From Tubulanus polymorphus (lineage: Eukaryota > Nemertea > Palaeonemertea > Tubulaniformes > Tubulanidae): 64,000 bases of DNA. The notes beneath the pieces are model-generated. The model was given only the letters and a program-made list of their open reading frames with translations. It did no database searches and had not been told where the DNA came from. Made by a program: the position numbers and the translations under genes. The stretch is from NCBI RefSeq assembly GCF_964204645.1, contig NC_134025.1:24644001-24708000 (forward strand). The letters run 5' to 3'. Shown one piece after another: positions 1 through 64,000 of this stretch (its first letter is position 1; every line of letters begins with the position of its first letter).

Positions 1-3000
1 ATTGTAGGCAGCACACTATACACGACAACCATGGCAATTAACAATGGTTCACAGCATTGTACAGGGGCCTGCTGTAGTTTAAATAATCTCACCCATTTCT
101 TATAATAACTGACTAGGGAATCCATTACTTCGTCGGACAGCACATCTAAACAGCTAGAAAGATAACAAAGTATTTTTTGGTTGAAATGAAGAGTATTTCA
201 TATAGTTTTGTTTGTAAGGGGGATCTGAGGTTCAATGTACATAACATACCGGTTTTCTAATTGAGCAGCTAGATTTATACAGATATATTCTTGACATGAA
301 TGCTTGAGTTGACTTGCATTGTATAGGGATGCAAATTCCATTAACTCGGCAGCATTTTTCAAAGTCACTGTGAAATAGAACGAAGGTGTAACATGTATAT
401 GTGTGAAATCTTCCAACAGATGTAATAAATTACAGGTATCATGAATGAAGACTTTCTACATACCGCATATAGAATATATTTAATCAAAGATTTTGTATAA
501 ATGAAACTATTATAAGCTAAATATACCGAATGGTACTTACAGGCTTGAGTAATGAGAGATTCACAAATCTCCTTCAATCTTGTCAGAAGAAGTTGGTCGG
601 CTACAACCAAAACATTGCACAACAACTCCACTTCATCATGACCTAAGACAGAAGGAAATTTTCAATTACCGAAGAATGTATGCACAGTATATCTCAGTAT
701 AACAGAACAGACCTTTGAGCAAATGACTAGAACATTCATCAGTATATAAGTAATCTATCACAATTTCCAGGGTACGTCCTGGGATGGGCAGTTTTAGCGT
801 TTCGTTATTAGAACTCTGAAAGAATAAACAATTTCCATGATTGTAAAAATTGTCGTAGTATGGCAAAATTGGCTTGTTATCAATTACCTACCTCTCTCCA
901 GCTGCCATATGCCAGCATACTGTTGAAATACTCAGAACGAGCGCACAAAACACACTTATGGCAATGAAGAATTACATCATCATCACAGACTATTTCCACA
1001 TCGCATAATCCAGACCTGTTTAAAGCAACGGTCGTTTAATTATCTAATGAATACACGCTTCACAATCTGGTGATTCACTAATCGAAATCAATAATGCTAA
1101 AATGAAAATATCTTCGAGGGATTCATGCACCAACATAAAGGTCTGGGTGTTTTAATAGGTTTAAAATTTACAGTATTTTTACAGTACTTACAGAATTTTT
1201 CGATCAAATTTAATATGTATTTTCGGTAGCAGACACTTGCCGCTTGGTTGAACACAATTATTCTGATATTTTACTGCTTCCAACCTGAAACATTCAATTG
1301 GCAAATTAAATATTCTTTCAAAAAACATTTGAACCAAATCGAAATTCCTTTTAGGAATACGACTCACTTCTTCGTGAGAGACTTAATTCCATAATACTTC
1401 GCCGCTTCTTTAAGTAATACAATCGGGTTTTTCGAAGCGCTCACGCTTGAATTCTTCTCCTTTCTAACTGATGAAGTCTTTTTCAATTTTTCACGAACTG
1501 CGAATGCTGATAGTTTTTCGAAATTCGCATCGATCACGTCATCAGCGAATCCGTTGCTAGAATTCTTGTTTGTCGGTGATTCACACATCGGTTTCGGTAG
1601 CGAAGTTTCGTCTAACATGAATTTTGTTCCGACGGTCAACAGCTCACATGTGTCGGTGTAAAGAAATTTCAACACTTCCGCGAATATTTTTGGCAACGTA
1701 TTTTCCACAGTGACACGAGAAATGTCTTTTCTAATAGCACCGGATTGATCGGTGAATATCTGTTGAAAGTATGTGCTCCGAGATGCGAGTATATATTTAT
1801 GGGCTGGTTTTCGTTGATTTCCAAACTGTGTAAGAAATACGGTAACATGCGAAGTGACGGTATTGATTTAGAAATTAGTTAAAAAATCCATAATAAGTCA
1901 TTTTACAAACCTCTAATATCACATCGTGAATCATATCGAGTTCATCGGACACATCGAAAAGTGAAATGAAATGATGGTTTATTAAAGATTGCGACACCTC
2001 AGGAATCTGAGTTAGACTGAAAATCAAAAGTACTGAATTAAAGTTAATTCTTTATTCATTATTAAAACAATCGGTTCAGAATCTGAACTGACCAAGAATT
2101 AGGCTGAGCTTGCGTGACGATGAAATTATGACCTTTTGGGTCACATGTAATATTTATTGCTCGGTGAAGTCCAGGTATTCGAGTTATCTGAACATCTTCT
2201 ACATCAGCCTTTTCCAGTAAGTCTAACAATGACATCGAAGAAAATGAGTCTGAAATTCCCTGCTCTGAAAGAAATTTCGATCATTAAATACACAATCTCA
2301 GATCTTAGGTTACATCTCAATTGTTACTTATCTAATTGTGACAGAAACATAGAAAATACTGGGGCATTATGATGATGAGTCTCTTACCGGTTGGCTTAGG
2401 TGCTTTAGAAACTGATGACTTTTTCTGTTTAGGTAACTTGCCAATGAATCCAGCACCATCTTTCGTTGTTATAGCAAAGCCGTGAGTACTGAGCGCAACA
2501 TCCTGAATGTACAAGTCACGCTTTATTGACCACAATAACCGACAAAGCGTCGGCCGTGCCTCCGTCCAAAGGAAAACCTAGTGAGACATACATATTTTAA
2601 TATACCTGGTACATAGCCAACTTCTTCGCGATACTAGTAAGAAAGTATTCCATACCCTGTCGGATGAATCTAACAGTATAATCACTAGCTGACTTCCACC
2701 TTGTTCACGAAGGATATCTATGTCTGATCTGTGATCTAACTGGCCACCCATCACTAAAATCTTTCTTACATCATGCCATCTGAAAAACCACCGGAAAGTC
2801 AGGAGAATACAAAAACACTGTTAGTAAACTCACCGCTAAGTGAATAACATCTTTTGGCTTACTTCGATGTTATTTTTCTGCATAGGTACTCATGCAGTAC
2901 ATACAAATTTCCATCAGACGTCAGAAAGACAGTCGCTGCATTGCTGCATGCCGCCATCTTGGTTGAATGATTTAATGCCGATACAATACGAGGCTGGGTA

Positions 3001-4748
3001 ACCAGACGTTCTTCTTTCTGGTGACCTAAAACATTATGATTACGATATGAAGTTTCTTGCGAATTTTTCCACTGCAGCAAATTAGGCAGAAACAGTTTCT
3101 CAGTGTACCATACCTAACTGTCCAGCATTTAAACCAAATGTATATACATTTGAACTTGTATAAAAGAATGTGTGAAATCGACCAGCACCGATACCAATAA
3201 TGGGTGTTTTAAGCATTTTTAATCGAAGCTGAAGAAGAGAAGATCCAGTATTGTAGACAGCATTGACAACTAATAGCCTTATCTGACAAACAATATGTAA
3301 CCGTACTTACTGGTTTTGGGGAAAGCAATTCATTTGGGGCCGGGGTATGGCCTAGTTGATGGTTCTCATTCATACCACATGTATACACCAAATTACTGTA
3401 AAAACACATACACAAAAATTCATAAATCAACATATAGATCTAGTTCTTTTTATAAAGGCCATTTTTAGATAAACCCTTGGGTGAGCTCAACTAAGGAATT
3501 TGAATCATAGTTAAAACTGGGCTATACAATGGGCCCTAGCCTTTAAAATCCATCTGCTCAGAACATCATATATCAGTATGTCTATTAATAACGAACAAAC
3601 CTTTCCATGAGGAAAACACTATGATCTCGTCCGGCAGCGATGGCCACACATTTCTCATGCTGTATCGATTTAATGCATTTTGGAAGCTACAAAAAACATT
3701 GGTGTAGGCTATAAGACATGTGTTGGGATAAGAAAAGTTGCAAAAATCTCAATCATTTTCTGTGGGCAGATTGATGGGTTTAGTTTTTCTGGACATACCA
3801 CTTGAGTTAATTCATCACCATGACCAAGACGACCACCACGACCGTGACCACAAGTATACACCTTACCATCACTGCTCAGAAATACGCTGTGATATTTGCT
3901 CATGACAACCTAAAATATTCAAATCATAGAGGCTCAGAACAAATAGCTTAAATATATCCGTGTGACACGGCCCCTTGCATCTTGGTTGGGTCGACTTAAC
4001 TCCATTTCATTGATGTACCTGAATAATGCTAACTCTGTGGCGCTTGAATGTTTCTATAGCTTCTGGGTGACTACGACACATTTCATTACTATGACCTAAA
4101 GTGATGTTTGTATTATCACCCCAGCTGAAGGTATCATTAAAACCTGTTGATTTAAAACAGAAAATCATTCAGCTAAAGAGAATCTTCGACTGAGAATATT
4201 CAAGGCAAGACCGTAAGGTAAAGAATGTTGAAAGTTTCATTATCAAATGTACCTCCAGTAAATGACACATATGGTGGGCGATCCTTAGTCAGAATATCAA
4301 AAGCAATGAGTCCATCTCGGTCTAGGTTTTGTAAGTTTATACCTGGTTGCTACATAAAATGAGAAAAAAAACTAATCTACAAAACATATGATAAAATAAA
4401 GAGGGTTTCAAGCACAGGGTTTCAGTGCAAGCGTACCGATATGAAAAGACGAGCCACATCAATTTGACCATAGAACAAAGCTCTATGCAGAACTGTCCAA
4501 CCTGATTCTTGATCTTTCTGTTTAACGTCGACTTTACCGTGCTCCAATAACCATTCCAGAAGTTCGACCTTGCCACATGACGCAGCCATTAATACAACTG
4601 ACATGCCGTGAGCGTTGGTCAGACTCAAACTGTTCGGACATCTTTGCAAATACGCTTTCACCTGGTTCAAAGAACCTTTGGTGACAGCGCAAACCATTTC
4701 GTTCACGTGATTTTTTGAGCGACATTTCAGACTACAATCAATTTCCAT
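1..4748 (-). CDS. IBTK: Inhibitor of Bruton tyrosine kinase homolog, ankyrin-RCC1-BTB adaptor; 3' part beyond the window
   Basis: The start codon is at 4746-4748. Coding exons in gene order: 4437-4748, 4253-4349, 4019-4143, 3799-3909, 3601-3686, 3311-3395, 3114-3228, 2863-3025, 2656-2779, 2388-2577, 2093-2264, 1911-2016, 1368-1825, 1192-1284, 892-1015, 713-815, 541-642, 250-367, 93-153. All have GT-AG borders and compatible phases, giving 915 codons. Domains in order: ankyrin repeats (residues about 15-104), RCC1 blades (about 140-420, with VYTCGHGRGGRLGHGDE), a first BTB (from about 528, HKYILASRSTYFQQIF) interrupted by a basic Ser/Lys-rich segment, and a second BTB (from about 746, HKCVLCARSEYFNSML) followed by VLVVADQLLLTRLKEIC. 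This order is diagnostic of IBTK. In vertebrates IBtk binds BTK and acts as a CUL3 substrate adaptor; that role is inferred here. The low-complexity C-terminal region lies left of position 1. Family assignment is secure; exon edges are read by eye. Confidence 0.95.
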
Positions 4749-5552
4749 GTTGTTGAATCACTTGAGATAATTGAATTGAACTCGCACAAAACTCATTCCA
4801 TTTTCGATGATAATAATACTGTAGTACGAGTCTCAAAAAGAAAATCTGTGATATAAGAAAGAGAACTAATTCATCAACAAGTTAATGTTGACAGTATACA
4901 GGAAGAACAGGGAACAAGGATGAGCGAGGTTAAGCAAGGTTGATCTAGTGAGGACTAGAGTTAAGTAGGCCTAGCTGATATAACAGATACGTGTAGGCCC
5001 CTATAGATCCTAGGGCCTGCTAGGTTAGTACCTAGCAATTGTTCCCATTAGGGGAACCCAGACATCGTCTAGCATCTAAAGGGCCTGCTAATGTGTAGTC
5101 AGTTACACCTGTCTATGTGGTTTAGTTTCACGATCAGATATTTTCACGTCTGATTATCTTACCACCAACGATAAGGTAGCCTAACTTCGTCCCTTCTATG
5201 ATCAGGCATAGGCCTAGTTGGTTACCTAATCCTTGTTGGTAAGCTTCTTCCCATCGGATGGGCTTGAACTTATACCAACCATATATATTGCTTTGTAAAA
5301 ATATCCATTGTGAAACTAAACCGGACAGGTTGCCTGGTCGCTATCTTATCTTTTTGATGTGTGTGGCAAGTGAGATTGACAGAGGATGTTGCCTGTTAGT
5401 GTTGTTGGGATGAGATGTCCGAGACGTGGGGTCCGACTTCTGTTATTCTAGTTTTCAATTCAAAGGCACTGGTGATATGTGGTGTGAGTCGATAGAATGA
5501 CTGTTGTATGAATGAGAATTCCAATGCGGATGAATAATCTGAATGAACGAGA

Positions 5553-5588
5553 GGCCGAGGAGGTCGAGGGAGGAGGGGAGGGGAGGAG
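5553..5588 (+). other. Purine/G-rich tract with G-quadruplex potential
   Basis: The plus strand is almost purely G and A, with runs GGG, GGGG and GGGG plus several GG pairs close together (5567-5587). It lies about 0.8 kb upstream of the IBTK start codon. Short loops between G runs make a quadruplex possible, but no function is shown. Confidence 0.3.
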
Positions 5589-5960
5589 ATTGATGACGAT
5601 GTGACGCTGTATGTATCCAGCGGCTTGTATTTATCTGATCGATGTAGATTAAACAAACAGTGACTAAATCAGATAATGGCATTTTGGACTAGTTGACAAA
5701 TGTGATATCCACGTCGCTGTTCTAAGGTATTCACGTGTAAATTAGGCTGGAAAAAGAAACTTACAAATTCATAATATTCATTACATCGGCATTCAACAAA
5801 TTAAATCTAATACGCCGACCAATGGTTCTTTCGCATTGCTCAGAAACTGAACCCAACCAACCGTAAATGCCTTGAGTTCGAATCCCAAATAATGATCTCG
5901 ATGAAAACGAGCTGAAAATGCGCAAGTTTATATTCAGTCAAGACAATGCCCTAATCACCG

Positions 5961-6096
5961 GGTCTCGTATTTGAAGTGTGGGTGAACTGTAGCTTGGATC
6001 ATCCAGTATCCGTGGTACTAGGCCTATATAGGAAAATTAACCAGGGATACTGGATGATCTACTAGAAGTTCACCGACAAACTTCAGATACAAGCCC
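5961..6096. repeat. Imperfect inverted repeat (hairpin, about 50-bp arms)
   Basis: The left arm 5961-6011 and right arm 6045-6096 are imperfect reverse complements around a 33-bp spacer. The best-matching core is ATCATCCAGTATCC on the left against GGATACTGGATGAT on the right, with GTGAACT/AGTTCAC and TTTGAAG/CTTCAGA matches further out. It looks like a decayed MITE or hairpin. No clear target-site duplication was found. Confidence 0.55.
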
Positions 6097-7426
6097 ATGT
6101 GACACTAATTCGGGTGAACAAAATCAACAATCTACAACTCATGTGGTATATGGAATGAATTTATTGTGGGATATATATCCACTCATCACAGGATACATAG
6201 AATATTCATATCGCAGATGGAACAAGTGCAGCATTTATAGTAATTCTATACATTTCACATTCTACATTGAAGGTCCGATTATCCGTATCTGTAGATCTGC
6301 AGCCCATGTATTCTAAACGAGACCCTACTACTAAGAAGTTCAAAGATACTATATCTACATTTCTAATTCAAGATAGCAATAATCAACACAAATCAATACA
6401 CTACTTCAGATGACAGTAATTAATTAAAGTAGACTATAAAACTTGTAGCTCCAGGCTAAAAGTAACTAATAATACAAACATTGTATTTATTAACAAACAT
6501 TTTTGTCAATTAGATCCTACATTTATGCTGAAGATATAGTCTATATACATAGACGTACGATCAAGCAGATATTACACTATATATTCATTCAATATAATTC
6601 GACATAAACTAGAAAATCAAATTTCATTATCATTCATAGATCAACACTGCACCAGGCAGCTAATTGAGGGTAATATAAGATTTACTAACTACATTCGCTA
6701 TATAATGATAATCTACATCAAAGTCTTTTATCTTTTAAGGGCAATATAGAATTGATTAAAAAGCTGAAGCATTCTAAGTAAAAAGATTTTCATCGTTTTG
6801 TGATATATAAATAGAAATAATCAACCTGTGTAAAAATTTGTGAAAATGTTGGAATTTATTGTTGATTTTACCAACAACAATTGCTACCCAAAATGGAATG
6901 TCATTTTTTTCAATGTTTTGGATACCACGAGGAATGAAAAATCTCAAGAGCTGAACGAATGTTTCTTTAAAATAAATGCATTGAAATAGAGCAGACTTGT
7001 GCAATAAAAGCAACAAACACGAATACAGGTACATGTACAAGCTTCGTCATATACACATAATTAAGTGAAGTACAAATCAAAACTATCTTAGTTACACAGT
7101 AATACATGCACTTCATGACATAACACGCTAGGTAATTTCAATCTAAACTACAGACGCAGAGATATTGGCTTCAGCCTATGAAGGAAATTCTTTACTCTCT
7201 TATTATCATAGAGGAACTTTTAACTCAACTAGATATGTATAATCATTAATTTTTCGTTGTGCCAGCATTGGATCAAAGTGCTACTACTCTTTCTGTATTA
7301 TTACTGATGTCAATTGCAAAGAAGCAAACCTGGAAAATGTCATGCATACACATTTAATAAGCCTGTTAACACGTTATGATTGAGAACTTGCATTTAAAGC
7401 GTAATATATCTCCGAAATTTCAATTT

Positions 7427-10400
7427 TCAAGCTTTTAAATTGCTCTTCATTTTCGATAGAAAATCGATTTGTTTCAATTTCGATTTTTGCTTATCGGCTT
7501 TAGTCTCTTGGCCTTTTATGATGACCATGTGTTTTTGGCTAGGGCTACGCGGGGCATTCGGCGATGTAGCTCGTGCCCCATCAGTATACACTGTTTCGTT
7601 TTGGGCATATGTCTGGTGCTGCATATCACCGACCGGAGCTTTATCAGGCAAGATACGTGATCTAAATGAGGACGTACGACGCAGATTCGCCTCATCGATC
7701 GGATCATTACTCAATAAGAGTTTAGCTTTCAGAGACGTACTACGACGAACGGTAACCGGTTTAGTACGATCTCTTTTAACAGCAGCTGATGGATTTTCAC
7801 TAAGCTCCTTGTTCGGCTCCTCGGCCATCTGAGGCAATTGTTCCGATTGTATAACCACCCCTGCGGCTAGCGCGGAGTCTATTTTTTGAGAGCCTAGTCC
7901 TAATTTCAATTTAACTCTACCCTGTTCATCGACGAGGTCTCGCGTCGGACTGATCCGATAACGATCGGGTAAGTAACTACCTTTCGGCGATCCACTACGG
8001 TGTAGATTAACTCTCGCTTGTAGCTCCTTCGTCAAACTTTCACTAGATCGATGTGTTTCATTTTTAATGTGGGTTTGCGCGACTGGTTTTTGCATTTTAT
8101 TCAGTACTTGTTCTTTCGGCGAAGCACGGGAAGGCAAAGCATCACTAGGACTCGGAGTGGGAGAACCAGGATGCCGACTCATGCTATCCTAAAAGACATG
8201 TTACATGATCATGATTAGTAATGTATTAAATCAAGAATTAACACATAAACAACACATAAACAATATACCTGGTAACATAATGACAAAAGAATATTAAACT
8301 ATCTCTTCCACCGCTAAAATTTACAACGGATAACATGCAAAACTGCGACTTCACTTACTACGTACATGTGTAATGTTGGCTAGGAACAAATTTCAGTGTT
8401 TTTTTTATAAATAGGTAGAAATGCAATGATCCTGTAACATTGATTAAGACACAAATCAGTGCATGTGATATACAAAGTGAAGTTGCAGCGTGAAATTTCG
8501 ACAAAAGTGATTAAGAAATGATTTTAACCTGTCAATTTAAAAGCTGTTAGCTTGAACACTCTGCCCTTTCCTGAAAATGTTAGATGCAACAAAACTAACC
8601 AACAATTAGAGACAATTTAGGTGTGTTAAAATCAATAAGCAGATTTGATAATATACCATTAACTACTGATTATTAATTGCAGTTGTGAACTGGAATGTAG
8701 CGAGGAAATGGACAAGACAGGAAATGTACTACGTATTATTTTATTGTACACAGAAATCACAAGTCTGATTTAGATACCGGGTACCTATTAGGATGATTAT
8801 GCAGATTAAATGATCATAAATACTTTAGGCCAATTTCTACGGATTTCGGCACAAATCACTCAGAAATATCATATTGGGTATGCGATAAAAACAAATACTT
8901 ATTGGTATAAAATGAGATCTAGGAATCATTTATCTAAGAATTATTAACATTGATTAGATGGGAAAGGGACTTCATAAATAGCTTACCATAGAATTACTCT
9001 TGGGTAATGCCACATCTGTAACATCGGGAGATGGCCCACCATCCTGAAAATTGTTAGTGAAGTTAGCACAAGTGCACAATTGAATGAAAAATTGATATAT
9101 AATTGGTCCACGATTCTCATTGGCTTTCGATTCTTCGAGAAAATGTATCTGGGATCTACATCGATGACATGAAGGTCAGGAAAGACATTAAACATATCAA
9201 AGGATATTTTTCAATATCCTAAGTAAATATTTTCATGAATTAAAAACAACCAAAATCACGCATAAGTGATAAGTGAACACATCACATGTATTAGAGCACA
9301 CAACAAGCTTAAATAAGGTACCGGTATATGTCCATACATAGATTAAGCATTCATTATATTTTGGTTTATAGCAATAGCTTAAACTTACCTCGGAACAAGA
9401 TGCACTGCGGGTCCTTTCGCGACGTCTATGGACTACTGGTCTATTTGACAATGGAGAGCTGGCATCAGTGGAAAATTCATCATCCACAGCAGACCTGAAA
9501 CAAAATGAGTTCCTGATAAATGTATCAACCGCAAGAAGGGAATAGTGAATAAAAGTTATAGCCGAGATGTATGGAGGTAATCCCTCGATTCAATCTAATA
9601 GGAAAGGAAAGATTTAATACCTGCTGCTTGTTCCAATAGCACTGTCATCTTTGACAACCTTTGGTGAAGAAATGCTTTCAGATTTCCAGCCATCTCCTTG
9701 ATTCTCTAGTAGATTCTGTGTTTCGTCCATGAATGGTGATTTAAGTACGGTTTCACCCAAAATACTCGCGCTGCTCGTCAAACTGCTCGATTCCGACGCA
9801 TCTTGTGAACTGAGCATCGTCATTTGACTCTCGTTTGGCAAAGGGATGCTAGATTCGACGGTGGCAGCCTTGTGGTCTGAAGCCGCTACCACGTGGCTAG
9901 TCACATCAACTGAAGTAGATACCTCGGGTGGTAGAACTTTAGGCGAGTGACCTCTCTCATTCGAACGTGGTTTTATTGGAGATTTAATTTCCGGCGGAGT
10001 TTCCGTGTTCTCTTTGTTGCTCTCGTAATCGCTATCCATCTGTTGTACTATTTTTGGGTCGGGTGTATTTTTCTCCGATGATCGCATGCGCCGGTGAGTA
10101 CGAACGATCTTTGGTGTATGTTGAGGGCTGTTCTGAGATTCGTCGTCAACAGCAACAGGAATTTTTTCAGTACTGCCACCATGTTCGGATTTGTTGATTT
10201 CTGCTTTGATCTTATCTCCCCAAGACAATTTACGAACACGAATGCTACCCAGCATCGGTGAGGGTGGGTTGTTGTGCGGAACACCTCCTCCTTTTCGTGA
10301 AACCATTAGGACATTCGAGTTGAATGATTCTCCAAGCGCAGATACAGCTCGCACATAAATTCTGCAAAGAATCCAGATAATGCTTATTTAAAGATTTTCA

Positions 10401-13400
10401 CATTCTATGGACTATTTCTTTTTTAGTCTGAAAGATATAACTTGAACACATCCTGGCACCAACTTGGTGAAATACATACTTATAGATCAATCTCGGGTCC
10501 ATTCCGCCCAAAACAGCCCTAGTACGCCCGCTAGCAACCATCCCCTTCGGCAAATCATTGACATAGATGCGATAGCCTATAACAAAATAAATATTTTTTC
10601 ACATGAGATTGAGCCAGATAACATAAACGAATGTTTAAAATCAGGAATCTCTAGAAAATCGCACGCTTCAATTACCTATAACTGGTCGTTTACTTTCTGT
10701 GCCTTCGCTGTTGATACAAAAGGAAGGCTGCCACTCCAATGCAAAGCTCGTCTCACTGCGGTCATACGTGACAAGTTCGGCTGGAGGTATGGGTGTTCCG
10801 GGGAATGGCGCTTTATTTTCAGCTATTTCAGAATTCGCAGGTTCGGATTGTCCTTCTGAAATACCAGTACACCGGGATATGAACATATGAGATTTTTGCT
10901 ATTCAACAAGAATACATATAACTGAATGAATAGAAGTATTACCCCAACCATCGGGATCTCTTTTCTGTTTTGATTTAACATCCGGAGTTTCATTCAAATC
11001 AGCAACAACTCTTATAGGGTCATCCTCTGAATCAGTCGCAGCTGTGCCTTGAAATACGTAGTTTGTAACGGTTGATAACGTTTCCTGCATTTGGTAAACT
11101 TGATTTTGTAAATTAGCACACATCTGCGTGAGCTGAGACACTGTGTCACCAGACGGTTTTCTTTCACGTTCAGCGGAACTTTTTCGTTCTTTGTCACCCG
11201 ATGATTTGCGCTCTCTCAGTGGAATCGAGGATACATTGACTTTTCCATTTTTTCCATGTCCATTGATTGAAGTAGATGTGCACATTTCTTCTTTCCATTT
11301 CTGTAAGTTTTGTACCTGAAAGCCAAGAAAATAATTGAATAATATTTGCATGACGATGTCGTCTTCATCATAACATAATAGTCATAGATTGCTCTGAAAC
11401 TCACTTCTTTCCAAATAAACTTGACACCTTCCCACTGCAATACCCGCAATTTCTTCTCTTCTTCGTACAAAAGTACATTACTGTTCAGAAAGCAAAAATA
11501 CAGAACCACTAAAAATCCAATAATTCGCGTAGTTCTAGAATAACGTCAATTAACCGTTTCTTACCGCTCGACTTCTTGACGAAGATGTTGGATGTGATCC
11601 TCAGCCCGTTTGGCTCTTATCTCCATGCGTACAGCTATGATACGTGGATCATTACATCGTGCCAGGTATCCTCTCCAGATACTCTGTATGATACATGCTG
11701 CGCTATGCTGCCTCTTGTCTATAAATCAAATAGATAGAGTTGTATGAATAAGGAAAGGGGTGAATACAGAGTTGAAATTAATGAATTTTATACCTGACTC
11801 TGTATCTGGTATGTCCTTTAATTTAACTTTCTTGCTTTCATCTTTCAGTAATTTATTCAGTTCAGTGTGCAGAACGGGATGGTGTTCAAGTTTTGAATCG
11901 GCCACGGTGAAACTACCCGTCTGCATCGGTGGAAATTCTGGTTTCTTGTTGTGTTTCTCGACATTGATTCGAGGACTCATTTCCGAGAAACTTGGTGCGC
12001 CAACCGGTGTCTTCAGGCGAGGATGAGTCTGGATGTAGAAAAATACTACCAGTTCACCAAACGTTTCTATTGATGTTGAAATAGTCAAACACAGTTAATA
12101 GATAACAGCAGATTCTTACCTGTTTATATCCCTTCTCAGAAAGCTCCTCAGATTCCTCAGATCTACGAACGCTTTTTGGCTTGCGGTCATTACTGTTTGT
12201 ACTAGCTCCGGTTTCAGCCTCTTCCCCTTCAGAACTAACAACAGGAGCTGTTGCTGGTCGTTTTCTACTGCGGTTGGCATCCCCTATATCTTCTTGCTGG
12301 AGAGATAAACAGCAATCGATGCATTAATTTTCCATTAATTTTCCAGATGTCGCTGTTTGTTGATAAAATAAATGCAAAAGAACGTACAGACTCCTCCAAA
12401 AAACTATCCGAGACGTTTTCTTCGGCTAACGTCTGGGCAACTGTTGCAGACATAAATTTAGCAGCGAATCGAGACCGTGATTCCTGGTTGAACGTTTTGA
12501 TTGGTTTATCTTCAGCAGTGGTTTTAGACTTCAACATGGCTTCTGATGGTGAATTACTAGTGCGTGAGCTGGCTGATCCACTACTGCTACTGCGAGCTCG
12601 GCCACTCACAGGATTCGAATTATCGCCGATTATTTGAGGTCGCGCTTGTTGTTGCTGTTGCATGAAAGAAATAACAATGCTTAACATAAAATCGCTTGAA
12701 CAGTGAGATAAGAAAACTAACGGTGCCGAAATCAATAAGAAACAACGAAAGATTACCTCGGGAGATTTTGTGTCAACTGGTAAATATACAGAATCCGAAT
12801 CCAACAAGCTTGTGTCACTCGGACCCTTGGCTAAATCACTACCTACAACCATAGAATATAGAACAATTGTTTCACTTGTATGCGTAAATGTAACCGGTAT
12901 GCATAAATGAATATTAGCGACAAAGATAGAATGTTTAGGGTAGAGTGCACTGTGTATTACATACAACATTGACACCCAAGGACGAGGAAGCTCAGATGAA
13001 AATGAAGAACAAGTAAAGACTATCACCTACCTTCCACATCTTGCACTTCCAGATCAGTAGCAGCGATACTTTTCTGAGGACCGCTCATGTGTAAAGAGGA
13101 TTCCATTTCAGATTGTGTGCCTAAGAATTAAGTGATATGGATCAAGACACTATTCGAGAAGCAGCTTTCCATTATACAATATCGAATGAATTAATGATAC
13201 TATAGGTACGTACGATGTGACCAAGCTTTGACTGGAGGTTTATCGTATGAACCAGCATATAGACTAGCAGGTGATTCAATTGAGTAAAGCTGAGGTGTCT
13301 CCTCCCCTCTAGAACCTACAAATATGTTTGATAATTATCAAAATACATAATATACAGTCCAATAAAAAAAATCGATTGTCAACACAAAAATTTCAGCTTG

Positions 13401-16400
13401 AATTCAAAAATACTGAATGATAGACAAAATGTCAACTCACTTTTAGGTGATGATTTTTGTGTGCTATCTATTGGCAGTGATTTTATCTTGTCTTGCGAAG
13501 ACTGTTTAATCAGTTCCTGTTGATGCAGACGTTGCTTGTCAAGAATTTTGATAAGTTTTTCATCTTCTTCACTCGTAAGCTATCACAAGAAACAGAATCT
13601 TGCAGAATTTTCAATATCCCGGTTTTACAAATACAAATAATGGTTAATGAAAGCTCACAAACCTGTGATGCAGTTGTAAGTGGACATACACCAGCCAAAT
13701 ACTGTATCAATTGTATATGTTGACCACAACGAAAATGGCGACCTTTGCCTTGACTAAATAGCCACTCAGCTTTTAAACTACAAGAAATATGAACAATATG
13801 CTCAACTCAATCAAAATGGATGAGATTAAGAAACTCAATACGATATCTGTGGAATTAACAGCAGAAATTGAGGATATCTGTGGAACAAACCTTTCTTTTT
13901 CAGTAATGATATATCCATCTAAGACTCTCAGATTGATACACCAGTTCACCACAAATGGTCGATAATCATACGCACTTAGAAAACGAATCAAGGAAATCTT
14001 TTTATTAGTCGGCAATCAAAATGGACTACTTAAGTCATCAAGAATTAGAGATTAATATCTATGCATCATTTAGCATCAGTGAATAGAATTGGCCCTATTT
14101 AAATTCATGATTACACATTTCATTGGTAAAAGGATACTGCACTGCCGTGGTCATGGTCACACATGGGTTGTTCATGACGGAAAGCTGCTCTAGATAAGAA
14201 AGTGAACTCAAGTTCATAACCTATAAAATGAAGACGAAATTGTAGTAATAAACCATAGAAAATATGTTGACAAAACACAGGTCATATTCCTTAGATTCGA
14301 AAAATGTTCATTGTACAGTCTAATCAGGCTTAGGTTAACTTACTTCGTTGAGATCGTTGATTTCGTTTTCAGCAAGCGACAATATGTTAACAGAATTTGG
14401 AAGATAAGATGGGACAAATTTCAATGATGTAATGATGTTTCCGTGTAATAATAATGTCTGAAAGATCAGATGAAAAAACGAACATCTTATTATAATAACT
14501 CAATAAGAAAGATTAACTCTACCGGCAATTGAAAACTGAATAGAACCCGTACCTTGAGATTCTTTAAGAATGAAATGTCAGAGATGGTACTAATGCTATT
14601 ATCAGATAAATCCAGATGATGAAGGTTAATGTTTGTTTGTATGTGATCTATCACCTGTAAAATGAAACATAATATCTTATAAAGATTTGCCTTTGGCCCA
14701 ACCAGTACTCATGTACCAATCTAGATGACAATCTATCTAATATGCATATTTCAATACATCTATACGATATATGCTTACTTTTATACTGTTTCCTGAGAGA
14801 TTCAACCATTGTAAATTTATCAGGGGTTTTAAACCTGCAACGATAATTTAGAATATATTCAAGTACATGTCAGATTAACTATTCATGAAGATTTAAATAA
14901 TTTCGTCTTAATTAAGGTTTTTTTCATTCTAGCATTTTGAACAAAGTTATTGACATTCACCGAACGTCTATTTTCAAACACAAGTTGTTTACTTTAGAAT
15001 TTCTCAGCCATAAAAGGCGAAGTTACAATCAACCTGAGAAATCCAATACATCGATTTAAATGAGTAATTTTCAAACAATGAACAAAGAAAAAAACAAAAA
15101 GGTGAAAAAGTACGCACAAAAAGGTGAAAAGTTTATCAGACAGTAGGAACATCAAAATATTATTGCTAGATTGTAAATTTTTTATGTCGGTGAGAAATAT
15201 TGTCATATCTATACATTTACTTTACACAGCTCTATACATGGCAATTAAAGACCAGTTATGTTTTATGAGTAAAAACACTTTTATTTGTTCTGTCACCAAG
15301 TGCAAGTAAAGGTGAAGACTGTGAAAGGCATAATAACCATAGAGAAACTACAAGTAATTGACAAAGTAGACACTGCAGAGTGAATATTGCTCTTTCTTCA
15401 AAATTAAGTTCTTTTCCCTGCAGGCAACTTCTAATTTGCAGAACCATATAAATGCCTTTCGCCAAATATGAGAAAAGATTGCCATGTATTTTCTAATTCT
15501 CTCGAGATATAGTTTTTACGGCTTGAATATACAAGAATTTACCTTCAATTGTGACAATACTGTTGTTGGGTAGATTTAAGACAGTCAGCGATAGTAGCTT
15601 TGATAAACCAGCCATTCTTACTATCCGATTACTGGCTAATGACAGCTGAAAATCGTACAAAAAAATCAACATTACAAATGACGAATTCAATAGTTCTTCA
15701 ATACATTATGAAGCGAACAATGCTTTCATTTTTGCAAGTCAATTATTTCATTTCAAAACTCTGACAATAAATGATTTGATTCAATCCCAATACCTGTTGT
15801 AGACTTGTGTATGTCTCAAGATTTTCAATTTTTGATATGGCGTTATTATCGTATATGACAGTGGTAACTGAACCACTCGCCATATCCCCGGCCGGGTCAA
15901 TCTTCTTCAAGTTTTGACTGCCGAAATTCATGATGCTTGCGTCTTGCTCTGCAAAGACAAATGGCAAACGAATTTTCAAAAAGCATAAAACATTCCGGGA
16001 TCAAGCGGAAGCATGAAGAGAAACCTTTCAGGACTGGAAGTCCTGAAATAAAATTATACAACTGATTAATTACTTAACAAGTATAACAATTTTTCTAACA
16101 TTAAAGATACAATAAAGATACCACATTTCTTATTTCTCCAGTAAGTTATGTAAACTATGAAATCAGCCATTCACTTGAAACTCCATTCATATCATACATT
16201 AGAACAATGCGTACCTTTCATTGTCCACTTTTTCATCATCTTTTTTCAAAACATGACAATCTTTGCATTGAGAAAGTTTTTTTTTTTCAATATCGAATAC
16301 GATTATGATACAATGTATGCATTTATTCCCAGCACATAATATCTTTTTATCTAAGCCCCTTTCTAAACCAGTTACTGATTGCCACGGTACTGCTGGTAAT

Positions 16401-18293
16401 GATAGACGGGTTTTATAATTGTTGCTTTATAGTGGCACATAATGAAACGGAATGGCGAAATAATTATGCAATTCTTTATAGGCGTGTATACCCTATTTTC
16501 AAACATAATTTACATGAAAACAATCGCTGACCTTTGAAAGAGCAATTAATTATAGCTACTGAAATCTATGGTTAAACTTATCAACAGGATTAATAAGTTT
16601 TGTTACATCAATATTTTGCAGTACTCATAACATTAACGTTTAGGTTCTAGAAGCTTAAAATATAATCCCTATAAGCGCAGCAAATTTTGCAATACAGAAT
16701 TAAATTAAGCAACGAAACATATTTTCAAACCGAACAACCAACCGGTAAAAATTTGTCAGGTCCTTCCTCGACTATTATTGCAATCCTAAAGCCACTTTTC
16801 GCAAAAACTTTCTATACAAAATTGCAACACGCGATTGTAAAATGCAGTGAAATAAGAAGAAATAAAGTCTAACTCACGTAGGTCTAACTGCAAACCAAAG
16901 TGATATTCATTTCACAACCTAACAGCCTTCCTATATAAACATTATGTCATACAAATACTAAAAATGTCATTTACAATTCTCTACCTGAAGGTGAATAGGC
17001 AAAAAAGCGAGACAGAAAACGCTGTCAGAGATGATGAAAAGAAAACTGTCTCGATCATTAATCCTCGATATGTCTACATGTCGTCCCTGCGGATATAATC
17101 ACGAATTGGAAATTACTTTTAAATCGTACGCCTCCTCGTGTACAGGTGAAATAGACATAAGAAACTTGCCTTCGTCAGGACTGAAAATATACAAAGACAT
17201 TATATTCTTTGTCCGATTATGGTAACATAGTACACACAACATTGGCTGTCAGCCAACTCTTACCAAATTTATGGTCTGCGCTGGCGATACCGAAGTTGAC
17301 ACGATGCCAAAAACTGTGGCGTGTTTTAGTAATAAATGAGGAAACTATCCTGCTGAGTGGTGCAATGAAATAAAAAATGACTCTCAGTTCGAAAATGTCA
17401 TGAAATGTTGGTATATAGGCTATTATTTAGGACATTACGCTCATGTGACATATATGTTTTCAACAAATATCAATAGTATTAAAAGCAAAATTCTTTCAAA
17501 GAGTAATTTTGAAATTCTATAATAAAATTCTCAAGTCCTAAAATATCTTGAAGAGAACTAGTCCATGTGATACCGAATGAGAAACAACTGATAAAATCTG
17601 ATTGGCGGGTTAAAACAGACTTGCCATGAAGCGATTACAGGGTACAGAAGTCTTGGATTAGGATTACACGCAAAATTAAATTAAACGTAATTGATCAATT
17701 CAGACATGCATTATTAATATAAGTACAAACAATAATAGCAACTACCATTGGTAAATATGCATAGCCTTCTAGCAATTAGCTTCACCAAGCTTTAATACAA
17801 TAAAATAAATTGGATTAGTTTTCAATCAATTTTTACGAAGCGTCATATTCTATGACATGAGTTGCACTAACAGGGAAATTTTAAAAAAATCATTTATTTT
17901 AATGACTAAACCGAACATATACTTAATACGGTAAATATCAAATAAGCAAGCAAGAAATTTTTTTTTTCTTTTCCAAATAATCATTACCATTACACCATAG
18001 TGACACTAAAAATGCAATTTCAATCATCATAAATATCATTTTCTTTGTAAAAAAAAAATGGCGCGAAAATTTAACCTTCTAATTTTCATCAGAACCAAAT
18101 CACAATGCTTATTACAAGATGGGGAAGCGATCAATAATGAAAAACTGATCAAGTGGAACTTCTATACTATTATCGAACTAGAAACTTCTAAGTTTTACAT
18201 ATTTTGTTGAAATATCTGTAAGGGGGTGGACATACCTTGTATAATAGACAATTTAGTATTGACATCACAAGCTCCTGTACCCAGTTTCTCCAT
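7427..18293 (-). CDS. CEP97: CEP97-like centrosomal protein: LRR + IQ + FN3-like domain, long C-terminus
   Basis: Twenty-five coding exons join in frame (about 1503 aa): 18236-18293, 15794-15948, 15543-15645, 14779-14834, 14553-14654, 14344-14457, 14138-14220, 13891-13974, 13663-13777, 13441-13579, 13214-13315, 13031-13120, 12757-12842, 12388-12654, 12120-12296, 11794-12028, 11565-11718, 11405-11480, 10943-11315, 10676-10855, 10480-10576, 9621-10361, 9389-9494, 8988-9044, 7427-8188. N-terminal leucine-rich repeats (about 45-222) and an LRR cap with [20 protein letters not shown], then [11 protein letters not shown] and [17 protein letters not shown], are hallmarks of CEP97. An IQ motif (about 660-685, [13 protein letters not shown]) is followed by a coiled coil. 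Residues about 880-973 look like FN3 ([29 protein letters not shown]), which I do not know from vertebrate CEP97 (about 865 aa). The tail is basic and Ser/Pro-rich. In vertebrates CEP97 partners CP110 to cap centrioles and restrain cilia; that is inferred here. The tiny first exon (19 codons) is the least certain. Confidence 0.93.
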
Positions 18294-20271
18294 AACCCAA
18301 TCATTGTGCTTCTTAAATCTCATTATGAAAATTTCGAGAGAGCGTCAAAAAATAAATTCAGTCCGGACACTCTCGACTTCAATTATAAAATGAAGATTTA
18401 GAATACTGTAGGCCCAATTTTAGATCAACATAGTGACCGCACAGTGACTCAAGCACTTACCGACAAACTTGTTTTCATGTCTTATTTACACGACTACGTC
18501 ATTTTTTGAAAAGACTAGGCAAGAATACGGAAACCAATGCGTCGCGTGAGACGAGTTCTCAAGGATGACTCGTTCAATAAATTAATAGCCAAACTTTTCA
18601 TTCTTCGAAAGTGTATAAAAAATGAACAATATATTCACTACCGCATTAGTTACTTCAATGAATCAGAAAAATAAAAGATTTCAAACAACGCTATAATCAG
18701 TCTTTATGAACTTTTTGTATATCAGACCTTCAAACAAATTTTTATTTCGATGAAAACTAAATCAAAATCGTGATATCTATGAGTTATGCTTTAGACGTGT
18801 ACCTAAACGAATAGTTTGCATATAGGGGAGATGGAGTCGTGGCTATAGACTCTAGAGCAAAATATATAATCTCGGAAATCAATCATTTCTGACTGAACAT
18901 TGTATCATTTCTATAGATGCGGATAGGTTTATCAATTTGATTGAAAAAGAAGAATTCTACGGTATGAGGTAATAATGCCACCATCGGTAGTGTAAAAATG
19001 CCAGAAGGAAATAATGGAAATTAATAAATAGATATGTAGGCCTATATATGTTAAAATAGAATAGTAGAACAAAAATAGTTTTGCTTTGATCTAATTAATG
19101 GTAATGGTAGCAGGAAGCTGTTGTAAAATCAAGTTATTCAATATTTTTCAAAAACCTTTCGTTTTTGTTATTCTGAATTTCAATCTAATGCTTTCAACAA
19201 TACTTTTGATTTGATTAATTACGGCAAACAATCTTAACTGTGTATCTAATATGTAAAATCTTAAAGTATATCATCTAGTAACATCTAGAATTTCAAGTCC
19301 AATGAAGATGAAGTGGGCCTATCATGTTTATTTTTAATTCCCCACCTGTTTCTTTCTGAAATTTTTACCGATGGCATATCTTTACCTCTGCCATCTTTAA
19401 CTGGTACTAGGGCTTACCTAATAGACCTAGATTTGAATTCTAGATTGATAAACATTCATTATGTTTTGACTGAGGACATAAATAATAATTACTGAGGGGG
19501 CCATAACAAAAACCTAAAATGTGTCATTTCATCAACAAGTGAGCTTTATTCTAAATAACCAGCACATTTTCCTCAAGTACCAGCGCTAAGAAAAATTCAC
19601 AATGCAACTGTACAAAAAATAATTAAAACCTATTGAGACAGTCTTCATGATTTCAAGTCAGTGTGGAAAGTACAATGTTAACAACCCATTAAATACCAAC
19701 AATAGAGTATTTAGATCAGTACTAAACACTAAGTCACGCTATTTGCTTGAGCAAAGCAAAATTACCTCAGGTGACCAAAATAACAGCAATACAGGCTAAC
19801 AATGATTATGTGACCCGAGGGCGACACGCTAATCCTGTCGAAGGGGCCACTTATTACAAAACTGATTTTTCTGATTTTTGTTTGTTTCTGAATAAACCAG
19901 ACAGAATTTCATTGTAAAAATTGCCCTCATCAGCCGAGAATTTATTCTTTCTCAAAGGGCATGTGGACAGGCTTAAGCGTAACTCAGAGGTGGTGGCATT
20001 TGTCGCTATCTTGACTGAGAAATAACACAAGAAATCAAACTTGATTTCGTTAACAAAAATGAATCTTCTTCACTCAGTATTTACTCTTCACCCCTAAAAT
20101 AGTGTTCAAATCAATGTGGCATTAATTCAAATGCCACCATTTTTGACTGTTGTTGTTCCCAACAAGTCAAAAAGACAAGTCCAATCCAGCTTACAAAAAG
20201 ATTGCACTGATGACCAGATGACTAAATATCCAGAAGATCAGTGAGAATACAACTCAAACCGTATACATGTA

Positions 20272-21116
20272 CTATGGAATTCCTCAAGGGCCATACGACT
20301 TACGAATTACGACTTACGTTTTACGAGTTACTAATGCATTTCCTTGAATACGTTACAACTTACGATTTACGAGTTACATTTTACGACTTCCCTTGTAGGG
20401 GGGTCTGGGGGCCCTCCCCCTGAAAAATTTTGAACTCTAGGGGCTTGGAAACGCTATTTCCAGGCATTTTTCATCTTTGAATGCTGTTAATTAAATTACC
20501 CAAAAGATGGAAAGTTTGTTTGCAAGTCAGTTGAAAAAAATATCGCAGATTGTGGATCATGCAAATCTTCCAGTTTTCAGTATAGAGCGGGCTACTACAG
20601 GGCAAAAAATCTGCGCATTGACCATCTGCTGTGCGAACCATCTCAAAATCTATTAAATACTGACAATACATTTCACACTGACTGATGACTGCCCTGTTAC
20701 GTGCACGATGATTTTAATAGACGATCTTTTAATAGATCTTAGCTGGAAATGATTTTAATAATTAGAACAAGATTCATCAATTTAGAAAAAATGTATTTAT
20801 CTTTTTGAAAACACTGGGCTGCATACAGCAGCCATCCATCATCGTTACAGTTATTCGTCTAAAAATTACACCCACGTACAATGAAATGCTTTACAAAGCT
20901 ACCACGTGGCCACTGTCCTTGACCTCTTGTGATAGATTGAACCGAAACTCCAACACTTAACTCGTAAATCGTTACTCAAAATTTGTAAAACGTAAGTTGT
21001 AATTTGTAACTCATAAAACGGAAGTCATAACGAATATTCAAGGAAATGTATTAGTAACTCGTGAAAAAACGTAAATCGTAAAACGTAACTCGTATGGCCC
21101 TTTAGGTATTCCATAG
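20272..21116. mobile_element. MITE with long inverted ends rich in TTACGA-type heptamers, TA target duplication
   Basis: The ends are inverted: CTATGGAATTCCTCAAGG on the left and, read on the opposite strand, CTATGGAATACCTAAAGG on the right. Both are flanked by the dinucleotide TA (20270-20271 and 21117-21118), as in Tc1/mariner-type insertions. Inside each end the short words TTACGA, TTACGT and their variants recur many times, so the arms (about 20272-20392 and 20950-21116) pair imperfectly but extensively. There is no transposase frame. It is probably a non-autonomous element; the superfamily is inferred only from the TA flanks. Confidence 0.75.
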
Positions 21117-21169
21117 TATACACTAAAAATCACGTAAATTTCTAGTTCGAATTAAGAGCCGGGCGTCAC

Positions 21170-21270
21170 GCTCAAAATTACCCTTAAATGCATCTTCACC
21201 CGTCAAGGGATTCGAACCCACTACGCTAAAGCTGCTCCCCGAAACCCCTTGACCTCACGAGTCGTTGGAG
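21170..21270 (-). repeat. Possible tRNA-derived SINE fragment (Pol III B-box-like)
   Basis: Read on the minus strand, the segment contains GGGTTCGAATCCC, a consensus Pol III B box/T-arm, just after TAGCGTAGTGG, which resembles an A box. The spacing is too short for an intact tRNA and no cloverleaf can be drawn, so it would be a rearranged or decayed SINE. It lies between two other mobile elements. Confidence 0.3.
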
Positions 21271-21320
21271 TCGTTACTAGCCGACCAGAATCCGGTCGTA
21301 CCAATCACAGCGCTTGTAAC

Positions 21321-21937
21321 CACAGGCACTTGAATATGGGCTTTGATAATGGATAAATATTTGATAATTCACCAGCGATACGTTAATCCTACTTTGATAG
21401 ATCCGCCATGTTTTATAATAAATTTACCCATGATGCAACGCGCGGCCGTCGTTTAGCTATACTATACAGAAAGGCTGGAAACGATCCTATCTCCGTAATG
21501 CTTAAATCTACCCGCAGTTATCGGGACAGATGACGTCACAGCAATCCCGAAGAGGCATCGCAAATTTTCAAAAATCAATTTTGTTGCCATTTAAAATCTT
21601 TAATGGAGCTAAAACAGTGTCAATGTTTCAAAAAAAATCATCTACAATTGAAATTATGGGCGCTCCTTATATATCAGGATTAAAATTGACACTAAGGACG
21701 CACTTCGGCAATCATCGGCAGTGTTCGGCTGTCCCGATAATTGCGGGTAGATTTAAGCATTACGGAGATAGGATCGTTTCCAGCCTTTCTGTATAGTATA
21801 GCTAAACGACGGCCGCGCGTTGCATCATGGGTAAATTTATTATAAAACATGGCGGATCTATCAAAGTAGGATTAACGTATCGCTGGTGAATTATCAAATA
21901 TTTATCCATTATCAAAGCCCATATTTAAGTGCCTGTG
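21321..21937. mobile_element. Foldback/MITE element with 209-bp near-identical inverted arms
   Basis: The arms 21321-21529 and 21729-21937 are reverse complements with only about two mismatches by eye, around a 199-bp centre. The ends read CACAGGCACTT. The 7-bp word TTGTAAC flanks both ends (21314-21320 and 21938-21944) and is the likely target-site duplication. It encodes no transposase. The high arm identity argues for recent insertion or gene conversion between arms. An RNA copy would fold into a long hairpin. The superfamily is not assigned. Confidence 0.85.
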
Positions 21938-22387
21938 TTGTAACAAACCGACAGTAGACTTCTGTTGGTTTTCCCGTTAAATGGACCAATCAGCGAACGT
22001 TTTACCGAACAAGGAAGTATTTCGCAAATTGATATATGACGTCATGCGCAACAGCGCCAGTAATGAAATCACCCTTCGTGAGGCCAGGGGGCTGGTGCAA
22101 GCGAGTTCGGGAGTGATACTGGACCCCTGGCAAGCGAGGATGCCTTAAATGGGAAATAAATGAAATTTGAATTTGACTTTGGGAACTGAATCATGGCTTT
22201 GGCCACACGCATTGCGCTTTAAAACAGAACCTGTACAGTAATCCTAGTCTGATCCGAGCATTTAAACATTTCAACTGGTATAAATAAAGCGTTCCAGCAC
22301 TATGACATGCACAGACTTCAGTTGTTTAATCAAATTCGGAGACATTTAAACACGAATTTTACTTGCCTTTCGTCGGATCACCCGCGT

Positions 22388-22397
22388 CCGCCATTTT
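22388..22397 (+). promoter_or_regulatory. YY1-like motif upstream of RPL24
   Basis: CCGCCATTTT matches the core of the YY1 site that is common in ribosomal-protein and other housekeeping promoters. It lies about 210 bp upstream of the RPL24 start codon. It is a short motif match only. Confidence 0.3.
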
Positions 22398-22582
22398 TAA
22401 ACAACCTGATTCGCGCCGTGACTGCTGCCGTAAAAGAGTAAATAAAATTTTTTGAAAATAAAGCGATGTAAATGGTTATTAAATTATCAGTCAGCGGTAT
22501 TTTTCTTTTGAACATTTTTTATGTAGAGAACGTCGCGATAATTTTGAATTGTTTATTTAAAAATTCACCGCGGGCTCATGTG

Positions 22583-22590
22583 TTCTTTCT
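22583..22590 (+). promoter_or_regulatory. Possible 5' TOP pyrimidine tract of RPL24
   Basis: The tract TTCTTTCT lies about 17 bases before the RPL24 start codon. Ribosomal-protein mRNAs of animals typically begin within such a pyrimidine tract, which places them under mTOR/LARP1 translational control. The transcription start itself cannot be seen. Confidence 0.4.
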
Positions 22591-22606
22591 AGCGATATCC
22601 GGAATC

Positions 22607-24272
22607 ATGAAGTGAGTAGAGGACAGATTTGCGAATAATAATCGCAATTTTGTGTCGTCTCGGCGATTCATCGATGCCTATATCTATGGTTAATGCTATC
22701 TTTAAAAGATATTGAAGGATAAATCGTCATGATTTTCTTATTTCAGGATCGAATTGTGTGCGTTCAGCGGGTTTAAAATCTATCCCGGTCATGGGAAGCG
22801 AATGATCAGACTTGATGGAAAGGTTAGTTTTACATACGAAATGATTACTAAATTTCGGTAATACATGAAATATAATCAACTTATCTATTTATCCTGCGTA
22901 AATTTTTAAATCTACTGCTCATAAAACTTACCAATATTCCAATATAAACGTTTGAAACCTGTCAACCCAATCGAGTCAATTCAAATTTATATGTTGTTTT
23001 TGGTACCATTCATTCATTGAATGCTTTGGATGCGATAGTCTCTTACTTAAATTGTTATCATTCTTTGAGATTTTGATGTCTTGACAAGGCTAGATTATGT
23101 ACTGTCATATCCCCCGAATGTTGACTTTTTTGATGGTTCGCGCTACATTATTATACTCGGAAATTCTAATTTGTGGCAGAAAACCGAAGTTGTCGGATAT
23201 CAATGATTACTATTGGGTTGGTGGCAGCTAATAGTAAGAGCAGTAGGTTTTAATTTGTATCTTTAAATCTCTTAATTTCAGAGTTATACTTTCATCAATG
23301 GAAAATGTCAAAAATCACACGTTATGAAGCGCAACCCACGTAAAATCAACTGGACTGTGCTCTACCGACGAAAGCACAAGAAGGGTTTACAAGAGGAGAC
23401 TACCAAGAAAAGAACCAGAAGAACGGTGAAATTCCACCGAGCTATCGCTGGTGCCACCTTATCAGACATCATGGCCAAAAGAAACCAAAAACCAGAAGTC
23501 CGTAAAGCACAACGTGAACAAGCTATTAGGTTTGTAATAGATAACCTTAAATATACTCCCCTCGGCCATTCACTGTGTTCACCCTGCAATATGATATACC
23601 CATATAGCTATTTGTTGATTATTTAAAATCTATTGAAAAAATAACACGATATCATCTGTCAAATATTGTTTTCGCATGTCATCAATTTTATTGAATTGAA
23701 CAAATTATCACCTTAAAATAATAATTGTAAAAATTATGTATTAAAACTGGGGCGGATCCAAGGATTTGAATTTTGAAAATTCTAGTATATTCTTGCTAAA
23801 AACCAAAAGTGTCAAATTGTTGAGCCAAGTGTCTTTTTATTATTGACATAATATTGACTGTTTTTGAACTGTGATTGGTCAGCTGAACGAAAATATGTGT
23901 TTTGTTGGCCAAAAAATTAGGTGTGCTCCCTCTGGATCTGCCACTGCAAAAATCGCACTACCCATTCATTTGATATCTTAGACTTTGATTTTGTTTCATG
24001 TTTAACTCTTGTTTGTTTTTAGAGCTGCAAAGGAGAAAAATAAGGCCAAGACTGCCCAGAAGAAAGCTACAACCAAGGTAATATCCAGTTGAAAAAAAAC
24101 CTTATTGTTATTACAATTAAAAAGAAGTGTTTAAAAGGAATGGAAAATATAGTGATTCTTAGACTGATTTTGATTGTCTTTTTTGTTGCAGGCTGTCCAG
24201 TCAAAGGGATCGAAACAGAAGGCCGTTAAACAGGTGCACGCCAAGGCCCCACGTGTTGGAGGAAAACGATAA
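22607..24272 (+). CDS. RPL24: 60S ribosomal protein L24 (eL24)
   Basis: Five coding exons, 22607-22611, 22747-22822, 23282-23529, 24023-24077 and 24192-24272, join in frame to 154 codons plus stop, close to the 157 aa of human RPL24. The first exon holds only ATG and two bases, a start-codon-split structure frequent in ribosomal-protein genes. The protein begins [20 protein letters not shown], the conserved zinc-ribbon-like L24e start, although the paired cysteines are partly lost as in other animals. It continues with [20 protein letters not shown], then a long basic helix ([19 protein letters not shown]) and a Lys/Ala-rich tail ending in GGKR. eL24 sits on the large subunit and forms an inter-subunit bridge. 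The gene diverges from CEP97-like and is followed 577 bp later by NDUFB8 on the same strand. Confidence 0.98.
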
Positions 24273-24302
24273 TTTCATATGGGCTTATATTAAGTTATAG
24301 AA

Positions 24303-24308
24303 AATAAA
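24303..24308 (+). terminator. Poly(A) signal of RPL24
   Basis: AATAAA lies 31 bp after the RPL24 stop codon, implying a very short 3' UTR, as is usual for ribosomal-protein genes. Confidence 0.75.
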
Positions 24309-24848
24309 CCAACCGTGAAATTCAAATAGACGATGTTATATGAATTATTTGTATTTGTCTTTATGGTGTTTCCGATGATCGATAAAGTTTCTTCAGATGC
24401 CAGATATCCTCTGGCCTATGTGTTTTATGTGGACTGGCGGACCAATGGATTTTCTATGTTGACTGCTCAAGTTGCATTCTATCAATTGGACTACCATTCA
24501 ACTGAAAGGTTGAAATATTTGATGTGACACAGAAATATATGATTTATCCAACTCTGATATCACTGGAAGTTGGACACATTTTCACACTCCAATAGTTCCG
24601 ACTAAGACTGAGTCTAATGTATGAAGGATGATGGCAATATCATGAATTTGGTTGGAATGTAGGGATTGAATCTACATTGTTTTAAGAGTTCATAGAGCTA
24701 CCCTATCTAAGCACTTTTGAACAAACCCAGCCCAAACATTTTAAAAAGGAATAAGCGGTATGATCGTTTCGTTCTAATTGTCGTAGATTTTCATTTTTGG
24801 GCAGTGGAGTCTGCTGTGGCATTGCCTCTGCATACTCGAGAAAAGAAA

Positions 24849-26370
24849 ATGGCTTCCGTGTTCCGAATTTTGCGAAGAAGCCACAAAAAATGTTTGCCCT
24901 TGGCTTCCTTGTTGGCTAGAAACGGGTATTTGGCAACTCCTCTCCGTCAGGCATCTTGTAAGTGTGTTGTCCATTTTATCAATGTCGATCAACATTCGTA
25001 ATTCTGCGCAACTGTTGTTAATACTGTTGCTGATAAGCTTTCAACCTAAATTCAATTCAAATTCATGATTATTGTTTTATCGTACAGTTCGGCAAGCACT
25101 GGATCGAATATAACTGTTGATTGTGTTTTGTTTTATCTCAATTGTTTTATCTTTATTGTGCTCAGTTCTGAATGACCTGGTATAGGCTAAGAAGAGACCT
25201 GGTATAGGCTAAGAAGAGAGCATGGGTTTATCCTCTCTCTGCTCTATGTTTATTCTAATTCTGTGTCGTAGCTAGGTTTGTTATTTTTCGCCGAGACTCC
25301 TTGGCCCAAGTTGTGTTAATCTGACTTATTGATTACATTTAAGATTGGAATCAGGATTGGCGAGCCACGCCTGGTGAACCAAAGACACCTGAAGAAAAAT
25401 CTGCCGCAGCGAAAAAGTATGGAATGCTGCCCGAAGATTATGAACCATATCCTGATGACGGAACTGGGTTTGGTGATTACCCAAAGCTACCATATGTTGG
25501 TGGTGATATCCGTTCGCCCAACGATGATTGGGATATGCCAGAAATGAAACGAAACTTCATGGAGCCGGTATGTCGTATTCATACATTAAGAAATAAATTG
25601 ATAATATTTCTTCAGAAACTCCCATCCAGTCGTCCTTTATCTTTTATAGGCTCAAATGATTCTATTAAACTATTAATTTTTCGTTTTTCAGCTTAATCTT
25701 CATCAGGATATCATCGGAGAAGATCGTTGGAACCCTAATCATGATCAGATGTACAAATATTCTTTGTAAGTTCCCTTCACTTGTGGATGGTGTATTGCTA
25801 GGGCTGATCTTGGAGGTGGTTTCTGTGTTGCTCTGCCTCTTCAAAAATCATCCTTTTAGAGAAAACTGCAAATTGGACACTTGCCTTCTCGAAAATTGCA
25901 TCTTAGATGATCCTAAAATATTTAACACCTAATGGTGGAACCCTGTTCTTGACCTTTGGTGTGGCTGCAAGGAATGCCCTTCATTTTCTTTTGACTTCTT
26001 CTTCCAATTTTCCCAGATCTGCCCCTGGTATTAACTTATGAAATATTTGGATGACAAATTCTTGTCTATTGGTTGCAAAATGTAATTATTTATTTTACAG
26101 AAATGTAATGATGTCATTCTTCGTCATTTTGATTGCGACCTCTGCCGGCCTGTATTATCTTGGTGACCTATATCCTACCTACTTTCCCGGTGTAAGTTTT
26201 GAACAATGTTGGAATATAAATCATCAAAATTAAAACTTAGATTTTTTAAATATCTAACCCATTGCCCTGATGTATTTTCATTTCAGATGCCAAAACAATA
26301 CCCGTATGAATATGAATGGAATCCTAAAGCAAAACCAACGACTCATTATACCTTTGAACCTTTAGATTGA
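24849..26370 (+). CDS. NDUFB8: NADH dehydrogenase [ubiquinone] 1 beta subcomplex subunit 8 (complex I accessory subunit)
   Basis: Exons 24849-24957, 25344-25567, 25692-25765, 26101-26191 and 26287-26370 join in frame to 193 codons plus stop. The N-terminus (MASVFRILRRSHKKCLPLAS) is basic and non-acidic, as expected for a mitochondrial presequence. The conserved family block follows: TPEEKSAAAKKYGMLPEDYE, PYPDDGTGFGDYPKLP, then one transmembrane segment (about residues 140-158, MMSFFVILIATSAGLYYLG) and YPTYFPGMPKQYPYE near the C-terminus. NDUFB8 is a supernumerary subunit of the membrane arm of respiratory complex I in the inner membrane. I chose the ATG at 24849 because it starts the presequence; the frame is open further upstream, but that part resembles nothing in the family. 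The gene lies between RPL24 and STRAP, all on the plus strand. Confidence 0.96.
25174..25217 (+). repeat. Perfect 22-bp tandem duplication in NDUFB8 intron 1
   Basis: Two identical 22-bp units, each beginning GACCTGGTATAGG, lie back to back (25174-25195 and 25196-25217). This is a simple recent duplication inside the first intron with no sign of function. Confidence 0.9.
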
Positions 26371-26476
26371 ATTATTTCAAGTTTACAATAGAGTTGTTTT
26401 TAGTTCACTATCAGAAATTTTGGTAAATTATAACTGTGTCCATGTAGGAAGTTAGTGTGTGCTTCATTTTGATGTA

Positions 26477-26482
26477 AATAAA
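26477..26482 (+). terminator. Poly(A) signal of NDUFB8
   Basis: AATAAA lies about 107 bp after the NDUFB8 stop codon and about 190 bp before the STRAP start codon. Confidence 0.75.
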
Positions 26483-26672
26483 TGTTATAAATTCGGAAAC
26501 AAATTACTTATTGATGTTTTACTGATATTTTCTCTGGTATCCAAGCGCATTTGTAATCGATTTGGAAAAACTTGTCACTGTAATGTCAAAGGTGTAGTTA
26601 TTTTACATATCAACATAACCGAATTGAATTGAATTGCTTGATATGCAAGCACTTCGTCTACTCGAGAAGAAA

Positions 26673-29393
26673 ATGGCTTCCATTCGTCAAACTCCGCTCA
26701 CTTGCAGTGGTCATACCCGTCCTGTCGTACAGTTAGCCTTCAGTGACGTTACGCCAAATGGTTACTTTCTGATAAGCGCATGTAAAGGTACGTAAATAGA
26801 TATTCGCAGTAGTATTCAGAGGTAAGCATTGGTCATAAATGGCCTTCAAAGTATTTTTTTGTTCTCATTTTCGTCACTAGGTGTCACTACTATCATCAGA
26901 GCTGTCAAACTTCGAGCTTTAGGGACAGGGTTAATCATAGTTAGTTACTTAATGGTTGGTGGTAACCTTTTACAATCAGTTGGGTGTGTGAAAAACTAAT
27001 CCACCTACTGATCAGAGTTACTAGTAAGTTGATTATCATAGATAGTAAGTTAGTCCGAAAATAGTAAACATCGAATTGTCTTGAGAGCGGACAGTCACTG
27101 ACACTACTGTCATATGGAGATAGACAGCACTATGAAATGTGTAAGACCAAAGTTCGATTATTACGGTAGCTCCAACGAACTAGTGGATTTAGAGAAAATA
27201 GAGCAGTATTCAAACTGGGCATTCAAATTGCTAGCGCAGCATTTCCCCGATATAGTCCACCAAGGTTCCCTGATATTCACAGAATGTTTTAAATGCATAT
27301 AGTACACTCAACCTTACCCTTACTCTTGCCCTTAACCGAACCCTCACCCTCTTCTCACCCTCCCCCACTTCTCACCCTCCCCCTCTTCTCACCCACCACT
27401 CCATTTATAATGATATCTGTACTGTTGTATATTTTGTTGTAAATCTAGCTGGTGTAGTTTGTTATTAAAACTTATACATATTTTATAATTCAAATTCTTC
27501 AATAGTATATCAGTTCAGATACAGTATCCCTGTAGATATAGATGAGGTGGAGAGTAGTTGATATATAATGACCACAATGAATCAGTCACATTCTTTATTA
27601 TATAGATGGGAAACCGATGCTCAGGCAAGGAGACACTGGAGATTGGCTTGGTACATTCGAAGGTCATAAAGGAGCTGTGTGGAGTGCAACATTAAACCGA
27701 GATGCAACCAAAGCTGCTACTGGAGCTGCTGACTTTTCTGCGTAAGAATCTCAAATAAGTTTAAAAAACAATGTTGATATTTTGTTGACTCAGCATTATT
27801 CTAGTTGACATTATAACGCTGGTAATTTGTTCTAATTGGCTCATTCTCATTGCACGTGTGCACTGAAGTGGTGCAGAAATTTGAGCATCGAGTTAAGTGC
27901 AGATAATTCACGATTCGAATCTTAGCCAGCATTTGCAAGCACAGCGTCTTTCCATTAGCCTACCGTGGCTCATTGCAATCTGCTGAATGTACATGTATAG
28001 CATCAAACCTAATCCTAAACCCTCAGTCTTCTCACCCTTATCCTAACCCTCTAGATCCTAACCCTAATTTGTCATATTGCCTTTACTAAAATGATGCTAG
28101 TGGGCATGATATCCATTTCCTGAAAAAAAATTCAAAGCATACAGGAATGACAAATTGTTTACTTATTTGATGCAAAGGATGATATCAACCATATATTATT
28201 TAGGTGTTACTGCCAATTTTGAATGAATAGAAATCAGTACCGGTAATTGTTATTTACATGGGAATATAGCAAGATAATAACATGCTGTGTTCTTGTTTGC
28301 ATAGAAAACTGTGGGATGCTCTCAAGGGTGATGAACTGCACACTTTCAATCATAAGCACATTGTCAAGTCTGTGGACTTTTCGCCGGATGGAAGCCAGCT
28401 CCTGACTGGAAGCAACGAAAAATTACTTCGGATATTTGATCTCGAAAAACCCGATTCTGGTTGGTAATTTACGCTGAATCTCAAAAACTAAAACTCTTAA
28501 TATTATACCATGGGAAATAATTGATTTAATACAGTCCTCATTTCCTGTTAGTCATTTGTGTCAACTGAAATGGAAATCCTTATTTCATATTTTTTTCGAT
28601 TTGTGAATTTAAGCTCCTAAGGAATTCAGTGGGCATACGTCACACATCCGACAGGTTTTGTACACAAAAGACGGACAAAAAATCATAAGCGCATCAGATG
28701 ATAAAACCATAAGAGTTTGGGATATCCACAATCAGGAGGAAGTGCGTAAAATTGAGTTGGCCGACAACCCGAGCAGTTTAGAGCTCTCAAACGATGGATC
28801 GATTTTGGTCTCAACTGCCGGAAATAAAGTCTGTTTCTTCGATATTGACAAGTGAGTACTCTAATGAAAAGAATTGGAATCAATTGTTTGAAATGTAGGA
28901 TTATAATTATTTTGTGTAATTTTTCAGATTAGAAAAAATCAAGCAATGCGAGGTACCAACTCAGGTGAACTCGGCATCATTAAATCCTAGTAAAACACTA
29001 TTTGTTTGCGGAGGAGACGACTTTAAAATGTACAAGATGGATTACAACAGCGGGCTTGAATTAGGTAAGTTTTGATTTTTCAAACCCGCTGGTTAATTGC
29101 CTACATAATTGTATTAGAAATAGACTTAGTGAGATAGTAGTTCTTACCTATAACAATGATCTCTGGATCTTCTCATTGTGTTTGTGCGAATTTCAGAATC
29201 TTTCAAAGGGCATTTCGGACCGGTGCACTGCGTTCGTTTTTCACCCGACGGTGAGCTGTACGCCAGCGGTAGCGAGGACGGAACGTTACGACTATGGCAG
29301 ACGGAGGTCGGTAAAACCTATGGACTGTGGAAATGCGTCCAACCGGATGAAATTGTTTCAAACAACGATAGCTCCCACAATCCGGAAACTTAA
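26673..29393 (+). CDS. STRAP: Serine-threonine kinase receptor-associated protein, WD40 (STRAP/Unrip)
   Basis: Exons 26673-26787, 27606-27741, 28305-28459, 28614-28851, 28928-29064 and 29197-29393 join in frame to 325 codons plus stop (human protein about 350 aa). It is almost wholly a seven-bladed WD40 propeller: blades carry [71 protein letters not shown] with DDKTIRVWD, and [20 protein letters not shown] with DGTLRLWQ. The end, [10 protein letters not shown], is a STRAP signature. In vertebrates STRAP joins TGF-beta receptor/SMAD7 signalling and, as Unrip, the SMN complex in snRNP assembly and cap-independent translation; this is inferred by orthology. The start context is almost identical to that of the upstream NDUFB8 (see findings). 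The C-terminal tail after the last blade is short. Confidence 0.97.
27309..27396 (+). repeat. C-rich degenerate simple repeat in STRAP intron 1
   Basis: A run of related words built on CCCTCACC, CTTACCC and CTTCTCACCC continues for nearly 90 bp. It is strongly strand-asymmetric (C and T on the plus strand). It resembles decayed telomere-type (CCCTAA) or CCCTCACC repeats. Confidence 0.6.
28008..28067 (+). repeat. Telomere-like degenerate repeat in STRAP intron 2
   Basis: Several CCTAA and CCTAACCCT words occur, for example CCTAACCCT at 28042-28050 and CCTAACCCTAA at 28057-28067. It matches an imperfect CCCTAA array on the plus strand and is similar in flavour to the C-rich repeat in intron 1. 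Confidence 0.6.
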
Positions 29394-29976
29394 ACTTTAT
29401 TCAATTCCGTTCATCGAAAACATTTTAAGTTCAAGCAGGAATTAGGCTTACAAGCATTCAGTTCCTTTCGTGAAATAATGAATCGAAATTGTTTGCTTAC
29501 ACTACAGACTCGTTTGATTTGTGTATGACAGAAGGAAGAATATTGTATCTGCGATATTTTACGCCCAATGGTGCTATTATACAGTTGTCGGAAACTGTTC
29601 AGATATGTGAAAAATATGATGAATTCCATCAAAACTATGAATACAATGTATGATTTCAATATATTTGGTCGCATCTATGTGTAGAATGTGTGCTGAAAAT
29701 GCAGCATTACTGATGGTCAAATACACAGGATTTGTGTATTTGAATGAATGTTTAGTTGTAAAATGTCCTCAGCTTTCTTTGTGCCTTATATTCTGCCCTG
29801 TAACTCGTATAAAATGATATTTGAGTAAATTTTGTCTGGACATCGATGACCGAACAAAAAAAAAACACTTGCGTTTTAAGTTCAAATTTTTCAATGGACA
29901 AATTTATTTTGTTGACTCTAGTCTATTGCTGAACACGTGTGTACTGTACATTGTACTTTCAAAAGATCAAATATGA

Positions 29977-29982
29977 AATAAA
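29977..29982 (+). terminator. Candidate poly(A) signal of STRAP
   Basis: AATAAA occurs about 584 bp after the STRAP stop codon. No AATAAA was noticed closer to the stop, so this is the most likely signal, giving a 3' UTR of about 0.6 kb. Confidence 0.5.
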
Positions 29983-30042
29983 GATGAAGGTGAGAAAAAT
30001 CATGTTTTTCATTTCTTGTTTTGAGAGCTGCTCTGTTCACAG

Positions 30043-30339
30043 TTCACCAAAGCCCTCCGGCATTTTGATGTTGCCGCCAACTGCGAAATCGCTCAAACAA
30101 GTTCGCTACATTTTACCATCCAAGAAGACGCAATTTGTGAGAGGAATCCACTTGTAACCTCTGCTTATCGTTCAAAAAACGTATCCGTCAAAATAAAGCC
30201 GCTGTTCAGAATTCTATGCATGTTGCTAAAAATTTCGGGAAAAGATGATTGGGTAGAAGATATGGATCCAGGTCACTGCATCGAAATTGTTCTACTTTCA
30301 GTTTCCATCAAAAATACGTTTCAGTCACCGACCAGATGA
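30043..30339 (+). other. Unassigned open stretch after STRAP, possibly an exon
   Basis: After a splice-acceptor-like CTCTGTTCACAG, the plus strand stays open for about 98 codons to a TGA near 30339, beginning FTKALRHFDVAANCEIAQ. A second frame over the first 115 bp is also open (PKPSGILMLPPTAKSLKQ). Just upstream is ATGAAG followed by GTGAGA (about 29982-29990), which would allow a 50-60-bp intron. I recognise no family in either frame and an accidental open frame is likely. Confidence 0.15.
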
Positions 30340-33300
30340 AGCTTTTCTATATATAGGGGCCCAGCCCACAGAACTTCCATCCATCGGGGTATGTAATTAC
30401 ATATACTCGCGTGATTGATAAACACCAATAGGAGCAAACATTTTACCTATTCAAAGATCGTGTCGTTGGAGCGCTTTATGATTGGTAAACACCAGTACTC
30501 GAGCCGATCAAATGTTGACTGGCAATAACTTCTCGTGTTGCTGGCGTTTTAATTAATTCTATAGATTTGATATCGATACATGTCATCTGGAACGTTCTAA
30601 TTTAAAGTACACCGTAGTTCAACTGATCATCATGATAATTCCAGATACCTTGTACTGACAGGTATATTGGATTCGAGACGTTTTGACTGTCGACCTGAAT
30701 GACGATGTCAAATATGATTATTACTTACATATCATCATTGTTCGGTAATCCTTTAGTTCATTAGCTGCTTCATTTATTATAGAATTCGGATTCATCGATG
30801 GAAAATAGCCAAGCGTGTCTACCAACGTTTCTTAACAATAATCTCTCGAGGCTAAAACTATTATAATGCTATAATCAATGTTTGGGAATCGGATTTGCAG
30901 TGTCCTTTCAATGACGTTAGAATATGATATTGTACCGAGTTAGCCACTTATTTCACATGTTAAAAAGGCTCAAACTTTTTGCGGATAAGTGGTAACCGAT
31001 AAATGCCGAATTGCATGTTATGTCCATCTTCACATCAACAAGATTCTTTAATGAGACCCATCGTCAAAGCGAAATAAATGATAACATCTTATGAAATAAT
31101 GACAAACGGCCGCCGAAAGTGAATACCTCACGTGAATCACAGTTTATTCAATATTATATGAGTTTTCATAATGACGATTAACACAATTTTAACGATCAAA
31201 CAACAATTTCATTGACAAATAAACACAACGATAATATCCATCAATCAATAATATATATATATCACTATCACCGTATTTCACCATCATGAATCTGTGATAC
31301 AGTTAAACAAATGGCCTATTTACAAATGTGGACTGTTTCACTTAATTATGGAAAGAATGATTTTCAAATCGTTTTTATTGAAAAATAGAAGCTTTGAGAG
31401 TTTTATCGATGGAGTTTGTTTAGCAATTCGATTGGGTTTAAAAAGTTGTAGAAACTATATGGGTGCTGCAATAGTCCTAGAACGTAGAGCAAATGGTAAC
31501 CAAATTAACAATTTGTCAGAACATGGACGCATAAACGAGTTTATACATCCATGGTCAGAAGCTATGACACGATAGAAGTCTATGTACATTGTCTCAAAGA
31601 TAACGTTTTTTTAAAGATATTTCCGGATTTAGCTTTCCTATAGCTGCATGTTCGCTTATTTCCTGGAGCATGTTACACAACCCGATATATTCTCCGTCGA
31701 ATCTGACTCGCCAGCAAAAACACACCACCGACCAGTAAATTTCGCTGTGCGGGAAGACTGCAAATAATGTTTGACGTAAAACCCCTCGAAACCATTCGAT
31801 ATTGGACACAATATCGGTTGTACTAAATAATAAAAAAAAAACGGGTCTCGGGTTGCCTAAGTGGAGACCCATGTTCACAATGTGAACACAGGTCATGTCT
31901 TTTGCTCTTGTCAATATTTCAACAATCATAATATGTATTGAACGATAACAACATAAACTTTTTTTAGACCTCTAAAAACGAACACGTATTTCATAGGAAT
32001 TCTTTTCGTGCGGATATTTGCCTTTATCGAATGGATGGATGAAAAGGGCTGGGAATGCATGTTAAGAAAAACTAATCAAACCGACAACTGTGTGTTGTCA
32101 AAGGCGTTTTAAAAAACCTTCGGATTTATACCCGAATCTGCCACCAATCAGTCATTACAACGAGACGAATAGCACTTTATAGGTTAACTAGTTTATTTGA
32201 CGCACGAGCTTTCGCTCTTAAGTAACTTCATCATTCATTCACCTCATGCAATTACTATACACAAGTAGCGAAAGCGCGTGCGTCAAATAAACTAGTCAAC
32301 CTATAGGTGCTATTGTTGTATTGTTGTACTTATGCTACACCAGTTTAGCACGGCTCCTCGACGGATTTTGATTAAATAGGCCTAATTTTATTTTTTTTCA
32401 TCCTATAGATGATTTGAATAATTTCAATGTACAATAACTAATGCTCGCAAAAGAGTTAGACCATCATCATTTCCTGTGAATTGTAGCTACCATTTATTGT
32501 CATGGGTGAGCTACAACACCCGAAAATAATCATGAAAATATCTTTTAATTCAATTCCGATAAGATCCAATTTCGATAGAAGTTAGTCAAGGCAGAATTCG
32601 ACACAACGATGGACAGTTAACAGAGAAACAAACAACACTTGAACTGATACCGTACTGAAAAAGTGGTCACGACCATTTATAGAGATTCCACGTCATTCCG
32701 TTCCTGTTTTATAAATGTTAGGCAACAGGATATTAAGAGAAATATGAACAATTTCAAAAGTTCACATTCCAAAGGTACGATAGGCAAAGAAAACATCTGG
32801 ATTGTGAAGTTTCGAAAGTGGCAAATCCGATTGAGCTATGGAAAAAATTGAATATTTCTGGAAATGGAAATTTAGCCATAAATCGTGCATCTATTCATTG
32901 AAGTGCTATAAGATCAAGGTTCAGATGAATAGGTCTTCGACATTATATTACTCAGATTTGCCAATTAATTTTCATGCATGTATAGTGTCAGTTGACAAGC
33001 TCATTCCAATGAATGAATCCATACTACCGGAACACTTGTCACTGCTTGGTAATCTTACATCCATGTAGTTATTGTTGTATCGGTTGCAGCGCGTTGATTG
33101 CTGGGCGTGTTCGAATCGTTACACGACACTGTTCTAATGCTGCAAACATGTATATACAAATTCCACATATCAGATGTGCAACCTCTTAGAATTCGACATG
33201 AATTTCACATTTGATAACGTGTACCGTCTCACATTAGGCCTAGATTATAGGTACACGTATAGAGACCTCAGCAAATGTATAGAAAGCATTATCGACAGTC

Positions 33301-33916
33301 CAAAAATATCAATCTTCAGCATTTTCATCATGTTTTGGATTGTTCTTCCTTTAAAAGTGCGAACGATTTTAAGATCAATACGATCATTAATTTCTTCAAC
33401 TTCGCAGAATTTGAACAGTATATATTTACACTTCAGGTCTTAATATAGGTGTCGGATTATTTCAAAATGATCCAAAGATCACCTCAAGATAAACTCCCGT
33501 CTCACTGATTGTACAGGTGATGCAATTTGACCCATTCCAATTCACTGGTGAAGATGGCTAATATGCAGAACAATTTGATCAGACGAATTAATTTGAACAG
33601 TCAAGGGTTGTAATATAATCATTGAGATGAATGCCAGCTGATTCAATATATGCGATCAGGCGAAATCTCAGAAATTTACAGCCATTATCATCAATGGGGA
33701 GTTTATCCTCGTAATCGTTAGGCACACATACAATAACTCGAATTTGCAAATGCCGTCGCCAAGTTTAAGAGAATGATAACAGGATTATGTATGTATTTAT
33801 CATATTTACAGTAAGATGTAATTGTCCAAATGACGAATGCCCAACAACTCCAGAGGACAGTACACCATCTTCTGATTTTGGCAATAATTTCAATTGACAG
33901 GTATAGAGCGGCATAG
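30340..33916. other. Intergenic region between STRAP and the GPCR gene (convergent)
   Basis: The 3' ends of STRAP (plus) and of the receptor (minus) face each other here. No exon is recognisable; open frames are short and lack family similarity. One clear inverted repeat at 32171-32311 is listed separately. A 3' UTR for the receptor would extend leftward from 33917, with no certain poly(A) signal found. Confidence 0.5.
32171..32311. repeat. Inverted repeat pair, about 45-bp arms, possibly Penelope-like element remnant
   Basis: The arms 32171-32216 and 32267-32311 are near-perfect reverse complements separated by 50 bp. Reading outward, both contain GCGAAAGC, then CGTGCGTCAAATAAACTAGT and a CCTATA stretch. 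Between them, on the minus strand, is TGATGAAGTTACTTAAGAG. The combination of TGATGA and a GAAA-containing hairpin resembles the hammerhead-type termini of Penelope-like elements, but the full catalytic core is not evident. Confidence 0.6.
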
Positions 33917-36900
33917 CTACACGACGCTACTAGATTTTTCGGTGTCGGACTTTTTCAAAAGTCTCACGTACATTTCGTTTTGGTGATTGGCCCAATCGCC
34001 GTTGGCTTTCGGTGAAGAATTCGCGCGAAGCGGGATCGAGTTAGTGGAAAGTTCCGTATGGAGCACGGTCGAGTTGCCGATCCGAGTTGATGACGTGCGC
34101 GAATCGAGCGAGTAGGGAGAAGCCGAACCGGGCCTGAAACGCCTCAGCTGTCGACAGATATTGTCTGTGAATGCCAAGTAAATCCACGGATTTGTACAGC
34201 TATTGAGGCTTGCCAATAACACCAGGATTGTCATCGTGTTGCCTAGAAATAACGACGAGAGATGATTAAAGTTAATTGTGTGATAGAAATTTGATATCTG
34301 AGAATACCGAACATTTATTATAACATCGACCATTAAAATTCTGAATGTATTAATTTATTAAGTACGTCTATTATACTTAAAGAATCTACTTTGTTTTGCG
34401 AGACATAATTGAGCGCAGCTGCATGGATTTTTTCAACGAATGCGGCGAATAAAGGAGAAGGCTGCAAGGTCGATACAACGGAGAATCTGCTGCAAGGATG
34501 GACTAATCTTTTCATTTCTTACAACGATGTAAAAAACGTTAGCATTAAAGTGGGGTACTATCTTGGGCGCATGCTTTAGACCATTTTGTCTTATCAATGG
34601 GTATTAATCAAAATGGCCGCAGTCAGGGCGAACTTCGGGTATCGTATGGTGGCTGATAAGGGCCATAGCGTAAAATTCCTGGTATGTAAATGAGGGCGCC
34701 AGAACGCCAGAACGCCAAAACGAAAAAAAACGTCCAATTTTCTCTAAAAGTTCGTTTTGGCGCGCCAAAACAAAGAAAATTCCGTTTTGGCGCCCCCGCC
34801 AAAACGAACTTTCATTTTGGCGCCCCCGCCAAAACGAACTTTCGTTTTGGCGCCCCCGCCAAAACAACGAAAAACGTCGAAATTTCTCTAAAAGTTCGTT
34901 TTGGCGCGCCAAAACGGAGAATATTCCGTTTTGGCGCCCCCGCCAAAACGAACTTTCATTTTGGCGCCCCCGCCAAACCGAACTTTCGTTTTGGCACCCC
35001 CGCCAAAACAACGAAAAACGTCGAAATTTCTCTGAAAGTTCGTTTTGGCGCGCCAAAACAAAGAAAAGTTCGTTTTGGCGCGGTTATTTCCGTTTTGGCG
35101 CCCACGCCAAAACAAGCATTCAACCACAGTAAAATTATTTTTCAAATTGGCGCGTTGATCTTGTGTGTAATTTGCATAAATTTGCATAAATGAAAATATT
35201 TTACGTATATATAGAATTATTTTACGTGGTTTAAAGTTCGTATTGGCGGGGGCGCCAAAACGAAAGTTCGTTTTGGCGGGGGCGCCAAAACGGAATATTC
35301 GTTGTTTTGGCGCGCCAAAACGAACTTTCAGAGAAAATTGGACGTTTTTCGTTGTTTTGGCGGGGGCGCCAAAACGAAAGTTCGTTTTGGCGGGGGCGCT
35401 AAAATGAAAGTTCGTTTTGGCGGGGGCGCCAAAACGGAATATTCTCCGTTTTGGCGCGCCAAAACGAACTTTTAGAGAAATTTCGACGTTTTTCGTTGTT
35501 TTGGCGGGGGCGCCAAAATGAAAGTTCGTTTTGGCGGGGGCGCCAAAACGGAATTTTCTTTGTTTTGGCGCGCCAAAACGAACTTTTAGAGAAAATTGGA
35601 CGTTATTCGTTGTTTTGGTGGGGGCGCCAAAACGAAAGTTCGTTTTGGCGGGGGCGCCAAAATGAAAGTTCGTTTTGGCGGGGGCGCCAAAACGGAATTT
35701 TCTTTGTTTTGGCGCGCCAAAACGAACTTTTAGAGAAAATTGGACGTTTTTTTTCGTTTTGGCGTTCTGGCGTTCTGGCGCCCTCATTTACATACCAGGA
35801 ATTTTACGCTATGGCCCTTATCAGCCACCATAGTATCGGGATTAGTCGACTATTTGCGAACTGAGTGAAACCGAACGTCGGTTAGTCGGAATTGTGGTCC
35901 GGAAATAGTCGACGACAGGATTGGGCACTCTGACCTTATTCCAAGATGGCCGACACTGTGAAATGCATTAAGACCGAACTATAGTGCGTTGACATATTAG
36001 TTCCGACCACTAGTTGACAAATTAAGAAAACGCAAGTTCGCCTAGCTAGTGGGCCTGATCAGAAGATATCAGCGTTGATAACTTCATAAGTTGGTTAATT
36101 GTAACAAACTGAAGACGATACAAAGACAATATGAGTACAAGAAATATTGACGTATTGTTATTCCATTATTTGAAATTAGCTGAAAATCTATCAAAAGAAA
36201 GGTCAAGATCAATAAGCCAATCAGTAAGCTCAGATATGTCGGTCATGAGTAGCCAGCAGTTGAACGGTACGATAAGCAAAAAGGCGAAAAGCGCAGGAAA
36301 AAATTGAAACACAGATTAAGAGATGAAGTGCGTTGGTTAGGTCAAAAAGTAACATTCATGAAAAAAAGTTATTCATATCGTCATTTCAATACGACTTGCT
36401 CCGAAAATGATATAGACTTTTAATGGATGAACCTACGTTCAAACTATGTTGCATCATCAAATGGTACTATTGATGTTCGAAATTGTTTCCTATCAATCGT
36501 TGTTCTGTTTTGATTTGTCCATTTGCTAAACGCCAGGTAAAGAACAATTTTATGCTAAAAAGTGCCTGAACGAATTTCTTCGCAGTTACCGAATGTCTTT
36601 TCAGTAGGCATATATACCTTGTCATCGAATCAAAACGAATTTTTCTAAGAAATATAAAAATCGGGTTTGCTGTTGCAAAGTAAGTCGCATTGAAATGCCG
36701 GTGGAAATGAGTTGGGTTAGTTAGTTGCAGGGAGGGAAACACTGAATTAATTTACGAAAGATCACGAATACAGGCTCTTGTGTAGAGAAGGGGAGCTGTC
36801 AGATGCAGTAGAGAAAGATAACGCTTAAGCATGCGTTTGGCAATTAAATGTTCGCTCAAGCCACAGGAGGATGTCAAACGGCATTATTCGCAACTGGATA

Positions 36901-39900
36901 CAGAATACCACTTTCATTTTTAACCCTTCTCGAACGTAAACTTATTGAACCCTTCTCGAGCGTAAATTTATGGCCAGACGTTTCATAAAACCAGAGGTAT
37001 GATATAGAGTCTTCGAGGTGAATGTCTGGCGTTGTCACATTGACAGAAATCGGTCCAATACATAAACTATTGGTAAAGGTTGGGAAATAAGCAAGCATGA
37101 ACTTTCTTCACGATCATGATCAGTATGAACCAAGTATATGGCTATCATTATTTTCTTTGGATATAAGCCGAACCGATCATAGGAAGCGCAAGAGGTTTTC
37201 CATGATCAACCGGAATGATGAACCCCTTTTCGAGTGGATCTAACGGACGGTACGGCGGGTTAACGCAGAAAATTAATTCCGATTTAAATAGCTAATGATG
37301 GCCACGTGGTAATCAGTTGTCGCTAGAATAATGCCGCATTTGCATCGGGGAATTGGTTTTTCAGGCCGGTTTTAAGAAAGGGAACTATACCTGCAATTAT
37401 TGATAGCGTTTGCACTTATGATTGAAGAGTTATGCCGATATTTGGGCGGACGCTGGAGGCAGAGCGTGTCGGCGTATACCATATATATCCAGGGATTCGT
37501 ACAGCTATTGAGGCTCGCCAGAAGCATGACAATTGCCATGCCCGGCTCTGCAGGGAGTCGGAAAGAAAGAGAACGACATAAGACAACGATTATACCACAA
37601 TGCGTTATCAATAAATCAAACCACCAAAGATCATTTTCGCATTGCGCGCATATACACAAGCAAATTAACCCACTAAAAAACCGCACAAAGATCAGTAGAC
37701 ATACGGTATTATTCACAATATTCAAAAGAATTTAAGAGACAATGCTTAATGAGCTGGTTGAATTCTTCAAAATATATATCTTAATCTGTGTTGCAGTGGC
37801 TCTTATATTGCGTTATATTACGTTTTGCGTTGTAAATAAGATTAATAATTTAGTTTACACATATGTCTAAATTTTCTTGATTGGGTTTTACGGAGTTAAA
37901 TCATGCGATTGACTACCGGGACATTTACACAGTTAGATATTCCTTTGCAAATAGCACTCTGGAAAGAGATATTTGATTGGAAAGAATAGAAAAAAGATCT
38001 AGGGCAAAAATGAAAAGCGGTTCATTTGTGCTGCGCATTTATCAAATATCTAAATTTGTGTAAAGTATTCATGTATTCGTGGTGATGCCATTCATGCGTA
38101 GGAATACTTAAAAAATCACATAGAAATTATTCAAAAAGAAAGAAAATAAGGAAAAGATAAATCTATTGGCCACGCTGTAACATAATTTTCGATATAAAAA
38201 TGAGTCTTGGAAGTTGTAAATGAGCGCTAAGTTGTAGATAGTATAAGTTGAATTATGGGAACATTTGCAATGAATTTGAAATGAATTCTTATCGATTTGA
38301 AGTGGCATTTATCAAAATTGAATATCATGGATTTTTCTATTTGTTCTGCTCAGCTGAAATGAAATCTAGCCGACATAGTCTTTAGAATCTAAACGTTGAT
38401 AACGTTTAGATTTACGGAACCTATTTTGAGAAGATCATTTGTATATGTATCAGTCTCACAAACCATCTTTTAATCCAGTTTATACAAGCATTCTTTAGTC
38501 AAACCACGGGAGTGTGTACTTAATGCCGTTAACGGTCCACGAGGACATCTTAATTCAAACCAAAGAATCTAATTTCCGTTTCTTATTGAATTAGAATAAA
38601 ACCAAACAATCCGACGTGAATACAAATTCAGTTCCGTCAGATTTGAGTAAACGGTTTCATTGAATTTATGCAAATCGGATCAGTCTGGAAACGTATGGGC
38701 CCACAATGGCAAATCACTTGATATTCGATGAAGTCAACCACCTCATTCGTCAACAGTACGAATACGTTCGATTACGTTAGTATTCGAAATAATTCAACGG
38801 TAGTCCTGGATAAATGTCAACGAAGGGATTTGTCCGATGGGATATGATACTACGAGAGCAAAATTTTCAATAGTTTCTATGACATATTTTCTAACTAGAA
38901 CACAAGCAAGACATATCTTCGTATTCTATAGGACTGACCTAATGTTCTGCACCTTTCTAATAATAAATATCTACAGCCGGATAATGAAAAATATTAAGAG
39001 CCAATTTTGCCGGGGGACATGACTTCCGTGAACGTTAATTAATTAGTAAAGACATTGATGACATTTCCACACAGTGCGGTACGCGTGTATTATTAATGAG
39101 AAACCGATGCGTTTTATCGCAAAAGTTTCGGATCATGAAGAAAATAGTCAGGATAATAAAGAAGATGACGTGCACCATGTTTTATTTACTAAGTTCGGAT
39201 AGATTTTTGAGAAAAAATTATGCTCATAAATATTTTTGAAAGATAACCTATTAGGAATATGATATATGTTTACACTAGCCATTTCGAGAGGTGGACTGTC
39301 TGGAATTCTGGACTGTTCTGTTTGTGGCGATAGACGAGTTTTTGGTATGATGCAAAACTTACCGGTAAATGGGGCATTTTCATCCCACGCCGCCCAAAGC
39401 TGGCTGATGAAAAATGGACCCCAACAGACGAGGAAACAAATAATGACAGTCAATGTCAACTTGACAGTCTTGACCTTAGCATTCGACATGCTTCTAGAAT
39501 GTGCTCTCGGATTAGAGGCGTCGTTGCGTCGTCTAAGGAGTCTTTCCTCGCACTGGCCGCTGTAACTACGGGACATCTGCGACTGTATCGAAACCGGTGT
39601 CGGTGGCACGACTTCACGTTTGCCCATGCTATTCCACACAATTAAACAAATTCGTCCGTACGTGAACACTAATATGATAAATGGTATAAAATACACGGCA
39701 AACGAAAACGACGTTATGTACAAAGGAATTGTCCACTCGGGATCGAAATGCGCCCAACAGTCGTAGACACCGTTGCCGACATCCGTAAGGCTGAAAATAA
39801 AGACTTGTGGTAACGAAAACAGCAACGCCAAACCCCAGGCGATACCGATCATAATCGTGACCATGAGGTTGGTACGGAAACTTGTCCACGTGTGAGTTGT

Positions 39901-40347
39901 AAGTGGATAACAGATGGCCAAATAGCGATCGATGGCAGTCATCACCAATACGTAAGATGAAGCGTAGATGGCAACCAGTTGTACGTACTTGACAAATTTA
40001 CAAAACGCGTTATTGCCCTGAAACCTGTAGGTGATATCCCAACACATTTGCGGGAGTACGTTGAAGAACGCGACGAATAAATCGGCGAAACTCAGGTGGG
40101 CAATAAACAAATGCATTCGGCTGAATTTCTTTTTTCTCAAAAACAGCACGATCAACACGATACTGTTTCCCACAACGGCCAGGAAAAAGATGACCGCCTG
40201 CACAGCGATTTCTAAATTCGCCAGAAACTGCGATCGTGGGATCGGGTCTGTGCCGTTGGCACTGTTGTTCGTGTATTCCGTAGTTGATCTGAAAATGCCA
40301 GGTGCAGACGTATGCTGTTCCGGTAACCTTGCGCTAGTGTCAGTCAT
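33917..40347 (-). CDS. Vasopressin/oxytocin-type (conopressin-like) G protein-coupled receptor, canonical form
   Basis: Two coding exons, 39363-40347 and 33917-34242, join at phase 1 to 436 codons plus stop. The N-terminal domain has NNS and NGT glycosylation sequons. TM1 to TM6 lie in the first exon, with VP/OT-receptor signatures: GNSIVL (TM1), SRMHLFIAHLSFADL and VLPQMCWDITYRF (TM2-ECL1), DRYLAICYPL (TM3), DCWAHF (ECL2 cysteine), and TVIICFLVCWGPFFISQLWA (TM6). The last exon supplies TM7 (LLASLNSCTNPWIY), helix 8 and a Ser-rich tail. The exon break between TM6 and TM7 is a known feature of this receptor family. The receptor should bind a vasopressin/oxytocin-like nonapeptide and couple through Gq at the plasma membrane; ligand and coupling are inferred. 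The 5.1-kb intron contains a second TM7 exon and a palindromic transposable element. Confidence 0.95.
34645..35832. mobile_element. 1.2-kb palindromic foldback element with GC-rich tandem palindromes
   Basis: The outer ends TATGGTGGCTGATAAGGGCC are perfectly inverted, and the first 150 bp or more of the two arms (from 34645 and from 35832) appear identical. The 6-bp word GTATCG flanks both ends (34639-34644 and 35833-35838), a probable target duplication. Inside, each arm is a tandem series of about 30-bp units built on TTTTGGCGGGGGCGCCAAAA, alternating with TTTTGGCGCGCCAAAACGAA, so it is palindromic at two scales. Unit length near a multiple of three leaves long open frames on both strands (RFGAPAKTNF-type repeats) with no coding meaning. 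It lies in the GPCR intron. No transposase is present. Confidence 0.9.
36922..36973. repeat. 26-bp tandem duplication in the GPCR intron
   Basis: Two 26-bp units starting AACCCTTCTCGA (36922-36947 and 36948-36973) differ at a few positions. It is a minor local duplication. Confidence 0.8.
37372..37547 (-). CDS. Alternative terminal exon of the VP/OT-type receptor (second TM7 and short tail)
   Basis: A second acceptor (CTCCCTGCAG, exon from 37547) opens at the same phase 1 as the canonical last exon. Joined to the first exon it gives EPGMAIVMLLASLNSCTNPW, then IYMVYADTLCLQRPPKYRHN and a stop at 37372, a 386-aa receptor with a short tail. It keeps the NPWIY motif but differs in the start of TM7, in helix 8 and in the tail. 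A donor-like GTATAG after TGCAG (exon edge 37391) could splice on to the canonical last exon, but in a shifted frame that stops after about 14 codons. It is therefore a mutually exclusive last exon or an exonic relic; selection for the TM7 protein sequence argues that it is or was functional. Confidence 0.8.
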
Positions 40348-42483
40348 TTTCTAATTAGTTGAAAGGACTGGAAAAACTAAATCCGAAAGTAAATGAATCG
40401 GCGTGCAGATACGAACTACGAGCCGACAATTCGAATTAGACTCATTGCGTATTCAGATCGGCTTCGAGAGTTCTCTAGGCTGCTCATTCACAGCAACTAC
40501 TGGTATCAACCTTGTACGTAAGTGAGTATGTGCAAAGTCTTCATCTTCGGAAAGTCTTCGTCTCTTTCGGCGCGTTTGCGTCTTACGCTTCGAATCTCGT
40601 ATCCGTCGTGTGTGTTGAGCGTGGGAATCTGCAAGTAGAAAACAAGACATCAGGTTCACATGTTGGGGGAATTAGGAAAACATCGTGTCAATTGGATTTG
40701 AGGATTCGACGTGCAGTAATTGCATCCGTCGATTTCCGGTCGCTGGTCAGCTGACATTTTTGCTCAACTGCTGGTGAAGAAATTCAATCTTTGCCGATGG
40801 AATAGAGTTGCCTGACGCTGTCAAGATGTTCCCGATGTAAATGCCCTCTCGTGAAACTCCGTTGTGCTTTTTCAAAGCCATCTGATATGCCAAAAAAAAA
40901 CTAAACGGGAGAGGCTGCCTTTCGATTCTATAAGCGACAGATGTATTAGTTTTCCGAGACAGCTTAGAAATTGGATGGTATAATGTACGTTGGGCAAAAT
41001 AAGTCCAATGCGAATTCCATGTCAAAAAACGTTTACGTTAAATGGTTTTTTATGACCCTCAACGGGTGTTAGAGTATATTCCTCAGATGCCGATTATACC
41101 ACAAATCACGCGAAAAAGAAAAAAATAGATAACAGAAAAGATTTTGTATCAACTATGACATCTGAGACTTTTGAAAGATCAGAAATGCTAAGCTTGCACT
41201 AGGCGTAAATTTGTATCAAAGATTTGTTTTATCATTACCAGTATCATTATTGTTCATAATTCACCAATTAGATAACATGATAAAGCACTACATTCGTAAA
41301 AGCACTACAAATAACTTTTTTTTACAGAATTCAGATATTCCCTCGTTGAACATAATTTCCAGATACCGCAAGATAAAAAAAAACACCGTTACGTGCAGTG
41401 GTAACGCGAGTCAATGTGAGCCAATCAAGTTCTCGTTTCCAATTACGTAGGCTATTTCGTGAGATAAAGGAAATGCCTGTTATCTTTCTTCCATTACAAA
41501 TCTGATATCATCCAAGTTTTCGTCAAGAAAGTTTCTGTAATACGAGATACACTTAAAAAGAACTGCGCGCGTGCTTTCGTGCTAAGGAAGAAAAATGCCT
41601 TAAAGTTCAAAAGAAGCAAACAAAAAGATTGCCGTCCATTGGTTTGGGATTTTGTTCATCATTCTATTCTATCTTGTTTCTTAAAGAAAAAGATTAAAAA
41701 TCGAGTTATTTCATTTTATATATATTCATAGAATACTAAATTCGTTCGAACTATAGACCCCGAATGTTCCGAGTCTTAAAAATGGAACAGAAATTTCGTG
41801 TCAGTTTCTTGTTTCTTGGTTCATTAAGGTTCCTTGAAATGGGTAAAGAATACGCATCTACCACATCGACTCTCACGCTTTAAGATGCAGCCGTTATTTT
41901 TCTGCTCGTCGTCGCGTCAAGTATAATATAATTCCGACCAACTTCGCAATCAGGCAACTCGAATGAATCAAGCAGCCAATAAAAAGTAATTGGATTTCAT
42001 TGAAACGCCGATGTGGTAATCACCTGTTCAATCCTCTACCAGACATTGAGATGAAATGGGCATACTGTAGACACGAGTCGTATGCATTAAAGTTGATAGT
42101 TAATAAATGTATAGTTAATGAACTATTGTGAAATATTAGATTCATCAACGGCAATTAACTATATAGAATGCCAAATTCAACTTGATTTCCATATTTAAGC
42201 AGTGAACTGAGATATTTTGAAAAAAAACATCACTGGCTGTACATCAAGAGTCCAGCTAACAAACGGGAAGTTTTGAAGACGCTTCAATCGATTGTCTTGA
42301 TATACTCAAGGTTAGAAGTTTTCGGGGGAAATTTTGATGACACTTGGATCAATTATCTTGTCGCTTCATAAGTAGACGTAACCCGCAAAGGCCCATTGTC
42401 TTGGCCCAAAAATTTAATTTTGGCCTGAATTCCTAAAAGGTGCGATGAGGATATCAAGAGGTTTTAACTTTTACGATGTATTG
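40348..42483. other. Upstream flank of the GPCR gene
   Basis: This should hold the receptor promoter and any untranslated first exons. No coding exon or clear repeat is recognisable. Open frames are short and unlike known proteins. Confidence 0.5.
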
Positions 42484-42757
42484 TTTATTCATTTTGGTAC
42501 CTATGCATAGTTTGCAACCACAATGAAAATGGTAGATCGTGACATGTTCTGTGGTTGGTTTCGAGGTCATTGGTTTTTGATGTTCACCAGAAGGCGTCAC
42601 GATAGTGGAATAACATGGTATTTCCATATATATTGGTGCCCATGCATATTTCATAACCACAATCGAGCGAAAAATTCTTAGGACATTTTCTATGATTGAT
42701 TTGAGTTTCAAGGTCATTAATTACTGTATATGTTCACTAGGGGGCGTTTAATATTGA
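42484..42757. repeat. Diverged tandem dimer, about 145-bp unit
   Basis: Two related units (about 42484-42612 and 42628-42757) share ordered words: an ATTGGTGCC-like start, ATGCATA, AACCACAAT, TGATTTGAGTTT/TGGTTTCGAGGTCATT, and TGTTCAC followed by AGGGGGCGT or AGAAGGCGT. They are substantially diverged. It could be a SINE-like or satellite remnant; no ends or target duplication were found. Confidence 0.55.
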
Positions 42758-43539
42758 AATGATCAGATTGTCAAGCATTTCGCCACGTGAGCATGGTGTC
42801 CCTTGAGCCCTAGTTTCTCTAATAAAGCGCTTTTATATTTCATGCACCAATAGGTTTTTATAATCCAATGAAAAAGACCAACAGAATTAATAATAAAGAT
42901 AGATTAGCAAACATTTCAGACCGTAAATGATGATATTTCCCCTTCATCTGTCATCAAAAACAATTGCAACTTCAGGAATAAAACAATGACAATAAAGCCA
43001 AAATGTCTGTGTTTCTCAGGCTCCACAATGCTACCGCCCGTGGGATCCATTAGTTGCCACACTGTAAGTGTTTACACGACCGGCTTATGTATGATCTGAT
43101 AATCTGGTGGTAAGTATTTTCACGGGGAAATACATTAACTGTCGCACTAACGCGGTGGCTCTCCCGCGGTCGGATGGCACTGGAGACTTGGGTAAATATA
43201 ACACCCGCCCGTCTGTAATCATCGAATACCGCCATTCGTGACTGCTGAAACGTGCACCAATTTGGAAGAAATCACGTTTAGTAACCGAAGAATAACGCGC
43301 ACCTGTCGCACGAAGTTGTGTGTCTCGATAGCACAGCATTTTTACCCACACGCCAATCCTATCATCCGAGATATAAGCGCCGAATCGGCAAAGGTGTTCA
43401 TATTAGTGTTATCAAAAGTGTTTATGAAATACGAAATGTAACCAGATAACGATATCTAAATACGTATCTTTTATACACGAATCTCTTAGAAATTATGAAA
43501 CGTAGCTGTTTATTACATTATTAATTATTCAAACTCGGG

Positions 43540-43557
43540 TCTGTCTGTCTGTCTGTC
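43540..43557. repeat. Short TCTG microsatellite
   Basis: About four TCTG units in a row (TCTGTCTGTCTGTCTGTC). Confidence 0.9.
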
Positions 43558-46500
43558 GGACGGTTGCCCATGGCGTAATGCGTTATCGGAGACCTCTGAA
43601 GGTGCCAGAGGTGAAACCTGCAATTAGGCAGTATCGGTTCCCGGTAAACCACTTACCCGATTCCGAAGATGATAAAACACTTTGCTTGTTGAAGTCTCGT
43701 GTATTAATATAAGTAATTCGGGTTTTCTGCCATGATGAAACTGGAAGGTGCGCGAGTTAGCCTACCTCCCCAGATGAAGCACTGAGAACATTTATACAAT
43801 ATACATATACATACCTATCATGATTGGAACAATTTCCACGCGAATAAAATGAAAGCTGCACAAATTATCAAAATTAACTTTACGGCCTAGACGCTGTATG
43901 AAATGTCTGCGAAGGCATCGTCGATTTTCGATCAAGATAAACAATGCAATTACGAAAAGCATGGTGTGATAAACGAGGATAGTTTAAACTCATCGATAGA
44001 TCGACGCGAAAAACAGGCCGAAGGCGGTGGTTCAACTCAAAAACCATATCGGCACAAAGTCGTTTATTAAAGCAATTAAGCGACTATTTATCAGGTAATA
44101 AGATACTGCAAATGACAACCTTGTACCTTCTTCGCCAGGTTTATGCGCGCTTTGCGGCATAAATCATTTTGTTTGTAGCTTGTTAAGCGTTATTAGAAAA
44201 TGCAAACGAGTAAATTATCCGCTCGAAGATCTCCGCAGATAATTCTACCCGCACGACAACAACGTCGCAAAGAAAAACCGACGAAAATCTCGAGGTTTCC
44301 AACGACAACGTAAATTAGGCGTCTGTTTGTTTATGATGGAATAATGTGCACTGTGATGATTTCTCTGTAATTCAAACGTTGTAATATTTTTTATGTGTCC
44401 AATTGTATGTGTTTGTACGAGATCAGGGAACAACACGAACACCATTAAATACACGATCCATGACAGGAATCTCGTCTGAGAAAAGATAGAAATTTTATAA
44501 CATGAAAATCGCAGAAATTTTTCACGAAACCTACGGAAAATCTGAAAATATAGCGCGTACTGACACATTTGTAGGCGTCGTATCAAATTTTTGATGATTT
44601 CCGTTAAAGATGGAGGTATATGCTGTTATATGCTAATGCACCTAGTATATTTTCATTACGGCGCGTATAAAGAAGGCAACGCAATATATTCATCACGATG
44701 CACGGCCCACCCAGAGAACACGGCAAAAAGCTATCGTTATTTTATGGGGACCCTATTAATAGCACGATAATCATTGAATGGTCCGTACCTTGTTTAGATG
44801 TTCACCACACGGACTCGATGTCAGCTTTACGATTTGACATCATAGCTTCGATGGTCATACATAACGTTAATTATCAGCGTACCTCCTGTGGGATTAGTCT
44901 CATGTAGATACATCGTAATTATACGTGGTGCGCTTGTAAACGGCCTGACATTTTGAGAGACATAGATATATAAATCTAGTCCATCCCTATATTCCAAATC
45001 CCCTGCGGCCGAAAGGCCTGGCAGGTAATTTCTCGTGTTCACCTTACTTGGCCAATAATGAGGGCCAATAAATAATGAGGGATGGTCATTAAAATCTCCA
45101 GTAGTCCAAAATGAAAATTGTGTGCAAGAAAAGAAGAAAAGAAACAAAACATTAACTTCAACTTGCAACAAATTGAAATAAATAGTCATGAATTATTTCA
45201 ACTTTCTTCTTAAGTTAAAGGCAATGGAGGCTTTTTATCGTGTTTGATCTGTTTGAAATAAGAATATCCAAGTCGCCGGGGGATTGGAATGCTTTCCATC
45301 TTCGGTCGCACTTGCTGGGCTTGTAAAACACGATGTGTTACTCGCCCGTATTATTTGAATTTCTGCGATAAGCTGTTATTTACTTTGCTGCAATGCTTGC
45401 TCAAATAATTGTTATCTTTATTATTCACAGCCCTACAGCCTGTAAACCGCCTCACCAGCCGAAATAACTCTTGCAAATTTACGTGTTTCGAAATTTTCAA
45501 TATCATTTATGAATCGCTGACGGCTAGACACGGCAATATTGAACCGGCATATTGAGTTACCGAGACCCATCGTGAAAGATGCGGTGATTTCTACTTTTTC
45601 CAATCCGGGGACAGTTTCAATATGATTTGAATTTAATTCGTCACGGTAATAGTATTCAGACAGTCGTAACAATTTTCATTCGTGATTTTACGATGCGCAA
45701 CCCTCGGAAGACGATGATTTTCATTGATCGCGAAACTCAACTTGTCACGTCTCGGAGGATTTCTAGTTCTTTCATCCGCGGAACACCAGCATCGCACATA
45801 TCCCTGATAATTGTGGCATAAATCTTTCGTTTTTGAAGACCCGAAAAGCCGGGGATATAAGAAGAAATTCTTTTGAAAAAATAATGAACAAATGTGGCGC
45901 GAATTTTCCGCGAAGATTTCCTTTCTATATCGAACGGAGTACGACACAGCAGAACGGCACTTCTCTCATCAAAGGTGTACCGCGGAAATTCGCATAAATG
46001 AAGCAGTAGTTTGGATTCTTATTGAAGGAGAAAAACAGAACTATCGACGTCACTTGCTTGCCGGTGCCCGTGGCCTGTATCTGGTAAACAGTTTTCTAAG
46101 ATGAACGGAGCCAAACTTGAATTCATGAATCTTTCATGAAACTATTATCTCACTGTCGCCTGTGACGATGGTTCTACTAGCTCGGCATGCTAAGTGCTTG
46201 TCTTTTTTTAATTAGCGACGACACTCCCGATGTAGCTGCACGGTCAAACCCTGTTAATGGGCGAGGTCAAATAAGGTAATACAAATGACAATATTAGCTC
46301 TATCGTTGGCTCATCAGTTCGAAACGTATGTTCGAGACTTCACTGCAATCTTGGAAAAAATTCCCGTGCGTTTTTACGAAACCATATCACTACAGTAGTT
46401 ATTAATGACCCCGAGGCATGTGCGGAAATGAACAACCGACAAAAAGGATCGGTGCTAACTGATTTATCGACAAACTCAACTTCAAATACCGAACGGTCAA

Positions 46501-48533
46501 GCGAATTCAGCAATTGATGACTTCGTATTAGATGTGTGCGAATTAATCAAGACGAAACTGTACAACATCATTGCTGTACATCAATCAATTTGTCGCCAGG
46601 CCCATTGAGAATTCAGTTGTTTGAGATTGCATTGTCGTCGATATTGCAAAAAATCTTCCCTGCACTAATTATTCCAATCTCTTCTGCCGCTATGCAGGTA
46701 CAAACATTCTACTCTATTTCAAATCTGTAAATAAAATCTCAACCAACTAGAAATTCCTTTAAATGACTTGCACTTATATGCAAGTATTTAATAACACAGG
46801 GCCAATTGCTCGAAAATTAACCATAAGTACAGCGGTTACATTATAGTCTTATTGTCATCATGTCAGCAGATTAATCTTAACCGACTTCTGATCAAACGGC
46901 TACGGAATTCGATATCATGAACCTTTTTTTCGTTACTCTAATTTAATCAATGATATCTTATTGATTTGGTTAGCTAAAATGGTTACTTCACCCAGACATT
47001 AAGTCATGGCGGATGATATAGCCGTGAACGCTAATGCTGTAATCTGAATGCAAACCCCACCCCATACGAGATATAGAGGAAATTAACGATATAGTTTGTT
47101 GGTTCACTTCATACCCGATCGCAATGACAAGGTAGGTCAGTAAGATAAAGCGTGATGCTGTTGATGCAGTCCTTCTGGCTGCTTACAGTTTGCGGGTAAC
47201 ACTTCAAAGGCCGTCCGGTTGTGAGGTTAAATGAATAATCCAACAAGGTTTAGTCTCGGGACACCATGATCTGCACGACGTACAGCAAGATAAAAAATAA
47301 ACACACAAAAGGAAACAAAAAAGGTAAATGAATAATATGCTCGATGTGAATGAAAACATGTGAAATTCCCATACTGATGACGCTGGAAGAACCAATCAAC
47401 AACGAACAGTAGTGTCAGTAACAATCACGTATATGTCTGAGATATCCGCATTCACCAACGAAGCCATGCATAAATGCAACTCCAACCGACTCAGCTTCAT
47501 ATTTCTAGCAACAAAGCTGAATATGCCATCTTGACCTTATGCTAAAGACATAGACAAATCGTTGAATATAAGCGACAGGTGTGGTCTTATCAGACAGTGA
47601 AATTGATAAGTTTTATGTTTTCAATATCTTCTATATCATCGAGCTATTACTCGAGTTACAATGGTGACGACAATTACGCGTTCCTTACAGGCATAACAGC
47701 GGAAATTCGATAATTTGTAAAAAATAATTAAAACCCTTACAATTCCAAAAATGAGTGAGCTCAATGCATCTGCTTGCTACAGCTTGCTACTACACCTACG
47801 TGGTTAACGTCTCCTTGCGAATGCGTGCAGTAACTGAAAATAACGTACGTATCCGCGAATCTAATTCATAAAAGAGATTAAACTCCATAGGAATTCAGGC
47901 AAATATATATCGAAATCGCAAAGTAAATGAAGTAGATTATTTATGTAAATTGACATAGATGGTGCACTTGATCACACGTATCAATCAAGTGATCAAAGAT
48001 CAGCATGGACGAACATTCATTGTCGATTGTGCGTATTTTGCGATATGAGCAACTCTAATTTCTATTTGGAATGAACTCTATCAGAGTGATTAGGGGCTAT
48101 AGTGAGTGTTAGCCGAGGACTTTACCACTGACGACAATAGAATTTCCAGATAACAAACCTCGATAACTGCACACGGATGATGGTGACCCTCAAAGCGATG
48201 AAAAGATAAAGTAGATTTGGTCGACAAGAAATAGGCATCACCGTCTCCAATGACACGGATTCAACCAAACGCTCCCAAGATTTTTTTGAATCAGGTGGTC
48301 GAACGAACCCCCTAACATTTTCGAAGTTCCTTTCAAAATGTCAGTGTCAAAACATTCGGATTTTCATGTTTTTTTTTCTCGTAAAAGTGTTCAATTACTG
48401 GTTGATATGTAATTGTTGAATATTGGAGATAAATATGGATTTAACGTCATAAAAATTATAAACGTTGTGCAACTTAAGGTTATCGAAAAAATATTTATAT
48501 TTAATTTAAGATCTGTCCTTTAATGAAGTGAAA

Positions 48534-48563
48534 TTTTTCTTGAAACAATTTTTCTTGAAACAA
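48534..48563. repeat. 15-bp perfect tandem duplication
   Basis: Two copies of TTTTTCTTGAAACAA lie directly adjacent (48534-48548 and 48549-48563). Confidence 0.9.
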
Positions 48564-48608
48564 CTGCCCCTCAAAACGAAGGCACAGGCCAGGCGTATAG
48601 TTTGATAT

Positions 48609-48623
48609 CCCCCCCCCCCCCCC
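48609..48623. repeat. Homopolymer run of 15 C
   Basis: Fifteen consecutive C on the plus strand. It is a likely site of length polymorphism or sequencing error. Confidence 0.95.
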
Positions 48624-51061
48624 GATAACTTAACTAAACTAATATCATTGGTTTCGGGATTGATGGCCTGTTGCGCATCTTCCAAATTGACCCCAGAGTC
48701 TCGTTGATTGGAAAAAAAAATTTCAACCATAAACATGTGCATTAATTGCCAAAATCAAAACCTTGAGCCACAATATTTGTCGTTTATTCCCACGATGCAG
48801 TGGTCAAACAGTGCGCATCTTTGCCATTTCATCTAACGATTCGATAATGATCTTCACGTGAAATTTCTTTCTCGCCGTCGGGGGTACAATATTACATACA
48901 CCTGAGCCTCGTAGTGACGTACATCGGCTCAAATAGAGGCTGGGTATTGTGCCAATTTACTATGAATTATTTTTCGTCTGAGGGAAGAAAAGATACCGCA
49001 CCTTTATTTCGTATGAACGAAGGGACATTGTCAGCACCTCGGTCGTAAAGCTATGCCCGTGGAGCTGATATCATACGGTTCAGATACCATCCATTTCTTA
49101 CGCGAGACTTCATCCAGCGAATATTGGTCTGTTGTTTCCACAGCGCGAGACCGAAGCACGGAACTGTAATCCCAGCAGAAGTCACAAGATAACAAACACC
49201 GTGAGACAAATAATATATCAGTAGTAGCTGCAAGCAGCCGGTATGACCGTGTCGATCCGTTTGACATTATACATGGTAAAAATTTTTTTACCCAGGTTCA
49301 GTTCATTGCTGACCTCAGTAGGTTCATTAGTTTGGTAGATAGTTATGGACAGACTTCTCTTGTTCATCAGTGCTAGCAAGTTTCTTCATTAGCCGAAAGA
49401 AGTAACATCGCCGCTTATTACAGATCGTTACTAATACAATGGCCGCACTTGCGAAATCGAACGATACCATCTAAGGAATAAAGAACATTAAAGGCCTTTT
49501 CGATCTTATTTCTACTGATATGAAAGATAGAATTTGTGAATACTATTCAAAATGCTATTCACACCATTTATGTTTTTCATCTTATACAATTTTCAAAGAT
49601 TTTCACATTTCACTTCATTAAAGTTGGAGTCAAAAAACCTCTCGTACCTATATTAAGTATGTATACAGAATCATTGATGCAAAACACCTGTACCGAAACT
49701 GGCGCACTGTAATCATGAATATTTCATGACGTAACAAATATCATTACCGGCGGAATGAAAAGTGCTGCAGTCTTCACGTAGAAAAATTTGTGGAAATGTG
49801 TCACTTAGATTAATGAATATTGACAATACGCAATAATTCTACCATGAAATGACCCCCTCCATATAGGCTTGATTTAGCGGTTGGCTAAAATATATATTAC
49901 AAAGTCACTATTCTTTTGTCAAAAGGCAATGGTACTTGTGCGCGTCATCAGTGTTCCGGCCACGATATAGTTTATAATGGACGTTGTCATGAATAGCCCC
50001 CGCCCTGTCTGTGTCTGTGTTCCATTATAACACTGAGAATACAGATGCCGTGTCATCACCATCGTTGCAGCCAATTTCACGCCTGGATATGAAATTGATG
50101 CCGACCACGAAGCCGTGTTGAATGAACTTCGGTCGTTGATAAACCGCCGATTTTCACCACTTTCATAAATGACGGTGAAATACCACAGGTGAAAATGTCG
50201 GATGAGAAAACACCATGTAGGAAAGATGCCGAATATAGAAGCCAGAAAGAACAATTTCAAAGGAATGATGTTGATTGATTATCCATTTCATCTAACATCC
50301 AATTAAGAGAAATTTTAAATATTTACCGCTTTAGCTGACGTAAACAACTGTGTCTTAAATTCGATTTTGTTTTATTTTTCTAATTGCACTCAAAGGTCGT
50401 TAAGTTTGAATATAGGTGTGTCCAAATGGCATCTTTTAATTCACCCCATAATAATAACTAATTCAAATCAATGCGAATTATGCCGTCTGTGGGAAAGCAT
50501 GAGTACACAAGTAAAAGGGATTATTTTGTGTTAGTTAGTACGTGCACTAAAAGAAGTCGGGTCGACTTTTTGTTGTATAAGCGATTAGTCGTAAGTCATA
50601 AGACAGACACTCCCGCACGTTGACTTCTTCCGCAAAATGACTGAGCAAATTGTTTTCTGTTTATGCAACCTCAGCTGTTGTGATGCTTCATTAAATATCC
50701 TTATCTTCCTAAGACGGAAGAAAGTCTGCTGTGGTGTCTAAAAATACGATAAGGACTATGAGGTGTTATTTTAATTATGCTTGAAACAAGCATCAAATCC
50801 TCGCATCGTGGCGCTTGTTCAAGAAACAATTTTCGACTTTTTTGATGCAATGATTTTACATTCAATTCGCAGATATTTTACAATATCAAAGTAGCCTAAA
50901 TAGATGTTTGTCATTTAGGACAGAGCGCGTATAGTTGGGTTTTTCGTTTCCACGTGTAAGAATGTGTCACAAATTTCAAATGATACCACTGGGAAACAAC
51001 ACCTTGCAGAAATACACATACTGGACAAATAAAACAGTCCACAAAGCGATAAAAGCCATTA

Positions 51062-51147
51062 AAGTGAAACTGTAAGTTTCGGCTGTTGGCTAACATTCCA
51101 TCTGATGATGTCTTTTAGTCAACAGCCGAAACGTTGTGGTTTCACTT
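51062..51147. repeat. Inverted pair of GCCGAAAC-containing units, possible Penelope-like remnant
   Basis: The arms 51062-51093 and 51115-51147 are imperfect reverse complements. Reading outward, both contain CAACAGCCGAAAC followed by GTTTCACTT. On the plus strand the spacer includes CATCTGATGATG, and the right arm continues GCCGAAACGTTGTGG. CTGATGA together with GAAAC are the two conserved boxes of hammerhead ribozymes carried by Penelope-like elements, but I could not draw a convincing stem II between them. Confidence 0.6.
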
Positions 51148-53323
51148 AATGAATTTCAACGCAATTAGCTCTATTGTGGAATTTTTTGGATATTCCCAAT
51201 GGATTGTTTCATAAAAGTTAAATTGAATTAAACGTATAAGATAAATGCCAAACTGTTGTATAGAAAATGGATCTAACACTTGTTCATAACACAGTCGGAG
51301 GTCCGGTTGAATCATGGACTCTGGTTCAGTCTCGTTGGTGAATGGACGGTAGTTGTTAATTGGATTAACAAGTTTGTACTCTTGCTCTACGTTTGGGATA
51401 TGGGGGTGAAAACTGTATATGTACATATAGAAAACCGACGGAATACTGCACATCCCATATACTAATAATATTTGTGAAATATTGTATATGTAAAATAGCC
51501 GCAATCACTCTTAAACCTGATGGAAAAGGAGAATGGTGCATTATCATTTGGAGCTGAGAGACGATTGCAAGACTGCACATTCCCCGAAAGGATTATCACT
51601 GATTCATTTGAACAGAATATTTCACTTACGGCACATTTAGAAGGACGAACATGCGAGGGCTGATGAATAATTAGCTAAATAAGCGATCGTGTGGGTGCGC
51701 GGTTGATAATGTCGTTAAAGAGAAATTTGTCGGGGGAATGCGGGGTTGTGCGTTGTTCCGGACTATACTAATATGACCATTTGTCGATTGTAATAACCGC
51801 GATTAAATAGATCATCATTCCTGAATGATCCATGACTTCGCAAACGCTACATATACACTTATCAACCACATGTGGTGTGACCAGTGTCGAAATGGGTAAA
51901 AAACGAGAGAGGCAAAGTGAGAACCTAAAAGCCCGACGCACACGACGCAGGAACACGATGGGTAGTGCAGGGTAACCAAAGTAGCTGCCTTTATCTTAGC
52001 AATACCTGAAAAAATCCAAAATGATCGATGCTATCGGAATGATATCGATTGTTCCTTATTGGTCAACAACAACCGCATTATTTGAAACTAACAACCTGAG
52101 CCCAAATATGACAAAATAATCCAAGTTGTTCGTTTGAAAGATTGAAAAATATAACATTGGAAATTTCTCGAAATATTTCTAAAACGTTATGATGATACAT
52201 ACTTAACCATAATCATAAATTTCAAAATCGAAATGACGCTAGAAATTTGGATGACGTACCATCTAAAAAGTGACTAAATATAAAACCTATAGTTATTTTC
52301 AAGGTTATGGACGCAATGACCTTTTGAAAAGATTTTGTTGTAAAGAGCATATACCGCGATGCAAGAATACCCGACTGTCTTAATTAGAGAAAATCTTTGA
52401 AAGATATATGAGCGTGAAACAAATTTCACGCTTGAGTAAAAAAACACATGCTTTTTTCTGCGGGTTCCAAAATAGAACTGGATAATGGTAGTTTCGTGGT
52501 AAAACACTGAAGAATTAGCAGCAGTTGCTTCAGAAATCTCGATACAAATGTTCCCAATCGTTTTTCATTCCACAAAATGTGGTGGCTAAAATGAGCCACA
52601 ACTATTTTCCTTTTATTTGACTATAACTTTACCTAAATATTTGATTGTGTTTGCATTTCAAAATAGGGGCTTTAAAACGTACAACGTAATTGATAATTTA
52701 GATAATCGACTTAAAAACATTGTAATAGGAGCACTTTTTTGTGAACTTACCTTCGATGGTAACAAAAACATATAGTCCGTATAACGCGCACGTAATCAGA
52801 GTTAGTTATCGCCAGTGTTTCTGTCCTGCGGGAAAGATGACAAGTGAAATCGGTTGCAACGGAATAACGCTCTTTATCCGTGTACCACGTGATCAAACCG
52901 CGCCAGTCGACAGTAATTCCCACTCGCCGATCCCGGCTGTAACATGATGTTGATAATAACTTTCATTACAGCTAGGGGACCCGAAGGGCACACGAACGGG
53001 GTCAACAGGTTTATGAAGCCTTGTTGAGAGAAGAAATATATCAAGGTCTCTGAATTTGAACGAAATTTCCAATTCGTGCAACACTAATAGCAAGCGATGT
53101 CGTGCAACACAACGCCTGGCAGGCGATTCTAAGAATGATAGAAAATGATTTGGTTAGAATCAATATGGATCTATTAGATTGGAATTGGGTAGGAATATAT
53201 GCATTTATTAGCAAAAAAATATTTGTTGACGACCACTTTTGCACTCGAAGGCAATCACATGAATTACTTTTTGCGACAGAGAATTTGCATTACACATCGT
53301 AATAGTCAATTTTTTTAAAAAGT

Positions 53324-53352
53324 GCGTTTAACCCAATAATTGGGTTAAACGC
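53324..53352. repeat. Perfect 12-bp-arm hairpin
   Basis: GCGTTTAACCCA (53324-53335) and TGGGTTAAACGC (53341-53352) are perfect reverse complements around the loop ATAAT. No gene lies nearby. Confidence 0.9.
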
Positions 53353-53467
53353 TATTGTCATCCACATCATCTCCATCGTTCAATGTTAATTTTCTATTTC
53401 GATTTTATTATTGATGCAAATAATAGCTACTGTGTCTGATGTTCGATAGCATTTTGAGCGTTTTTTT

Positions 53468-53575
53468 AGCACGGCCTAGCACAGTAATACATGACCTGGC
53501 ACGGCCTAGGTCAGTAATACATGACATAGCACAACCAAGCAGGGTACCGGTAATACATGACCTAGCACGGCCTAA
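53468..53575. repeat. Short minisatellite, 30-36-bp units
   Basis: Three and a half imperfect units share GCACGGCCTAG and CAGTAATACATGACCT. The third unit is expanded to 36 bp. It shows ordinary minisatellite structure. Confidence 0.85.
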
Positions 53576-56500
53576 CAGTAAAAAAGGAACACTTTACTGA
53601 TTAATTGAATTATCCAAATGTCTTTCTATAACTCTGAAACAAAAGACTTCTTTGAGTATGTATCTTCAAAGAGCCTTTCCTGATCTTTAATCTTTTAATG
53701 GGCATAATCCTTCCTGATTCTTTGTCAATCTATATATTTCATCTGTATTTTCCCTATCTTATTTTAGGGATACTTCTTAATCTTGATCTAAAAGCTACTA
53801 GGTAAACATAATCAAAGTGTTCTATGAAAAAAGAAGATCTTAGATTGAGATCGGGACTTTTCATTAGGACCATAAATCATCAAGTGGTCTGTTCAACACA
53901 TAGCATTCATTAAATTATTAAGTGGACTGTTCAACAAAAGCATTATCATAATCAGATTTACAACACTACAGCTATGTTTGCGTTTGCTTACCTAAAATCG
54001 ACGTAATAGTGTGTTGGCTCAGAAAACTATGACAACAACGCTACTGTGGAAATTGACGATGAGGGAACTGCAAAGTTTGCAGCATGTTATGAGCAACACC
54101 GCAAAGCCTCGATTTAAACTGTGTGTCCGATACTCTGTTCATAGAACGGGATATTTCTGGGTGTAAGACATGAGAGCATCAGGGCGGATCCAGTCACATT
54201 TTATGCTTTTTTATAGTATTTGACAATTGAGTCGCGCTCATAGCATTTCATTTTGGAAATTATTTCTGTCCTTTCGGGAATTTCTAAACTACCATGGAAG
54301 TACTATTGTTTAATATTACACGAATTCTTGCAATCACCGGCTAGCGCTGAGCTGAGACATCATCAGACTGTTTGCGGGTAGGCGGTGTAGTGGGACGGTA
54401 TATTTTTTAAGGGGTCACGCGTACCACAGGTGCAATCCCCTGCTCTGAATCTGCCCCTGAGCATGACCAATATTCTTTCGACGATATAAGCAAAAGATCA
54501 AACTGGTCTTCTCTTCTTCCAAAGCTAAATGTTTACATGAATTCAATTCAACGATTGGCCATCTTTGTGTGAAATGATGAACGACTCCCAAAATATAAGT
54601 TACGAAAGACGAAAATCAAAACGTTAAAGATGTTCTAAATGTTCTGTTTTTGATCAACTCTGGTCTCCCGAATTGCAATGAAAAGTTTTTGAGTCAATTA
54701 TCAACTCGGAGACGTTGATGAAATGCAAAAGATAATCTCAGTTGACGATAATTTGTAGGAAGGCCTGAAATGTCCTCAAACCCAATACTGTTTGCGGTAC
54801 TCAGCTGTAATAAAGAACGACGTAGGCTTCAATCAGTCTTTGTCAAGTGAGAATTTACGATGTGTGAACAAGCGTTTTTGAATTCTGCTGATACATCTAA
54901 AAACGGGTTGACACGATTCAGATATTCACTCGAGAGAGTTAACGGCAGACACGTATTATCGATGGTACGTGCGAAACGACTTGAAAATCTTCACATGGTG
55001 CGATCAACCGTGCGATAAAAGCAGCGAAATACCAGATACGGGTGTTACAGCAAAGCATGAGTTGGGGAACGCCTTGACAATCGACTGGCAAACCGAACAG
55101 TAATTCATGAGAGGTTTTACTTCCCGATCGAGATACGAGGCATCTACTGAAAACCGGTATGTAGGTGCTGTGCGCTGATAATGACTTGCGTTTCAAAAGG
55201 CTGACCTTGACAAACGATAACATCTAGATATTTTTCAACTTTCTTCAAGCTAAAGCAATTTAATTGAAGTGCTACTCTTTGCCAAATCGACATTTTTATA
55301 ACATCAAACAGCTCTGCTTTTGACGACTGATTCGAAATCTCTTACGAAGTCAGTCGCTGAAAATAACCCCTTTTGTTTCACGAAACGATCATTTGACTTT
55401 TTCGTCCTAGAGCAGGCTTGATCCTGTAAATCACAGGAAATAAAACAAAGTAGATTAACAAGGTTCTATATTCGCGTCTGTAACTTGTAAGTGTATATAC
55501 TGTGTGAGAAACTTGTGTCAAAAATGTGTCAGAATGGCACATCTTTTTCGCGGCCCAATAAAACTAACGGCTTGAGACAAAACCTTTTCGTTTTATTTCG
55601 CCTAAATGGCGTCTAAGAGAATTTGCTAAAATACTTCGCAAGAACTGATTTTACAATCAAAATTGACGAAGTAAATTTGTTACAAAGATAAACGCAGACA
55701 CTGTGAGATTTGTATTCTGTCAAACGTGGTTGCTAACGTATATCGATAACTCCCCAGTTGAATTGAATTTCCTTAAAAATTAATGGTCGTGTCATTGTTG
55801 AAAATTGAACGGCTTCCCAAAGGACATCTTCAAACGCGACCAATCGTCTGTGCATGGCTGAATCCGGAGCTTATAAAATGCCCGGATGTACGATATGCCG
55901 TTCGTTATATGAAATGCATATTCGAACGCAAAGATGCAATTCGAATTATCCATTTTGTGAAGTAGAAAAAGCACCTGTACGTACATTGTTGCTTACACGT
56001 GGAAACAGATGTTAGACATGGTGTAAAGACTATACGGTCTTTATGGATGATGGCTTCGTGTTTAGGTCTGCATGCGTGATACGTACACATGTAAGTTACG
56101 ATCACGTATAGACCCGCCGCATAAGCAAACGGAAAAAGTCATTTTAAGGGCACCAATCAACCCGGTCCTCTGTGTATTCTGTTCAAAATGAGCGATTATA
56201 ATGCAACGACCGACGGTCGTTCGCAGTCACCGTGGACAAGACTGTCAACAAAATGAAACCAGATCAATCTACCGCCAAACAGAATATTGCTTTGATAAAT
56301 GATATATTCAACATGGCTATTGCAATATATTTTCTTCAATCTATATGTCTGTCAGAAGACATCACCAACAGATTCAATGAAAAAGAATCATTCAGAGTTA
56401 TTTATTAGGCGAGTGCATTAGAAATAGTCAGATTAACTGTTTTTCCGTGTGCAGTGAGAAAATTGCCTAGTGCTACTTGGTTTGATATCGTCAACATCTC

Positions 56501-59282
56501 ATTTTTATTGCGAGTAAGAACAATTTAATGAATCAGCGCCCAGCGGATGTCATGCACGAATAGCCGATGTCCACTTGAACGCCGTTTTCGTCGTAATACA
56601 CCCTCTATCTCATTTTCCGTATAGTTTACACTCAGCTGCGAATGCTCGTATTTTTTGTATCGGACCCGTTCAACAAGCAGGACTTCGGTAATCTATCATT
56701 AAGTTTTATTAATGGCTTAGCCATTTCACCCGCGACGCATCGCATTAACGAAAGACATTGGGTAAACAGTCGCGAAGCAAAAACAAATCGACTCGGCTTA
56801 ACGGCTCACTAGACGAAGTGAACATTTTCAATTTTCGTCTCAACCATCCGCCTGTTAAATCCATAAATTGCCGCTGATCAGGGGCATCCATCTACCCTTT
56901 TATGACTCCATGGAAAGTCTGGAAAATCAATCTTTCCTCAACTGGTAAAGGTGGTTGTTGACAAAAAGTGTGCACGTCAGTTTCCCAAACTTTGTCACTT
57001 ACCTCATTATTTTCTAACATGATTAATCATTTGAAACGATATCTTACCGTTCCGAATCACATAACGAATGGTTTTTAACGAAATGCCGAACTATTCTACA
57101 TTTACGGTGGGAGTACTGAAAAAGACGCTTTATTGTGGCGTGTTTTTACAGTTCAAAGAACTTTGCTTTTCCCGACATTACTTACACAAAACCGACAACC
57201 TGTGTGTGCAGCACTAACGACAAAACTAGCTCTTCAGACCAGAACAAAGTCATGCGGTTTACCACGAAGAATGTTTACCAGAAAAAAACCCTATTGGTTT
57301 TGTTACGAAACATTTGATGAAAAAGAAGCGTGACCCGTCGATTCAGAATCTAACTACAAGGAAAGTACACAACGGCGTACACTTGGTCGAGTTGCTGCAA
57401 ATCTATTTAAAAACGAGTCTCAAAGGAGAATGTTGTTTGATATTGAGGTACTACATGTAACACTTGGCCGAAAAATCGTTTTCAGAGTTTTTGAGACGAA
57501 GGCATCATATATTCGATTTACTCCGTCGGCGTCATTTATTCACAGCTTCACAACATTGCCGGATCTCCGTAACATATAATTAACAATCGTTTCTTTAGAA
57601 TACCGCTACAAAATAACATAATCATGCGACGGATTCGTAACTTAAACATCTGCTACAAATATCTCCTTTTCGTAACGTGAATTCAATTAACTGGGGTAAA
57701 TGTTGAATTACATTTACCGTGATTGACTGGAGCAGTGTCAATGTTGTTGGAAAATCGAGTGACTGCACCAGTTCGCAATTTCTCTTTCATAGCTGTCAAA
57801 GCCAACCTAGTCAAATTGATACCCGAACAACTACATCCAATTTGGTGACCTGCGAAGCCCATCGAAGAGATGTAAACACGAGTCTCCAAGGAAGAAAAAC
57901 GGCAAATACACGGAAAATATCGTAGTTATGGCGGTATTCCCTCAAGAAATAGCTACACTCAGTAAAAACAAGATTACCTTGGAAAATCTTATGTCGCTTC
58001 ACGCGTGGTAAGATTATTTCCTTTGATTATATAAGGAAAAACTAATAAATAAGTTTGGAAAATGATAATAGCGCACTCACGAGTCCACGCGGGCCGTCGT
58101 GCGCACGAATTCTTGTATCAGTGTCATTTCAACCCCAACACAATAATTACCCGGGAATCGTATTTCTTATCAAAAACGGCTCGGCGAAGTATCCATCTAA
58201 CCTTATACAACGTAACTAATTGCACACAAAAACACGCACGCGTTATACGTTGAAATATGATTTCCTTCTGAAAACTCATCATAACACATGCTAAGCACTA
58301 CGGAGAAGCAGTAAATTCTGTTTAATATTCAAACGGCTCAATTAGTTTTTGTTGGTATGACGGCATCTGTCGTTATCCCAGAAAATCTGCTCGTACATAA
58401 TTGTAAAGCAGCTAAAGTTTTAGATTTACGTAGGCTCAAGTGGAAATTATGTGATCACAGGCATGTTATTCAGTGCTTCACTCGTTCGATGAAAGTTCAT
58501 CAAAAGGAATGATTTCAGCGATATTCCGAAATGACGATTCTTCGTATAAAACTTTCTTATTCTTATTTCACCGTACCGATATTAAGGAAACATAATTCAG
58601 ACTCTAATTGCATACATGCGTATGCATCATTATATTTCGTCACCACCAACGTACAGCATGCAGTGATTCGACTGGAAGTGGCGACATTTTCAAAAGTTTC
58701 TTTTTGAAAATAACTGTTGATAATAAAAGATCTCGAGTTGCGTATTTACCAGTAGGAATCAATCAGCTTAACTACTGAGAAAATTCTGATAAGCTGCTAA
58801 CGAGTCATTCATAAAACGGTAAAGTAATGAGCAATTCTAGCCGAAGGAGGTATAGTACCACCAACAACCGTCTTTCGAAAAGAAATTGCTATATTTTTTC
58901 TGCGTTACATTTTTTACCAACCCACACATAAGCACTACAAAGATCGGGACGATGTACGCTCTTCTCTAATGGAACTATCAAATGTATGTTGCTTTGGGGT
59001 CCTTCGATGATTTGTGTATTTGGAGCCCAGTGACTAATTGGATAATGGTATATCCACACGGTGCTGCCAATTGGATTCGCTTACGAGACACAGTCTGTTG
59101 TGCGTTTTCCGCTCAACGCGAACAAATAATATTTGCAATTCTTTCCCTCGTAAGAAGCTGGCGTCAATTAGTTTTCCTGATCATATATGGCAATTAATTA
59201 TATTGCGTGCAGATTACTTGCGAAAGGACATGCTACGAAGTATTAGACATTTCTGTCTTCGGATGATCAAACGTTCAAAATT

Positions 59283-59300
59283 CTATGCCCGTGGGCATAG
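59283..59300. repeat. Short perfect palindrome
   Basis: CTATGCCCGTGGGCATAG consists of 8-bp arms around a 2-bp centre. Confidence 0.8.
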
Positions 59301-61803
59301 ACACGATGAACAAGACTAAGCTGATGTTTTTGGGCTTCGCGCACGAAAGAAAGCGCCGCGTGAACATTCCTTGCTTTTTAATATTGGAAATAAAGTTTGC
59401 TTTGAACCGATGGAACGGATTATGATTTCATTAATTAAAAAACATATCCATACCACAGACCGCCCTTATATACTGATGTCTACAACCGTAGGTCGGTATT
59501 TCTCTGTTCACACGAGATTACCTGAGATATAAGACCTGAAAACGCGTCAATTCGTCTGCATTGTGATTCTATTGAGTTTCTCTGATTTTTAAACCCACTA
59601 TTAATCTACGGAACGGTTTACTCCAGGGACCTATTTGATTGATCGGTTATAGCATCCTCAGTCCCTCGCGACACAAAAACCATAAACCGATGAATAATGG
59701 ATCCACGTGACTGCGAATCATTAACGTCTTAAAATGCTGACACTTCAAAATTTAAGAATCTTCCGAATTAAGAGGTATCGTAGGGAACAAAACTGTCAGG
59801 TTTATGTATTGCCACGCGATTTAATTGGCTGATTTTATAGGTTAGAATAAATCTTACTTGTCATTACATGCTAACTTATCTCTGAGTCGTTTTCAATAAC
59901 GGACGCAAAAACCTAACTAAACGGTTTGTTGTTTGACAAACTTTGCACACAGCACCGCAAACGTGAAAGGCATCAACATTATGATTCGAAGTTCGTATCG
60001 GTGCACCTCGAGATCCAATTATGATATTCCAGGCAAGTAAAGAAAAAGATTCATATGGATATTCGATGAAGATGTTTTTGACGAGCAGGTTTACTTGAGC
60101 ATCGCACTAAATTACACTGACACTGTCTCTTAATGAAGAAGACAGCCACATGGACGCGTACATGTTCTCTGTTTTAACGGGTGAGCCGTATTCGATTTTG
60201 GTATGTTGGTATTTTTTTCCAGAAAACCCGACGGTTATGATGTTGAAATTGAAACACGTGTGCATTCATATGCGTCAGAGTGACATTTTAAGGTATTTTC
60301 ACCGATTCATTGACAGTATCAATAGTAAGGCAATTCCAATCTCAACTGCGAGGCAGTGCCTCAGGGTGCCAATCAACCTGGCAATTTTTAAAGTTGTTTT
60401 TAGAAGCTCCTAATTTGGTCTCGAATTCTTTCATGATCGAGCGCATGCGTTCAGCTCGTCGCCAATCACTATTCGATCAAACACGACAACAAGGTCTCCG
60501 TGCGGCCAATAACACACTGATGAAAGGCCCGTTCGGAAGCTACTCAGATTATCTATCCTGTTTTCCGTGCTAACGCGTCTCCTCTGGTTACGAGTTATTT
60601 TTACAACCTTTGTACATCTAGAAAATACGTCACACGGATTGTCGGGGTATTAGAGCAGGACGATGCTTATTTCCAAAGAGAACGGCGTACACGCTAGCCT
60701 TCAACTATACCATATGGTCATATATTCATCAGCACCTTCGTGTGACTACAGCCCATTTCCTTGATTTCAGTGCCCACTGGCGACATTTGACGACGCGTCA
60801 GGACATGCCATAACAACGTCGAAGAGTGTTAGGCAAATAATGTAAATCACGTTTTACTGACATTACGAGTGCAAACCTCTAAACACTTTCTTTAGTAATG
60901 GTCCCCGAAGAAGCTGCTCGAGATGCAAATAACGCATGAAACAAATATGATGAGTCGTCTTAGTACTTCATGTCTAGTCAATAAATAGTTTGCATTCTGG
61001 CATTCCGGCATCTTTATTACCTATAAACAAAGCTGATTAACGGGCCCATGAGGTATTAGCAGAAAATATCCTCGATTACCAGGCTTTGATTCAAAATCTA
61101 GATGAGAACTCAGACCTTTATGGCCGGTTCATTTTCACAGTTAGAGTTCGAGTTTTCCATTCGTATGAAGAGCATCGAATGGAATCTATTATCAGTTAAT
61201 GCAATTGCGCTTTCGGGAACAATCATATCCATCGCAAAGGCACATCAGGGAAAAGCGATGAACGAAATCCCTACTGTGTAAAGAAGCCATCGCTTCTTAC
61301 AACTCGAAGTCCGTATAACGACAACGGATGTTCTCTCATCAGGAAGTCACGAACCGCGATTATGTCGGTCGCTGCTAATGCCATCGAAAGTTGCTTTTCT
61401 GCGAAGCGGATCAATCTAAACGAACAAGGCAATGTGTTGCGTTTTGCAGCGTTGTACGTAGATCGTTCGCATGATCGCGATAAATACGCGGCTCAGGCGA
61501 TAAGTAAATTATGTAGCGGTGATAAAGTCCGGTCATTTGTCAAGACCACTTTTTCATTAAGCCAGGTACCAACTGTGCAAATGATAGCTGACTACAATGT
61601 TAACAACGTCATTAACATGACACTGAGGCCATGAATAGATAATATCTAAAAATTATTACAATCACCAGTAGTATCCGCTGTTAATACATAAAATGACCTC
61701 TTAGAATCTGAAATACGTATCGCGTCGTTCCACCAAGGACTCTTTTTTCGCTTATCTGTATTTTCTTTTTTTCCTAAGGGCTGCTTTTTTGTACAATCTA
61801 ATA

Positions 61804-62368
61804 GGGAAGTTTCCAACTTCCAGGCGCCATTTTGAGGCGGTCCCGCGGGTCCCGCATTGTTGGACAGATTTTAACATTTTTAAATCTAAAACCGCTAGCG
61901 CGATTAATTGTCATCCATCCCTCTTTTGGCACAAAATCGCGCGCGATTTGCACTAAACTCAACCGGTAGATTGGCCGTGGCCGCGTTTCTATGAAGATAT
62001 TTTCACGAATACAGTATCAACAAAATCTTCAGATAAAACTTTATCTTCGGATGAAAAAGTTACAACCAATGACACAAAATTATCAATTTTTTTGAGGCGC
62101 CTTCCTAAAAGTGATGTATCTTTTTTAAACTGTAACTGTGTTCGATTGTTGCAGCGGAGGAAAATGAAATAAACACGATCAGAAAATAGAAATTGCCATC
62201 TTTCTAACGATGCATGACTTTAATTTTTGCCTAATTTTTGAGGCAAAAGGGAGATGCACTACAATAGATCGCGCTAAAGGTTTTAGTTTGAAAAATGTTA
62301 AAATCTGTCCAACAATGCGGGACTTCTGGGACCGCCTCAAAATGGCGCCTGGAAACTGGAAACCTCCC
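61804..62368. mobile_element. TA-flanked MITE with about 100-bp inverted ends
   Basis: The left end GGGAAGTTTCCAACTTCCAG and the right end, read on the opposite strand as GGGAGGTTTCCAGTTTCCAG, are inverted copies and continue to match through GGCGCCATTTTGAGGCGGTCCC-like sequence and TGTTGGACAGATTTTAACAT for about 100 bp. TA dinucleotides flank both ends (61802-61803 and 62369-62370), as in Tc1/mariner-type insertions. No transposase is present; the centre is AT-rich filler with further weak inverted symmetry. It is more diverged between arms than the elements at 21321 and 34645, so it is probably older. Confidence 0.8.
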
Positions 62369-62370
62369 TA

Positions 62371-64000
62371 TTGTTGCTTCAAAGCAGTCCTTCATCTAAT
62401 ATCATTGCATTTTAATTTATATTGTTCATTCATCAATTTTGTAAAAAAATTTCAAATGAGAAATGAATTATATCGTATCATCATGTCAAAAAAGGAGTCC
62501 ATGCTTCCACCAACGAACTTGGCGCTTGCGATTAAACCCGAGAAACTAATCACAGCGATGAAGATTAAGTCAAATGTAGAGCAATACAATGTAAAAAACC
62601 TTCCTCGTGACATTTGCATCATTAGCATCATCTTTTTCATTCGGCTTAGTTACTTCGGATTTATTTGCTTTCAGATTAATGTCTTTTCCCTAAGAGTTAT
62701 TATAATTTCTCCAAAGCATTCGCATCTGAACACTATCACGTATAAAACCATATAATTCGCAGATATCCAAGGCGAAACATTTCTCATTTGTTCAATTTCT
62801 ATGCTGTCGTAAATATTGTATCTTGAAATTTGCATCAGTTTGATTATTCACTGAATGCAATGTCCATCATATCACGTGAAGTATAGTTTTGATTGTTTTA
62901 ATGATGAAATGCGTATACCTACACTTTCAGGTGTATTTTCATTACGATTGCTAGATAGCAAATTGATAGCAGCTGGCCGGCGAAGGGCTTTTATTTTGCG
63001 ATAAATCTAGTAAAGTTTGATTGATAGGCGCTGGGCCTAATGGCATCGTAGAAAAAATATCCACCGAAGACCACCGAAAACGAAAGTACATGCTTCGTGG
63101 CAATATGGTCAGCGGCGTCCGTAATCGTCGAGGTTTCGATGGATTGTGGAGTTGTGCCGATGAAACGCTCGCCTGCACGGTGTGGTTTATAGAAATTATC
63201 AATCATTGACGGGTACTAATGACCACGCGACGCTGATTACTGTCATCGTTTTCCCTCTCGAGCCGCGAATAACAGCAGCCGTCCGTCGTCCACGTGAAAA
63301 ATGAGCTGAACATGGCAAAGACATTAACCAAATCTCACGAACCAAACTGATAAGCTTCATTCACATTTCGGCCAACAAAGCCGTCTGCAATTTGTACGAT
63401 TATACGGTAGGAAAAAATTCGCAATAAAATGCCTGCTTTTAAGAAAAACAATGAATCGATTCTATTTTGAATATAGGATATGAATATGTCACGAACTTGA
63501 TATTTGCTGCCTTGGTTGAATGCTGAAAAGGATAAATATTTTGTTCCTCGCTAGAGAAAACTATTTCAAAATGCGTCGTAACTGTTGTTGTTGTTGACAC
63601 GATGGAGCTATAGAACCTGCCCCTCGAAAATCCACGCCCAAATCAGTAGTTAGACATAAACAAGATGGAAGTAGGAAGAACAGTATTATGGAAGATAACA
63701 CATTGAATTCTGGGGAATGATCGCCGCGAAACTGAACATGATGGAGTTGTCTGCAGGTGACATGCGAACATCACCGCGTGTGATAAAATCAAGCGATTTC
63801 ATCTAAACTTTTATTCTATAACTAAGATAGTTGCTTTCATTCTTCACTGGTTATGATCCTGCAATGTTGACGAAAAGCTCAAACTAGCTACAATTCATAA
63901 GATTAACGCAGTAGAAATAAGCGATGAGCTAAGGCCATGGCACTGCGCACCTGTCCTCCCGGAATAAGAGGAATGAATACGTAATTGACAGCTTGATTGC
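62371..64000. other. Right-hand end of window, no recognisable gene
   Basis: I see no exon, RNA gene or clear repeat here. An open frame that starts inside the MITE and runs to about 62755 is not protein-like in its first part, because that part is transposon end sequence. Confidence 0.5.

Follow-up and report, generated by a model that had tools for sequence, protein, structure and literature searches.

Two homologous TM7 exons behind one TM1-TM6 exon in a vasopressin/oxytocin-type receptor gene of Tubulanus polymorphus, one of them a candidate alternative last exon

The gene described here lies on the minus strand of the window, the whole 64,000-nt stretch of Tubulanus polymorphus DNA that was analysed. 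Its first exon (39363..40347) carries the start codon and TM1-TM6 of a vasopressin/oxytocin (VP/OT)-type receptor and ends in a phase-1 donor, ACCG/GTAAGT (slashes mark splice junctions). When the gene was re-derived by script, exon 1 ran from the ATG at 40347 to a last base at 39363 (985 nt, phase 1); because an in-frame TAG stands two codons upstream, this ATG is the first one usable in frame. Two downstream exons on the same strand can each complete the receptor. Exon B (37372..37547) starts at the acceptor CTGCAG/AG at 37547 and would encode an alternative TM7, the beginning of helix 8, and a short tail running to an in-frame stop codon that ends at 37372, giving a protein of 386 aa. Exon A (33917..34242) starts at the acceptor TTCTAG/GC at 34242 and encodes TM7, an amphipathic helix 8, and a long Ser/Thr-rich tail ending in SSVV, with a stop codon that ends at 33917 and a protein of 436 aa. 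An earlier note on this DNA had placed the end of exon 1 at phase 1 after WDENAPFT and had both acceptors, 34242 and 37547, resume at phase 1; the script reproduced these junctions to the base, together with both predicted protein lengths. Both second exons contain the shared TM7 core LLASLNSCTNPWIY. The codon split by the intron becomes Gly with exon A and Glu with exon B, and the residues upstream of the core read GNTMTILV-LLASLNSCTNPWIY in A and EPGMAIVM-LLASLNSCTNPWIY in B. The outer end of TM7 would therefore differ between the isoforms, a point absent from the earlier note, and with these differences, ligand contacts there could differ as well.

Comparison of exon 1 with PDB sequences by phmmer gave matches to the V1a receptor (E 5.6e-68) and to OT and V2 receptors (down to 2.8e-52), the next group being the GnRH receptor at 1.2e-22; exon 1 also carries a 7tm_1 domain. 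VP/OT-type receptors are recognised by two motifs, xPQx2Wx5-6F where TM2 ends and CxNPW in TM7 (PMC5153645). The first is present in exon 1 as LPQMCWDITYRF and the second as CTNPW in both exon A and exon B. Judged by the PDB similarity and by both family motifs, the gene is a VP/OT-type receptor. A second receptor of this type, 46% identical and with a long C-tail, lies on the same contig (C1:20662289-20666158); it contains CCNPW, lacks the PQ..W motif of the TM2 end, and has one TM7 exon only, behind the same phase-1 intron. An intron between TM6 and TM7 had been named beforehand as a trait of VP/OT receptors, and in agreement with this a phase-1 intron is present both here and at the corresponding position of the paralog; the intron position of V1AR is described as the most conserved of its group (PMC3316597). 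Two receptors each have been reported for Aplysia and Platynereis (PMC10067623). The genome also contains a VP/OT-type precursor (C2:27609988), in which a signal-peptide-like stretch is followed by CFVRNCPPG-GKR and then by neurophysin (match E 1.4e-16). The peptide of this animal is identical to that of a marine worm, the annelid Platynereis, for which CFVRNCPPG is given (PMC7181382), a match that would fit an annelid or another lophotrochozoan. A second neurophysin-like exon lies at C2:16103728; the stretch read there showed no nonapeptide.

Within exon B, homology to exon A covers 37452..37539 on the minus strand, the remainder of B having no counterpart. Over these 88 nt the two exons show 73% DNA identity without a gap, and each has a phase-1 acceptor that fits the same partner exon. 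With exon B as query, the 268-Mb genome yielded exon B itself, exon A (E 4.4e-8), the TM7 exon of the paralog (E 4.5e-5), and nothing else. Against the PDB, exon B alone matched the human oxytocin receptor at 2.4e-6 and V2 at 1.5e-5 (range 2.4e-6 to 5e-5), with one oxytocin receptor construct weaker at E 3.4e-4. These genome and PDB matches, together with the acceptor ranks given below, ruled out that exon B is a chance match. Junctions, frame, PDB matches, and strong acceptors all agree with the earlier claim of a single VP/OT-type receptor gene having two frame-compatible TM7 exons. Exon B might instead not belong to this gene and be the remnant of a second tandem receptor gene that lost its TM1-TM6 exon, and tandem receptor pairs do exist elsewhere in the genome (C2:3352274-3357749). 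However, tblastn with exon 1 found no TM1-TM6 trace between 39362 and 33917, and exon B keeps both a phase compatible with exon 1 and a strong acceptor; we consider such an origin very improbable.

The 33 alignable codons of TM7 and early helix 8 were used to compare A with B. Synonymous differences occupied 15.3 of 21.7 sites (pS 0.71; JC dS about 2.2, a poorly bounded value near saturation) and nonsynonymous differences 18.7 of 77.3 sites (dN 0.29); by codon position the changes numbered 10, 8, and 16, with neither stops nor gaps. No A-B homology was found in the flanks beyond the exon, as expected of an old duplication, and the near-saturated synonymous sites together with flanks lacking homology ruled out a young duplicate. 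We then simulated divergence in 2000 runs per setting and counted the runs in which identical residues and third-position changes stood at the observed level and no stop arose. With A constrained and B free, such runs made up 0.8% or less at every divergence tried; with both copies constrained, they made up 28-67% where d was at least 1. These results indicated that the TM7 of exon B worked as coding sequence during most of its existence, and they ruled out neutral decay of B since the duplication. Past coding constraint is what the sequences record for both TM7 copies; the present-day use of B is a separate question. A dN/dS check on exon B had been proposed in the earlier note; in the A-B comparison the TM7 part proved to be constrained, and by codon usage the tail showed no coding signal.

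Because a pair of sequences cannot tell lasting constraint from constraint that has recently ceased, the main rival explanation is that exon B is a relic, a long-working alternative exon that recently lost its tail or its expression and is now unused. Past constraint fits such a recent death equally well, and the paralog receptor has no counterpart of the duplicate. The TM7 residues speak against it. A and B differ at 9 of 26 TM7 residues, and with human OTR, human V2R, and the paralog as outgroups for polarity, the outgroup residue was kept at these 9 sites by B alone in 2, by A alone in 4, by both in 2, and by neither in 1, so that derived residues show no clear excess in B (2 confined to A, 4 to B). 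Over TM7, B is identical to human OTR at 18/26 residues and A at 16/26. These counts give no clear sign that B is the copy in decay. One derived change in exon B, Phe to Tyr, falls directly after NPWIY. Exon B has an open reading frame, with NPWIY and the TM7 core both intact, and its acceptor remains the best in the region.

Splice-site strength was scored with a generic model whose weights came from general knowledge and which was not trained on the Tubulanus polymorphus genome. By this model the exon-1 donor (7.35 bits) ranks 5/3679 among GTs on the minus strand of the window, and acceptors B and A rank 3/3182 and 12/3182 among AGs on that strand; the same two acceptors are the top two AGs within 39360-34000, the 5.4 kb that follow exon 1. 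The sole donor of note in exon B is a possible weak one at its end, CAG/GTATAG at 37390..37391 on the minus strand (1.19 bits, rank 186/3679). The lack of a strong donor there, 1.19 bits as against 7.35 bits for exon 1, favours B as a last exon. Polyadenylation signals say nothing on this matter, since neither exon has a canonical one close by: no AATAAA was found within 3 kb past the B stop, where ATTAAA occurs at 947 nt and CATAAA at 399 nt, and exon A is also without a nearby AATAAA, having GATAAA at 115 nt. The weak donor does allow a further explanation, in which exon B is an internal cassette joined from 39363 to 37547 and then from 37390 to exon A in a shifted frame. Its product is predictable, with a stop 15 residues on (NNC-RQHDDNPGVIGKPQ), and this third form would be a short-tail receptor or would reduce the yield of the long receptor; such a cassette also accounts for A and B not having to be mutually exclusive. 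The weakness of the donor argues against it, and the new stop would lie in the last exon, which would not make the transcript an obvious target of nonsense-mediated decay. On balance we judge the cassette to be improbable. An extra tail exon lying between B and A was rejected, because the best AGs there, read by eye in the phase of the weak donor, hit stops within a dozen codons.

Past about codon 33, after the first turn of helix 8, exon B has no counterpart in A, and no homolog of this part of B was found in the 268-Mb genome. In codon usage the TM7 part of B scored above every open intron stretch used as a null, and 42% of such stretches scored at least as high as the B tail, the GC of which goes down to 38%. 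The tail is the weakest part of the claim made for exon B, since its codon usage resembles that of non-coding sequence. It may have arisen as read-through into the former intron up to the first stop, and a sequence of that origin could still work as a tail. Two prolines stand in exon B where helix 8 should run, and the helix-8 moment at the same position was 0.47 in A, 0.03-0.15 in B, and 0.26 in the paralog. Form A has 22 Ser/Thr in its 86-residue tail and form B 7 in 36 residues; the arrestin phospho-code pattern matched six times in form A and not at all in form B; and form A ends in an SVV that would suit a class I PDZ ligand, with no PDZ motif in form B. That the two forms would differ in helix 8 and tail, as had been proposed, holds for the predicted proteins, which diverge in amphipathicity, Ser/Thr content, phospho-motifs, and the C-terminal PDZ-type motif. 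The non-coding look of the B tail and the break of helix 8 by Pro-Pro both favour the relic explanation. Weighing them with the intact frame, core, and acceptor, we regard a relic as unlikely.

We hold it somewhat probable, from the sequence features above, that an ancient tandem duplication of the TM7 exon produced the two copies and that exon B serves as an alternative last exon encoding a short tail. Under this duplication model, the phase-1 donor of exon 1, after TM6, would join either TM7 copy, and the last exon would be chosen by competition between acceptor B, which is near and strong, and acceptor A, which is distant and good. With exon A the product would be an ordinary long receptor whose helix 8 is amphipathic and whose Ser/Thr-rich tail ends in a C-terminal S-V-V; with exon B it would be a seven-TM receptor in which TM7 is a variant, helix 8 is reduced or absent, and the tail is short with few phosphorylation sites. 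The short form would then desensitise and traffic differently, or stay retained and dampen the long form. Expression of exon B, its role as last exon, and all of these functional consequences are inferred, and the choice of last exon could act as a switch of signalling or desensitisation. More tentatively, and with a fair measure of doubt, we suggest that the gene switches between two complete seven-TM receptors by means of homologous ancient TM7 exons, with the outer end of TM7, helix 8, the arrestin code, and the PDZ motif changing together, so that one receptor would desensitise and the other would persist or exert a dampening effect.

Throughout the animals, VP/OT receptors take part in the control of reproduction, water balance, and social behaviour, and how long they signal depends in part on the tail. 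Alternative tails made by splicing are common among GPCRs, and prostanoid receptors may have TM7 variants. If this gene makes two receptors with different tails, as it could, its two ancient homologous TM7/tail exons would amount to a natural experiment on what these parts (TM7, helix 8, and the tail) do in an otherwise unchanged receptor.

Known systems resemble this arrangement in part. The Aplysia receptors apTKRPR-A and -B arise from one gene whose splicing gives two C-termini, and they differ in tail length and in phosphorylation-dependent desensitisation (PMC11365428). They too are lophotrochozoan neuropeptide receptors, with two C-termini as predicted here, but they vary only in the intracellular C-terminus, whereas here a homologous duplicate exon replaces TM7 too; by likeness to these tachykinin receptors, form B would be expected to desensitise less. 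In the human V2b splice variant the protein is altered from TM7 on, and the short form is retained in the ER and acts as a dominant negative (Gonzalez et al. 2011, as cited in PMC3477067). This too is a VP receptor splice form changed from TM7 onward, and it already shows that TM7-altering splicing matters in a VP receptor; V2b is described there as a truncated six-TM protein, whereas the alternative exon here has its own TM7 with NPWIY intact (PMC3477067). By likeness to V2b, form B might be retained and dampen form A. The ant inotocin receptor, also an invertebrate receptor of the VP/OT type, has many splice forms, 2/10 of which encode all seven TMs, but no duplicated TM7 exon is described in the sections consulted (PMC8244912). 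NPSR, of a related receptor group, has several splice isoforms, two of which reach the membrane as functional receptors; it differs in having 9 coding exons as against 2-3 in VP/OT receptors, and the sections consulted report no TM7 exon duplicate (PMC3316597). Human tandem duplicated exon substitutions are homologous, mutually exclusive, and mostly ancient (PMC9741552). They resemble the present exons in being homologous and in tandem, but they swap within isoforms that are otherwise identical (PMC9741552), whereas here homology covers only about 33 codons and the exons would be terminal, their ends being unlike. Our literature search, which was of incomplete coverage, found C-tail isoforms and V2b and did not find a duplicated TM7 exon in a VP/OT receptor. 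Tandem homologous exons and tail splicing being already known, the new element would be a complete second TM7 kept under selection in a VP/OT receptor.

The intron between B and A contains a foldback repeat (34645..35832) that is not part of the receptor. It is 1188 bp long, with 333-nt arms that are 98% complementary and with GGCGCC-rich units of about 30 and 144 nt, and it is flanked by a 6-bp target duplication, CGATAC. The genome holds 233 matching pieces, many of them overlapping or self-matches. The repeat was rejected as the source of exon B because it is an independent insertion, bordered by a target duplication of its own and present in many copies across the genome; if transcribed, it would fold into a very long hairpin within the B-A intron. 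Elsewhere in the genome, copies of this repeat form oppositely oriented pairs with a spacing of about 9-10 kb (C1:4406522-4416409, C7:10229608-10238772, C10:11515074-11524814, and C8:3172517-3182175), as if the paired copies were the edges of a larger mobile element, of which the copy in the window would be a short derivative. The tandem pair at C2:3352274-3357749 consists of two class A receptor genes, in each of which an intron precedes a separate TM7 exon. A BTB/POZ domain exon (E 1.4e-13) at 1364-1867 on the minus strand of the window is part of a neighbouring gene.
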